DNA of 64,000 nt. Origin: Lepisosteus oculatus (taxonomy: Eukaryota > Chordata > Actinopteri > Semionotiformes > Lepisosteidae). Positions 1 through 64,000 of this stretch are shown here, piece after piece. A program made the translations under genes and the position numbers. Location of the stretch: assembly GCF_040954835.1 (NCBI RefSeq), contig NC_090723.1, positions 9,946,001 to 10,010,000 on the forward strand. The letters are read 5' to 3'. The notes beneath the pieces were generated by a model that made no database searches, was not told the origin of the DNA, and saw only the letters and a list, made by a program, of their open reading frames with translations. Numbering within the stretch: position 1 is the stretch's first letter; each line of letters opens with the position of its first letter.

Positions 1-3000
1 GGAATCTCTTGGCTTCCTAGCTTGGCCGAAGCCATACAGTAGGCCGGATTAAATCTGGGTTTCCAGCAGCCACCTCCAAACACAACCGCCCCAGTTCATG
101 CAGGAACTCCTCAGTGTGAACCCAGCTGAACACTCAAGTCTATATAAGAAGGCTGCTGTCCTGCGAGCTCCGATTCGTCCTTGTCTATTTCTTTCTTTTT
201 GTTGTTTCTCGTACTGCTAACTGCACATACTGCTTGCTACATGGACACACAGTTTTCCTTGTATTCAGCATAACCGCACTACTTGTATATATTATATATT
301 GCATATATATATATTGTATATATTGCATGCACCATAGACACATAGCACATAGACACTAAGCAGCTCTACTCATATTGAGTTTTCTTCAATTTCAATTTCA
401 GTTTCAAAAAACGTAACCTCAATTTTGTGATTTTTGTGTTTTTGTGAATTTTGCGATTCTACTGATTTTTGTGAGCTCGCAAAAAAGACACTGCATTGCC
501 AGCAACTACTGCTGCATGCCGTATTGTTGTGCATTTGATAAATAAACTCTGATTTGATTTGATTTGCTCGCGGGCCAAATCAGACCAGAGCTGTGCTTGC
601 AGCTGTGCTGTGCTTCACCACGTCACCTGCATCAGGGCTCTGGACTACTACAGCTGTGGACTAGCACGACTGTATGTTTTGGCTATTTTTTTTTTAAGTC
701 TTGTCACCTCTGGCACCTGAGATGCCTTAGCCAGTGAAACACGTGCAGGGTCCAGCAGCAGTGATCACTCGCATGTTGCAGATATGGCCAGGACCCCCAA
801 AACACCGAAACAGCAAAAATCATGTTTTCTTGTTTCCGCAAACAGAAAAAAAGGGTGATTGGCCATTCCTCCCAGACATGTGCTCTGGCTGCACACAACT
901 GCGTGTGGATCTAAGATTTAGGATCAGGAAGTCAGCAGCTCCTTGTTTGTCAGGGACTCTGTACATTTTTCAGCACACACCCTAGAAGTTGTGCTGCCAG
1001 CAGACCTGAAGAGAAGACTGTTCCTTCTAATTCCTGTGTCTTGCCCAATCCCTGCCCTCCTACCCAACCCTGCGGAGCAGATGGACACAGATCTCGAACC
1101 CGTGTGGACTGTGGTGTTTCTGACCCTCTCCTGGTACCTCCTGGAAACCCATTCATAATATTCACCCCCATTTTGATGGCATTGCTCCCCATCTCCTATT
1201 GGGCACTCAGAGTCAAGCTGAATTGTACATTTAATAATTTCTCTCTGCTCGGGGTGATTTCTGCAGTTTATTTCCTCTGTTCGCAGTTTGTTTTGAATGC
1301 AAACCGCCTTGTACAGACGTGCAGGAAGAACAAATGATTAGTAACAACCAGTAAATGCTCCTTGTTTGTAATACAACGCCCTGTCCCAGACGCACCCTCA
1401 AAACCAACATCTCTGCCGGCCGAGACACTGTCCCTCACTGGGGAATTCAATTTCACTCCAAAAACTGAAAACCCACCCAGGAATTTGGACTTTCTCACTG
1501 CAGTGACTTTCGTTTTTAGTTAAGTTTAATTGTATTTACAGTTTGCGTGGTATCTTGACTGATTATGTGATTAACGCTCCAGTTAGACTGGGAATGTGAA
1601 CCGTCGGGTTTTTCCACCCCTGCCAGCAGACAACACCCCCCACACCCAGAGAAGGCGGGGCAGGAGGGAGCATGCCAGACAGGCTGGCAGGTAACTCCTT
1701 CTCAACAGTCCCTGTAAACAGGGATTCAGAGAAAAAAAAAAACAATCACCTTATTTCACAATCCAATACAGAAACCTTTTAGTCTTTATTCTATATAGCG
1801 CCTTTCATGACACATCATCTCAAGTTGTATCATATAGGTTTATATAATTCCAGCATTTCCTGGAGACACTGGAGGTCATACAGGTTCTGTAGACAGCCAT
1901 TACTTATAATAATTAATAATCAATCAACTGTTAGATCAGTTTCGGCAGGGATGATCTGCAATTGTTAATTATGACAATTGAGTCACATTGTGATCATTTG
2001 CAATAAAACTCTTACCAATCGTCAGTTCTCAAATACCTTCAAATCACTACTGTGCAAGCGATTAATCCCTTACAGGTGACACAGGGTCTAGGCAGAAGGC
2101 AGGAGGAGATCTCTGGTAGTGAGCCTTCAGAAAGGAAGAGCTCTTAAAGCCCTATAAGACCTGCTAATGCCACCTATTTAAAATCAGATATAGGTGCACA
2201 CTAGGGTGGTAATCTGAAATCAGCATGAGAATGATCACTAAACTGCCTTCAAGACCCTGGAGGACGAAGAGCTCAGACACGGGCTGAGGCTGGATCGGGG
2301 GCTGGAAAAAAAACTGTTGGCCTTTTCGTTTGGCGTTAAAACAAAAACAGCCCGCATCAGAGCACAACCTGCTCACCCAGCGCATGTGAAAGCTGACCTC
2401 CGCGCCTGGGAGACAGCGATCTGCCCCACGGCGGGCCCGCTGCCCTTGCCCAGAAAGCACCCCTCCACACCAGCGCCAGGAGCCCACAGGAAGGACCCGG
2501 GCTGGGGAATGTGTTTGCCGTGTCATGGTTGTCACACACACAGAGCAGTGCAGCCAAGCCCTTGCCTCACACAACCACACCATGTTTACTCACCTCCCGC
2601 ACGCTCTCCTGAGAAAGGAGCAGCACGGCGCAGCAGCAAGTTCTGACCCGCTGCTCGGCCTGAACTGGACCTGCGGCAGGAGATCCAGGGAGCCTGTCCG
2701 GCACACTGCACGGCGAAAGAGAAGATACCAGCTCTTGGGCTGGGAACGAAAGAGGCGACTCGCAGACAAGCCCTGTCTATTGCACTCAAAGCAGCTGTTA
2801 CAAGGTCTCTAATCCTCTTCATAATAGCAGGAAAAATGTTACAGTACCAGTCACAGAGCAAAACTGAAAGTCATGGTTTCCAGCCAGAATCAGCTGGCCA
2901 CTGCTGTAGGACAGGCAGAAACCACTGGACCCACCTGCCTGGCCACCACAGGCTCTGTGGAGGGGGGGTAGAGCCGCTGGCGAGACACTGGGGGAGGGGG

Positions 3001-3423
3001 GCGCCTAGGGCTGAGGTACACCACCCTGGAATTCAAAGACTAAAACTTGACATTCTGTAAAACCTGATAATTACAGTCCTCTGTCACATAATTACTCCAG
3101 ACAAACACGCAAATCTGCCCCTGCCAGCTCTCTGATAGCATTCTGCTGTTATTCTAGGATTTTATTTAAAATTACGAGCTGCTTTTAGGTTTTTAAAGGC
3201 ATTTTTTACACGAATGAACTCCTTGGTGGATTTATTGTGGCATTTTTGTGTTTCGACTCAAAAAAATTGATTCTGCAGGTAATGGCAGTGGAACAGAGGC
3301 CGGCAGCATGTTTTGTTTATTTCACTTTGTTTGCTATGCAAATGATGTGATCTGGTTACCCCAAGTGAAAGACAGCTAAACAAAACCAGAAACAGAAATA
3401 AAAACAAAACGACACAGGGATGT
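1..3423. other. Left intergenic region, no gene seen
   Basis: AT-rich at 280-460. A retroposon-like 3' end (aataaactctgatttgattt) closes at about 565. A tail fragment lies at 1775-1835. The open frames around 2160-2860 show no known domain and look like chance frames in a GC-richer stretch. Confidence 0.5.
1775..1835 (-). repeat. SINE/LINE tail fragment
   Basis: The segment ttattctatatagcgccttt followed by catcatctcaag resembles a retroposon 3' tail of the gcgctatataaa type. No more of the element is recognisable. Confidence 0.4.
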
Positions 3424-3736
3424 GCAGCACAGAAGTGCAGGGGTGAGTTCAGTGGGGCTCCGAGTTCAAGTCCGGACCATGGGTGCTGTCTGGGGGGAGT
3501 GTGTATGTTCTCCCTGTGTTTACATGGGTTTCCTCCAGGTGGTCTGGTGTCCTCCCACGGTCAAAAGATATGCCGACAGGCTAATTGGCTTCTGGGAAAA
3601 CTGGCCCTGGTATGAGTGTGTCTCTTGTGTGGCCTGCAATGGATCCTGCCTTGTGCCAGCTGCTTGCTGGGATAGGCTCCAGCTGCCCCCTCACACTGTG
3701 TTGGATGAAGCAGTTAGAAAATGGATGGATGGATGA
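3424..3736 (+). mobile_element. SINE-like repeat ending in (atgg)n, copy 1
   Basis: Runs from gcagcacagaagtgcagggg through gagttcaagtccggac (B-box-like), tgtatgttctccctgtgt, gctgggataggctccagctg, and ends gaaaatggatggatggatg. This end is widespread in fish genomes; I do not assign a family. Confidence 0.75.
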
Positions 3737-4011
3737 AATGGGGGTTGGATTCCTCGCTGGAAACCGAGTGTGAATATCTGACGTGCCTGCACAAAGCCAG
3801 CAACTTATCTTAGATTAGCAAAGTGCTTGTTGGATAATCCACGAACACTAAGAAGAGATTTACTTTGAAGAAAGGCCCTGCTGTGGCTCCTCACAACACT
3901 CCTTACAGGCTTGCTTTAGGACCGAAGTGAAAGCCGAAACTCTTTGAAGCTTAGAGAGCGGTTCAGGTGAAGATCGGGGGAAGGTTTACAGCAGTAAGTG
4001 ACAGGGTGATT

Positions 4012-4190
4012 CTGACGTCCAAACTCAACAGCCGTTCCAATAGCTTGTGGCTTGGATCGTATTAAATGATTAACTAAAACCAGTTAATAAAATACATGCA
4101 TGTGTAGTATACCCACATGGAGAAAGCACGTACGTCTGTATTTCCAGCTCTGCGGACGGACTGGGACCCAAGTAGAGTCATATAGTCATA
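4012..4190 (+). repeat. Extra flank of SINE copy 1, repeated inverted at 49300-49475
   Basis: This 180-bp block from gacgtccaaactcaacagcc to agagtcatatagtcatagcc is the near-identical reverse complement of the block beyond the 5S head of the SINE at 48726-49300. It is not present next to any other SINE copy in the window. Confidence 0.85.
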
Positions 4191-4675
4191 GCCAGCAGCC
4201 ATATCACCCCGCAGATCACAGCTGGCAGCCCACTGGAGCTCAGCAGGTGTGAGCCTCGTCAGTACCTGGATGGGAGACTCCTGGGAAGCTGAGGTTAATG
4301 CTGGGAGGGGTGGTAGTGGGACCAGCAGGGGGCGCTCACCCTGCAGTCTGTGTGGGTCCTAATGCCCCAGTATAGTGACACCATACTGTAAAAAGGTGCC
4401 TTCCTTTGGATGGGTTGTAAGACCAAGGTCTTAACTCTCTGAGGTAGTTAAAAATCCCCAGGTATTTCTCAAAAAGAGTAGGGGTGTTACCCTGGTGTCC
4501 CAGCCAAATTTCCTCCTGGCCCTTACCAATCATGGCCTCCTAATAATCCCCATCTCTGAACTGGCTTCATCACTCTGCTCTCCTCCCCACTGAGAGCTGG
4601 TGTATGGGGAGTGTACTGGAGTAGCATCCAGGTGGAGCAGAAAATCGCTATACAAGTGTAATTAATGAATTAATG
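4191..4675 (+). mobile_element. 5S rRNA-derived SINE, copy 1
   Basis: The head matches 5S rRNA: ccatatcaccc, then agctcagcaggtgtgagcc (box A region), tcagtacctggatgggagac (IE and box C). The body has ctgctggg..gtgctca-type segments and cagtatagtgac. The tail is degenerate (atcgctatacaagtgtaatt) and misses the ggggctgcacactgg segment. Confidence 0.85.
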
Positions 4676-5400
4676 TGCTGTGTGATCCATATCGGGGGCT
4701 CCAACTTGAATGCAGGGGGACACATGAATGGCTTCAGGACACATAATACCAGATTGACTGATTGATCTAGATCGGTCATTGATTGACACCTTTAAAACCA
4801 CATGGACGAGGGCTCCCCAGGGCCAAAGTGAGCTGAGCTTTCACCCACGACAGCAGTGCACAGTTGAGTTTAAATTGGCCATTCCGAAAGGCCCCAAGCT
4901 GACAGACACTCAGCACGTTAATGACATTTCCTCTTTGGCCTCTTCGCTCACAGGAGATCACATTAACTGCTGCTCCTCCTAATGGGTTTGTTTCCTGCAG
5001 CTTTCTCAGCGCTGGGTCTTCTGTTCGCACACGACAGAGGGCCCATCAATCATTTTCACACTCCGCCTGCCCATGAGGGTGACACTCATAATCTCTCCTG
5101 TAATCTCCTGCTCAGCTGTCTGGAACACCGAGGAGCTGTGAGAGATGATGAATGACAAAAGGCATGAGGCCTAATCTACGTGCAGATTCCAGAAGCTTTG
5201 ATTTCATTCAGGGAGATGATCTCAGCGTGACAGGCCCCTGCCTGAAGAATGTGTGGGATGTCTCTTCCTCTCTCCCTCCGTGAATCGCAGAGAAGCCACC
5301 TGCTCACTGCAGGTCAAGACTCCGCTACAGTTCAATACATTGAACGCTAGAAAACAAAAAAGCTAAGACAAGGCCCCGAGCTACAAATACATCCTGTTCT
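4676..5400. other. Intergenic, nothing recognised
   Basis: No coding pattern or repeat recognised between SINE copy 1 and the CR1-like fragments. Confidence 0.5.
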
Positions 5401-5489
5401 CACAGGATTAAGGCACTAAGACCAGAAAAACAGTTACAAATGAGAGGAGGCCAGTCGGCCTGTTTGGTAGTTAGTACCTTGAATCTAAT

Positions 5490-5720
5490 CCAGACATTAT
5501 GTGAAAGAAACCAGGGTTTCAGCTTCAACCACATGGCTGGGTAACTTGTTCCACACTCCCACCACCCTCTGGGTAAAAATGTTTCTTCTTTTCTCATTGA
5601 TCTCCCTTTTAAAGGCACTTCCGCATAGTTTTCCCCCGTTCTGTTCACTTTCATTCTGATAAAACCCACTGGGTTGCCCTTGGCAACTCTTTTGAGGATC
5701 ATGAATACTGGCCACAGGTG
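5490..5720 (-). mobile_element. CR1-like LINE fragment, RT C-terminal end
   Basis: A minus-strand frame reads INEKRRNIFTQRVVGVWNKL then PSHVVEAETL. This is the conserved C-terminal motif of CR1/Rex-type LINE ORF2. It is short and has no intact reverse transcriptase. Flanking bases 5400-5490 and 5720-5960 belong to the same kind of old repeat. Confidence 0.65.
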
Positions 5721-6171
5721 CTGTGGTGGTCTTCTCTGGGTCTTTTTTAAAAAGGTTTCGTTCTTTCAGTGCGCCAGTGCAGAACCTTCCTGTAACTCCC
5801 AGACTGCACCTGGTTGTTTTTCTGCTGCTCTGGAATCAGCCCAGAGAATGTGTTTTGTAATGAAGTGTCTCTTTAAACCGTTTCCGTCTCATCTTTATTG
5901 TTTCCCTATCCATCTTATCCAGTTCTACTTCTCTTAAACCCCCCTTCCTTCCAAGTGAGCTTTTCTGGGTTTACACCCCTTTTGGCATCACCTGTCTGTA
6001 CACTTTCAAAATACACTGTAAAACACCCCCATTAGGATCACAGTTGCCCGATGATCCTCTCACCTCTCCGTGCCTCACTCTGCCCCGAATGTTCGATTAG
6101 AAGAGATCTATACAAGCACGTCCTGTTGTAGCAGCTCACATACCGGTGAGAAAGCAGTCACATGTACCATT

Positions 6172-6400
6172 TCATTTCCTGCTGCCGAGTGTTGCTGTAG
6201 GTCTTCTCCAGTCTGCGTTGGGAAAGTCAAAGCTGCCCATTAAAACTACTTCTTTAGGACTTAAGTTCTTAATTTCATGATCGATAGAATCGATACCTGC
6301 ATTTGGTGGCCTGTAGCATACCATTAGACGATCAGTACAGAATGTTTTTTTGACTAATCTGATCCATATCGATAAAGACACTTTTGAATCCTGGTTGCCA
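6172..6400 (-). mobile_element. CR1-like LINE fragment, endonuclease domain
   Basis: A minus-strand frame reads LMVCYRPPNAGIDSID and VVLMGSFDFPNADW. It corresponds to the YRPP and GDFN signatures of a LINE apurinic-type endonuclease. The catalytic GDFN is changed to GSFD, so it is dead. Order and strand fit the 5490-5720 piece, suggesting one internally deleted copy. Confidence 0.75.
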
Positions 6401-6884
6401 TTCTAGATCGGGGAGCCTTATAGTAAAGTGCAGCAGTAAAGACTTCTGAACCGAGTGTCAAAATCAACCATCCCCAATGTCTTCAGAAATGAAGTCCTAG
6501 AATAACCCTCCAGAAACTGAATGTTGATGAAGAGCACAGGGCTGCCACCTCCACAGGTACAGCACACAGGGAATGGACATACCCTCTCCCTATAGCACTG
6601 GAACACAAAGAACTTCCTTGCCATCCCAAAGTCTGACCACGGTTCCCAAACCCGCACTGACAGGGTGTGGCGCCCTCTGCACTCATTTTTAATGCCTTTG
6701 TTTGCTTGATTCGTGTTGCTTTAGCCGAGAGTTTAAAAAAAAAAAGCTAACAAGCAGCGAAGACAAAACGAGGATAAAGCCCGTTGACGACGAACGCCTG
6801 TGGTCGTCTTCAAATGTGCTTTCGCCCGTTTAGGTTTCCATGCGTCTAAGATAAAGAGGCACGGATAGAAAGCGAACACATAAG

Positions 6885-7065
6885 ATTTCTCCCAGCCGGT
6901 GCGGATCCACTCCGCTCCTGCAAGAGCCAGTGAGAAGCAGGGACCCAGCCGGAGCAGACGGCCCTGGGGCGGAGGCGCGGAGGCGCCGCCGGAGCCGGAG
7001 CGCAGCTTGTAGAGACAGGGAGGGGCCGCCTGCAGCAGCGGCAGGATGGTAAGGGCGGCCGGCGG
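6885..7065. promoter_or_regulatory. GC-rich, CpG-dense block downstream of gene A
   Basis: An isolated block rich in CG dinucleotides (ggaggcgcggaggcgccgcc). On the plus strand it ends aggatggtaaggg, i.e. an ATG followed at once by a good donor GTAAGG; on the minus strand a TATA-like tatttatg lies at its edge. It may be a CpG-island promoter with a first exon, but no downstream exon was recognised on either strand. Confidence 0.35.
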
Positions 7066-7635
7066 TGCATAAATACAGCACGGAAATTGAACACAGGTGC
7101 GCGAAGACCTGGGCGGTAACGAGACTACTTAATGTTTATTACACTGTCACTTTAAGAAGTCTTTGCCCTCCCTTGGCTGTATACAGAGTTTAAACAAGTT
7201 TAGAACAGGTGTGGTTTCTATCCTGGGGACAGCGTGTTTGAATGTTGTTTGGACCAAACAGACGTCCCAGTGTCTGTAACAGCGCTTAGTGAGCAGTGAG
7301 AGTGCTCTGGTACTTGGAAAAACCTGAATGTGCAGGACCCCTTGTCCTCCTTCTGTTACTCATGATAACAGCCCTTATAACCCTTAGATGTAGTATAATA
7401 ATAAATACTGTTTTGAAAGCATAGATAATGCCCTTTAAATATCTTACAAAGCCTCTGATTGTCGTCCGAGCTACAGTATATAATGGTTGAAATGTCACCT
7501 TATTAAAAATAGTATAAACCCCCCTAACAGCAAATTCGTTATCTTATCAAGACAATTTGATGCGGTCAAATGAGACAGGATTCAGCTTTTCTAAAAAGAA
7601 TTGGCACACAAGATCTTGAACTGCGCGACTCCTTT

Positions 7636-7641
7636 TTTATT
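7636..7641 (-). promoter_or_regulatory. Poly(A) signal, keratin gene A
   Basis: AATAAA on the minus strand about 155 bp after the stop codon at 7794. It is the first canonical signal downstream. Confidence 0.65.
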
Positions 7642-7793
7642 TCTTTCTTTTTTACGGGAGAGGACAAGCAGGAGCAGAGAAAAACAGGGGTGCTGAATGA
7701 TGTCACAGGTCAGGGTGCGCGCCGCCGGTTCTGGGAGATCCGCGCCCTTCCCTCTCTCCTGCCGGCTCCCCGGGAGTCATGGCAACAGGGGCC

Positions 7794-10700
7794 CTACTTC
7801 TTCAGCACCTCCACGTCCTCCGTGCGCGACACCACCTTCCCGTCCACCACCTCCTCGATCACCGTCCTCACCTTCCTGGTCACCACGGGCTCTGCGGGGC
7901 GGGACGGGAGCGGCTGTTAAACACGGGGGGGCGCAGCGAGCCCGGGGGTCCGCCCGAAGCTACCGGGAGAGCGAGCAGTTTTACCTGGCTTGGGCGGCTT
8001 GGGCAGCTCTTGTTTCACGACTTCCACCTTTGTCGTTTTCACAGACCCTCTCCTGCAAAGAGGAATAAAAAAGGGCTGTAGTACCGTTGAAGGGGCTCTG
8101 CAAGCCAAGACCCCAGCCCCCAGCCCCCAGCCGAGCCCCCCCCTGTGCTGCAGCTGACCCCACTCACCCCACGTCCTCCCCGTCCAGCAGGCGCCGGTAC
8201 TCGGCGATCTCCATCTCCAGCCGGGTCTTGATGTCCAGCAGGATGCGGTACTCGCTGGACTGCCGCTCGGTGTCCGCGCGCACCTGCCCCAGCTCCGTCT
8301 CCAGCATGTTGATGGCGCCCTGCAGCTGGGTCAGCTGCCTGCTGTAGCGGGCATCCGTGTCCGACAGGGTGCCCTCCAGCGCGGCTTTCTGCGGGAGACA
8401 GTACCACAGGGGGGTCAGCTCACAGGGTGGGGGCCCGTCTGACTGTCACAGGGGCCGAACCCCAGCTGTGCGATAATGCAGGACTGAGGTTTCACAGGCA
8501 ATCAATTATTAATAATTATTATTAATCCCAGGCATTTAAAGGCCCCCAGTTCCCTGGCTGCAGTATGGATCCAGAACCGCCCTCTTGCTCACCAGGCTGA
8601 GCTGGGTCTGCAGCTCGATCTCCAGCCCCTGCAGGGTCCTCTTCAGCTCGTTGATCTCGCTCCGGCTGGTCTGGATGGCCTCCGTGCTGGTGCTGACCTG
8701 CTTGTTGAGCTCGTCAAACTGCGGGAGGGAAACAGCAGGAGGTCAGCATCTCTGTGGCAGACTCCCCTCCCCCCCAGCCTGCTCCTACACCAGGCTGCTG
8801 CGCATTGGCAAACTGAATGTGCTGGCCCCTGGAGGTGCCCTCTGGTTCCGTACCCTAATTTTGACTCTCATGAGGCAGGGAGGCTCAAATCTATCAACAT
8901 CTTAACACGCAACATAGTATAATGATCAATCACGAGTTTTAATCTTAGCTGCAGATTTTGCCAGTTGGGTAACTGAACTGAAGAACAACAGCTAGAATTG
9001 CTGAAGGAGGGATGTTTCTGTAGTGCCTGGTTCATTAGTCCACTGTGCTCCTCGCTATGCCCAGGGTGATGCCCAGCGCGATGCCTCACCTTGTCCTTGT
9101 ACCAGCCCTCCATGTCCCGGCGGTTCTTCTCGGCGATGCCCTCGTACTGCGCCCGCATCTCCTCCAGCACCCTGGTCAGGTCCTGCTGGGGCGCCGCGTC
9201 CACCTCCACGTTCACAGAGCCTGAGGACATCTGGGCGCGCACAGCCGCCAGCTCCTGCAAGAGCGCCCACAGGGCGAGAGTCAGGGGGCGGGAGAGGAGC
9301 AGGAATGGCACACATTCGCCCTGCGCTCGGAGCTACAGTGACCTCTCTGTGGGGTCTGGGCAAAAAGCAGTCCGCTGGAGACAGGGTGAAGTATTCAAAC
9401 CTCCTTTCAGTCTCATCCTGCGAGGATTTGCATGTATTCTTATTTTAACAAACAGTATTGGAAGAAGTGATGATGACGTTCTGGATCAGTGCTCTAAGGT
9501 TCAGGACTGATCTGCTCCTCTTTTGAGGGTCCTGCGCCCCTGCGCCCTAGACCCACCTCCTCGTGGTTCTTCCTGAGGAACACCAGCTCCTCCTTCAGGC
9601 CCTCGATCTGCAGCTCCAGGTCGGCTCTGGCCAGCGTCAGCTCGTCCAGCACCCTCCTCAGCCCGGCGATGTCGGCCTCCACGGACTGGCGCATGGACAG
9701 CTCGTTCTCATACCTGCGGGGAGAGGCGGGAGGGGACGGTTCTCACTGGCCTGCGGAGCGCGGATCCCCCCCAGAACATACCAGAATGTCCTGAAACACA
9801 TCCAGACCCCTTATGTGCACGAGTGTCTGTATCAGGTGTTCTAGACCAGGTGCTGTGGTGTTTGTGTCTGCTCGGGTTTGTGCTTGGCATTGTGCCACAC
9901 GCATGGGATGTCTGCTTCAGGACTGCTCTAGTCTCCCTCCGCACGGCTTTGTCTGCCTCCTCTGGGGTCTTTTTTAGCCCCTCTGGTGACGCGGCACCGC
10001 AAATGCATCGTGGGTATGTGGGCTGTCGGACTCACTTGACTTTGAAGTCGTCCGCGGCCAGCTTGGCGTTGTCGATCTGCAGGATGGTCCTGGCGTTGTC
10101 CATGGTGGCAAAGTGGATCTGCGGGGACATGAGAGGAATGAACTCGGTTACAGCAGACAGCTTTAGAAGGGGAAACGGGTTCAAATCCGAAAATGGGCAC
10201 TTACAATTCAAGTTTCTCATCGTTGCCTATAGGGATAAAAACCAGAACGATAAATCTATTTTAGTACTTCACTCGACCTACACCGTTGTCTAGCCGCGGG
10301 CTTTTTCCCCTCTAGAGATAATTAGCAACGCGTGTGGTAGTTTTAAAATCCTCAGCGGGTTGATAACGGAACCCGATGCCCTCCTTTGTTTTCTGGTGAC
10401 GCGTGTCCTGAAAGACAATGTGACGCGGAGCTCGGTGCGGATTGATCTCTCATTAGGCGTTTAGCCGAACGGCTCGGTCTGCATTATTAACCAACTCATT
10501 CTCCTGGACAGCGCAACGTTTTTTTTCTTACTGTGAAAAACAAAACCATTTCGAAAATTGCCTCTCACGGGTAAAAATGAAACAGTTTTGTTTGAAAGCA
10601 GTGTTAGCTTTAATAGGAGCGAGCGTCAGTCACGCATTTCCGACTTCCCAACAGTCGGCTTTGGCGACGTTTTCACTGTCTAACCGCTCCTGCCAGTTTC

Positions 10701-11406
10701 TGTGAATTATTTTCACTAACTGCCCTGCAGTCACACTTTCTGCGCGGAGCGGGTGTGAACGCGATTTCAGACTCGCACCTGCGGTCTCACCGAATTCCGC
10801 TGCACCGGGCGTTTATTTACCCCACAGCTCGTAATACTGCGAAAACACTATTTCATATCATATTTATCACAGTGAGAAGAATGAGTGTGCCCTTCAACAC
10901 CCTGTGGAAGTGTGTGAATTCACAAAGCTTGCGGACAGGTACTGTACCTTTTGGCGCAGGTCGGCGATGGTCTTCTCGTAGGCGCTGTAGTCCCGGGCGA
11001 CCGGCGCTCTCTTCTCGTACCACTCCCGGATCTTCCGCTCCAGCTCGCCGTTGGCGGCCTCCAGCGAGCGCACCTTCTCCAGGTAGGTGGCCAGGCGGTC
11101 GTTCAGGTTCTGCATGGTGGCCTTGTCGTTCAGAGACACTTCTCCGCCGCCCCCGAGGGCGCTGGACAGGGAGAAGCCGCCGCCGCCGCCCCCGGGGGCG
11201 CTGGACAGCGAGAAACGGCCGCCGTAGCCGCCCCCGGCGGCGCTGGACAGGGAGGACGCGGAGCTATAGGAGATCCTGGCACCGCTGCCACCAGCCCCGG
11301 CGTAGACGCTGGGCGCCCGCGCCGCGGACATGCGTGGGTTGTACCCCCCGGAGAGTGACCTGGAGGAGTAGCTGGTGTAGCCTCTGCTTGACAGTGTCTG
11401 AGCCAT
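7794..11406 (-). CDS. Type I keratin gene A (8 exons, about 458 aa)
   Basis: Exons on the minus strand: 11406-10948, 10118-10036, 9713-9557, 9254-9090, 8718-8593, 8388-8168, 8052-7985 and 7891-7794 (stop). All junctions are GT/AG and the phases join without a break. The product is an acidic intermediate-filament subunit that would pair with a type II keratin in epithelial cytoplasm. Residues 1-94 are a Gly/Ser-rich head with SLSSA-GGGG loops. The rod runs from about 95 ([16 protein letters not shown]) to about 403, ending in [19 protein letters not shown]. The tail ends [17 protein letters not shown], a K18-like ending. The start at MAQTLSSRG follows a TATA-like box 110 bp upstream. Exon 4 has one codon more than in genes C and D, as in gene B. 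Type I identity is secure; the orthologue number is not assigned. Confidence 0.93.
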
Positions 11407-11512
11407 GTTCTGTTTCCGAAGTAGCAAGATGGGTCGCCGAGTGGTGAGAGCGCTTGAGCAAATACCCCGAGTGACACTAAGAGCGCACGGTGGCAAAGTG
11501 CCCTTGGGAAGA

Positions 11513-11523
11513 TCTATATAAAG
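11513..11523 (-). promoter_or_regulatory. TATA-like box, keratin gene A
   Basis: On the minus strand the sequence reads ctttatatagatc about 110 bp upstream of the ATG at 11406. This is a suitable distance for a TATA element with a short 5' UTR. Position is seen; function is inferred. Confidence 0.65.
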
Positions 11524-11524
11524 C

Positions 11525-13600
11525 CGAAAGACTGGGTGGGGCGGCCCATGGGCGTTTGTATCCTTTTGTGATTCATGCCTGCGTCCATTGAAAACGCCTG
11601 ACTGACGCGCTGCAGGTGAGCCCCCACCTACACCTGCCCGCGAGCCGCCGCCGCCCGCAGTCTGGCTGCGCTCCGCGTGAAGCCCTCACCCTCGGGTGTG
11701 TCTCCGCGAGCGCTGCCCCCCCATTACCCTCCTATTGTTTTCGGGCTCCACAACATCTGGTAGCCGGTCGGCAAAGTCGCGCATTCAGTTTTCCCTTTGA
11801 AAAGCTTTTGTGTCTCTTAGAACCTAACCTAATCACCCAATAATGCTTCATGCTGTATGTTATCTTATTACACAATAATTAGCAGAACATGACTGCATTT
11901 AATACAAGTCAACTATTATGGAAATAAAGAATAGCAGGGTTTTTATATCAAAATATCTGGATGAGAACGTGTTTCTCGGCATTGACTTGTTTCAATTGTA
12001 CCATTTTCTACGTTTAAACGCAATTGTTTATGTCCATATTATTGAGGCTGCTGATGTTATCAGTAAGAGTAACTCACCTAATAATGATTATTTCACAGAA
12101 AAGGAAACGAGATCAGAGCGATCTCCCACACGCACGTACTTGAAAGTAAGGTGTAGGATCTCGCTCCGGTCTCTTGTTTCCACATGACCGCGGGTGAGTT
12201 GCGCGCTTCAGACCCGACCTGAGCTGAGGGAGGAAAGGGGGTAAAAACAGCGTCTGGAAATACCGCCCCGGGCTCCGGGCAGAGAACCGAGACCGAGCTG
12301 CCGAACCGCCCCGGGCTCCGGGCAGAGAACCGAGACCGAGCTGCCGAACCGCCCCGGGCTCCGGGCAGTTGCGTAGCAGCCGGGGGGTCCACACCCGGAC
12401 CTCACTCTAGCATGTCTGGAAAAAGACATGTTCATTTCTGCTTTATTTTGTGTTATCTGTATGACAAGCTAATTCAAAAGAATGAAGTCGAATTTGTGAA
12501 ACTAAACACAGGAACACGACTGCCTGTCAGTTAACTGAGTGATCTAAGTATGTCATCCGGCCGTAACTTGAAACACAGGTTATCGAGCTCAACAGCGTGC
12601 CTGGGCAGCCTGTTCAAGACCCCCACCTCCCGTCCTCAGTTTTAAAAGGTCTCTTCAGTTTCCACGAGTGTCTCCTGGTCCCTGTGTCGTGCTCGAGACT
12701 ACGATTTAATCTTTTTTCATTGACAAACACGGGAATGGAGGGCGCATATAAACACATAGGCTATATGCTAGTGCTTGTGTACGTTTTTACAGCTTTACTC
12801 TTCACTGTCCGTTCGCCCAACATCCGACAATGCGAGCTCGACACAGCCTTGAGCAGTGCGTGAAGGACTATCCCCGGGATCACCCTGTTTGTTATTCCCG
12901 ATCAGGTCCCTTAGGTGACACAAAGAGAAAAACAATCACCTCAAACACCTCATTGGGGGTTCGCCTCTCTCATGAGCGATACCTGGCGCAAGGCCTAGAA
13001 AGGCTCTGAGAGGATTTCTCTCGACTGCTCTTAGCAGTGAGGCGGGATGCCCAGCAGAGGGCGCCGGAGCTCCCAGCCGGTCCTCGCACAGAGGCAGACA
13101 GACCGGACAGGCTGGGTGAGCCAGCTCCAGGCGCGGGGGGGCGGGGGGGGGCACTGTTGTGTTTGGTTGCTGCAATCAGACACAGACCCTGCGCCGTGCG
13201 GACAAGAGGAACTTGCCTGACCTCCTGGAGACCCTGCGCCTCTCGCTGTGCAGGAAGAGAAGGCAGCGACACCTGTAGTACCGGAATTCGGGAGGTGACG
13301 GGGATTCAGGTGGGAACGGCCCTGCGGTCAGTCCAGTTCAGGAGCGAGGCGGTGGGTCTGGGTGGAATATGCACTGGGAATCTGCATTCCCTCCAGACGA
13401 GAGTGACGGGGCTCGGCTGAGAAGCTCTTCCCCCACCTCAGAGATTCTCCAGCCACCCAGGACTTTCACAACGAAGGAGGAGTGTTTTCTGATATCCAGC
13501 ACCCATTTCTCCCTCCCCTTGCTGTAAAGTCGCCTACCATACCGACGCCCAACTGAGCTCTTTACAGGTATGGTCAATTGTTGTTTCCAAACAGCCATGT
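11525..13600. other. Upstream region of gene A and 5' flank of SINE copy 2
   Basis: Promoter flank of gene A, a 43-bp tandem repeat at 12257-12371, and GC-rich sequence at 13040-13270. No exon pattern found. Confidence 0.5.
12257..12371. repeat. 43-bp tandem repeat, about 2.6 copies, upstream of gene A
   Basis: The unit contains cgccccgggctccgggcaga and gaaccgagaccgagctgccg. Two full copies are identical and a third is truncated at the right. The block is very GC-rich and lies about 850 bp upstream of the gene A start. Confidence 0.9.
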
Positions 13601-14176
13601 CGGCAGCCATATCACCCTGCAACTCACAACTAGCAACCTGCTGAAGCTCAGCAGGTGTGAGCCTGGTCAGTACCTGGATGGGAGACCTCCTGGGAAAAAC
13701 TAAGGTTGCTGCTGGAAGAGGTGTTAGTGGGGCCAGCAGGGGGCGCTCACCCTGTGGTCTGTGTGGGTCCTAATGCCCCAGTATAGTGACGGGGACACTA
13801 GACTGTAAACAGGCCCTGTCCTTTGGATGAGACGTAAAACTGAGGTCCTGACTCTCTGTGGTCATTAAAAATCTCAGGTTGCTTCTCGAAAAGAGTAGGG
13901 GTGTAACCCCGGCGTCCTGGCCAAATTTCCCATTGGCCCTTACCAATCATGGTCTCCTAATAATCCCCATCTATGAATTGGCTACATCACTCTGCTCTCC
14001 TCCCCACTGAGAGCTGGTGTGTGGGAAGCGTTCTGGTGCACTATGGCTGCCGTCACATCATCCAGGTGGGGCTGCACATTGGTGGTGGTGGAGGGGATCC
14101 CCATTACCTGTAAAGCGCTTTGAGTGGAGTGTCCAGAAAAGCGCTATATAAGTGTCAGCGATTATTATTATCATTT
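13601..14176 (+). mobile_element. 5S rRNA-derived SINE, copy 2 (near full length)
   Basis: The complete order is visible: 5S head (gcagccatatcaccctgcaa, ctggatgggagacctcctgg), middle part (ggccagcagggggcgctcac, cagtatagtgacggggacac, aagagtaggggtgtaacccc), and tail (ggggatccccattacctgta, aagcgctttgagtggagtgt, gcgctatataagtgt) ending in (att)n. It lies between genes A and B and serves as the window's reference copy. Confidence 0.92.
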
Positions 14177-14307
14177 TGGTTTATTTCAAGTACGAAATAG
14201 TCAAACTAAAAATCCGGAAAAAAAAGTCAAAGGGTTGTGTTGCAGAATGTTTTTAGGAAGGCTCAGGAAACGTCACAGGTGTTCACAACGCAAGCTCTGA
14301 GCTCTTG

Positions 14308-14313
14308 TTTATT
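14308..14313 (-). promoter_or_regulatory. Poly(A) signal (distal), keratin gene B
   Basis: AATAAA on the minus strand about 440 bp after the stop. A second AATAAA lies nearer, at 14470-14475. Either could be used. Confidence 0.55.
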
Positions 14314-14469
14314 GTTTCAGAGAAGCAGTTTTCACAGATCTCCACTCAGCAGGCACTGAGGGTTGGTTTTCACACACAGCAAATCACTAATGCCCAGTTC
14401 CAAAGCATACAGGCATCTGGCATAGAGGCAAACAGCAATAAGCATTCATGTCAATGGGCGTGCATCGGG

Positions 14470-14475
14470 TTTATT
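14470..14475 (-). promoter_or_regulatory. Poly(A) signal (proximal), keratin gene B
   Basis: AATAAA on the minus strand about 275 bp after the stop codon at 14750. Confidence 0.55.
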
Positions 14476-14749
14476 TACTCATTACATGATATCAGCAGGG
14501 AGGTGTTCTGGCATGGCCAGGGAAGCGTTTGGAGACAGTGCAAGGAAGCTCACGTTACCCACACCCTGCGGGACAGATCGCGGCCGGCTGGAAACAGGCA
14601 GGAAACGGCCAATCTCAGGGCCTTGCAATTTCCGCTACGCAGGCAGAAAAACCACGTCCAGGCACAGATGGCAAAGTGCAGACGCAGCAAGAGGGGCTCT
14701 GAGGGGCTGCAGGCCCACAGCGCCTCCTGCAGGGCGGGCCGGGGCAGCC

Positions 14750-15940
14750 CTACAGCTTCTCCTCTACTTCCTTCACCTCCGAGGAGACCACCTTCCCGTC
14801 CACCAGCTCCTCCACGATCGTCTTGACCTTCCGCGAGCGCTCGGGGTTGGGGCTCGGGGGTGCCTCCGGCTGCGGCTCTGCACAGAGAGGCACTGCTTAC
14901 AAACAAGCACCCGCAGACTGAAGCACTTACAAAACTGTTCCGGCACAACGGGCTTTAAACAGCCGAAATATTCAAAAGACTAAAGATGTCAGTAGGGGAC
15001 CTACCAAACATGTCCTTATCCAGCTCAGAAGCCAGGTGTGTGCAGCTGTGCTGCTCTGCTCTGAGCTCAGCTGTCTCTGTCCTGGGACAGCTGGGAGATA
15101 CACACCTATTGCCCAGCACTGATCTGCAATGCCTTTGACAGACACTGAGCGTTTGGACAGATGTGCAGAGCCCGAAAGGAGAGAATGGAGGCTTTAACCA
15201 CCCGGATTGACATGACAATCCACTGTTACTGCACACAGCCCCCTGACAAGAGATCAGGAGCTTCCCGGAGCCGCCCTGGGCTGCTGCAGGCATGTCCTCC
15301 CACGTCACAGCAGCGAGACGCTGGGACACAAGCGCCTCACTGTTTGTTATTTTAACTCTGATGAAGACAGATGACAGATAAAGCCAACTGTTTTCTTAGC
15401 CATGAAATTGTTTTTCTCTTGACATGTTTCTCTAGATCCCAGGCTTTGGCGGTAATCCGTCAAAATCAGGCACATTCCTCAGTTACGCAACCCCCCACTA
15501 ATTGTTTTATCTGGAAGAGCTGCAAAGCTCAGTGACGCTCCGATGCAGGGAACGCACAGCAAACCCAGGCACTGGGAAGGGAGTTCACAACATGTCGGCC
15601 CTCCCTATTAATTTGTAGAAGAATGTGATCGTATCGCTGTTGAGTCACGGGCGATGTACAGTCTCACCTGGTGGGGGAATACATATCATGATGAGGTCCT
15701 TGGATTTCAAGCTAAATGAAAAGATAAACAGGCCTGGAATTAACATCACTACATGCATGGGATTAAAACAACAATTACACTGAACACTGATAGCTGATGT
15801 GTGGTGAGTGTTCTGGCGCACTATGGCTGCCGTCGCATCATCCAGGTGGGGCTGCACACTGGTGGTGGTGGAGGGGATCCCCATTACCTGTAAAGCGCTT
15901 TGAGTGAGGTGTCCAGAAAAGTGCTATGTAAGTGTAAGCA

Positions 15941-15978
<38 letters not shown>

Positions 15979-18900
15979 TACTTGCTGACTGTTTTTAGGT
16001 CTGGTGAACAGAGTACAGCTCGTCTCTGTCTCTGTTGACAAGAAGAGGTTTAATGTAAAGCTGGTCAGGTGTCAGAAGCTGCAGAGCACAGGGCCTCTTA
16101 CCCCAGCGAGCTGCACAGCTCTCGCCCAGTGCAGGGGAGTCCACCTGTGTGCACAGCCTGAGAGAGGCTACAGGCGTGGCAGAGAGAGTGTTGCTGGATT
16201 GATCTCTCTGTCCAGCGTGACACCTGACCCCACTCACCCCACATCCTCCCCGTCCAGCAGGCGGCGGTACTCGGCGATCTCCATCTCCAGCCGGGTCTTG
16301 ATGTCCAGCAGCATCTGGTACTCGCTGGACTGCCGCTCGGTGTCCACGCGCACCCGGCCCAGCTCCGTCTCCAGCTGGGTCACCTGGCTCTGCAGCTTCG
16401 TCAGCTGCGCGCTGTAGCTGGATTCCGTCTCGGCCAGATTGTCCTCCAGGGCGCTTTTCTGCAGGGGAACAGAGGGACAGGAGCTCAGGGCGGGCATCTC
16501 CCTGCTGGGACCGGTCATCTCCAGATCTGTCATTGCATGGGGTCGCCACCAGAAATAGTCCCCAGTTATACCCCTGGGTGGACTGGACCCACTGGGGTAC
16601 AGCACCTCACTCAAGGTGTAACAGCAGCGTCTGCAGTTGAGACTCAAACCCTTAACATACCAGTAATAAGAACAGAGACTCTCCAGTACGCCGCTCTGTC
16701 CCGTACCAGTCCACACCATGGTCCACTCTCCCTTACTGAGCACATTTCCTGCTCCTACAGCCTGTCTATAACCCTTCTGCAGTGCGCTCTTGCACATGAT
16801 GAGGCGAAGCTTCAACAGAAACACATGAAGCAGGAAAATGTCTTGATATGGAAATTTGCTAAGACTCTAAGATGCAGGATGCTCGTGCTGAGTCTCATTG
16901 GTGTAAGTGGAGCGAAGAAACACTTGATAAAGTCAAATACTCTTTTTATTAGCATGATGCAAAATGTTAAATCAAAATGTAAATTAATTACAGGTGGGAC
17001 AGAAACTTGAATTGTGCTCATATGTGATGCATAATGTTGTAATTTGTGGTTCATCTAAAAATGGTGTTTATCGGTGAACCACTGTTGCAGTGGTGTTTGT
17101 GATGGTCTGGAGAGCTGTGCAGTGGCGGTCGTCCCTCACCAGGCTGAGCTGGGTCTGCAGCTCGATCTCCAACCCCTGCAGGGTCCTCTTCAGCTCATTG
17201 ATCTCGCTCCGGCTGGTCTGGATCTCACTGGAGCTAGACTCCACCTGCTGGTTCAGCGCGTCAAACTGCACAGGCAGAAGAGTCCGGGCGTTAACACTGC
17301 CAGCTACAAGCCCCACCCTCCCACTGCAACCCCCACCCCTGGAAAATGTAGTTGAATATTACTCAGGGTGAATATTAAGGAGAAGGTATCACTTCACTGC
17401 TCACAGGTTATTTCTTCCTGTGTTTGTGTGAAATGCCACAATTATAAACATGAATTGTAAGGAAGCCAGAATTGCTGGAGGAGGGATGTTTCTGTAGTGC
17501 CTGATTCATTAGTCCACTGTGCTCCTCGCTATGCCCAGGGTGATGCCCAGGGTGATGCCCAGCACGATGCCTCACCTTGCCCTTGTACCAGCCCTCCATT
17601 TCCCGGCGACTCTTCTCGGCGATGCCCTCGTACTGTGCCCGGATCCCGTCCAGCACCTCCATCAGGTCCTGCTGGGGCGGTGCATCCACCTCCACGTTCA
17701 CAGAGCCACCACCCATCTGGGAGCGCAGCATGGCCAACTCCTGGAGAGACAAGGGGGTTACAGACACACTGAGAGACAGGGGGGTTACAGACACACTGAG
17801 AGACAAGGGGGTTACAGACACACTGAGAGACAGGGGGGTTACAGACACACTGAGAGACAGGGGGGTTATAGACACACTGAGAGACAGGGGGGTTATAGAC
17901 TCACTGAGAGACAGGGGTGCAATATAGCCTGCATTCAGTGCAACACGGTGAGGGTGCTCTGCAAAATCCCTTTCCAAAGTCCCAGGAGAGTTTGCAGGAG
18001 TAAGTTCTCGCATGTCAGGGGTCTGGTGGTGTTCAGACTCTTCATGACAAGAGGAGGTTTCTGTGTTTGGGTGTGCATTTTGGGGGCTCTGAGGTTTATC
18101 TGGAGTCTAACCACATTCACTACTCGTGTAACTTATTAATATTTCTGTCACAGACCTCACCATGCACTCAGGTGACTCCAGCAGTCTGAGTAGATACAAC
18201 AAAGCGCTGACAGTTAATGTAAGGTGTAGGAGGACATCTTGTGGCAAGCTGTTGTTACTGCAGTCTGTCCCTAGACAGGTCTGCCACAATGTGAAATATT
18301 TACCCAATTAGTTGCATTTCTTTCAGTTTGTTTCACAAGCTCTGGTAATTGGAAATCTCTTCACTGTCAATGTTTCTGTACATTTTAGAATTTGATGTAA
18401 CCTCACCTTGTAGTCTGGGAATTGCTTTTTGAATTCCCTTAGAGCTGTTTATGCAAGCTGCAGCAGGATTAATGTAATAACCCCAGTTTGAGCGTCCCCT
18501 GCGCCCCACACCCACCTCCTCGTGGTTCTTCTTGAGGAACACCAGCTCCTCCTTCAGGCCCTCGATCTGCATCTCCAGGTCGGCTCTGGCCAGCGTCAGC
18601 TCGTCCAGCATTTTCCTCAGCCCGGCGATGTCGGCCTCCACGGACTGGCGCATGGACAGCTCGTTCTCATACCTGCAGGCCACAGCAGCAGACTAGTCTG
18701 AAGGGCCCAGGTAGCTGAAGCAGCATCCTGACACCTAATCCTAAAATTAACTTCCCCTTATTGGACATGAAAGGCTCAGCCTCAGGATTCAGACATTCAT
18801 CACAAGCGTTCTAAAATAATTTGGCTGTTGAAAGATTTCCAGCTTCTCCGGACAGGCAATGCAACAGGGACTCACAACAGGGACTCACTTCATTTTGAAG

Positions 18901-21900
18901 TCGTCAGCGGCCAGCTTGGCGTTGTCGATCTGCAGGAGGATCTTGGTGTTGTCCACGCGGGCAGCGTTGATCTGTGGGCGAGCAAGAGACAGGGTGAGCA
19001 CACACAGCACAGGGAGTAGGGGTGAGGGGCGCACAGCACAGGGAGTAGGGGTGAGGGGCGCACAGCACAGGGAGTAGGGGTGAGGGGCGCACACACAGCA
19101 CAGGGAGTAGGGGTGAGGGGCGCACACACAGCACAGGGAGTAGGAATGTGGGGCTCACACACAGCACAGGGAGTAGGGGTGAGGGGCGCACACACAGCAC
19201 AGGGAGTAGGGGTGAGGGGCGCACACACAGCACAGGGAGTAGGGGTGAGGGGCTCACACACAGCACAGGCAGTAGGAATGTGGGGCGCACACACAGCACA
19301 GGGAGTAGGGGTGAGGGGCGCACACACAGCACAGGGAGTAGGGGTGAAGGGCTCACACACAGCACAGGGAGTAGGGGTGAGGGGCGCACACACAGCACAG
19401 GGAGTAGGGGTGAGGGGCTCACACACAGCACAGGGAGTAGGGGTGAGGGGCTCACACACAGCACAGGGAGTAGGGGTGAGGGGCTCACACACAGCACAGG
19501 GAGTAGGGGTGAGGGGCGCACACACAGCACAGGGAGTAGGGGTGAGGGGCTCACACACAGCACAGGGAGTAGGGGTGAGGGGCGCACAGCACAGTGAGTA
19601 GGGGTGAGGGGCTCACACACAGCACAGGGAGTAGGGGTGAGGGGCTCACACACAGCACAGGGAGTAGGGGTGAGGGGCGCACACACAGCACAGGGAGTAG
19701 GGGTGAGGGGTGCACACACAGGACAGGGAGTAGGGGTGAAGGGCTCACACACAGCACAGGGAGTAGGGGTGAGGGGCGCACACACAGCACAGGGAGTAGG
19801 GGTGAGGGGCTCACACACAGCACAGGGAGTAGGGGTGAGGGGCTCACACACAGGACAGGGAGTAGGGGTGAGGGGCGCACACACAGCACAGGGAGTAGGG
19901 GTGAGGGGCGCACACACAGCACAGGGAGTAGGGGTGAGGGGCTCACACACAGCACAGGGAGTAGGGGTGAGGGGCTCACACACAGCACAGGGAGTAGGGG
20001 TGAGGGGCTCACACACAGGACAGGGAGTAGGGGTGAGGGGCGCACACACAGCACAGGGAGTAGGGGTGAGGGGCGCACACACAGCACAGGGAGTAGGGGT
20101 GAGGGGCGCACACACAGCACAGGGAGTAGGGGTGAGGGGCGCACACACAGCACAGGGAGTAGGGGTGAGGGGCGCACACACAGCACAGGGAGTAGGGGTG
20201 AGGGGCGCACACACAGCACAGGGAGTAGGGGTGAGGGGCTCACACACAGCACAGGGAGTAGGGGTGAGGGGCGCACACACAGCACAGTGAGTAGGGGTGA
20301 GGGGCTCACACACAGGACAGGGAGTAGGGGTGAGGGGCGCACACACAGGGAGTAGGGGTGAGGGGCGCACACACAGCACAGGGAGTAGGGGTGAGGGGCT
20401 CACACACAGCACAGGGAGTAGGGGTGAGGGGCGCACACACAGCACAGGGAGTAGGGGTGAGGGGCTCACACACAGCACAGGGAGTAGGGGTGAGGGGCTC
20501 ACACACAGCACAGGGAGTAGGGGTGAGGGGCTCACACACAGCACAGGGAGTAGGGGTGAGGGGCGCACACACAGCACAGGGAGTAGGGGTGAAGGGCTCA
20601 CACACAGCACAGGGAGTAGGGGTGAGGGGCGCACACACAGCACAGGGAGTAGGGGTGAGGGGCGCACACACAGCACAGGGAGTAGGGGTGAGGGGCTCAC
20701 ACACAGCACAGGGAGTAGGGGTGAGGGGCTCACACACAGCACAGGGAGTAGGGGTGAGGGGCTCACACACAGCACAGGGAGTAGGGGTGAGGGGCGCACA
20801 GCACAGTGAGTAGGGGTGAGGGGCTCACACACAGCACAGGGAGTAGGGGTGAGGGGCTCACACACAGCACAGGGAGTAGGGGTGAGGGGCTCACACACAG
20901 CACAGGGAGTAGGGGTGAGGGGCGCACAGCACAGGACAGGGAGTAGGGGTGAGGGGCTCACACACAGCACAGGGAGTAGGGGTGAGGGGCTCACACACAG
21001 CACAGGGAGTAGGGGTGAGGGGCGCACAGCACAGTGAGTAGGGGTGAGGGGCTCACACACAGCACAGGGAGTAGGGGTGAGGGGCTCACACACAGCACAG
21101 GGAGTAGGGGTGAGGGGCGCACACACAGCACAGGGAGTAGGGGTGAAGGGCTCCCAGCACAGGGAGTAGGGGTGTGGGGCGCACACACAGGACAGGGAGT
21201 AGGGGTGAGGGGCGCACACACAGGAGAGGGAGTAGGGGTGAGGGGCCCACAGCAGAGCTATTAACTGGCCTGAAGAACAGAAAATGCCAGATTCAATCTG
21301 AATACAAGCAAATTTGCAAGAAAGGGCTCTTTGACATCTCAGAAGACACAATCGCTTTTGTAACATTGTGAAGCAGCACGTGGGCAGCGAACTCTAACCC
21401 ACTAATGCCTCAGTGTGGGACAGTAAGATCGACCTGACAGCAGGGGCGTGTGAATGAGGACAGCAGCCAGTGAAGGGAAATCATGAGAGCTCCTTCCCTC
21501 AGGCGAGAGAAAACGCCTCCTGGAGGTAACGAGCTGGAGTCAGAGGCCATGGGCGCTGCTCTGTAATTACACACGACTCAGAGGGCAGGATGGCTTTCCA
21601 GCCACAAAAACAAATAAAAATTCTTGCTGTTAATTTTGCACCGGTGCTGTAAACTTTGCCAATTACTGGCAGGAGAAGCAGTGAATCTCCAGATGTTTGT
21701 CTCTTGCTCTCTTTACTCTTTTACTGGGCTTTTTTTTTCCAGCTGATCGGTGTTTAGTCTGGTTTCACCATCAGACTGCAGCAGGATCCCCTGACTCTGC
21801 TCCTCTAGGGCCCCTAGCCAGACGTGTGTTAAATCACCAATTTATAAAGACCGGGAACAATTAAACTAGGATCAGGTGAAGATGATTTTTTTAAATAAAA

Positions 21901-23074
21901 TGATTCATTTATTTAGAATGAAAAACTGATGACTGCAAGACCCTAAAGGACCAGATGGTCTATTTACTTGTTTTAATTGATGAACAAATTACCAGCCCCC
22001 CTGATCTATTAGAAACGGGCAACTCCTGGTCCCAGGATCAGATGAGCAAACAGATGTGCGCTTTTTGGTTGTTAAAGTGAGCAAGAGCGAGCAACATGTG
22101 TTTTGTATTGTTTGGCATGTCTGCAGAAACAAGTGGATGATCATAATGAATGGAGCAGAAATACCAGTTTCCCCCTCATAAAGGAATTTACCTCTATGTC
22201 AACTTTCAAATACCAAGAATGGATTTTAAATCATACAGAATTGCCATGATGTTCTTTTGCTCTGAAAGCACAATATTTTGTGCACATTTTTCTCGGGATG
22301 GCAAAGCATGAGTAAAAGTAGAGCTTTTTTGAGATTGACTAGAAACACTTTGCTGTTTGTGTGCTCATGGAAAATGATTTTTTTTTTACTCCTTCAGGAA
22401 GAATGACATTTGTTTCTGCTGGCTTGTGCATTTCAGTTTTGCAGTATTTTGCCGAATACTGTACATAGTATCTACCTGCAGTCATGCTCGAGATCACGAA
22501 TCTGCACTCCCGGTAAAGACTGAGGTGTGAAAACTCGTGACCCTGTTATATTTTCGACATAAAACACCAACAGCTTACAACACAGTTGTCGTATACTGAG
22601 AGCACAACCCTGCGTGCAGGGCGAACATCAGGCTGGAAAAGCAGTACGCACCTGGAGCTGCAGCTCCTGGATGGTCTTGTAGTAGGGGCTGTAGTCCCGG
22701 TCTCCTGCCTTGACCCTCTTCTCCAGGAACTGGCGGATCTTCAGCTCCAGCTCGCCGTTGGCGGCCTCCAGCGTGCGCACCTTCTCCAGGTAGCTGGCCA
22801 GGCGGTCGTTCAGGTTCTGCATGGTGGCCTTCTCGTTGCCGGACGTGCCGAGGTCGGCCTCTCCGGCCCCCCCGGCGCCGCCGAAGAAGCCGCCCCCCGC
22901 GGAGAAGCCCCCCGCCGCCGAGCTGTACCCCCCGCCGGCGCTGATGCTGGAGACCCGGGTGCCGAAGCCGCCGGCGCCCCCGTGCACGCTGGGAGCCGGG
23001 CGCACCCCGAAGGCAGAGCCCCCAGTGCGGAAGGGGTGCAGGGAGACATTGCGCAGGGAGAACGCTGTCGCCAT
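14750..23074 (-). CDS. Type I keratin gene B (8 exons, about 459 aa)
   Basis: Exons on the minus strand: 23074-22652, 18971-18889, 18672-18516, 17740-17576, 17265-17140, 16458-16238, 15081-15005 (tentative) and 14877-14750 (stop). Exon lengths 423/83/157/165/126/221/77/128 keep a single frame. The head (1-81) is rich in Gly, Ala and Ser. The rod starts near 82 at [16 protein letters not shown] and ends near 391 at [12 protein letters not shown]. The tail carries [18 protein letters not shown] and ends VEEKL. Exon 7 was chosen because it is bounded by CAG and GTAGGT and is the piece found that restores phase; it codes for an acidic segment ending in ELDKDMF. Intron 1 (3.7 kb) holds a large minisatellite directly before exon 2, and intron 3 ends in a 27-bp array. 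Sister of gene A. Confidence 0.9.
15783..15977 (+). mobile_element. 5S-SINE, 5'-truncated, intron 6 of gene B
   Basis: Only the last 190 bp are present, from the ctgatgtgtggtgagtgttc segment through the gcgctttgagtg tail and an (att)12-like tract at 15942-15976. Confidence 0.9.
15942..15977. repeat. (att)n microsatellite
   Basis: About 12 copies of att at the 3' end of the SINE in intron 6 of gene B. Confidence 0.95.
17743..17918. repeat. 27-bp minisatellite, 6-7 copies, at acceptor of exon 4 of gene B
   Basis: The plus-strand unit is gagagacaggggggttacag followed by acacact. The first unit overlaps the polypyrimidine tract of the real acceptor at 17741-17743. In transcript sense every unit reads ccccctgtctctcag, so the array is a series of acceptor-like copies. 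The corresponding part of gene A does not have it. Confidence 0.95.
18985..21248. repeat. 33-bp minisatellite, about 68 copies, intron 1 of gene B
   Basis: The plus-strand unit is gagtaggggtgaggggcgca followed by cacacagcacagg. Two main variants alternate irregularly (gcgcac or gctcac after gggg), with rare changes such as gaagggctc, aatgtgggg and ggacagg. Shortened units reading gcgcacagcacagtg occur at about 19583, 20790 and 21023. Because 33 is a multiple of three, long reading frames run through the array on both strands (up to 820 codons on the minus strand). They are a by-product of the repeat. On the transcribed strand the unit is pyrimidine-rich, and the array ends about 15 bp before the acceptor of exon 2. 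Confidence 0.97.
21250..22640. other. Remainder of intron 1 of gene B
   Basis: Unique, AT-rich intron sequence between the minisatellite and exon 1. No repeat or exon recognised. Confidence 0.55.
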
Positions 23075-23133
23075 TCTTGCAGAGGCAGAGAGCTGTGCAG
23101 GCAGGCAGGGTGCAGGAGCACAGACCTCAGCCT

Positions 23134-23142
23134 CTTTATATA
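23134..23142 (-). promoter_or_regulatory. TATA box, keratin gene B
   Basis: The minus strand reads tatataaag 60 bp upstream of the ATG at 23074, giving a short 5' UTR of about 30 bp. This is a near-consensus TATA element. Confidence 0.75.
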
Positions 23143-23149
23143 GCCATCA

Positions 23150-26100
23150 GACAGGAGGCCGGCTTTCTCTCTCCTATCGTCTCCTAGACCCATCCTCTTA
23201 TTGGACCCTGGCAGCACAAGAAAGGCGGTTTCAGCCCTCCCTCGTAATTGCTTTACAGATATTGGTTTTAATGGGCTGTGGAGTTTAACTTGCCTGAGGT
23301 CTCTTTCCAGGTAGAATGGGTGGGGAGCTGAGATTTACTGATTTCTCATGCAGAAGAATCACTGGGCTGTTAAAAGTCAAACAGATTTGCTTTCAAGTGA
23401 CGAGGAAGAATGGCGTTCAATGGCACTCTGAACACGGAAATCTCGGTTGTTTTCGCTCGTGTTTGATGCAGGATGGAAGCTCACTCCAGGACAGAGGTGG
23501 CTGCAGATCTTCCTTCAAAACTGGGCTTTAGGACAGCGTGCAAACCTACTGCACTGCAGCATTTAGCGTGGACTGATACCTGCTCCGATCAGCTCCCTAT
23601 CCCTTTCCTGATCCTGCAGCAGGATTGACGTTTTCCACTAATTTCCCCACTTGCACGGTGCCCCTGCTGTTCCGCCCAGGTGCCGCGTCTGTCTTGTGCT
23701 CTGTAATTTCACACAGGCTATGGTCAGCAACCCGTCGCCAAGCCCCGGCAGCAAGCAGCAGGGTCAGGGACACGACATCTGTTTTCTCAGGCTGGTTTCA
23801 TCTTTTCTCTTTTAGTGCTCTGCATTCCTGTGCAGACAGCAGGCCATGAAACACAATGCTTCTGCAGTGAAGTGAGACATGCTGGTCCTTAATGATGGGT
23901 TTCTCTGTGGTTGTAATCCTGAGCCCAGCCCTCACAGCTGTTTGATTCCTTTTCCTCATTGACTCAGCACAAACTCCAAGTGGGAAAAAACAGAACTCAG
24001 ATGAAGATCTTGTTCTGTCTTTTTCTTGTTTTTCCTATCTGTCTTCTAGATCCAGAAGTCTTGATAGCTCACCTGCCCCTCAGAACTGGTCCCTCAAGTC
24101 CCAGGAACCAGAGAGCGCTCCAGCAGGATCAGTGCCTCCTGCAGGTGCCTGAGATGTTGGGTTATGGGAAATGGACCCAAAGACTGAAACACAGCTGCCT
24201 GCTTGTTCCTCCATTGTCTTTATACTGACTCCTTTGCTGCTCCATTACTGCTCCATCAAGGCCAGTGGGATGCCATCTGCAGTGAAAACGGTTCAGATGA
24301 AGTTAGGAAGTACTCAGGAGCTGGCTATGCTTTTCGTCACCAGGAAGGAGGTCCAACAGGAACCGGAGTAAGTTCCGGCTTCAGAAAGCCAGACACACAC
24401 AGACAGGTGAAGATGCATTTGCTTTGAATAGAGGTGACTGTCAAGGACTCTCAAGGAACTGGATACAAGTTATTTCAAAATCCATCTGGGAAGTAGTTTT
24501 ACCACCCTGGAGACTGATCTGGACAGATCTCAGACGTTCAGCAAGGAATGATAGGAGAAGGGATGAGAGATCTCTAAAGAAAGGCAGGCTGGTGCTGTTA
24601 GTGGTGTGTGTGGACCAGTAGGTGGTGCTCTTTCCTTAGAACCCCAACTTCCAACTAATGTCCCAGTATGGTGACTGGGGGCACCTTGATACAAGAGGCA
24701 GAGCATTGGTCTTTTGGATGTGATGTTAAACCAAGACTCTGAATGGCCAGTAAAGATGCCCTGGCGCTGTTTTTAGAAGTAGGGGCATTAATGGCAGTGT
24801 CCTGATCAAATTCCACTCTGTGCAAAGTTTTGTACACTCTCACCACCCAGAAGACCCCCCCCCACCTTAACTGAACCAATTTCTCCCTCCTGCCCCTGAC
24901 CTGCTGTGCCGTTTTGGAATAGCCACCGATGAGGGTCTGAGATGGGCAGTCTGTGGGGGGCAGTTGAGCACCCGCAGTGACCAGCCCCCTGTTGTCTGGG
25001 GGTCTCTGCAGTGTGTGCCTGTTGTGCCGGGTTAAATTACAAATTAAGCAAGACAATTCGGCAAACCGTACGTGTGTATAGCATCAGCGTCACCTCCTAC
25101 TCTGTCCTGTCCCTAGTTTCCTGTGCTTTGCTGTCCTTCTGGTCTCTCTCTCTCTCTGGGGCTCATTCACCTTGGCTCAGTATTGACGTTCGGATGTCCT
25201 GAGACCCGCCTAGCCTCCAGGTCGCCCCACATCCGCTGCCTGAGTGCATAGGTTTCCATACGGCTAATCCCCCGTTCCGCCGCTACGCATATGGGTCTCT
25301 TTCCGCTCTCCTGCCTCTCCACGGTTCGTCCCTTCGACACCCGTGACAATCAGACTAGTGACTGACAGGATCCACCCCAGCACAGAAACCACAGTGCCTG
25401 GGAATGGAGAGCAGGACGTGCTGCTGGCCTGGACATGTTAGACTGGCAGCTTCTGCATTGTGCGTTTCCAGAGGCGTCGCCCCCCCCGGGGTACACTGCC
25501 ACTAATGAGTTAAGAAGAAGAGTTTGATCAATTCTAGAAATGAGCTTTAATAGCGCGTTCTGGCTGGCTGGCAGGGGACTGTGAAACACGGCTGGGACAG
25601 GACCAGCCTGCTCACCCTGCTCGCTGGAATCACATTTGCTCCCCGATCGGTTCGGACTGCCTGCTCCAGTCAAGCATGGAGCATCAGGACGAAGAGCCTG
25701 CAACTTCCTGCTGTTCGACCCCTTCTCAGTAAACCCACATGACTCTGGTCAATCAAGCTGGAGATATTTTTTTTTTGTTGCAATAAAAAACGGAGGACAG
25801 ATGAAGTTAACAGGCTGACCTTGTTCACTTCACTCACTTTCCTACGGATTGCAACAGGCCTTTCTTCTCGAATATGAGCAAAAGTTCCATACAAAAACAT
25901 ACATGTGGTCAGTAACAGTTTGTTACCCTATAAGGTGTAAACAAGGTCAGACATTCAGGAAGTTAACCAAGACCCTAATCAGCTGAGACCCCTGTTTACT
26001 TTCATGTTGATAAATCATGCATAGGATACATTACACCTCCACTCAAGAGACCTTGAAGGAATTTACTGTAGGCCAGCTGGGAATGCACAAAACAGTTCTT

Positions 26101-26199
26101 GAGGACTTAATTGTTAACTCCTTTCAGGTACAGGTTCCTTCACTGTCGAATTCCTCCAAAAGTGTCCTACGCCAGCTCTATGTTATGTTATACTCCATG
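23150..26199. other. Intergenic region upstream of gene B
   Basis: Apart from the degenerate SINE at 24590-24830 no feature is recognised. Short frames near 25000-25700 lack known motifs. Confidence 0.5.
24590..24830 (+). mobile_element. Old, degenerate 5S-SINE fragment
   Basis: The middle part is recognisable: gttagtggtgtgtgtggacc, aatgtcccagtatggtgac, tttggatgtgatgttaaacc, tctgaatggccagtaaagat. It is far more diverged than the other copies and lacks both ends. Confidence 0.6.
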
Positions 26200-26535
26200 T
26201 ATTGATCCATCCCATTTCCTAAACACGTTATCCAATTCAGGGAGGTGGGGGAGCTGGAGTCTAGCTTGGCAAGCAATGGACACAAGGTGAGATACACCCT
26301 GGATGGGACGTCAGTCTGCTGCAGGGCACACACAGACACAGACAAGCACACACACACAGACGGACACACAGATACACATTCACACCAGGAAGCCAATTCA
26401 TCTACCAGTATGTCTTTGGACTGGGAGGAGAACTGGAACACCCAGAGGAAACTCATAAGCACACAGGGAGAACATCTCCACACAGACAGCACCCCAGGAA
26501 TTAAACCCAGAGCCTCAGAATGTGACGCAGCAATG
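26200..26535 (-). mobile_element. SINE-like repeat, copy 2
   Basis: The reverse complement of the same element: tccatcccatttcctaaaca at its 3' end, then tctttggactgggaggagaa, agggagaacatctccacaca and ccaggaattaaacccagagc. A CA-rich expansion sits at 26322-26370. Confidence 0.7.
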
Positions 26536-27337
26536 CAACCCTCTGTGCCACCATGTTGCCCATTGTATTATACTCTTTTCTGTTAAATATGTTTATTCTT
26601 CTAGCAAAAAATATCCGAAACAGTGGCAAGTTAAAGGCACCAGCTCAAATAATAATTACGTTTTTTTTTTTACTGTGCTGCTCAAAACCAGTTCAGCGCT
26701 GGGGACTGAAGTCAGGCAGGCTGTTTAAATTCCCTGTCTGCCATGGTTAGACCCCTGCAAGCTGACACATGTATCGGTATTGTTAGAGGGGAGAATCTGT
26801 GTTGTTCCTGGCAGGACCTGAGGCTCCAGCGTTCCTGCTGCAGCAGTCTCCCCCCTGCCAGCCCTTCCCTGCCCCCTCTGCCCGCCCCCGCGCCACCCTC
26901 TTCGTCAACACACCTGGTGAAAGATGGCTCCTGGAAAAATCATCACACGCAAACAAAACAGCCAGTGCTGCCGGAGGGCAGCTGGGGAGGGGGGGCGGAG
27001 GCACCCCCTGTTCCCACAGCGCAGGGGGGTTTGAGAGGGAGGCTGGCACAGCCCCAAGGCAGCTGAAATCAGTTTACTACAGTTCAGGCTGGAAGTACCC
27101 ACTTCAAACTCAACACTAACCTCAGTAGACTCGTGTCCTAATGCTGCTCCCTTCCTTATCCAGCTCGGATACACAGAAAGTGATTAAGCCCAGCCAGGCT
27201 TGGTTTAACACCTGGAAGAGCTTCGAAAAGGTGATTGAACTCTGGCCTTTTTCACCAACTTTGTAAATCACATTTCGGCCTGAGCCTATTACAGGAGCTG
27301 TCTCACGGGGACTTCGTCCAGAAATTACAAACCAGAT
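26536..27337. other. Intergenic, nothing recognised
   Basis: Short homopolymer tracts and a GC-rich stretch at 26830-27030 whose overlapping frames have no known domain. Confidence 0.45.
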
Positions 27338-27338
27338 G

Positions 27339-27388
<50 letters not shown>

Positions 27389-27849
27389 TGCTTACACTTA
27401 TATAGCGCTTTTCTGGACACTCCACTCAAAGCACTTTACAGGTAATGGGGATCCCCTCCACCACCGCCAATGTGCAGCCCCACCTGGATGATGTGACGGC
27501 AGCCATAGTGCGCCAGAACGCTCACCACACACCAGATATCAGTGGGGAGGAGAGCAGAGTAATGTAGCCAGTTCATAGATGGGGATTATTAGGAGGCCAT
27601 GATTGGTAAGGGCCAATGGGAAATTTGGCCAGGACGCCGGGGTTACACCCCTACTCTTTTCGAGAAGCGCCCTGGGATTTTTAATGAGCACAGAGAGTCA
27701 GGACCTCAGTTTTATGTCTCATCCGAAGGACGGCGCCTGTTCACAGTATAGTGTCCCCGTCACTATACTGGGGCATTAGGACCCACATGGACTGCAGGGT
27801 GAGCGCCCCCTGCTGGCCCCACTAACACCTCTTCCAGCAGCAACCTTAG
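27338..27849 (-). mobile_element. 5S-SINE, head-truncated
   Basis: Minus orientation. A (taa)n tract at 27339-27388 is followed by the tail complement (tatagcgcttttctggacac) and the body up to gcagcaacctta. The 5S head is missing. Confidence 0.9.
27339..27388. repeat. (ata)n microsatellite
   Basis: About 16 copies of ata/aat at the tail of the minus-strand SINE. Confidence 0.95.
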
Positions 27850-30847
27850 ATAAAGGTCAACAGAGTGACCGGTCACCAGGCTCGTAGCACCAATGGGCAG
27901 AGAGCAGCTGCTTCTCTCCAGGAAGGTCTGCTAAGGACTTTGAGCTCAGGCCACCCTGCGATCTCCAGCGCTCCTGAGCGGCCTGGCTGTGCGGGCGAGG
28001 GGGCAGTGCCAGTCCACAGTCCCACAGTGCTTCGGGGTTCTGCTTCGCTCATTAAACCTGTTTTACGCACTGCCATTCATTCCAGCCCCCCGGCAGCGCC
28101 CTGACAGCGACGCAATGACAGAAGGGCCCACTCAGAGTCTCGGGGATTAACACGCTGGGCGTCTGCCCACTCAGGAGAGGAAGCTGTCCAAGGTGGAATT
28201 AGCGTGGCACCTTGGCACCATTACCATGGCCTTATCTGTGGTTTAATTTGGAATCAATGCTCTGCCTGCTCACACTCAGCCCAGGATGTCCTGTCCTGCA
28301 TGATTCCTGACTGTCTCAGCTTTGATCAAGCAGTAAGGAGTCTGCAGGTGTTTCTGAACTGGGCTATGGGAATACCTGTACATGTACCACCTCCTGCGGA
28401 GAACTCACGGTGAGCCTAGCCCCAAGGACACAATATTAAAGGTTACGTCAAAAACACTTTAAATGGTGAAAAAAAACAAACACTGGCATGTTTATCAGAG
28501 CGAGCTTTCGTCATGGTTTCTTGCACATTAGGAAGACTGATGACAACTTGACAGCTTAATCTTTTTTGTGCTGAAAAATGCCCCAAAGGAAGGATCATGT
28601 CAGGGGTGGGACAGACTTCATCAGGCTGCAGCTCACCTGACAGTTCCAAGTAACGAAATAAAAGCAATCACTTTGAACCCTGTGTACAGCCGCGCTAAAA
28701 GTAATTACAGAAGATTAAATGATTAGATATTGACATCTCAGGACCATTTCTCAGCAGAATGCAGCTCAGTTTATATTGCAGTTATTACTCATTAATGATT
28801 TTTGAATCATTCGGGTTCCCACACATTCTCCCTCTCCTTCCCTTTCTGTCTTCTCTCGAGCATGGAGAAGCACAGTGTAAACATGGTGAAGCAGAATAAA
28901 GAGCAGTCAAGTGCAGTGGATTTTATTCTGGAAATGTATAAGAAAGGAAAGAATACAAGCAAGTATACTGCCTACAGTGATGCCTCTTCCTTACACATGA
29001 TTATAATAATATCCTAAAACTTATATAGCATTTTTCTGGACACTCCCCTCAAAGCGATTTAGAGGTAATAGGGTCTCCCCTCCACCAGCACCAGTCCTCT
29101 CCCCACAGACAGCTCTCAGTAGGGAGGAGAGCAGAGTGATGAAGACAGTTCAGAGAGGGGGATTATTAGGAGGCCATGACTGGTAAAGCCCAGGGGGAAA
29201 TTTAGCCTGGACACCAGTTTTACACCCCTACTCTTTTCGAGAAACACCCTGGGATTTTTAATGACCACAGAGAGTCAGGACCTCAGTTTTACGTCTCCTC
29301 CAAAGGACGGCGCCTGTTTAGTATAGTGTCCCCGTCACCATACTGGGGCATTAGTATCCACACAGATCACAGGGTGAGCGCCCCCTACTGGCCCCTCTAA
29401 CACCTCCTCCAGCAGCAACCTCAGCTTTCCCAGGAGTCTCCCATCCAGTCTCCCACTGCTGAGCTCCAGTGGGCTGCCAGCTGTGAGCTGCAGGGTGATA
29501 GCGCTGCATGATGTAGAAACATGTTTAAAATGAGCATTTTTAATTTAACGCATTTTTAAAGTTTGGATGGAGCAGGTTTTCTTCTAAGATGTGCCAGCAC
29601 TTTGCTCCATCCTGGTCTCCTCAGTCAGGATGAGCTCCGCAGTCTCAGCTGTCAGACAGAGCTCTTGTAACACACTGCTGCTCACCAGCAGATAAGTTGT
29701 TGTGCCTGGGGAATACATAGTGTTGGTTTGTACCAGACATAAAGCTTTGCATTTATACCAAATATTTAAAAATATTGCCTCCTCCCACCACAAGACCTTT
29801 TACGGAGTCACTTACATGCTTGTTCGCAAACTCTGAGCAGGATTAGAGATTGATTCTTTGCAGAGGGACAGTCTGTTCCAGGCAGTGTCTGGGAGGTACA
29901 ATACACCTCCATTCATCATACGGTTATTCATTGCCTTTCAAATGGTTTTATATCTTTTCCCTCTCCTGTGCCATTAAACGAATATTTCCCTATATTATTC
30001 AGAAAGCTCCCTAGTCTTCATGCATGAGTCCTTGCTTGATATTCATTACCTGACTGAGGGACCATACAGAAACAGGTGCATCTATTCTGAAATCATGTGA
30101 ACCACTGTTACTGCACACAGACAGACTTCACTCAACTAGTTGTGTGCCTTGTCAAAGTAATTCTGTGCACCTGAACTCATTTAGATGTGACATTGCAGAG
30201 GGGGTGCACGCCTATACAATCAACATATTTTAGTTTGGGAATGTTCTTTGCAGTTTTAACTGACTAACTTTTCAGCCATGAAAGCCTTCCGTTTAAACAT
30301 TCCTGGTTTAATTAAAAATATGAAGTTAAAGATGTGTATAAATCATCTGTAATTCAACACAATGGGACATTGCTGGAAGGGTTCAAGGGTAGGCCATTTT
30401 TTTCAGAGAATGTAGTGGCTGTTTTTTTTTTACAGCACAACTAAGACTTTTCACTTTGTGAATTAAATAAAGAAAGGGCTGTTTTAGCTCAAACAAAAAC
30501 ATAATAAATCCACCTATACTTTTCAAAGAATTTAACTCATTATTTTCTTAATGATAGAAATATATAGAATGCTTCCTAAGGTATTTCACTATTTATTGCT
30601 CAAAAGAATACTTCATTAAAGGTACTGTTCTTCACAACCATGTTCTGAAGTCTTCAATAGTACTATACAGTACAGCACTTCGGAGCCTGATTAGGTGTAT
30701 TATAATTATGAAGCTATTTATTTAGAGCAACTGTAACTATGTAAGAGAGTGGAACAAAATTGTCCCTCAGGGAACTGACTTTGAGAATCCTGTCTTACAG
30801 TAACAGTGCTTTCGCTTGATCAAATCTGACCATTCTGTTGGATTGGA
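27850..30847. other. Intergenic with one SINE, otherwise unassigned
   Basis: Except for the SINE at 29004-29508 the sequence is AT-rich and without a coding signal. Confidence 0.5.
29004..29508 (-). mobile_element. 5S-SINE copy
   Basis: Minus orientation from ttataataatatcctaaaac to the 5S head at about 29510 (agctgcagggtgatagcgct). There is a small deletion in the head: the tactgaccaggctcac segment is lost. Confidence 0.88.
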
Positions 30848-31180
30848 TCCCAGGGCGTTTCTCGAAAAGAGTAGGGGTGTAACCCCAGCGTCCTGGCCAA
30901 ATTTCCCATTGGCCCTTACCAATCATGGCCTCCTAACAATCCCCCTCTATGAATTGGCTTCATTACTCTGCTCTCCTCCCCACTGAGAGCTGGTGTGTGG
31001 TGAGCGTTCTGGCGCACTATGGCTGCCGTCGCATCATCCAGGCGGGGCTGCACACTGGTGGTGGTGGAGGGGATCCCCATTACCTGTACAGCGCTTTGAG
31101 TGGAGTGTCCAGAAAAGCACTTTATAAGTGTAAGCAATTATTATTATTATTAATATTATTATTAATAATAATTATTATTA
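30848..31180 (+). mobile_element. 5S-SINE, 5'-truncated
   Basis: Starts inside the body at cccagggcgtttctcgaaaa and runs through the tail to an (att)n tract at 31137-31180. Confidence 0.9.
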
Positions 31181-31552
31181 TGATTATTTTAAGTGTCTTC
31201 CACAGTCTGAGGATAAAAGGGAAAAGAGCTGCAAGTGTGGGCCTGGGTTTGGCAACAATTAGAGATTTTTGTTTTGCATTATTGTTGCACAACTTAGAAT
31301 TCTCTCAAGCGCTCTCCACCCTCAATCTCAAAGTCTTCCCAGGAGATGGCCTGCCTCCGTCAGCAATACCTTCTCACCTTGCCTTCTCATCCACAGCTTC
31401 AGACTTGCACTAGACCATAGGTCTCCAGCCAGTTCCAGTTACAGGTGATTGAAGGTGCTCGTGTCGAGCATGTGATCTGTTCAGTTTAGTCAATCCTGGT
31501 CTTTTAGGGCTGAATATTTGACTGATTTACTTTAATCTAAGTTACTGTTTAA

Positions 31553-32106
31553 TAACAATAATAATAATAATTGCTTACACTTATATAGCACTTTTCTGGA
31601 CACTCCACTCAAAGCGCTTTACAGGTAATGGGGATCCCCTCCACCACCACCAGTGTGCAGCCCCACCTGGATGATATGAGGGGATCTCACCACACACCAG
31701 CTCTCAGTGGGGAGGAGAGCAGAGTGATGAAGCCAGTTCAGAGATGGGGATTATTAGGAGGCCATGATTGGTAAGGGCCAATGGGAAATTTGGCCAGGAT
31801 GCCAGGGTTACACCCCTACTCTTTTCGAGAAACGCCCTGGGATTTTTAATGACCACAGAGAGTCAGGACCTCGGTTTTACGTCTCATCCAAAGGACAGTG
31901 CCTGTTCACAGTATAGTGTCCCTGTCACTATACTGGGGCATTAGGACCCACATGGACTGCAGGGTGAGCGCCCCCTGCTGGCCCCACTAACAGCTCTTCC
32001 AGCAGCAACCTCAGTTTTCCCAGGAGTCTCCCATCCAGGTACTGACCAGGCTCACACCTGCTGAGCTTCACTGAGCTGCCAGTTGTGAGTTGAAGGGTGA
32101 TATGCT
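31553..32106 (-). mobile_element. 5S-SINE, near full length
   Basis: Minus orientation with an (ata)n start, tail complement, body and full 5S head ending at about 32106. A short internal deletion removes the cgacggcagccatagtgcgcc segment near 31680. Confidence 0.9.
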
Positions 32107-35100
32107 GCTGTTTAATTAATCACTCTGGAAATGTTCCATTACTTTAGACACTGGGGACCTTTGCCTTTCAGGATTACGGAGATGGTCTTAGAGTGCATAG
32201 GTGTGATGAAGTGTGGGAATGTGAATCGTGATTGTATGTAAGTTTTATGCAGGGTATCTTACTGAAAGTGTGCTTGGGCTGCAGCTGCTGGCGTGTGAAA
32301 CCTCAATGAGGAAGGAGTTAGAAACGAGATCAAACTCCGGTGTCTGCAGCACACGTGCTGCCCCTCCTCTCTTCGAGGGTCTTGGGAGAGCGGCGGACCT
32401 CTGACTGTCATGGTCAGAGTCCGAAGGTCACGGCCAGCCCATATATCGAGGCCACAGCCCTGGGAGACCCACTATTCCTCAGTCGGGAATCGAGGAGATG
32501 TGATTAATCACAAATTCTTTCTTTCCTTGTGTTTGGGTTAATTAATCCAAACATCAACCAGTTCAATGAATGACTTAATTCAGTACCTAAATTAGAACCA
32601 GACGGACTGTAACTCGTCAACACCAGCATAGGAGAGCTCCATATGAAAGGAGATTTGTATATTGATTTAGGATTGCTGTTTGTCATAGTGACCAATTAAA
32701 CATTGCAATGAAATGATTTAAAGGTGTTTTTCTGGCATGTTAGTCATGCTTGTAATTAAGGAAGCAAATAGGTTTGGTTGAGCCTCTGAGCCCCGTGCAA
32801 CACTTTTTCTCTTCCCCAGTGCATGTCTATGCGGTGGGAGAGGTTCCGCCACAGGGCTCCCCCGAGGGTGTGGAGCACTCTCAACTGCAGGACTGGCAGA
32901 GAATCGAAAAAACACACATCAGGGAGATCAATTAACATGCAGGGTTAATGAACCGAAGACTAACGTCAGCTAGTAAACTTGTCTTTTAAGGGCTCGGTTT
33001 TTAAAGGGACAGAGTTAATCACATTCCTCTGGGCAGGTGATCACTGTGGGCGCTCCTGGGCACAGACAGAGAAGAACAGCCGCTCTTTCCAACTTGGGCA
33101 GCTTGATTTTGTTTATTTTTTAAATTTGCGTCTTGACTTTTATTCCTAGCGTAAGATTTCTGCTGTGATTGCGTGTCTCTACAAGTCCAGAGAATTCAAA
33201 TAAGATGCAGAAATAACATCAAACCCTGTGGGCCCTGTTGGCTTATGGGCAGTCTTTGCTGGTACCTGCTAGGATGAGTAAAAATGCAAATAGGTAAAGA
33301 GATACATTACCATTGTCACGCAATTACAGTAGAACAAGCAAATCCTTTTCCGTGCTAAATAATAATAATAATAATAATTGCTTACACTTATATAGCGCTT
33401 TTCTGGACACTCCACTCAAAGCGCTTTACAGTTATTGGGGATCCCCTCCACCACCACCAGTGTGAAGCCCCACCTGGATGATGCAACGGCAGCCATAGTG
33501 CGCCAGAACACTCACCACACACCAGCTCTCAGTGGGGAGGAGAGCAGAGTGATGTAGCCAATTCATAGAGGGGGATTATTAGGAAGCCATGATTGGTAAG
33601 GGCCAATGGGAAATTTGGCCAGGACACCCCTACTTGATCACAGGCCAGGGGTTACACCCCTACTCTTTTTTTCGAGAAATGCCCTGGGATTTTTAATGAC
33701 CACAGAGAGTCAGGACCTCAGTTTTACATCTCATCTGAAGGACGGCGCCTGTTTTTACAGTATAGTGTCCCAGTCACTATACTGGGGCATTAGGACCCAC
33801 ATGGACCACAGGGTGAGCAACCCCTGCTGGCCCCACTAACACCTCTTCCAGCAGCAACCTTAGTGTTTCCCAGGAGGTCTCCCATCCAGGTACTGACCAG
33901 ACTCACACCTGCTGAGCTTCAGTGGGCTGCCAGCTGGGAGTTGCAGGGTGATATGGCTGCTGGCTCCAGTTATAAGACTGGAGAACTGGAGATCTGGACA
34001 CTTACACTTGTGACTGTGATTCAATATCTGTACTTATACTTATATCTATTTCAGTACTTAGAGCCATACCTGTATCAATAGGTGACCTCCCTCTCCACTT
34101 AAATGTGCACGTCTTGAAAGTTGCAAAGCCATACCTCGATAATTACAGGGCTTGGTAATTACTGTCATGATGTAATATTGTGTAAAGATTTTGCCTGTCT
34201 TTGCATGAATCCTCTAAATGATTATTTTAATGATATTTACAAGGGGTTCACAACCTGTAGCTGAAGTGTAATTATCTGTGCTGGGACTGTCAGTTTCTAA
34301 AATGGGACAGAGGGGTGATACCATGACAGCAGGAGAAGAAACAAGCCTGTGATCAAGTTTGTGAAATGTCTTGAAATTGAAAACCGATTGTAACATTAGA
34401 ACCAGGAAAACTTAAAGTGAGGGAAAAGTCAGCTATTGCACTGAACTGGTAGCATGAGGAGAGCCTGATGATACTTTTGAGAGCCTAAATGATCAACCTT
34501 ATCGAGGGGATCTCGTGCAGAGGGTGTTGCATCCGAGACAAGTTTCCCGAACTGATTATTCATGGATGAGAAAAGTTGGGAGTTGTTTCTTGGAACTCCT
34601 GGCTACTGGATAGACCTGTAATTACAAACAATAAAGCAGACTTGCAGTTTCCTAATACAGGGGCTAACCTTTTAGGTCTTTCAAATGTTCGAAAGCTCCT
34701 GTCAAAATTCCTCTGAGCCTACACGAACTTGTAGAGCTGAAGTTCCTTCTGTGTGTGTTTGTAGCAGCTCTTTGCTGTAATCTCTGGCACACTTCTGGGC
34801 TGCTGCTGGTCTTTCCTACTCATTGGCAGAATTTTCCCTGCTTTATTGTGAAAAGCCCTGCAGGCTCAGGGTGGGTGGGAGTTCAGGACTCAGTGCTCCA
34901 TCAATGTGGATCAGAACAAGGTGTCACAGGAATGTCTTCCCCATCACAGGAAGTCAGAGGGAGATCTTAAGCGGGAGGAACACTTTGTTTTACACTCTCG
35001 TATGGCCTGCTTAACGAGCTCCCTCTCTCAGCTAATCTCTTCTAATTGCGGTCAGGCAAGCCGTGGTGCAGCACTGCCACACGCCTGTTATGAGATCAGC

Positions 35101-35384
35101 TGTGCTCTCAACATCCTCACAGTCTCCCACCACAGCAAAACCACTGCTGAAAAATCCTGACTATAATACACCGTATATTTATACATGCGAGACTCGCACA
35201 GGAAACCAGAACAAGAAATGTATCTGTGAACTGTGACTTGAAAACAGCAATTAATGTCAGATAATATAGGGCAGGTGAGCAGGCAGAGAACACAAAATGC
35301 ATTTCTATTCACACTATTTAGTGCCAGTATGTTTAGGAAAATAGTTTGTAATTTGTGTACAATTATATTCGAATTTGTTCAGGT
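32107..35384. other. Intergenic with one SINE, otherwise unassigned
   Basis: Except for the SINE at 33356-33965 no gene, RNA gene or further repeat is recognised. Confidence 0.5.
33356..33965 (-). mobile_element. 5S-SINE, full length with internal duplication
   Basis: Minus orientation with (taa)n, tail, body and 5S head to about 33965. Near 33620-33670 the segment acacccctact occurs twice (ggccaggacacccctacttg, then ggggttacacccctactctt). This points to slippage or a small duplication. Confidence 0.9.
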
Positions 35385-35545
35385 GGGCAGCTGCATCAGC
35401 ATGTGTAGGCTGCAAAGGAACAAGTAATAGGTCTATTCCATGCTGAAAAGAGAAGAAAGAAAACAATGTTTCGGTCATGGAGCCTTCTTCAAGTGTGGAG
35501 ACTTCTCTTTTCAGCATGGAATAAACCAATTACTTCTTCCTATAT
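35385..35545 (-). mobile_element. Penelope-like or LTR-type repeat fragment, copy 1
   Basis: On the minus strand: cttgaagaaggctcc, then ccgaaac, then cttctcttttcagcatggaa. The segment ttccatgctgaaaagagaag recurs inverted 45 bp away (35437-35458 and 35503-35524), making a long hairpin. Shared with 36590-36690. Confidence 0.5.
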
Positions 35546-36072
35546 TATAAGTATTATTATATATAAATATAACGTTATAGAACAGTTTTTGTATTGGCTC
35601 AGAAAAGAACATCACAAAATACTGTAGAGTACTATGTTGTATACTGCCACCTGGTGTCTAAAAAGTGTCAAACCCCTGACAGCAAGGGCACCCAAACGTA
35701 CCGTACCGCCCTCTAGCGTCCATTCGCCTACGTTGAAATGTGGGCGCAGCCGAGGGTTGACTTTTATCGATTAATGGGCGTATGGGCTCCCTCTGGTGTC
35801 AAGTTTGCTGCCTTTCGAGTAACATGAATTTGAGCGCCCTCTGCTGTTTTTTCGGAGCAGTTACACAATTTTGGTTGAAACGGGGAACAATATCCGTTGA
35901 GTTGGATGTTGTCGTCTTTTTTTTTTGCTTTCAGCTCTGAAATCTTTCACAAACACCCATATCAGACAAGCTCTTTAAAGAAACTGATTGGTCATGTGGG
36001 TCGTCAAGTAATAATCTTGAGCAACGTACCAGAGTTGTCTCCTCCAAGTGCACTAATTGCTTAATCAAATGT

Positions 36073-36200
36073 GATAATAATAATAATAATAATAATAATT
36101 CCTCACACTTATATAGTGCTTTTCTGGACACTCCACTCAAAGCACTTTACAGGTAATGGGGACTCCACCACCACCAATGTGCAGCCCCACCTGGATCCAT
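36073..36200 (-). mobile_element. 5S-SINE, tail-only fragment
   Basis: Minus orientation. Only (aat)n, the tail complement (tatagtgcttttctggacac) and gcagccccacctggat are present before unrelated sequence. Confidence 0.85.
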
Positions 36201-36589
36201 GTATCCAGACCTTTGGGGGCAGGTGACCTCTGACCTCTGCTGGACAGGAGCTCTTCCAGGGCAGCACCCGTCTGGGGACAGGGCTGGGACCCCGTGGACA
36301 GTATACTGTACACACACCCCAGTAGATAGCAGTGCAGTACCCCCAGACACAGTCACCTTGCACTGGCACGGTTTGCCCACTGGTGAGTCCTGAAGGAAGC
36401 AGCCCTTAACTTACAGCAGGATTCACACTCGTCCTGTGGCGGCTGACTTCAGCGTCAAAGAGCCAACTGAGCACCCGGGCCAGCAAGCTACTGTGACTTC
36501 CACAGACAGAGACACGGAGTTCATTCCTGAATCATCTTTATTTATCCATCTGCTGCCTATTTGTACCTTTACCAGTTCTGTTGATTTGT

Positions 36590-36690
36590 AACAATTTAAT
36601 ATAGAAACACCGGAAGAAGGCTCCACAGCCAAAATGTTGCGTTTCTTGTCTTCTCTTTTCAGCATGGAATAAACCTTAACTTGTTCCTTA
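36590..36690 (+). mobile_element. Penelope-like or LTR-type repeat fragment, copy 2
   Basis: Reads ggaagaaggctccacagcc, then aaaatg, then cttctcttttcagcatggaa followed by taaacc. Same family as 35385-35545 but without the inverted left arm. Confidence 0.5.
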
Positions 36691-37706
36691 ACTGTTTAAT
36701 ATGATCAATGAAGCAGTAAAGAAACAAATAAGCCTTTTGCTTTAAGAAAAGATGACAAAGGTCATTTCCACATTGTCCTTTGATAGTCACACAAGAGAAA
36801 GAAGAGCTGTCCTCTCACTGGACTCTACCAACCCCTCCAAACCCCTTCCTTTCATCCTGGGATTCAGATAGATCAGTACCAGTAGACCCAGAGCCAGCTG
36901 CCTCTTTGAAAAGGGGATGATTTGTGTTTGTTAAAAGTGGTAGCAGACAGACCAGCTCTAGAGGGAGGCAAAGAAACAGGTTTTCTAGATCTTGGTTTCT
37001 GTCTCGAAAGTCACAGGGGAGTAAAAAAACAAACAAACAAGTCCCTCTAGTCCTGAACAACAGACTGGACTCTTGCCAAGCTGATGGGGAAACCAGGAGC
37101 AGAGAACATCCACAAGACAGGAGAGGAATGCACCTGAATTGCAAAAAGGCTGAAATATTCTGCTCAGCCACAGTGTTGAGGAACCTCGTCTGGGATCTTT
37201 CACAAACCACCTGAATGTGATCCTCAGATCACTAAGCAATGAGGAAAATGTGTCTAATACCCCCTGTCCAGTGTAACCTTTCTTAAGATCTAACTGGTTA
37301 ATAGTTCTGTTCTTAAAGAGAGTGTTTTAAATTGTTTTAACTGGGAGACGCCCAGTTCCGGTCCTGCCTCCAAGCTTCCATTTAGGTCTTAACGAGCCAG
37401 GTGAGCTGATTATTGGCCAAACTAGAGCGGTTTAACAGCTTTTCCTATCCTTTAAGGTGCTGACTTGCTTTTAAAACTATACAACCTGTGCAGAGGCACA
37501 AGCCCCTCTGAACTACACATTAAGCACATCTAGTTGACCCTGCAAATTAAGGGCTGGGGTTTACAGGGAGACCTCGTGAGCTGTTGACACATGGAGAGAG
37601 ACGCTAGAGGCCAGAGCTGGGGAAGACAAGGTGTTGTGTAATTGGTAGAAGGTCAGAGGTCCGCCAGGTGTGGGCTGGTCAGTGGAGCTGGGAAGGGGGG
37701 GTTGGT
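36691..37706. other. 3' flank of keratin gene C
   Basis: Probably holds the 3' UTR near 37500-37700, but no convincing AATAAA is seen close to the stop. The frames at 36815-37239 have no known domain. Confidence 0.45.
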
Positions 37707-40700
37707 TTAGATCTTCTGCACCACCTCCTCCACCCTGGAGGACACCACCCGCCCATCCACCACCTCCTCCACGATGGTCTGGACTTTCCGGGCCCTGCTC
37801 ACCGTGATCTCTGCAACACGGCCGGCGGCCGGAAACAGCAATCAGCACACGTTCAGCGAGGGGGAGGAGCTGGCCAGTTGATAATGGGCACAGAGACGAG
37901 ACCGCGCCCCACCCAGACAGGGGGAGGGGTGCCACTTACCCTTCGCCTGCTGCGCGATGCTCCTGCAACCACAGAGAAGGAAAGAGGAAGTCAGTGCGTT
38001 TGCACGCTCGCGCGCTGACCGAGCGGCAGTAACTCCACCCCCCAGCCCCGCGCGTTACCTGCTGTCCTCCCCGTCCAGCAGGCGGCGGTACATGGAGATC
38101 TCCCGCTCCAGGCGCGTCTTGATGTCCAGCAGGGTCTGGTACTCGTCGCCGTGCCGCGCGGCGTCGCCCCGGACCTGCGCCAGCTCCCCCTCCAGGCGGT
38201 GGACCACGCCCTGCAGCCGCGCCAGCTCCTCGCCGCGCCCCTCGGCCGTCTCCCGCAGGGTCGCCTCCAGCGCGGCTTTCTGAGGGGACAGAGAGAGGGT
38301 CAGCGCTGCCCTTCCACTCTGGCTGGAGCCCCAGGGCCCCGAGCTCTGCTTGCAGCTGCCCGACACCGATCATCACCCAGTTCCCCTCTCACGGCTCCAA
38401 CTGGAGCTCCGCTTAAAACAACAAGAAACACGCCTGCGTGTCCGAGTCCAGAACCCAATTCTTTGCAGGATTACAGCCGAGAAGCACCAGTCTGGCTCTA
38501 ATAACAATTATAATTAATAATAATTGCTTACACTTATATAGCGCTTTTCTGGACACCCCACTCAAAGCGCTTTACAGGTAATGGGGATCCCCTCCACCAC
38601 CACCAGTGTGCAGCCCCACCTGGATGATGCGATGGCAGCCATAGTGCGCCAGGAGAGCAGAGTGATGAAGCCAGTTCAGAGATGGGGGTTATTAGGAGGC
38701 CATGATTGATAAGAGCCAATGGGAAATTTGGCCGGGACACCAGGGTAACTACCCTACTCTTTATAAGAGAAACGGCCTGGGATTTTTAACGACCACAGAG
38801 AGTCAGGACCTCGGTTTTATGTCTCTAGTCTAAAACCATTCCAGACAGCTCTGTTTCTGCGTGCTGCAGCTCTGGGGCTGTGGTATTAGCGCCGCTGTGA
38901 GGAAGGTCAGTCACAAGGCAGCGTCCTGGCCACCCACCAGGCTGAGGAGGGACTGCAGCTCGATCTCCAGACCCTGGATGGCGCGCTTCAGCTCGGAGAT
39001 CTCCGACTTGCTGGACTGCAGAGCCTCTGTGCTCACTGACACCTGCTGGCTTAGGACATCAAACTGTGGAGAGAGAGAGAGAAGAGTGATTTCTGAGCTG
39101 CAGAAAGTGGTGAGGTTTCTGGGCCAAGCGCACAGGGTGCCAGCAGCTGGCCCATCCCCGCGGGCCGGGAGTCGCACCTTGCCCTTGTACCAGCCCTCCA
39201 TGTCCCGGCGGTTCTTCTCGGCGATGCCCTCGTACTGCGCCCGGATCTCCTCCAGCACCTCCATCAAGTCCTGCTGGGGCGCCGCGTCCACCTCCACACT
39301 GACCTGGCCGCCCAGCTGAGAGCGCAGCACCAGCAGCGCCTGCAGGGCGAGAGAGCGCGGGTTCGAGCTCACTGCATCCTTCGCCACTGAGCTGTCGGGG
39401 TAGCAGGGCCTGATGGGGTGGATGAGCTGTACAGATCAGAACCCCAGGAACGAAAGGCTCATTTGTTTTGATGGGGGTGGGAGAATTCCATCCTTCCAAA
39501 AGATCCATAAAAATCTGTGATTATTATTGCTTACACTTATATAGCGCTTCTCTGGACACTCCATTCAAAGCGCTGTACAGGTAATGGGGATCCCCTCCAC
39601 CACCCCCAGTGTGCAGCCCCACCTGGATGATGCGCCAGTCTGCTCCCCACACACCAGCTCTCAGTGGGGAGGAGAGCAGAGTGATGAAGCCAGTTCAGAG
39701 ATGGGGATTATTAGGAGGCCATGATTGGTAAAGGCCAGGGGGAGATCTGCCAGGACACTGGGGTTACACCCCTACTTTTTGAGAAACGCCCTGGGATTCT
39801 TTAGTGACCAGAGAGAGTCAGGACCTCGGTTTTACGTCTCATCCGAAGAATGGAGCCTTTTTACAGTACAGTGTCCCCATTGCTATAATAGGAGCATTAG
39901 GTCCCACACTGACCGCAGGGTGAGCGCCCCCCTACTGGCCCCACTAACACCTCTTCCAGCAACAACCTTAGCTGTCCCAGGAGTCTCCCCTCCAGGTACT
40001 GGCTGAGCTCCTGGGAGCTGCAGGGCGACACGGCCGTGATCTGCGCTGAGAATCAGGAGGAGAGGTGGATGGGGCTGTATTAAGGCGAGGTGACCGTGAA
40101 TGACCTGTTGAGGCGTCCCTCACCTCCTGGTGGTTCTTCTTCAGGTAGATGAGCTCCTCCTGCAGCGCCTCCACCTGGGCCTCCAGGGCCGAGCGGGTCA
40201 GCGTCAGGTCGTCCAGGACGCGCCGCAGCCCGACGACGTCGGCCTCCACCGACTGGCGCAGGGCCAGCTCCGCCTCGTACCTGCGGACCGGGGAGCAGGA
40301 CAGTGAGCGCGCTCAGGAGGGGCTTGAGCCGAAGAGCTGGCTCGGGTGGAGACGAGGGGTGCCTGATCGCTGGGCGTGGACAGTATTGGGGCAGGAGCCG
40401 TGGATCTGTGTTGGGACCAGTGCCCTTCCTCATTATAACACCCCGATTCTGAGTAGGGGTTAGTCATCACAGCTGGGGGCCTCATTCATGTATTCAACTC
40501 CTTCAAGGGGAACCAGCTGATCCCCAGAGGACACCAGTGAAGAGCGTTTACAACTAAAACTACGAGCAGGAGACAGTACGCCAGAGCCAGTGGTAGGGTC
40601 AGAAACCAGTTACCCAGCCATGTTATTGTAACGCAACAGGGGCTCTGGCGGGCGCCCTTGCCGCATTAGGTCGGCCCCCCACCGTCGGGGGCTCGAACCC

Positions 40701-43700
40701 GGGACTCCCGCATCACTCTGCATGGACCCAGCCCGGTGAGCCAAAGAGAGATTAGGCCGACCTAATGCGGCAAGGGCGCCCGCCTGAGCCCCCGTTGCGT
40801 TACATTGGTGTCAGAAGCGGGGTGGGATAGCCCTTCGCCGGGGACGGCGATTTAAGCGGGGGAGAGTGTAACGCTTACGGCCGACAGCTACTGTGTAAGA
40901 GCCGGCGTACCAGAGCAGGTGACGTCACCGCCCTTCCCTGTGATAGCAGGACTACAGCTACTGGGTTGCAGAAAGATCTCTCTTTGGCTCACCGGGCTCG
41001 GTCCCTGATGGGTGACGCGGGAGTCTAGGGTTCGAGCCCCCGACGGTGGGGGGCCGACCTAATGTGGCAAGGGCGCCCGCCTGAGCCCCCGTTCCGTTAC
41101 ATTAATGAAGCCGATACCCTGGCTTCTTACAAGACCCGTCCACAGCTCCTCAGATTAGTCACCTACTAGCTAATCGGAGGAGCTACATGGGTTGAACGAC
41201 TTATTTGTAAGCTATTTTAAAACGTGCGCCTCGCGTCAGATCAGATTCGGCGACTTGGCTGTGTTCTGATCCAATAAGGGATTAACAGTAGGCAAGAGGG
41301 GCCCATTTGTTTCTCCGTCCCGTTATTACTTTTTGTAAAGTAATTATAGTCCGCCGACGAAACAGCGCTCCCTCCGAGAATGATGTCAGAAGACGCCGAG
41401 CACTGCGATCCCCGGGAGACCAAAACAAAAGCGAAGGAATCTGCCTTCCGGAACGGGCTGTTCCCCGTACCGCCAGCAGGCGGAGCCAGAGCACCGTGAG
41501 GGAGGGAGCTCTGCGCTGCCCGACAGCGGCTCCGTCACCGCAGACGCCCGGCAGGTTAAAGCCTGAGGAGGCGGTTCCGGCCACTTCCGGGAGGGGAGGC
41601 GGGCGGTTTGGGTGATTTGAAGAATTTCAACAATACAGACCTGCCAGGACAGGGCGAGCTAATGGCACCTTTCCTTCTGCCAGGGTTCCTTTGGCAACAG
41701 TTTAGAGTTTCTCCACTCTAAACTGGTTCTGTGACTGTGGAATAATCGCATTTGGTATTCATAGTTTAAGGAAATGATCACCGAGTGTTTTCTTGTATCC
41801 CAGGGGCAACTTTGTGGCTGTTTCTTCCAGGAAAATTACACGAAAAGCGTTAAAGACAGTCAAGTGGGAAGCTTGTATAAGATTCCTCACAGCAGCCAGA
41901 TGCTCTGCCCAGGCCTGGTGCCTTGAACCTTCCTCAGCGCTGGACAGACTGGGGAAGATTCAAGACAGAGCTCTGGGGTCACTTAATATGACCAATATGA
42001 CCTAATTAACATGTCTTAATATGATAATATGACCAAAAAACTACCCCTTCTTTTTTGTACACTTCTCTTAGGCCTTGTGTTCTTATTTGTCGCATTCACT
42101 ATTTCCAAAATTAAAGACCGAGCACTTCAGCCCAAACTCCTGCTGCGCTCTTGTCATCTGGACTCATTCCTGACAAGACAGCGCCCTGCCGGGACCCTCG
42201 GCCCATCTGTCCCCCCCCCCCCCCCCCAAGACAGGACAGCACCCTGCCGGGACCCTTAGGCTCATCTGTCCCCCCCCAGACAGGACAGCGCCTTGCCGGG
42301 ACCCTCGCCCTCTCTCTCGCCCCCCCCCAGACAGGACAGCGCCCTGCCGGGACCCCTCGCCCTCTCTCTCGCCCCCCCCAGACAGGACAGCGCCCTGCCG
42401 GGACCCTCGCCCTCTCTCTCGCCCCCCCCCGGACAGGACAGCGCCCTGCCGGGACCCTCGGCCCATCTGTCCCCCCCCCAGACAGGACAGCGCCCTGCTG
42501 GGACCCTCGCCCTCTCTCTCGCCCCCCCCCCCAGAAAGGACAGCGCCCTGCCGGGACCCTCGCCCTCTCTCTCGCCCCCCCCAGCTGGCTCAGCCCGGTT
42601 CTCCGCACAGCCACTCCGAGCCGGCGAGGGCTCACTTGACTTTGAAGTCATCGGAGGCCAGTCGGGCGTTGTCGATCTGCAGGATGATCTTGGCGTTCAT
42701 CTGGGTCATGGCGCCGATCTGGGAACGAGCCGGAGAACAGCGAGAATGTGACTGGTCCACAACGGCCACCTCATTCCAGCAGCGAGGAAGACAGAAATAT
42801 TATACCAGACAGAAATACAATATCACCACAGCCCTGTTCCTATTTCTCTTCAGCCTGGGCTGTTCCTTTATTAGACCTTTCACAAGTCAAACTCCCCGAA
42901 TCCCCCTAAGCTCTCCGGCTGCCTGGGCGCAGTCAGGCGTGTTGAGCAGGGTGCGTGGTGCCGGCTTTGGGAAACGCAGGACGCTGCAGATCAGCCAGCG
43001 GGTCTCCGCTGAGCCCCCTGACAAACACGACGCCGGCGCTATTATACTGAGGGGACAGCGCCTTTTGTCCGTCGGCATGAGGAGACAATCGGCTGGCCGA
43101 CTTTGAAATGAGATCTGGATCCAAGTCGTCTTTCTGGTTCAGCAGCCGCTGAGAAAGAGGGAGACTTGACCGTTCGAAGGGGGTCGTTTTCATTCGTTTG
43201 ACCACGTCATTCATTTTTGTTCTCAGAACACACGTAACATTTGTCTGGGAGCCTCTAATGATCCGATAAGAAGCCGAGCCCAGAGTTGCGGACGGCGTTC
43301 TTACTTGTGCAGCCCAGTACAGTACAGTTACAATTTTCCTCATAGACACGGGGAACCTGATCCTTCCTCTCTCAGCCACACAGGTCACGCAGACAGAGCT
43401 CTCAAACCCTGGTCCCCCGCCCCCCTCTCCGTCCTCACCTGCTTGCGCAGGCCGGCGATGGTCTTCTCGTAGGCGCTGTAGTCCCGGGCGACCGGCGCTC
43501 TCTTCTCGTACCACTCCCGGATCTTCCGCTCCAGCTCGCCGTTGGCGGCCTCCAGCGAGCGCACCTTCTCCAGGTAGGCGGCCAGGCGGTCGTTCAGGTT
43601 CTGCATGGTGGCCTTGCCGTCGGCGCCGATCAGGCTGCTGCAGCTGCCCGCGGAAGAGCCCCCGCCGCCGCCGCCGTACAAGGTCAGGGGAATCGAGAGA

Positions 43701-43858
43701 CTGGAGGTGGAGATGCGGGTCGTGGGCGTGATGCCGCCCAGGCTGCTCGCCTTGCGCACGAGGCCGGTGAGCGAGCTCAGCCGAGAGGAAGGTTTGATCA
43801 GCTGGGAAAAGCGCTCGGGCATCGGGTAAGCCGGCTCCGGGAGGCTGTACACAGACAT
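37707..43858 (-). CDS. Type I keratin gene C (8 exons, about 431 aa)
   Basis: Exons on the minus strand: 43858-43439, 42718-42636, 40280-40124, 39339-39178, 39063-38938, 38279-38059, 37962-37940 (23 bp) and 37810-37707 (stop). The head (1-81) is unusual: it opens [20 protein letters not shown], is Pro/Ser/Thr-rich and has only one short Gly run. The rod starts near 82 ([16 protein letters not shown]) and ends near 389 ([15 protein letters not shown]). The tail is short and basic-acidic with [18 protein letters not shown]. The first rod segment is almost base-identical to gene A, while the rest is clearly diverged (for example [17 protein letters not shown] in exon 4). Introns 2, 3 and 5 contain a TRIM-like element, a C-rich minisatellite and 5S SINEs. 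All splice sites are canonical and no disabling change is seen. Confidence 0.92.
38505..38826 (-). mobile_element. 5S-SINE, truncated, intron 5 of gene C
   Basis: Minus orientation. Begins aataattaataataattgct, loses a roughly 30-bp internal segment near 38650, and ends in the body at ggttttatgtctc. The 5S head is absent. Confidence 0.88.
39521..40040 (-). mobile_element. 5S-SINE, intron 3 of gene C
   Basis: Minus orientation, from gattattattgcttacactt to the remnant of the 5S head near 40035 (gggagctgcagggcgaca). The head has lost the stretch between ggtactgg and gagctcctgggag. Confidence 0.88.
40627..41101 (+). mobile_element. TRIM-like miniature LTR retrotransposon, intron 2 of gene C
   Basis: The right LTR-like repeat is 40867-41101 (235 bp, starts tgtaacgc, ends ccgttaca). 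The left one is 40627-40804 (178 bp). Only its last 55 bp align directly with the right repeat; its left part is the reverse complement of the same LTR end, so it is partly palindromic. Directly after the left repeat comes tggtgtcagaagcggg, like the complement of a tRNA-Leu 3' end (primer-binding site). The interior is 62 bp with no coding capacity. A purine tract (aagcgggggagag) precedes the right repeat. The right repeat contains tggctcaccggg and, 44 bp later, ggttcgagccc, matching Pol III A and B boxes. A TGACGTCA (CRE) lies nearer its left end. Perfect target-site duplications were not found. It must be mobilised in trans, if at all. Confidence 0.72.
42178..42590. repeat. C-rich minisatellite of about 50 bp x 8, intron 2 of gene C
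   Basis: The plus-strand unit is built of cagcgccctgccgggaccct, a cgccctctctctcg (or cggcccatctgt) segment and a run of 7-16 C before agacagga. Units differ mostly in C-run length. The array ends about 45 bp from the donor of exon 2 (42635). In transcript sense it is G-rich with repeated runs of seven or more G. Confidence 0.93.
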
Positions 43859-43944
43859 CTTACCGGGTGGGAAGAGGCGCTGAACTGCAGACTGTTAGCT
43901 TTCCCTGTAGAAGCGGAGAAACCAGTTTCCGTGCTTTTAGAGTA

Positions 43945-43951
43945 TTTTATA
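43945..43951 (-). promoter_or_regulatory. TATA box, keratin gene C
   Basis: The minus strand reads gcgtataaaatac about 87 bp upstream of the ATG at 43858. It is a strong match to the TATA consensus. Confidence 0.72.
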
Positions 43952-43954
43952 CGC

Positions 43955-44579
43955 CCTGAGGGGGTGAGCACCTGGCCTGGCTCTCGATAGGCCGTTGTCA
44001 CCGTCACTTCTGTCTCGCTCCTATTGCCCGCCCGGGACACGGAGACGGCGTGGGAAAAGGCGGGCTGAGCGACATTCCAGCAGCGCTGGAGAGAGAGAGA
44101 GAGAGACGGTGCCCGGGGACGGCACGGCCAGCCTGCTGGACTCCCCCTGCGGGAACAGTCCCGCCACGGGCTCGTGCGAACAGCGGCACGAGGGGAGAAG
44201 CGACCGAATCCACAGACGAGCGAGCGACTCGTCTCGGCAGAAGGCGCGTGAGAGGGCGCGGCGATGACACGCGGCCGCGCAGGAGACCAGCAGAAGAAAG
44301 AATCGTCACCGGTTGATAGTTGTCCATGAGCGTCAACTATACTTCGCATTTAAGCTTTTATTAATTGAGAACAGTTTGTGCAAGACCCTCCAGAAGCAAA
44401 GGGACAATGTATTTCACTAGGAAAAACACCACCCAAGAGTTTGGGCGGACTGAAAGGTCTATGCAGTGTTTTACTCACAATAAAACTTGGCTCAGCTGAG
44501 GGCTAAACTCCTGGTCAGAGGACGAGGAGACTTCGACTCCCGTGGCAGTGGGAAGTGACCAAGGGGGCAGCTGCAGTTG
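43955..44579. other. Upstream region of gene C
   Basis: A GC-rich stretch at 44000-44300 with many CG dinucleotides and a (ga)n tract. Promoter-like, but no exon recognised. Confidence 0.45.
44087..44107. repeat. (ga)n microsatellite upstream of gene C
   Basis: About 10 ga units some 230 bp upstream of the gene C start, on the far side of its TATA box. Confidence 0.9.
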
Positions 44580-44831
44580 TTGCTGCTAAGGGTGGCCCAA
44601 CCAGTTATTAGGTTTAGGGGGCAATCACTTTTTCACACAGGGCCATGTAGGTTTGGATTTTTTTCCCCCTTAATAATAAAAACCTTCATTTAAAAACGGC
44701 ATATTGTGTTTACTTGTGTTATCTTTGTCTAATATTTCAATTTGTTTGATGATCTGAAACATTTCAGTGTGACAAACATGCAAAAAAAATAAGAAATCAG
44801 GAAGGGGGCAAACACTTTTCACACCACTGTA
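44580..44831 (+). mobile_element. Tc1/mariner-like transposon end (truncated)
   Basis: Contains aaccagttattaggtttagg, gggcaatcactttttcacac and ttaataataaaaaccttcat, and ends ggcaaacacttttcacaccactgta. This is the 3' end and terminal inverted repeat of a common fish Tc1-like element. No transposase frame and no matching left inverted repeat are seen. Confidence 0.8.
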
Positions 44832-46296
44832 TAGATTTATAATTCTATACTCCTAATTCTTTAGGTGAGGAAATGGCGTCAGGAGCGATTACGAATTATT
44901 GACAGCTGAGGCTGATTGAACTCGGCTGTTGTTATCCCTCCCGGACCTTCGTTAATAAACTCTATTTATTTTTGCTTCAGTCAAGCAATGTGCATTAGTG
45001 ATCACGAGGTTAGCATGAATGATAAATACAATATACTGCATGCTTCATTTTGGGGTGAACATTTGATCATTTTAGTACAAAATGCCCGGTGATCTCACAA
45101 GACTGTGCTGGGGCACGTTGACTTTGAGCACGTTTCAGGGGTAAAGTCAGTATCTGGGTCTCCTGGCTGCAGGTTGTGACTCTCGTCCTGTGTGTCTCAG
45201 GTTTTCCCTGAATTCTCTCCCTTCCAATCTGGCTGACCTGTTTTTTATTTTAAATTCCTCTTTAGATCTTAGCTCAAGTTTCTACCAGACAGTCGGGGAT
45301 CATGTATTTGTTCTTGTATTGAATCATTCTTATTGCGCGGGGGTGTTGAGTGAATATGTCCTTTGCTGACTTTTCTGGTTAAATATAACTACTGACTACG
45401 GCTTAAAATCAGATGTCAGGTTGGTCGGTGGATAGATTTATAAACCCAGCGATGGTGGACGAGCGAGTCTCTCTGCGCTCCGGAAGGTCTGCGCGGCGTG
45501 ACGTGGCGCTGAGACCCCGTCTGTAACCCGGACCCGCGGCGCTGTAGGCGCCCTGCGCGCGGGCCGACCCCTGTTGCCACGGCGGCCTGCGTTCGCAAGC
45601 ACGTGCTCGTGTTTCTGAGGCGTCCCGCTCCGGAAAAGCACGCCGGCGAGACTGGGACAGCCGCGCGCCGAGTGTCCGGGCGGGACGCTGCAGGTCAGGT
45701 TGGACTGAGAGTTTCACTTCAGCGGCAGGGAGGGGCCGAGCCCCAGGCTGTGAAATACAGCACTTCACATTCTCGTCGTTAATAATGAATGAACTTGGTT
45801 ACAATTTACAATGCAGTTGTGTCCTGTGTGGGAGTTCTGAATGCTTGTCTGCATGACTGGACATGAGGTGGGTTTAGTGCTGGACTGAGATCCTCCTGAG
45901 GCCAAGAGCTGCTGTATGAGCTCATCGCCACAGCACAGTGGTCCAGTTCTCAGAGTGTCCACGCCCACCACACTGATAGTAACCTCCCGCATCAAAGTCT
46001 GCACAAGACCCAGCTGCATTCTTCCTCATGCTGTGGTGTTGAGGTCTGCTCCCAGTTATGCCTGGTGTTCGGCCTCAGCTGGTTCTCGACAGCAACATTC
46101 CTACAAATTTTACAGGAAACATAAGCTCCCCAGTGATAAAAGGCTTAGCCGTTGATAAACAAACAAATAACTAACTCCAGGACAGGCTCACTACTGACCT
46201 GCTGTTCCAGTCCTGCACTGCAACTAGATAGCTACTGATGCCCATCCTGTGTGACTATAAGAAACACCCCGCAAATTAAAAACCAAATAAACCTAC

Positions 46297-46500
46297 AGCA
46301 GGGGGCACGGAGGCTATTATTTCTGCCTCAGGGCGCTGGGGCCCTGGGTTCAGTTCCTGGGGTGCTGTCTGTGTGGAGTTTGCATGTTCTTCCCATGTTC
46401 ACAGGGGTTTCCTTCAGGTGCTCCAGTGTCCAAAGACATGCTGGGAGTTGATTGGCTTCTGGGAGCCCGGTGTGTCTGTGTGATTTCTGGTTTGTAAAAC
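46297..46500 (+). mobile_element. SINE-like repeat, copy 3 (3' truncated)
   Basis: Matches the 5' two-thirds: gggttcagttcctggggtgc, tgtgtggagtttgcatgttc, aaagacatgctgggagttga. The ataggctccagc end is absent. Confidence 0.7.
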
Positions 46501-46654
46501 TGAGTGCTTGATTGATTTTCCTGAAGCAGAACAGGTGCAGAATAGACTCATCATGGTGAGATCTGCCCCGTGTTTACCACACTCAAAACCCTTGATTTTT
46601 AGTGAACTTTTTTATCTCCTATCATTGTTGCTTTCTTACTGTTAAGCACTTTTT

Positions 46655-46695
46655 GAAGTTCTTTTTAAAGGCGCTATATAAAGTTATTATTATTG
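46655..46695 (+). repeat. SINE/LINE tail fragment
   Basis: The segment tttttaaaggcgctatataa followed by agttattattattg is a tail with an (att)n end and nothing recognisable upstream. Confidence 0.45.
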
Positions 46696-47524
46696 TCGTG
46701 AGACAGACAGTGACAGTGAGCACATCCAGAGTACGGGCAGCACCGTGGGTGACATCGCTGTTATCTCATCAGTGCTTATCAATCGCAAAACACGGCAAAG
46801 TGTTTTTTTTAGTGGGGTGTCTCCATTCATCTCGGGATAAAACTTTGAGTTCGAAAACATCAGAGGGTTTTGCAAGATATTATACTTCTTTCAGTCATCG
46901 AAGTGTTGCCTCGGGCCACGGACAAGTGGTTGGCTTTGCCACGAGGCGAAGGGGGACCCCTGCCCCCGTCCCCCGCGAGCTCTCCACCTGTCCGCGAGCT
47001 GCTCCGCGCGGGTGACGTGGCGTCCCCACGGCAACAGAGAAGAACGATTATGCAAATGACCCATCGATGTTTCCGTACGCTATTTACATTAACATGACAC
47101 ACTTCGAAGGATGTGCAGGGAGGCAATCAGACCGGTGTTGGACGACTGCGTGTTTATTAGCAGGTTACAGCGCTCCCAGCCTCGCGCGCAATACGGGAAG
47201 GGTCGCTCGCCCGGCTCCTCAGGGTCAGGGGTCCTCAGGGTCAGGGTACAGCCCCGCCTGCTCCACACTGACGACAGCCCCTGGTGGGGGGGGCGGCAGA
47301 AGACAGACACGACCACGCTGTCAGTCCCCGGGCTCATGATATCACACCTCACACCGCACACCGCACACCTCATGATATCTGACGCAACGTAGTAGACGAC
47401 ATAGATGTTGCCGTTTTGCAGTTACTCCTCCGGTCAGAATTCAAATCCCAGCTTCTGGAAAAACCCGCCGCGCATCAGTCCCAGTCACCCCCAGCGCGAG
47501 CTCAGTACGGGTTTCCTTTTATAT

Positions 47525-47644
47525 TGTAACGCTACGGGGGTTACGGGTTAGCGGCTGCGGTCCCTACTCTTCACAAGTAAGGGCGGTGACGTCACCGCTC
47601 TGGTAAGCCGGCTCTGACGAGCAATGGAGCCCGTATGCGTTACA
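47525..47644 (-). mobile_element. Short relative of the TRIM LTR (solo)
   Basis: A 120-bp segment bounded by tgtaacgc and gcgttaca. Its reverse complement follows the left half of the LTR at 40867: agagccggc, taccagagc, then ggtgacgtcaccgccctt. It lacks the tRNA-like A/B-box part. It could be a solo LTR of a related subfamily or an internally deleted copy. Confidence 0.62.
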
Positions 47645-47904
47645 GTATTATACCGCAGGTTTTGCTGTTTTTCGTGCCTAGTTCCTGTCCAAACTACCGG
47701 AGCGATTATGTTTTGAAGGAATAAAAATGGTTGTGTTTAAACCGAAATTCAGTTTGTGGATAGGTTTCCCTTTCCAGGTTTGTTATTCGTTATTGATTTT
47801 GAGGTGAAATGTGTATTTCCAGAATACTAAGAAAAACTCACAGTGAACCCCCGGGACATAAGCGAATCTCTGCAGAACATCTTTAATGGGACAAAACCCA
47901 CGAT

Positions 47905-47990
47905 TAAGATAATAATAATCGACTTTATTGTATATAGCGCCTTTAAAGGTGTCTTCTCAAAGCGCCTTACAGAATGACAACAAAAAAAGA
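47905..47990 (-). repeat. SINE/LINE tail fragment
   Basis: The segment aataatcgactttattgtat followed by atagcgcctttaaaggtgtc and caaagcgccttacag is a minus-strand tail of a different subfamily from the 5S-SINEs. Confidence 0.5.
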
Positions 47991-48725
47991 CACAAGACGA
48001 GCAGGATGAGGATACACAGAGGAGGCAGTAGACGGTGGTTCTGAATACAGTAGGAGCAGAGGGGGTTAAGAAGAGAATCAAAGGATAAAGACAAAGTTGA
48101 AATACAATTGCGAACATTAACAAACACATATCTCGTAGCGAACGAAATGAGAATTGATCTCCATGCTCTTGACACGTTTATGTCTCCTTTAATAAGATTT
48201 GTTTCTGCTTGAAGAATATACATTGAAAATACGATAAAAACGAAAGGTCATGCTAAGTTTGACATTTTCGAAGTTCCTTTACTTTTGTTCATTAAAAATA
48301 AATGTTCACTTTTAACTTTTAATCGTCGCGTTTTCGCCAAGAGGCGAATAATAGAGCTTAATGAGCTGGTTTAACCTTGGGAAACATGAGACACCTGGTA
48401 GGATCTGTGTTTACGGAGATCTGGTTGAAACTGAGAGCTCCCCTCTGAGGAGAAAACAATCATTCATATGAACTGTATTGATATCGTGTTTATCGATCCA
48501 CAGCTCGGCTCCCAGGCGCTGTCGGCAGTGACCCGCTCACAGGGAGCGCTGCTCCTGTCGTCTCGCTGCAGGACTTCAGGGTGCTCCCGACTCTGAGAAA
48601 AACCCGGAATGCAAACTTCACCGAGATAAGAAAAACCTTGAGGATCAAAGGGAGAAAGCCAAAAAGACTCTCGCCGCCCCCTGCTGTGCGGGCTGCGGTA
48701 CTGCGTCATCGCCCTTATCGACTCT

Positions 48726-49300
48726 AATAATAATAATTGCTACTTACACTTATAGAGCGCTTTTCTGGACACTCCACTCACTTACAGGTCATGGGGATCC
48801 CCTCCACCACCACCAGTGTGCAGCCCCACCTGGATGATGCGACGGCAGCCATAGTGCGCCAGAACGCTCCCCACACACCAGCTCTCAGTGGGGAGGAGAG
48901 CAGAGTGATGAAGACAGTTCAGAGATGGGGATCATTAGGAAGCCATGATTGATAAGGGCCAATGGGAAATTTGGCCAGGACACTGGGGTTACACCCCTAC
49001 TCTTTTTGAGAAACACCCTGAGATTTTTAATGACCACAGAGAGTCAGGACCTCGGTTTTACGTCTCATCCGAAGGACGGCGCCTGTTTACAGTATAGTGT
49101 CCCCGTCACTATACTGGGGCATTAGGACCCACATGGACCACAGGGTGAGCACCCCCTGCTGGCCCCACTAACACCTCTTCCTGCAGCAACCTTAGTTTTT
49201 CCCAGGAGCTCTCTCATCCAGGTACTGACCAGGCTCACACCTGCTGAGCTCCAGTGTGCTGCCAGCTGTGATCTGTGGGGTGATATGGCTGCTGGCTACG
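48726..49300 (-). mobile_element. 5S-SINE, full length
   Basis: Minus orientation with tail complement at 48740-48790, body, and 5S head ending at about 49300 (gtgatatggctgctggctac). It continues without a break into the 180-bp block that it shares, inverted, with 4012-4190. Confidence 0.9.
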
Positions 49301-49475
49301 ACTATATGACTCTACTCGGGTCCCAGTCCGTCCGCAGAGCTGGAAATACAGACATACGCGCTTTCTCCATGTGGGTATACTACACATGCATGTATTTTAT
49401 TAACTGGTTTTAGTTAATCATTTAATACGATCCAAGCCACAAGCTATTGGAATGGCTGTTGAGTTTGGACGTTAA
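49300..49475 (-). repeat. Extra flank of the SINE at 48726, inverted copy of 4012-4190
   Basis: Contains ctcgggtcccagtccgtccg, cagagctggaaatacagaca and catgtgggtatactacacat, each found as its reverse complement at 4012-4190 in the same order. The similarity stops at gagtttggacgt. Confidence 0.85.
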
Positions 49476-49959
49476 TGGGAGGCTTATAAAACAGATGAAG
49501 GATTTTCTAACAGGTCTCCCACAGCGGGTTCTTCTGAACAATACATTTTCAAAGGACATTGTTTTAAATACTTGAGTTCCCCGGGGCTGTTTTGTTACCT
49601 TTACTATTTTCCATCTATATAAATTAAATGAAAATGCAGGGGACTTGTTCATCTATAACTCAGGTGATATTGTAGCTGCAGGGTAAAACACTGCCTGTGA
49701 GGCTGGGAACTGGATGGAGACGGATGTTCTCTGTGCAGTTCATTTCTGAACAGTCAGATTGACACTTGCTGCGTTCTGTCTCTCTCTGCCTAATCTCTCC
49801 CCTTTTCTCCAGTCACGCTGTCCTGTAACAGAAAGCAAAGGTCTATCAACGTAAACCTACAATGCAAATCTACAAACCGAAATAAGAGAATTCTATAGAC
49901 TATAATTTCAACTGCGTAACTAAATAAAAGAACAATAATTCTGAACATAAGCTTACAAT

Positions 49960-50725
49960 ATGGCCCTCATAGGATTGTGTACTGGGGATGATGGTGAAGG
50001 GGTGGAGAATCACTTTGACCAGATGAGTAAACTGGGAAGGTGGAGTGAGTTGAGCTTCATATTAATGCAGATGACGCCAAAAAACTGGATACGTGTGATA
50101 GTAACACACATCATTGGCAGTGCCTTACCATCCATCCAGGAAATATACAACACCAGGAGTCTGAAAAAAGCCACCAAAATTATGTCTGACCCCACTCACC
50201 CCAGTCATAACTTGTTTGTTCCCCTACCATCTGGCAGAAGGTTCCGGTCACTCCAGTCGCACACAACTAGACTCCAAAATAGCTTCTTCCCCAGAAGTTG
50301 GTGATGCCCCCACTCCCTCCCACCATATCATGATCTCTCCTAACGTCCTCCTGTACCCACAATAACTGTACTCCTACACCACCACACACACATGTAAGCC
50401 GAAATTGTACTGTCCCCTCGATAGCCCAGTAAAACTGTAACAGGCATAATAATATTTAATATTTATTAATTAACCATACTATTTTTGCACTGTTTTTGTC
50501 CTGTTATATTTTCTCTGTTTGTGGAATTCTGCACAGTTTTGATTACTTGATTACATGTTATTTATGTTACTGTATGTTATTACATGTTACTGTTATTGCT
50601 ATTGTGTAACTGTCTATTGTCTTATCTTCTGTCCTATTTATATACTGCACCTGAGTGACTAATGAGAAACACTTTTCATTATACTATGCACCTTTGTACT
50701 CTAAGTTTAATGACAATAAAGCTGA
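49960..50725 (+). mobile_element. LINE 3' end (Rex/L2-like), fragment 1
   Basis: The plus frame has KATKIMSDPTHPSHNLF, LPSGRRFRSLQ and RLQNSFFPRS, the typical last part of fish LINE ORF2. A 3' UTR follows and ends with taatgacaataaagctgaat. Confidence 0.75.
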
Positions 50726-50739
50726 ATTGAATAGTAAAA

Positions 50740-51310
50740 CGTTAGATTTTCAACCTCTCCCTCTTATTAATCAGCCTGTGGAGGTCGTTCAGTGTTTCAA
50801 ACAACTAAGAAAATTGATAGATGATCATTTAAACTTTACAGAGAATGCCAATGGCATTTTTAAAGAAAGCTAGTCAGTGTATGTTTTTGTTCGTGAGGCT
50901 GAAAGGGTTTGGAGTGAGACAAAACGTTTAAAAGAGGGTTTACAGAATAGTAGAAATCATCGTTCCGTTTGGTATCACGGTGTGGTCTGGTAGTCTGAGT
51001 ATTAAGTGTAAAGGGAAACTGGCCAGTTTATATTGCCAGTAAAATAATTGGTTGACCACAAAAACAGCTTAAAGCTTACCATATACCTGTATATGAGTAT
51101 AATGACAATAAACGAACTTGAACCAAAGAGCTGTACTGTACCGCAGTTCAAAAGAAAGCTCAGCTGATCTTTGCAACCCCTCCCACCCTCTTCTTTCTCA
51201 TTTCCAACTGCTACCTTGGAGGAAGTTTAGAAAGCCTGAGGCCAAGAAAATGTCTACAAGAAATCTGTTGTTCCCTGTGCAATCAGTATATTAAACACAG
51301 TTAAGTGTCT
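50740..51310 (+). mobile_element. LINE 3' end, fragment 2 with nested insertion
   Basis: In plus frames: QPVEVVQCFKQLRKLIDDHL, NFTENANGIFK, then after frame breaks ELYCTAVQKKAQLIF. This is the RT C-terminal part of a related LINE. The frame is interrupted at 51074-51117 by a short foreign segment. Confidence 0.68.
51074..51117 (+). mobile_element. Tiny LINE-tail insertion inside fragment 2
   Basis: The segment ends gacaataaacgaacttgaa, resembling the tail at about 50710. It is flanked on both sides by aaag, a possible short target-site duplication. Removing it rejoins the KQL..ELYCTAVQ reading of the host LINE. Confidence 0.5.
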
Positions 51311-51809
51311 GTGAAATGGTAGTGCAATACAGGCAGAGTGAGGTGTGTGTATGTTGTTGCATGTCTGGGACTATTGTTTATTTTTAATGTGTATTCTAGG
51401 AGTGTTGTTTTTGTAGTTTTGTATTGTTTTGTAGACAACCGCCTGGGTCACATCACAAACCGATATCCGTTACACCGGCGTTGTTCAATTCTACGTTTTA
51501 CCACTAGAGGTCAGGCTAAGCCCACAAACACGTTCGGATTCCCTTAAAGAATAATACTCTCACCCGGTGTCGCTGTTTGCCCACACCTGCAGTTTCCATG
51601 TCGTCTCCTGGGGTGGTGTTTCTGGTGGAGCGCCCAGTTATGCAGGATTGTGTGGAAACTGAGAATCCTCAGTAGTTGAAGACCTGTGGGGAATTCTGGC
51701 CAATTAACTAATTCATTGATTCAATTAAATCATTAAGAGTGGACTCTGAATAAACTTTCAACAGCTAAATCCCCTTATAACAGTTTACACAAGAATGTGA
51801 CAAAGATTG

Positions 51810-51925
51810 CATAGTTATTAGCGCATTGATCTCAGGATCTCATCCAGCTGTTTCTTCAAAGGAGCCTGAATATCGCCCTCGACGACACAGCTGGGCAGCT
51901 TGGTCCAGATCCCCATGAACATAGC
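51810..51925 (-). repeat. Old interspersed repeat fragment
   Basis: The segment ctcaggatctcatccagctg, ttcttcaaaggagcctgaat and acagctgggcagcttggtcc resembles the CR1-like repeat class seen at 5400-5720, but is very short. Confidence 0.45.
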
Positions 51926-53549
51926 CTGGTACAAGCAGAGTCAGGGCAAGGCGGACGACTACTTAATTATAGAGAGGTGTGTAACTGTATGGCTGGGAGT
52001 GAGATGACCTGTGAGCTAAAATACTTTACTAATTAACAGTGGCTGCCCCTGGGCAGGGTGACTGCTGAGGGAGATCATTCACCAGGGCCTTCCTGGAACA
52101 GGGCTTGTGCTGTTTCTGCAGAAGGATACTAGTAACAAGGAAGAGTTGGGATTCAGCAGGGTGAAGCGCTGTATCTGCCCCAGCCCAGCCTTGAACCTCT
52201 GCTGGCAGTTGCCGTGTCCTTTTAAAAGCAAATGGGCTGCGAGCTGTACCCAGGGAGGCTCAAGGACAGGTCCTTACAAGCAACACAAAGCCGACCCTCG
52301 CAGTTCAAGGTGATGAGTGAACTCACTGTGCACTCCTGACATTTCTCGGGCGGTTGTTTTGAAGGGTTTGGTGGTTGCAGAGTAAGTCATTGTTTGAAAT
52401 TCAGGTGTTTTTATAGTCCTTCACGTGTTAAATAGGCCGTGAACAGGTACAAGCTTTGTGTTGTGAAATGCATCTTTCTCTCTTTTGAACACGCCACCAG
52501 TTTAGGGTTGTTAGACAGGACCGCATCCACAGCAAACAAAAGAGCTATATATATAAAACCCACGACATTAACCCTTGTCTTTCACCAAGCTGCGCCTTCC
52601 TGGAACTCTTCCAAACTCCAGGGCCCAGTGCTGTAGGGGTTTTGTTTAAACAGAATCTCAAGAGCTGAAAGCAAACAATCTGAGTATTTCTCTCACCAAC
52701 ACGCCCTCAATTGTCTGGAGATGTGCTGAGAAGCCCGCAGTACCTTTTCAGATAGACGGGGCTCTTTTGGGATTATTGGGCATGTTTCAGGGGTGTAATG
52801 GGTGTGTTTCGGGGGTGGTTGCGTTTTTTAAAGAGCACCCCAAGTCTGAAAGCTGAAGGGTGAGCGTAAGTGAACAGAAAGATGCTGCTCTGTTGATTCA
52901 TGTAATACAGTTCCAGTGGGATGGGTGACAATATGTAATGTTACGTTTAACTAAAAGAATTTGAGGAATGTTGAGTGCAGAATGGAGAAGATGACAGCCT
53001 TTCAGAAAGCTAATCCCCACCTCAGACACAGAGCTTTTACAGGTGAGGCCCCTACTCTCTTTCTGCTCATGGTCCTCCTCTCTCTGCGGAGCTTGTCCAA
53101 AAAGCAGCCACACAAAAACATCACGGAAACAACAGCTTCGCTTTGAGGCAGCTCAAAGCACTGAAGAGGTTTTCTGAAGCAGAGAATGAGGACACTGAAG
53201 ACCAAGCTAGAAACGTTTCACAGGCGGCCTTGGCTCTTTGGGTCTTTGGTCCAACCACAACTTTAATCATTTAATTGGCCGCTTGTGACCGGACTGACTC
53301 TGCTCTTGGGAGTCACTGAAATCAGGCATCTCCAAAGGCACTCCGGTCCTGAAGAGCTTGAGTCCTGCATGCTTTATAGGTAGCCATTAAAGGTAACAAT
53401 TACATTACAGATGACTTGGAACAACTTAATTGTCATCAGGACGCAATCTGCTACATGACGTGATTAGGAGAACAAATTGGCACAAATAATCTGAATACTC
53501 CTTCATCTCTCGTGCTACATAGTTCACATAACATTGTACTTTCTCAATT
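51926..53549. other. Intergenic, nothing recognised
   Basis: No domain, splice pattern or repeat recognised. Confidence 0.45.
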
Positions 53550-53812
53550 GACCACCATCCTTCCATTTTCTAACATGGTAAGGCAAAATACACCCTGGAC
53601 GGGACAGGACACCAGTGCATCACAGGGCACGCTCATACCAGTGCCAATTTTCCCAGAAGCCAATTTACCTACCAGGGTATCTCTGGATTGTGGGAGGACA
53701 CCCATGAGAACATGCAAACTCCATCCAGACAGCACCCCAGCTCTGGAATTGAAGCCAGGGCCCCAGCACTGTGAGGCAGCAATCCCACTGTGCCACCCTG
53801 ACCTCCCGTGTT
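53550..53812 (-). mobile_element. SINE-like repeat, copy 4
   Basis: Reverse complement of the same family: accatccttccattttctaa, ggtatctctggattgtggga, acatgcaaactccatccaga, and ttgaagccagggccccagca at the 5' side. Confidence 0.7.
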
Positions 53813-54109
53813 TAGAATGTAGTCATTCAGGGTGACCTATCACTGATGTAGAGTAGAGACCTCTGCATGAAACACTTAAGGAGCAGGTGGAGTGACGATT
53901 CGCAGGCCAGGGGAGAGCAGAAGTGTACCCCAGCAGCTGTATGGAGTGAAACTCAAAAGGGAGATCCAGCTGGGATTTAAGGAGATTAAATCAGTGCAAC
54001 CGATCAGGTCAGTGCTGGTTTACAGATGATGGAATCTGCTAGCAGAATCTGTATGTTACTCTGTACCCATATAGTGGTAGGAGCTGTGAACTCCTGCTGA
54101 ATTCACATG

Positions 54110-54465
54110 CTACGCTCTAACCTTCACGCTTGCTTGAGCACAGATGCTTCTCCCTCCCTGTACTGAACCCCATCCCCCATCTTCTGTACTGAAACTCCTG
54201 ATGATGATGGAATGTTTATGCTAAACTCCCTGATAAGAGAGGAATGTTTAAGTGCTTTCTGAGTCCTGGAGAAAGCTACCTCAAAGACAGGAGGGGGGGG
54301 GGTGGGTGTAGAAAAAAGTATATATAAACTGTGTGAAGCCATGTCCCCTATGAGCTACTATAAATACTATACTATGGTCCTTATTGTGGTTCCTTGTATG
54401 CATACAATAAAGCTTGGCTTGACGAACGGACACTTCAGGCTCGAATCTCTTGGTTTCTACACAGA
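54110..54465 (+). mobile_element. LTR-like segment (old endogenous retroelement)
   Basis: A TATA box (gtatatataaac, 54318-54329) and an AATAAA (54406-54411) about 80 bp apart are followed by ggcttgacgaacggacactt and ctcttggtttctacaca. That order resembles U3-R-U5 of an LTR. No gag, pol or second LTR is present and boundaries are uncertain. Confidence 0.4.
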
Positions 54466-55117
54466 CAAGACAAGAAGACGACAGGCACAGGGGACAGGTG
54501 CCAGTGACGGCACAGGGGACCCCAGCTCTAGACCAACACAGACCCTGATCTACAGAAAATGTTATTCCCAATGAAAAAAAAATCTCTTTGAATACCTTCC
54601 TGTGCGTGGTTCAATCTCAGGGTTTTAATCTTGCCAATGATAGCTTCCCAGAGCCTGTTTCTACTCAGCCTTGAATGAGCAGCCTCACCCCTTCCTGTGA
54701 AACCAGGCCCATGGCTCTCAGTGATTTCTCAGGGCTAATTCTGCTTCATCCTGCTTATCTGCTCTTGTACTGTGGGCTGCTGGGATTTCTGAGCTGCTCT
54801 CTGGCTGAGGTTAATGAGGCAGCTGCACCTTTTTTATTGCCTTGAGGTTCACCTTTTATTGCTAATCTGTTAATTTTATTTGAGAGCAGCTTTTTCACTC
54901 CCCAGTCCCTCTGTGCCACGTGAAAGTGAGTGCCTGGGACGAGTCTGTGCCCACAGTGTGTGGTCCACTCTGTTAGTCCACTGGCAATCCTGGTTCCAGC
55001 CCCTCTTGGGCCAAATGAGCCCCCCGGGCCTGTAGGTGGGAGACGACTCACCTGCCCAGTAGTTAAAGAGTTTCTGTTTCTACTGATGAGACTGGACAAC
55101 TCTGCTCCCTCTCTTAA

Positions 55118-55722
55118 TAATAGCTTACATTTATATAGCGCTTTTCTGGCCACTCCACTCAAAGCGCTTTACAGGTAATGGGGATCCCCTCCACCACCCC
55201 CAGTGTGCAGCCCCACCTGGATGATGCGACGGCAGCCATAGTGCACCAGAACGCTCCCCACACACCAGCTCTCAGTGGGGAGGACAGCAGAGTGATGAAG
55301 CCAGTTCAGAGATGGGGATTATTAGGAGGCCATGATTGGTAAGGGCCAATGGGAACTTTGGCCAGGACGCCCAACTCTTTTTGAGAAACACCAGGAATTT
55401 GGCCAGGATGCCAGGGTTACACCCCTACTCTTTTCGAGAAACGCCCTGGGATTTTTAATGACCACAGAGAGTCAGGACCTCGGTTTTACCTCTCATCCGA
55501 AAGACGGTGCCTGTTTACAGTATAGTGTCCCCGTCACTATACTGAGGCATTAGGACCCACATGGACCTCAGGGTGAGCGCCCCCTGCTGGCCCCACTAAC
55601 ACCTCTTCCAGCAGCAACATCAGTTTTCCCAGGAGTCTCCCATCCAGGTACTGACCAGGCTCACACCTGCTGAGCTCCAGTGGGCTGCCAGTTGTGATTT
55701 GCAGAGAGATATGGCTGCTGGC
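55118..55722 (-). mobile_element. 5S-SINE with internal duplication
   Basis: Minus orientation, full from the tail (tatagcgcttttctggccac) to the 5S head (gagctccagtgggctgccag). The region 55360-55440 holds two versions of the ggccaggacgcc...tttttgagaaacacc block. Confidence 0.9.
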
Positions 55723-57616
55723 CCATGTGCTCCCCTCTTGAAATAAAGTTTCAATAGCCACATTTGCAGGATTATGTTGAACCTATGCAGGTTTTATATT
55801 ATTTTGTATCCTGCATTCACATTGTATTTCTACAGCTTTAACGGCTTGGCTGTGTTTTGGACTAATGCTGTGATTTGACCTTACAGATGTTTGGAAATGC
55901 AGAACAACCCATCTCTTCCAAACCCTCGTTAGGTAAACAGTGTTGTCAGTGTTGTGGTGTGAGAGAAGATTCCAGGGAAACACCCAATACCGCGATTCCA
56001 AGAACTCTATATCTGTGTCTGGGAAGTTGTAAAACAATATTGTTGTTTTTTTATTTAATCAGTTCCAGCAGAAATAATCTTGAGATTTTCAAACCTGGCG
56101 AAGTTTGATTTTTTTGTTTTTGGTTTTTTACTGGATCGGAAGAGTTCGCTCATTTGGCATGACCTAACCTCGCGAGCGAGAGAGGACTTGTTGCGCTGTC
56201 TGGGACTGAACTCATTCGGGGTGGAAGTGCTGCTCACAGCTCTGAAGAGGAGGTTCCAGTCAGGTCTTGTCGGCTGCACTGTGAGCTTTTTAATTCATCT
56301 CTATCTTAAAACTCTGACGGAGGTGCTGGGTCCTTGCCCAGTTCCTGCCCTGTGTGTGTCTCAGGGCCTGGCTGAGACATCGCCTGTACGAACAGGCCAG
56401 TGGAGACGTGCAGGAAGCCCCAGGACTGGACCATGTGAGCACCCTGCTGGCACCTCTCTGTGTGACTGTGCATTCATTCTTCACCACACCTGGTTCACTT
56501 TTTACCTCAGTGCAAAACAGGGTAAACATGGCTTAGGGCTGAAATTTTAGAAGCCAGAATCTACAGCCTGCAACGGAATAATATTTAAAAACTAACAACG
56601 CAACAGAGGAGATCAAAAAAGGGCTCTGCACTTTTGCTAGTGCAGGAATTATGATTTCATTAGCTCTGGAGTAAATGAAGGCTTGAATAAAAATCTCACC
56701 CACAACAGAAGGCCTCTGTGTGCTAGTAATCCAACAGGAATGTCTTTTCTACTTTCATATGAGGCCGTTCTGCTAATTCAGGCAGCTGTTGTTGTCCTGA
56801 CACGCAGCCTTGACAGAGACAGGATGATTAAAGTGGGGTTGGATTTGCAGAGAGAAGTTGTTTTTCTCTTCGTCAGGGGCATCGGGAGCCTCAGTAGCCA
56901 CACAGCGAGGCCACTGTCTGCTTCTGACGTGTTCTAACCCCAGCACATGGTGCAGCTGCAGCACCTCGGCGCACACCCCCCATCCCCCACGCTGGGGTGC
57001 GGTGAGACCCCGCTGTCTGAGTCACCCTCCTGCGCTTCAGGGGGTGTGTCAGGGTGCAGCTCGGTGGGCTCCTACTGTAGTAACAAGTGGCTTTGTGCTC
57101 CCTGCCAGCAGGCAAGGAATCCTGAACTCTGAACTCTCACTGCTGTTCTTTGGAGAGTAATGGAGCTGCCTGATAGCTGTAGGACAAAGGGGTAAGTGGG
57201 TGGGTAGGTGGGATGACTGAGAGAAAGGCTGAGGTGTTTGCTCAGCTCCTGTCAATATTTACTCAGCGAGCCAGAAGTGCTGTGAGGTCTTGGCTCAAAG
57301 CCCAAGCCTTTCCAGGCTCAAAGGGTTCAGCTATATTGTCGCTGAGTAACACTGTGCTCACAAGGACTTATTACTGAAGTCCAGCGTCTTTAAACAAGGT
57401 GAGGCAGAGGGTTGATACAGCTTCTTGGATGCTAAACGCAAGGTGGATGGGCAAAGCAGAGACTGAAGTGAACTGGAACTGTATTCCCAGCTGAGAGGCT
57501 CAGCTGAGCTCTGCTGACCTCCTGCTCAGACCGTTCTCTCTGCATCCTGATGCCCGTGAGCCTGCATGGTGCAAGTTCACTGCATTGCTCTTGCTTTCTC
57601 AGGGCTCCCCACTGCA
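55723..57616. other. Intergenic, nothing recognised
   Basis: Short frames only; none shows a known motif. Confidence 0.45.
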
Positions 57617-58142
57617 CCATATCACTCTGCAACTCCCAGCTGGCAGCCCACTGGAGCTCAGCAGGTGTGAGCCTGGTCAGTACCTGGATGTGAGACTCCT
57701 GGGAAAACTGAGGTTGCTGCTGGAAGAGGTGTTAGTGGAGCCAGCAGGGGATTCTAATGCCCCAGTATAGTGACGGGGACACTATACTGTAAACAGGCGC
57801 CGTCCTTCGGATGAGACGTAAAAACGAGGTCCTGACTCTCTGTGGTCATTAAAAATCCCAGAAAAGAGTTGGGCATCCTGGCCAAATTTCCCATTGGCCC
57901 TTACCAATCATGGCCTCCTAATAATCCCCCTCTATGAACTGACTTCATAACTCTGCTCTCCTCCCCACTGAGAGCTGGTGTGTGGGGAGCGTTCTGGTGC
58001 ACTATGGCTGCCATCGCATCATCCAGGTGGGGCTGCACACTGGTGGTGGTGGAGGGGATCCCCAATAACTGTAAAGCGCTTTGAGTGGAGTGTCCAGAAA
58101 AGTGCTATATAAGTGTAAGCAATTATTATAATTATTATTACC
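57617..58142 (+). mobile_element. 5S-SINE, near full length, downstream of gene D
   Basis: 5S head from accatatcactctgcaactc, body with a deletion of the ggcgctcaccctgtggtct segment, and tail ending in (att)n at 58125-58140. It ends about 90 bp past the gene D poly(A) signal. Confidence 0.9.
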
Positions 58143-58229
58143 CCTCTGGTCTTCACCAGCAGTTTACCACCTTCCCAACATTAGAGAAAAAGCACAAAGC
58201 AGCTGCTTTCTATTTTTCACAACCAAAAC

Positions 58230-58235
58230 TTTATT
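58230..58235 (-). promoter_or_regulatory. Poly(A) signal, keratin gene D
   Basis: AATAAA on the minus strand (gaaaataaagtttt). It fixes the approximate 3' end of gene D and so limits where its last exon can lie. For gene C no equally convincing AATAAA was found within 500 bp of the stop. Confidence 0.6.
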
Positions 58236-58251
58236 TTCAGAGACAGGGAGT

Positions 58252-61200
58252 TTACACAGGGAGGGAGAAGCTGGGAGGGGAGCAGTGTGGAGACCGGCAG
58301 TGTCCGGTCTGGCCTCTCGGGGTGGCCTGAACTGGGGGCGTGGTCTTGATCAGCCCCGCGCTGGAACTGAGGGACCCCGAGCCCGAGCTGTCATCGAAGT
58401 TTGCCTCCACCTCTCCCCGAGAGAGAGGAGGGTCCGGCCGGACTCGTGTTTTCTCGTGCGGACACAGGCGTGGAGCAGAGGGGGACGCTGTTGGTTTCCA
58501 GGGATGGGTGTCAGGCAGAAGGAGGGGGGCCGAGTTGGGGGATTGCTGCTGTCTGTCTCTGCAGTGCTGAGTGCTGATCTGTCTCACGTCTGTCCCAGGC
58601 TTTAGGTGCGGGTGGTGACAGTCGTTGTTGTTACACTTCCCTCTGTGTGGGAGGAAGAGGAAAGTCTTTCAGATCTTTGCAATTTGCTCCCCACACTCGT
58701 GTCACACAAACAGCTGTGCATCTTGCTACCTTGTGCCATTTCTTACAAAGCATGCTGGAACCCGTCAGCAGTCTGTGGATCATGAGCAGCAGTTCTCATG
58801 ATTTAATGCTAAATCACTTCTTGATTTATTTAGTTTCAACCTTTAAATAAATCCCCGACTTTTGGAAGAGCCTCAGAAGAGCTCAGTTGCACAGAATGTC
58901 TTCTCTATGATTTAATTTACATTCAGAGCCATGCATTCAGCTCCAGGGATATCTAGGCAAGTAGCTGGAACATGCACATAAACTTTTTTTTGACTGTGTT
59001 AATTAAAAAACCAAGTACATTGGTGAAAAGATCACTCACCCTTTCCAGAAGAAGTCCTAAACAAAAAAAAAGAAGGAGAAAAAGGTGTCAGGGTAGGATT
59101 CGGTCATGTGTTGGGGTGCAAAACACCAAGCTGCAGACTCAGAGTGAAAAGTGCGATGGAGATAGATACAGAGAGGGAGGGAGAGCGAGGGAGGAGAAGG
59201 TCAAGCTTGTTGGCACAGGGTGGCACTGTTCTTGCCTGCTGGCAGAGCAGTGGCACTGTGACTAAGGATCTGTGCCTGTGGCTGGAAGGCTGTTGGTTCA
59301 AATCCCGCAGCCGGCAGAGGAATCCTATTCCGTTGGGCCCCTGAGCAAGGCCCTGAACCCCAACTGCTCCAGGGGTGCCGAATAAATGGCTGACCCTGTG
59401 GTCTGACCCCAAGCTTCTCTCCCTGTCTGTGTGTCTCACGGAGAGCAAGTTGGGCTCTGCGAAAAGACAAATTCCTAATGCAAGAAATTGTATGGCCAAT
59501 AAAGTGATCTGATCTTAATCTTACCTGGTCTCCTCGGTCTCCAGCAGCTTGCGGTAGGTGGCGATCTCCTGCTCCAGCCGTGACTTGATGTCCAGCAGCA
59601 GCTGGTACTCGCTGGACTGCCGCTCGGTGTCCACGCGCACCTGCCCCAGCTCCGTCTCCAGCATGTTGATGGTGTTCTGGTAGCTGGCCAGCATGTTGCT
59701 GTAGCGCCCCTCTGTCTCTCCCAGCGTGTTCTCCATCGCTTGTTTCTGCAGGGGGAGAGACAGTAGGGGTCACTGGTCATGGTCATCACCCGTGTGTACC
59801 CTGAGAGTCAAGGAATCCAGCCCTAAACCTGGCACTAACCTTGAACTTGACCCCACACCTAAAACTAGTCTCCAAATTCAGGCTTGGTTTTCCAAGGTGT
59901 GCATTTAAGTTTCCTAGCAGTCCCATAACAAGTGTTTCAAAGTCACTGTAGAAGTAAAGTCTGTGAATGAACTGACCACTGTTCTTTCTATGCACTGATT
60001 TAAGCACACAGCCATTGCACTGAAGTTTTATAGTTTCAGTACAAGATTGTCTCAAAACTGTCTTATTTTGTCATGCAGCGCGTGGGCAGCTCCTCTCTCA
60101 CTCACCATGCTGAGCTGTGACTGCAGCTCGACCTCCAGGCCCTGCAGAGTGCGCCTCAGGTCGGTGATCTCTGTCTTGGTGGTCTGGATGACCTCTGTGC
60201 TCTGCGCCACCTCCTTGGACAGGGCGGCCGACTGGAATGGAAAACACGAGGTCAGTGGTGCCCCCTGCTGTTGAGTGTGACAGGGGGAGGCAAGGCAGGG
60301 GCTGGTGCAGACAGGAAAGCAGGACATTTGCAGCAAAGTGCAAGTCTGGCTGGACCTGAGATGGACAAAGAGCGTCAAGCTTGTTGAGTGTTCATGGTTC
60401 TTGCTCAAAGTTGGACCGGCAGTTACAGTGAGATAGACAGAGAGGTCCCAGCGTGAAGTCTCTTCTTCTTCAGAGCCCAGTTCGGCTCTGTTAACTGGTA
60501 CAGGGGGGTGGACGGCGGCAGGGAACCAGACAAATCGGCCAGCCGTACCTTATCGGTGAACCAGGCCTCGGCGTCCCGGCGACTCTTCTCGGCGATGCCC
60601 TCGTACTGCGCCCGGATCTCATCCAGCACCTTGTTCAGGTCCTGCTGTGGCGCCGCGTCCACCTCCACGTTGACTGTGCCGCCCAGCTGAGAGCGCATCG
60701 CTGCCAGCTCCTGGGGGACACGGGGACACAGGGACATTGAAACACGTGTGGGAAGAGAGAGAGGATGATAACAAGAGCCCAGAGCCACCTGTTGCTTTAT
60801 CTTGCACAGAGCCCTGGGTCCATTCTTGAGGCTGACCTTCAGATACAACACACTTATTTAAAAACAGCTAAGAAATAATACGAGCAAAACCACATCAGTC
60901 CTGTGCCTTTGGAGAAACAGGCTCCCAGACTGAACAGGGTCAAAGTGAGACGTCTCCCTCAGTGGAAGCTTGGTATTACTGCGTGTTTGATACTGCTGGG
61001 TGGGGTTGGGGCGCCGGGCGTACCTCCTCGTGGTTCTTCCTGAGGTAGGCCAGCTCATCCTTCAGGCTCTCGATCTGCATCTCCAGGTCAGCCTTGGTGA
61101 GGGTGGTCTGGTCCAGCAGGCGGCGCAGGTTGGCGATGTCAGCCTCCACCGACTGCCTCATCATGAGCTCGTGCTCGTACCTGTGCAGGACAGGGGGGGG

Positions 61201-63530
61201 CGAGATGTGAGGACAGGGTTGGGGGGGCAGGGCGTGGTGTGGTTGGCATAACCTATAGGATCTGTGCCCTAGGACTCTGCAGGGACATGCTGGGACAATA
61301 CCGGGTTGGGAAACTGGAATCTGGGGATCTGAGGAGGTTTTGGGTTGGTCTGGCTTTATCAACAAGGTGTAGATAGTAGTTTTCTCTTACAGGAACCCAA
61401 GTGGGTTGCTCTTCCGGAATTATTAACAGGAAAGATCTACCTCAAACTTTCCAATAATTACAGAAATGAACTCTTCTGTATCCTAGTACCCAGACAGCTA
61501 TGGAACCATATGTAGAATCAAGGTGGTTGTCCACCACGTGTCTCCCTTAGTGGAAGTTCATCCTCGTTCGCACTCACATCTGCTAGAAAACACTAGTGGA
61601 AGCTCAACTGGATACCAGTGGTGTCTTCAGCCTCACACATATAAGAAAATCTCTCACAAATCCAAATCATTTGCATTGATTTCAGGGAAATTTCTTGTAA
61701 GACTTTATTCTCTCTCGAGAGAGAAATGCAAACTGTCCTTACTTGGTCCTGAAGTCGTCAGCCGCCAGCTTGGAGTTGTCAATCTGCAGGAGGATCTTGG
61801 CATTGTCGATGGTGGCATCGGCAATCTGGAACAGAAGCAGGAAAGATAACCTTCATGTTGGATGGAGAAGAGCTACAGCCCATTCCTGGTGCTCGGGACA
61901 GCACACACAGGACAGACAGTGGGAAACGCCCAGGTGATAACACCCAGGCTGGGCTCTGCAGCCTCTGTGAGCTCAGTGCCAGCAGAGTTTTGGCCAGGTT
62001 CCTGCACTCAGGTCAAAGTCAACGGAGGTGGGGCTGATCTTTTCTTTCCCTAGCCTATCTGTCACAGAAACACACCTGCATTTACTGATCTGTGTGTTTG
62101 TTCCTTTTGTCCTCTCCTGTTCTAGGAGCCTGCGGTGCAAGTTTATATATCTTATAAAATAAATTAAGCCCTTGACTTTTATTCAGACCCGTCAGGACTG
62201 TTAAGAGTTTCTCTCGTGATGTTTACTTGTGCAAACTGCTTTAGGAAGTGGTGCTTGCTCTTCGGATGCTGTATCTGAAGTGTGACTGTTTCAGTGACTG
62301 GTGCTCTCAGAAGATCATGTAGTGAGAATTTATGCTCTTGAGAGAAGCAGAAACATTGTGCTGATAACTGGCTAGAGCAGTCAATGCTCAGAACCTGACT
62401 GTACACCTCCCTCTACTGCACATCCACAACATTGTAGCCTGGAGCATCAGAAACACCAGACAGGTGCAGTAGGAGATCTCTACCTGCCACACCTGCTGCA
62501 TCAGCCTGACGATCCCTCAGATACGCACAGGGCAGAATACTTTACTACCTTTCCTTTCTCCTCTTCGCTTTTCCTCTCTTGTTTAAGTTCAACCGAGGCA
62601 TTTTTATAGAAATGTTTTGCCCTTTTGTAAACATGCCACGTTTTGTAAGACACATGACATTGTAACTCTGGTTTAAAGCATAATATCATTCCCTCACAAT
62701 AAAAACAGGTTGAGCCTTTTGCTCTCTGTCCCTGTTCTCACCCTGTCCATGCAGTGCAGTGCTTGCCTCCCTTCGACACAGCTCTGTCAGCCTCACAACT
62801 AAAGGTCACTAAAGACAGTTGTGGGCACCCTATGATAACAAGTGTGGCTGTGATGTATCCATCACAGGACAACCATGCTTCCACAAAGAAGGTCACAACA
62901 ACAGCCAGACGTTAGTCATAGTCACAGCATGCTTGTACCTATCAGAGCATGCAGTATGATGGTGCACCGACCCATGAGGGGCAGGGAGCCCAGGTGAGTT
63001 ACCTTGTCTTTCAGGTCGTTGATGGTCTTCCAGTAGGGGCTGTAGTCACGCTCGGCAGCGGGTCCCTTCTTCTCGTAGAACTCCCGGATCTTCAGCTCCA
63101 GCTCGCCGTTGGCGGCCTCCAGCGAGCGCACCTTATCCAGGTAGCTGGCCAGGCGGTCGTTCAGGTTCTGCATGGTGGCCTTCTCGTTCAGAGACACCGG
63201 GTCGGAGTCCCGGGAGTTGGACAGGCTGAAGCCGCCTCCAGAACCGTAGCCGCCACCAGAACCGTAGCCGCCACCAGAACCGTAGCCGCCACCTGAACTG
63301 AAGCCTCCTCCAAAGCCGAAGCTGCCTCCGGAACCGAAGCCCCCTCCCGCGCTCCCGTAGCCTGCTCCGAATCCCGAGGACACGGAGCGGGCAGAGGAGG
63401 CGGAGATGCGGGCCCTGTCCCCCAGGCCTCCGTACATGCTGAGGGCCTTGGGCGCAGAGGACACCATGCTGACCCGCTTGGTGGTCACCGTGCTGGAGCG
63501 CGGGCCACTGCTCATTCTGTACATGGACAT
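58252..63530 (-). CDS. Type I keratin gene D (divergent, about 484 aa; last exon uncertain)
   Basis: Exons on the minus strand: 63530-63003, 61825-61743, 61180-61024, 60710-60549, 60231-60106, 59745-59525, 59056-59040 (17-bp microexon) and, tentatively, 58412-58252. The head (1-116) starts [13 protein letters not shown] and has a run of GGGYGS repeats, typical of epidermal keratins. The rod begins near 117 ([16 protein letters not shown]) and ends near 425 with [15 protein letters not shown]. It lacks the LLDGED sequence and the VDGKVVS tail of genes A-C. The last exon is least certain: a GAG acceptor at 58413-58414 gives a Ser/Gly tail ([17 protein letters not shown]) with the stop only 17 bp from the poly(A) signal. 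A CAG acceptor further upstream gives a different ending. Exons 1-6 are secure. Confidence 0.88.
59218..59515 (+). mobile_element. tRNA-derived SINE, intron 6 of gene D
   Basis: Starts with a tRNA-like part (cagagcagtggcactgtgac, ggttcaaatcccgcagccgg holding a B box). A core-like segment follows (cccctgagcaaggccctgaa), then a tail ggccaataaagtgatctgat. Its end lies about 10 bp from the donor of exon 6 (59524). Confidence 0.8.
61850..62990. other. Intron 1 of gene D
   Basis: Unique sequence without repeats of note between exon 1 and exon 2. Confidence 0.55.
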
Positions 63531-63637
63531 GCTGCTGGTGAGGAGGAGAGGAAGAGCTGCCGAATCCCTGAACCGCTACTGGAGCACCTGAGCCTGGAGA
63601 TTCAGGAGACTGCAGCGCAGCCCTGTCCGCCTCCCCC

Positions 63638-63646
63638 TGATATAGT
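63638..63646 (-). promoter_or_regulatory. Possible TATA-like box, keratin gene D
   Basis: The minus strand reads actatatcag about 110 bp upstream of the ATG at 63530. It is a weaker match than in the other three genes. Confidence 0.45.
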
Positions 63647-63649
63647 GCG

Positions 63650-64000
63650 CACTGGGTGTGGAGGGGAGGCCGCTGGGCAACAGTCCTCCTCCCGTCTCGG
63701 ATCCTGGGGGGGGCTGCAGAGTGCTCGGCAGAGGCGGGGCGACCTGCTGGAATGTTTCTTAAATGATCCGGATTAGTTTCTTGCCCAATGAGAGAACTGG
63801 AGAGATATGCTTGTGCCTGCCTGCCAGCTCTTCTGTTTTTTTCGCCTGCTCTGCATTGCGCCCTGTCGAACAGCGAACACCAGGAAGACCTGCTCTCCGG
63901 CTCCCGAGCCTGCGAGCGCTGGGCGTGGGTCCCTCCTTATCCAAACACGGCGCTGCGTCCCCGCAGGCTGTAAAATCTCTCCACGCCCAGGAGCACCGCG
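63650..64000. other. Upstream region of gene D to window end
   Basis: GC-rich in parts; no exon or repeat recognised. Confidence 0.5.

Follow-up and report, generated by a model that had tools for sequence, protein, structure and literature searches.

Recurrent mirror-image insertions of a Helenus-like TRIM in Lepisosteus oculatus appear to mark the start of its RNA

Helenus elements are TRIMs with a tRNA-derived sequence, including A and B boxes, in their LTRs, and they have been described from coelacanth, sturgeon, paddlefish, zebrafish and other fish (Kojima 2024, PMC10886601). TRIMs carrying a tRNA-type promoter are thus not a new concept. Section 4.1 of the same paper treats a functional Pol III promoter as unproven for Helenus, and its author considered it unlikely that such TRIMs share a long LTR with an autonomous partner. 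Its main text has no word beginning with "inverted", "palindrom" or "head-to-head". In plants, the TRIM Cassandra carries a 5S promoter (Kalendar et al., PMC7215508). Two descriptions of aberrant reverse transcription are also relevant here. For HIV-1, minus strong-stop cDNA is described in self-priming as well as abortive forms, the abortive ones depending on where exactly the RNA begins (PMC4668388), and in Triticeae LTR complexes are made by template switching (Sabot and Schulman 2007, PMC1950507); the main text of the latter study does not contain the word beginnings "inverted" or "palindrom".

We analysed a stretch of 64,000 nucleotides from Lepisosteus oculatus (NC_090723.1, positions 9,946,001 to 10,010,000; hereafter the window), in which an earlier note had proposed a TRIM with a tRNA-type promoter in its LTR and had described LTR-like repeats with tgtaac...gttaca ends. 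The features of this locus, and of a related copy nearby, are the following.

40623-40626, no strand: presumed 4-bp target duplication, left flank TTAT, matching TTAA at 41102-41105 in 3 of 4 bases
40627-40752, minus strand: inverted copy of LTR 110-235 (R-U5), 114/126 identical (90%) to the right LTR
40689-40699, minus strand: B box GGTTCGAGCCC of the inverted arm
40732-40743, minus strand: A box TGGCTCACCGGG of the inverted arm
40753-40754, no strand: filler of 2 bases (TA) at the foldback junction
40755-40804, plus strand: direct copy of LTR 186-235, 48/50 identical (96%) to the right LTR
40805-40866, plus strand: interior of 62 bp, the length found in ordinary full copies
40806-40821, plus strand: primer-binding site (PBS) TGGTGTCAGAAGCGGG, from sequence, with 24 distinct interiors compared
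40855-40866, plus strand: polypurine tract AGCGGGGGAGAG adjoining the right LTR, with minor changes only in most of 24 interiors
40867-41101, plus strand: right LTR, complete, 235 bp, with TGTAAC..GTTACA ends
40920-40927, plus strand: CRE-like TGACGTCA within the palindrome GGTGACGTCACC (LTR 52-63)
40970-40983, plus strand: site of the 14-nt palindrome AGAGAGATCTCTCT of sister copies (LTR 104-117), in the window copy AGAAAGATCTCTCT with one base changed
40985-40996, plus strand: A box TGGCTCACCGGG of the right LTR
41029-41039, plus strand: B box GGTTCGAGCCC of the right LTR
41102-41105, no strand: presumed 4-bp target duplication, right flank TTAA
47525-47644, minus strand: further member of the family, an internally deleted solo LTR from an older subfamily; box region lacking, flanks ATAT/GTAT

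The segment is a genuine mobile element, and much of the earlier description was borne out: the PBS-like sequence, the 62-bp interior with a purine tract at its end, and the A and B boxes at tRNA-like spacing in the right repeat. The pair of LTR-like repeats was not confirmed. The right LTR is complete; of the 178 bp that make up the left repeat (40627-40804), 126 lie in inverted orientation, so that two direct LTRs were rejected for the window and the left side was recognised as a foldback. The left arm lacks U3, and its own boxes point to the left. The starts of the A and B boxes are 44 bp apart, and both arms carry the motifs given for Helenus in section 3.5 of Kojima's paper (TRGCY, YGG and GGTTC; PMC10886601) as TGGCT..CGG and GGTTC. 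The A/B box pair was found twice in the window, both times within this element; 100 first-order Markov shuffles gave 0.03 on average. Together with the account of its origin given below, we consider it probable that the segment is a damaged, old, single insertion of a high-copy, gene-less TRIM of the Helenus kind.

The genome contained the family in its ordinary form. The earlier note had proposed that full copies with two direct LTRs and short target duplications would support a TRIM, and such copies were found; the normal form consists of LTR (235 bp), interior (62 bp) and LTR (235 bp), and solo LTRs and tandem arrays also occur. Most of the scored matches to the right LTR were full-length with 91-94% identity; in each DNA search the best 40 candidates were scored. 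The 4-bp target duplication was perfect in 40 of the 47 distinct insertions with intact ends (ATAT in 26 of the perfect ones), while 5 matched in 3 of 4 bases and 2 in fewer. The PBS TGGTGTCAGAAGTGGGAT was present in copies L014 and L031, and most of the 24 interiors carried a closely similar version; we take this PBS to be complementary to the 3' end of tRNA-Leu(CAA). The reading as a TRIM holds for the family, with its paired LTRs and tRNA-type A/B boxes in the LTR; the window copy lacks two matching LTRs. A scan of IMG/VR with a 20-base piece of the LTR gave no matches. The 120-bp copy at 47525 was considered as an LTR preceding the insertion of a SINE and rejected; it is a deletion derivative, because the older subfamily normally carries the box region.

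These features liken the family to Helenus as that group has been described. Helenus (TRIMp3, with LTR-11_DR among its fish families) is likewise a short non-coding LTR element with A/B boxes in the LTR, a tRNA PBS (tRNA-Leu among those given for vertebrates), a polypurine tract and, in animals, 4-bp duplications, and tandem arrays are reported for LTR-11_DR as we found them in the gar family (PMC10886601). The short non-coding form with two direct LTRs belongs to the gar family but not to the window copy; PBS, polypurine tract and 4-bp duplication are also those of the family, with 3 of 4 bases duplicated in the window. Cassandra is similar as a TRIM with a Pol III-type promoter in the LTR and tandem arrays of LTR and interior, and differs in that its promoter is of 5S type and that of the gar family of tRNA type (PMC7215508). 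No Rfam 5S match up to E 10 was detected in 40500-41300. Across the whole window, the sole Rfam 5S matches to reach the gathering score were those at 13599 and 33846. The family was also compared with tRNA-derived SINEs, which have A/B boxes at the head, a LINE-like tail, variable long target duplications and no LTRs. This assignment was rejected on account of the TG..CA LTR ends, the PBS, the polypurine tract and the 4-bp duplications.

Against a TRIM, the earlier note had named a PBS or polypurine tract lying within a longer retrotransposon. This was found in part: a Ty3/Gypsy gag-pro-RT element bears the same full LTR, both boxes included, and has the initial 17 bp of the interior, with the PBS, in common with the TRIM. 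The TRIM reading stands, because TRIM copies abound that have a 62-bp interior of their own. The sharing of the whole LTR with a Gypsy element differs from Kojima's expectation for Helenus (PMC10886601).

The foldback in the window belongs to a recurrent and polar class of joints. Mirror joints link two R-U5 arms at the 14-nt palindrome directly upstream of the A box. The exact R-R mirror centre occurred at least 63 times among the matches listed, which follow contig order up to C380, and at 34 places on C1-C18, whereas a search of the genome gave no U3-U3 joint at the same palindrome. Normal LTR sites with both palindrome halves, at equal pattern length, numbered 1350. Assuming equal likelihood of both types and 34 independent joints, the probability of 34 versus 0 is 6e-11. 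Two of the 34 joints lie only 2 kb apart on C11. At the second palindrome of the LTR (CRE) no mirror joints were found among the right-hand arms searched. In three Gypsy 5' ends (C1, C11, C14) and in copies on unplaced contigs the arm started at query position 105-108. The palindrome site reads AGAGAGATCTCTCT in younger copies, GGGAGATTTCCC in most older ones and GGGAGATCTCCC in the older copy L045. The older subfamily had no joints versus 88 normal sites; the rate in the younger one would predict 2.2, and their absence is compatible with chance (P about 0.11). The mirror-image joint is recurrent in the genome and seems to lie at the start of the element's RNA.

Four foldbacks, the window copy among them, were readable with both flanks. 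L010, L027 and L031 had perfect ATAT target duplications, and the window copy matched in 3 of 4 bases. As the duplications of the three are perfect, the mirror form predates integration in these cases. The arms were often non-identical (9/122 differences and 6 gap bases in L031; 8/125 and 2 in L092), and L092 joins a TRIM to a Gypsy element; both observations point to two molecules in one particle.

We infer the use of Pol III, the mutual priming and the order of events as follows. Each LTR would comprise U3 (about 1-104, with the CRE-like site) and an R-U5 part beginning 9-15 nt upstream of the A box. The most likely start of the RNA is LTR 104-110, the position expected of a Pol III start (presumably 40970-40976 in the window), and reverse transcription is most likely primed by tRNA-Leu. 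In sister copies the 5' end of such an RNA would be self-complementary (AGAGAGATCTCTCT, LTR 104-117), and because of this the first-strand cDNA would end in a 3' palindrome. Such cDNAs could anneal pairwise and prime one another's second strand, and the product would be a linear molecule with U5 at both of its termini, which integrase may insert while duplicating 4 bp of target as usual. To form the window copy, a strong-stop cDNA (R-U5) would have been joined to a longer cDNA (R-U5-PBS-interior-LTR); about 75 bp beside the axis would later have been lost, or skipped in a jump, and two filler bases added. Against this account, the palindrome of the window copy is no longer perfect, and neither is its target duplication. 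We regard the account as a whole, from a Helenus-kind TRIM with its RNA start at LTR 104-110 to mutually primed cDNAs and their integration, as probable. It differs from HIV-1, for which the strong-stop forms are described as abortive products (PMC4668388), in that the putative dimers of the gar family were integrated and can be seen in the genome as insertions.

Transcription of the LTR by Pol III is suggested by the position of the RNA start, which is compatible with Pol II too. The boxes could be decorative, the LTR being a Pol II promoter that starts by chance at LTR 104-110 in an ordinary TRIM of a Gypsy family. In keeping with this, the same LTR with both boxes precedes the gag-pro-RT element, which needs long transcripts, and the CRE-like TGACGTCA is strongly conserved (mismatch 0.04 in both subfamilies). 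The conservation of the boxes between the two subfamilies was not above random, as 10788 of 20000 random block pairs were at least as conserved, and box conservation was therefore rejected as support for Pol III. On the other hand, neither a TATA box nor AATAAA/ATTAAA was detected in the window LTR, the A/B pair stands at exact tRNA spacing with the expected count of 0.03 per window, and the start falls 9-15 nt upstream of the A box. TTTT was absent from the LTR, the interior and 2030 bp of the Gypsy interior, which is too weak to support Pol III since only 0.64 were expected in those 2030 bp. We regard a Pol II promoter with decorative boxes as quite possible, though short of probable. Structural predictions gave no tRNA fold in the element (no ARAGORN genes; no match to Rfam tRNA up to E 10), and the RNA fold of LTR 110-235 was unremarkable (z 0.43). 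A VA RNA-like fold on the minus strand scored 27 bits, where the gathering score is 62, and was taken as the foldback hairpin.

The asymmetric joint of the window (LTR 110 to LTR 186, with TA) may have arisen by a direct template jump of the reverse transcriptase and not by later deletion in a perfect mirror joint. Asymmetric joints occur at 6 places (the window, L010 on C8, once each on C32 and C412, and twice on C434). All three readable events have their right breakpoint at LTR 186-190, and the filler bases vary between joints. The breakpoint adjoins a G-rich run, which could stall the enzyme. The asymmetric form on C412 and C434, however, has the same outer flank as the perfect-palindrome copies L092-L096, and because of this common flank it is a derived deletion there. 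For the window we hold a direct jump to be a reasonable possibility, if a somewhat doubtful one.

Short palindromes can seed inversions, and the mirror joints might stem from chromosomal rearrangement, of cruciform or inverted-repeat type, at the short palindrome between neighbouring LTRs, and not from reverse transcription. Tandem and head-to-head LTR clusters are present, and one foldback was amplified along with its flank on unplaced contigs. Such rearrangement does not readily account for joints of R-U5 arms only (at least 63 versus 0 at the same palindrome), for the lack of joints at the CRE palindrome in the direction searched, or for the perfect 4-bp duplications at the outer ends of L010, L027 and L031. 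A chromosomal origin is strongly disfavoured and very improbable. Ordinary TRIM copies, with a direct LTR on either side, occur in the genome, but for the window locus we dismiss that form outright on the inversion of its left repeat.

In the titles and abstract beginnings of the open-licence literature surveyed, neither mirror-image insertions of Helenus or other TRIMs nor a Gypsy LTR with a tRNA-type promoter was described. Within that literature, the recurrent mirror joints and the Ty3/Gypsy gag-pro-RT element with the same full LTR apparently go beyond what is in print. The Gypsy element names the likely source of enzymes, and the shared LTR bears on how such elements divide transcription between Pol II and Pol III. 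On Pol III use by Helenus-type LTRs, mirror-image insertions offer an indirect answer from DNA alone, as at up to 34 chromosomal places they locate the beginning of the RNA shortly before the A box. LTR elements whose RNA has a self-complementary 5' end would, if mutual priming holds, gain a shortcut to integrable DNA. More speculatively, and in our judgement rather unlikely, this could be a standing second copying route, shared with the Gypsy element on the same tRNA-type LTR promoter: the self-complementary RNA start would allow mutual cDNA priming without polypurine-tract priming or second-strand transfer, integrase would accept the U5-U5 DNA, and the palindrome would be kept by selection, perhaps also for pairing RNAs in packaging. 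Mirror-image insertions would then be a genomic read-out of RNA 5' ends.

The element belongs to a TRIM family (short, gene-less LTR retrotransposons) with a 235-bp LTR, in which U3 spans about LTR 1-104 and is followed by R-U5. Its parts in the window were:

40627-40752: inverted left arm, reverse complement of LTR 110-235, 12 of 126 bases different
40867-41101: right LTR, complete, 235 bp, left end TGTAAC, right end GTTACA

Two LTR-like repeats had been proposed in the earlier note. The right one proved to be a complete LTR with TGTAAC..GTTACA ends, preceded, as the note had described, by a 62-bp interior with the primer-binding site (PBS) on the left and the purine tract on the right. The left one, however, consisted of the inverted arm and, past 40752, the two bases TA ahead of 50 bases copied directly from LTR 186-235 (2 differences). 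The element ends in U5 on either side, with a foldback (two R-U5 arms joined head-to-head in place of a normal LTR) at its left, and is flanked by TTAT (left) and TTAA (right). Elsewhere in the window the following were detected:

13599-13717 (plus), 33846-33964 (minus): repeats resembling 5S rRNA (Rfam 53.2 and 48.1 bits), with about 8 more places found by BLAST
10894-63530 (minus): intermediate filament exons (PF00038, 5 of 5 frames tested)
18998-21251: minisatellite, 33-bp unit, 69 copies, 93% matches
47525-47644: solo LTR, 120 bp, older subfamily, box region lost

The element apparently sits in a keratin-type gene cluster. The 5S-like repeats have a long common body (about 560 bp aligned in several copies) and look like a SINE3-type SINE derived from 5S rRNA.

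The host's own genome (1.2 Gb, 813 contigs) was searched with the LTR, and the best 40 of 2242 first-look candidates were scored. In agreement with the TRIM proposal, the genome holds full copies with the 62-bp interior, and also solo LTRs and tandem arrays spaced about 298 bp; the 90 LTR sites listed on contig C1 formed 72 clusters, 13 of them multi-site. Because neighbouring LTRs differed by 1/234-235 up to 24/234, the family has probably been active over a long period up to recent times. Target duplications were counted in 85 distinct insertions (loci L001-L088), of which 47 passed the script's rule for two intact ends; the other 38 fell outside the count, many due to poor 3'-end alignment of the older subfamily. 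The 4-bp duplication was perfect in 40 of the 47, matched at 3 of 4 bases in 5 and fell below this in 2, one of which (L002) was a single copy divided by the script, with true outer flanks GTAT / GTAT. ATAT accounted for 26 perfect duplications, the others being CTAT, GTAT, TTAT, ATAC, ATAG, GTAC and ATAA. TA was central in all 40 (NTAN), a marked site preference. The older subfamily (L040-L068) was mostly 73-80% identical to the window LTR; in most of its copies the A box reads TGGCTCAAGAGG and the B box fits GGTTYGAGTCC.

The tRNA-like Pol III promoter of the earlier note stood in part. The A box TGGCTCACCGGG starts at LTR 119 and the B box GGTTCGAGCCC at LTR 163, a distance of 44 bp, and the same pair was found in the right LTR and the inverted left arm; these were the only 2 A/B pairs in the whole 64 kb window (mean 0.03 per shuffled window, from 100 first-order shuffles). 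Box conservation between the two subfamilies, however, was not above random (10788 of 20000 random block pairs were at least as conserved). The boxes are real as motifs, with a putative promoter role. Helenus, a group of TRIMs whose LTR contains sequence derived from a tRNA, with fish among the hosts and 4-bp duplications in animals (PMC10886601, available text), is the known kind to which the family corresponds by its features. Four features were found in common: a short element with two direct LTRs, A/B boxes, PBS and purine tract, and a 4-bp duplication. Regarding tRNA descent, the family shows the boxes and their spacing, whereas ARAGORN called no tRNA gene and Rfam gave no tRNA match up to E 10.

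Further foldbacks were found with a junction probe and a map of the loci:

L027: two inverted R-U5 arms and nothing else, LTR 104-235 in both directions
L031: TRIM with an inverted R-U5 arm in place of the left LTR
L010: head-to-head concatemer
L013, L092: TRIM joined head-to-head to a coding element

Of these, the three whose outer ends could both be read (L010, L027, L031) had perfect ATAT duplications there. The foldback centre is a 14-nt palindrome, AGAGAGATCTCTCT, at LTR 104-117 of sister copies; of 20000 shuffled versions of one such LTR, 2.3% contained a palindrome of 14 nt or longer. The arms differed at 9/122 bases plus 6 gap bases in L031, 8/125 plus 2 in L092 and 3/126 in L027. The asymmetric type, with a gap in one arm, was found in 6 places (the window, C8, C32 and C412 once each, C434 twice). 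Near 1540-1552 of L010 the joint reads ATCCCACTTCT, part of the PBS complement (tRNA-Leu 3' end), and the template for this jump may have been the primer tRNA or the PBS.

The exact 28-base R-R centre was found in 63 places genome-wide, 34 on C1-C18 and, by subtraction, 29 on C35 and up, the places listed running in contig order as far as C380; normal LTR sites, with a pattern of equal length, numbered 1350. A chromosomal mechanism acting at the palindrome would be expected to give both polarities, but against the 34 R-R centres on C1-C18 stood 0 U3-U3 joints at this palindrome. The probability is 6e-11 given equal chance and independence; two of the centres on C11 are only 2 kb from each other, so the 34 may not all be independent. 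At the 12-nt CRE palindrome, also in this LTR, joints with right-hand arms numbered 0. The older subfamily had 0 joints to 88 normal sites, a count too small to separate from the younger rate. In 6 of the 34 centres the two sides were unlike at LTR 120, which fits two molecules, although later mutation could also explain it.

In L013 a reading frame directly follows the LTR end and PBS. The frames contained an aspartyl protease (PF13650, E 5.4e-07; longer frame 1.7e-06) and the beginning of a reverse transcriptase of the Ty3 type (4ol8 as best solved structure, E 1.8e-13); the gag-like frame had no Pfam match at E 0.001. With LTR, PBS and gag start from L099 (C13) as query, the best 40 of 2387 candidates were scored. 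Among these, a complete LTR lay directly upstream of gag at 97-100% in 7 places including the query's own (C18 and C445 twice each, C13, C3 and C14 once each), and palindromic 5' ends lay on C11, C14, C1 and unplaced contigs. In L099, which has a TRIM unit in front, the LTR was read letter by letter and both boxes were intact; in the other places the LTR was judged by 97-99% identity over the query. Because a complete LTR adjoins gag, the Gypsy element has the whole LTR in common with the TRIM family, whereas such sharing was thought unlikely by Kojima 2024 (PMC10886601, available text). For a multi-kilobase Gypsy element, Pol II transcription from the shared LTR would be the simple answer. 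The TRIM-Gypsy head-to-head chimera was found at L013, L089-L098 and L100, which lie on many unplaced contigs (C412, C434, C456, C498 and others), at 98-100% identity. Among the unplaced copies, 9 of 12 loci examined shared their outer flank, two of the 12 being one place; those bearing gag are largely one insertion amplified together with its flank, and the chimera copies would represent a large repeat array or a recent segmental amplification.

Beyond the counts, we infer that foldbacks arise by mutual cDNA priming. First-strand cDNA reaching the RNA 5' end would stop there and, if this end is self-complementary, two cDNAs could anneal by their 3' ends, each priming synthesis along the other as template. 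The product duplex would have the U5 end at both sides, where integrase normally joins it on one side. Mutual priming would explain why R-U5 alone is found inside and why the axis falls in the palindrome, as well as the outer TGTAAC ends and the 4-bp duplications; it would also permit the two arms to belong to different subfamilies, or one to a TRIM and the other to a Gypsy element, as in the differences of L031, L092 and L027. It would need an RNA start within about LTR 104-110, because a longer cDNA would carry an unpaired 3' tail. A start at about LTR 104-110 would be 9-15 nt upstream of the A box, in the region where Pol III would begin on a tRNA-type promoter. Separately, the left LTR of L024 (1785-1920; C1:46235445-46235580) starts at LTR 104 without an inverted arm, and the bases preceding it do not match the ATAT following the right LTR; this is a further case of an end lying at the proposed RNA start.

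In the available text of the Helenus paper (PMC10886601) the terms "inverted", "palindrom" and "head-to-head" are absent. Cassandra forms tandem arrays (PMC7215508); in the available text of that paper neither "head-to-head" nor "strong-stop" appears, while "palindrom" is used once and "inverted" 13 times, where seen for inverted PCR or primers. Pairing through short palindromes close to the 5' ends has been reported for Ty3 RNAs (PMC11381356, available text), which offers a lead for a packaging role of the palindrome in this family.
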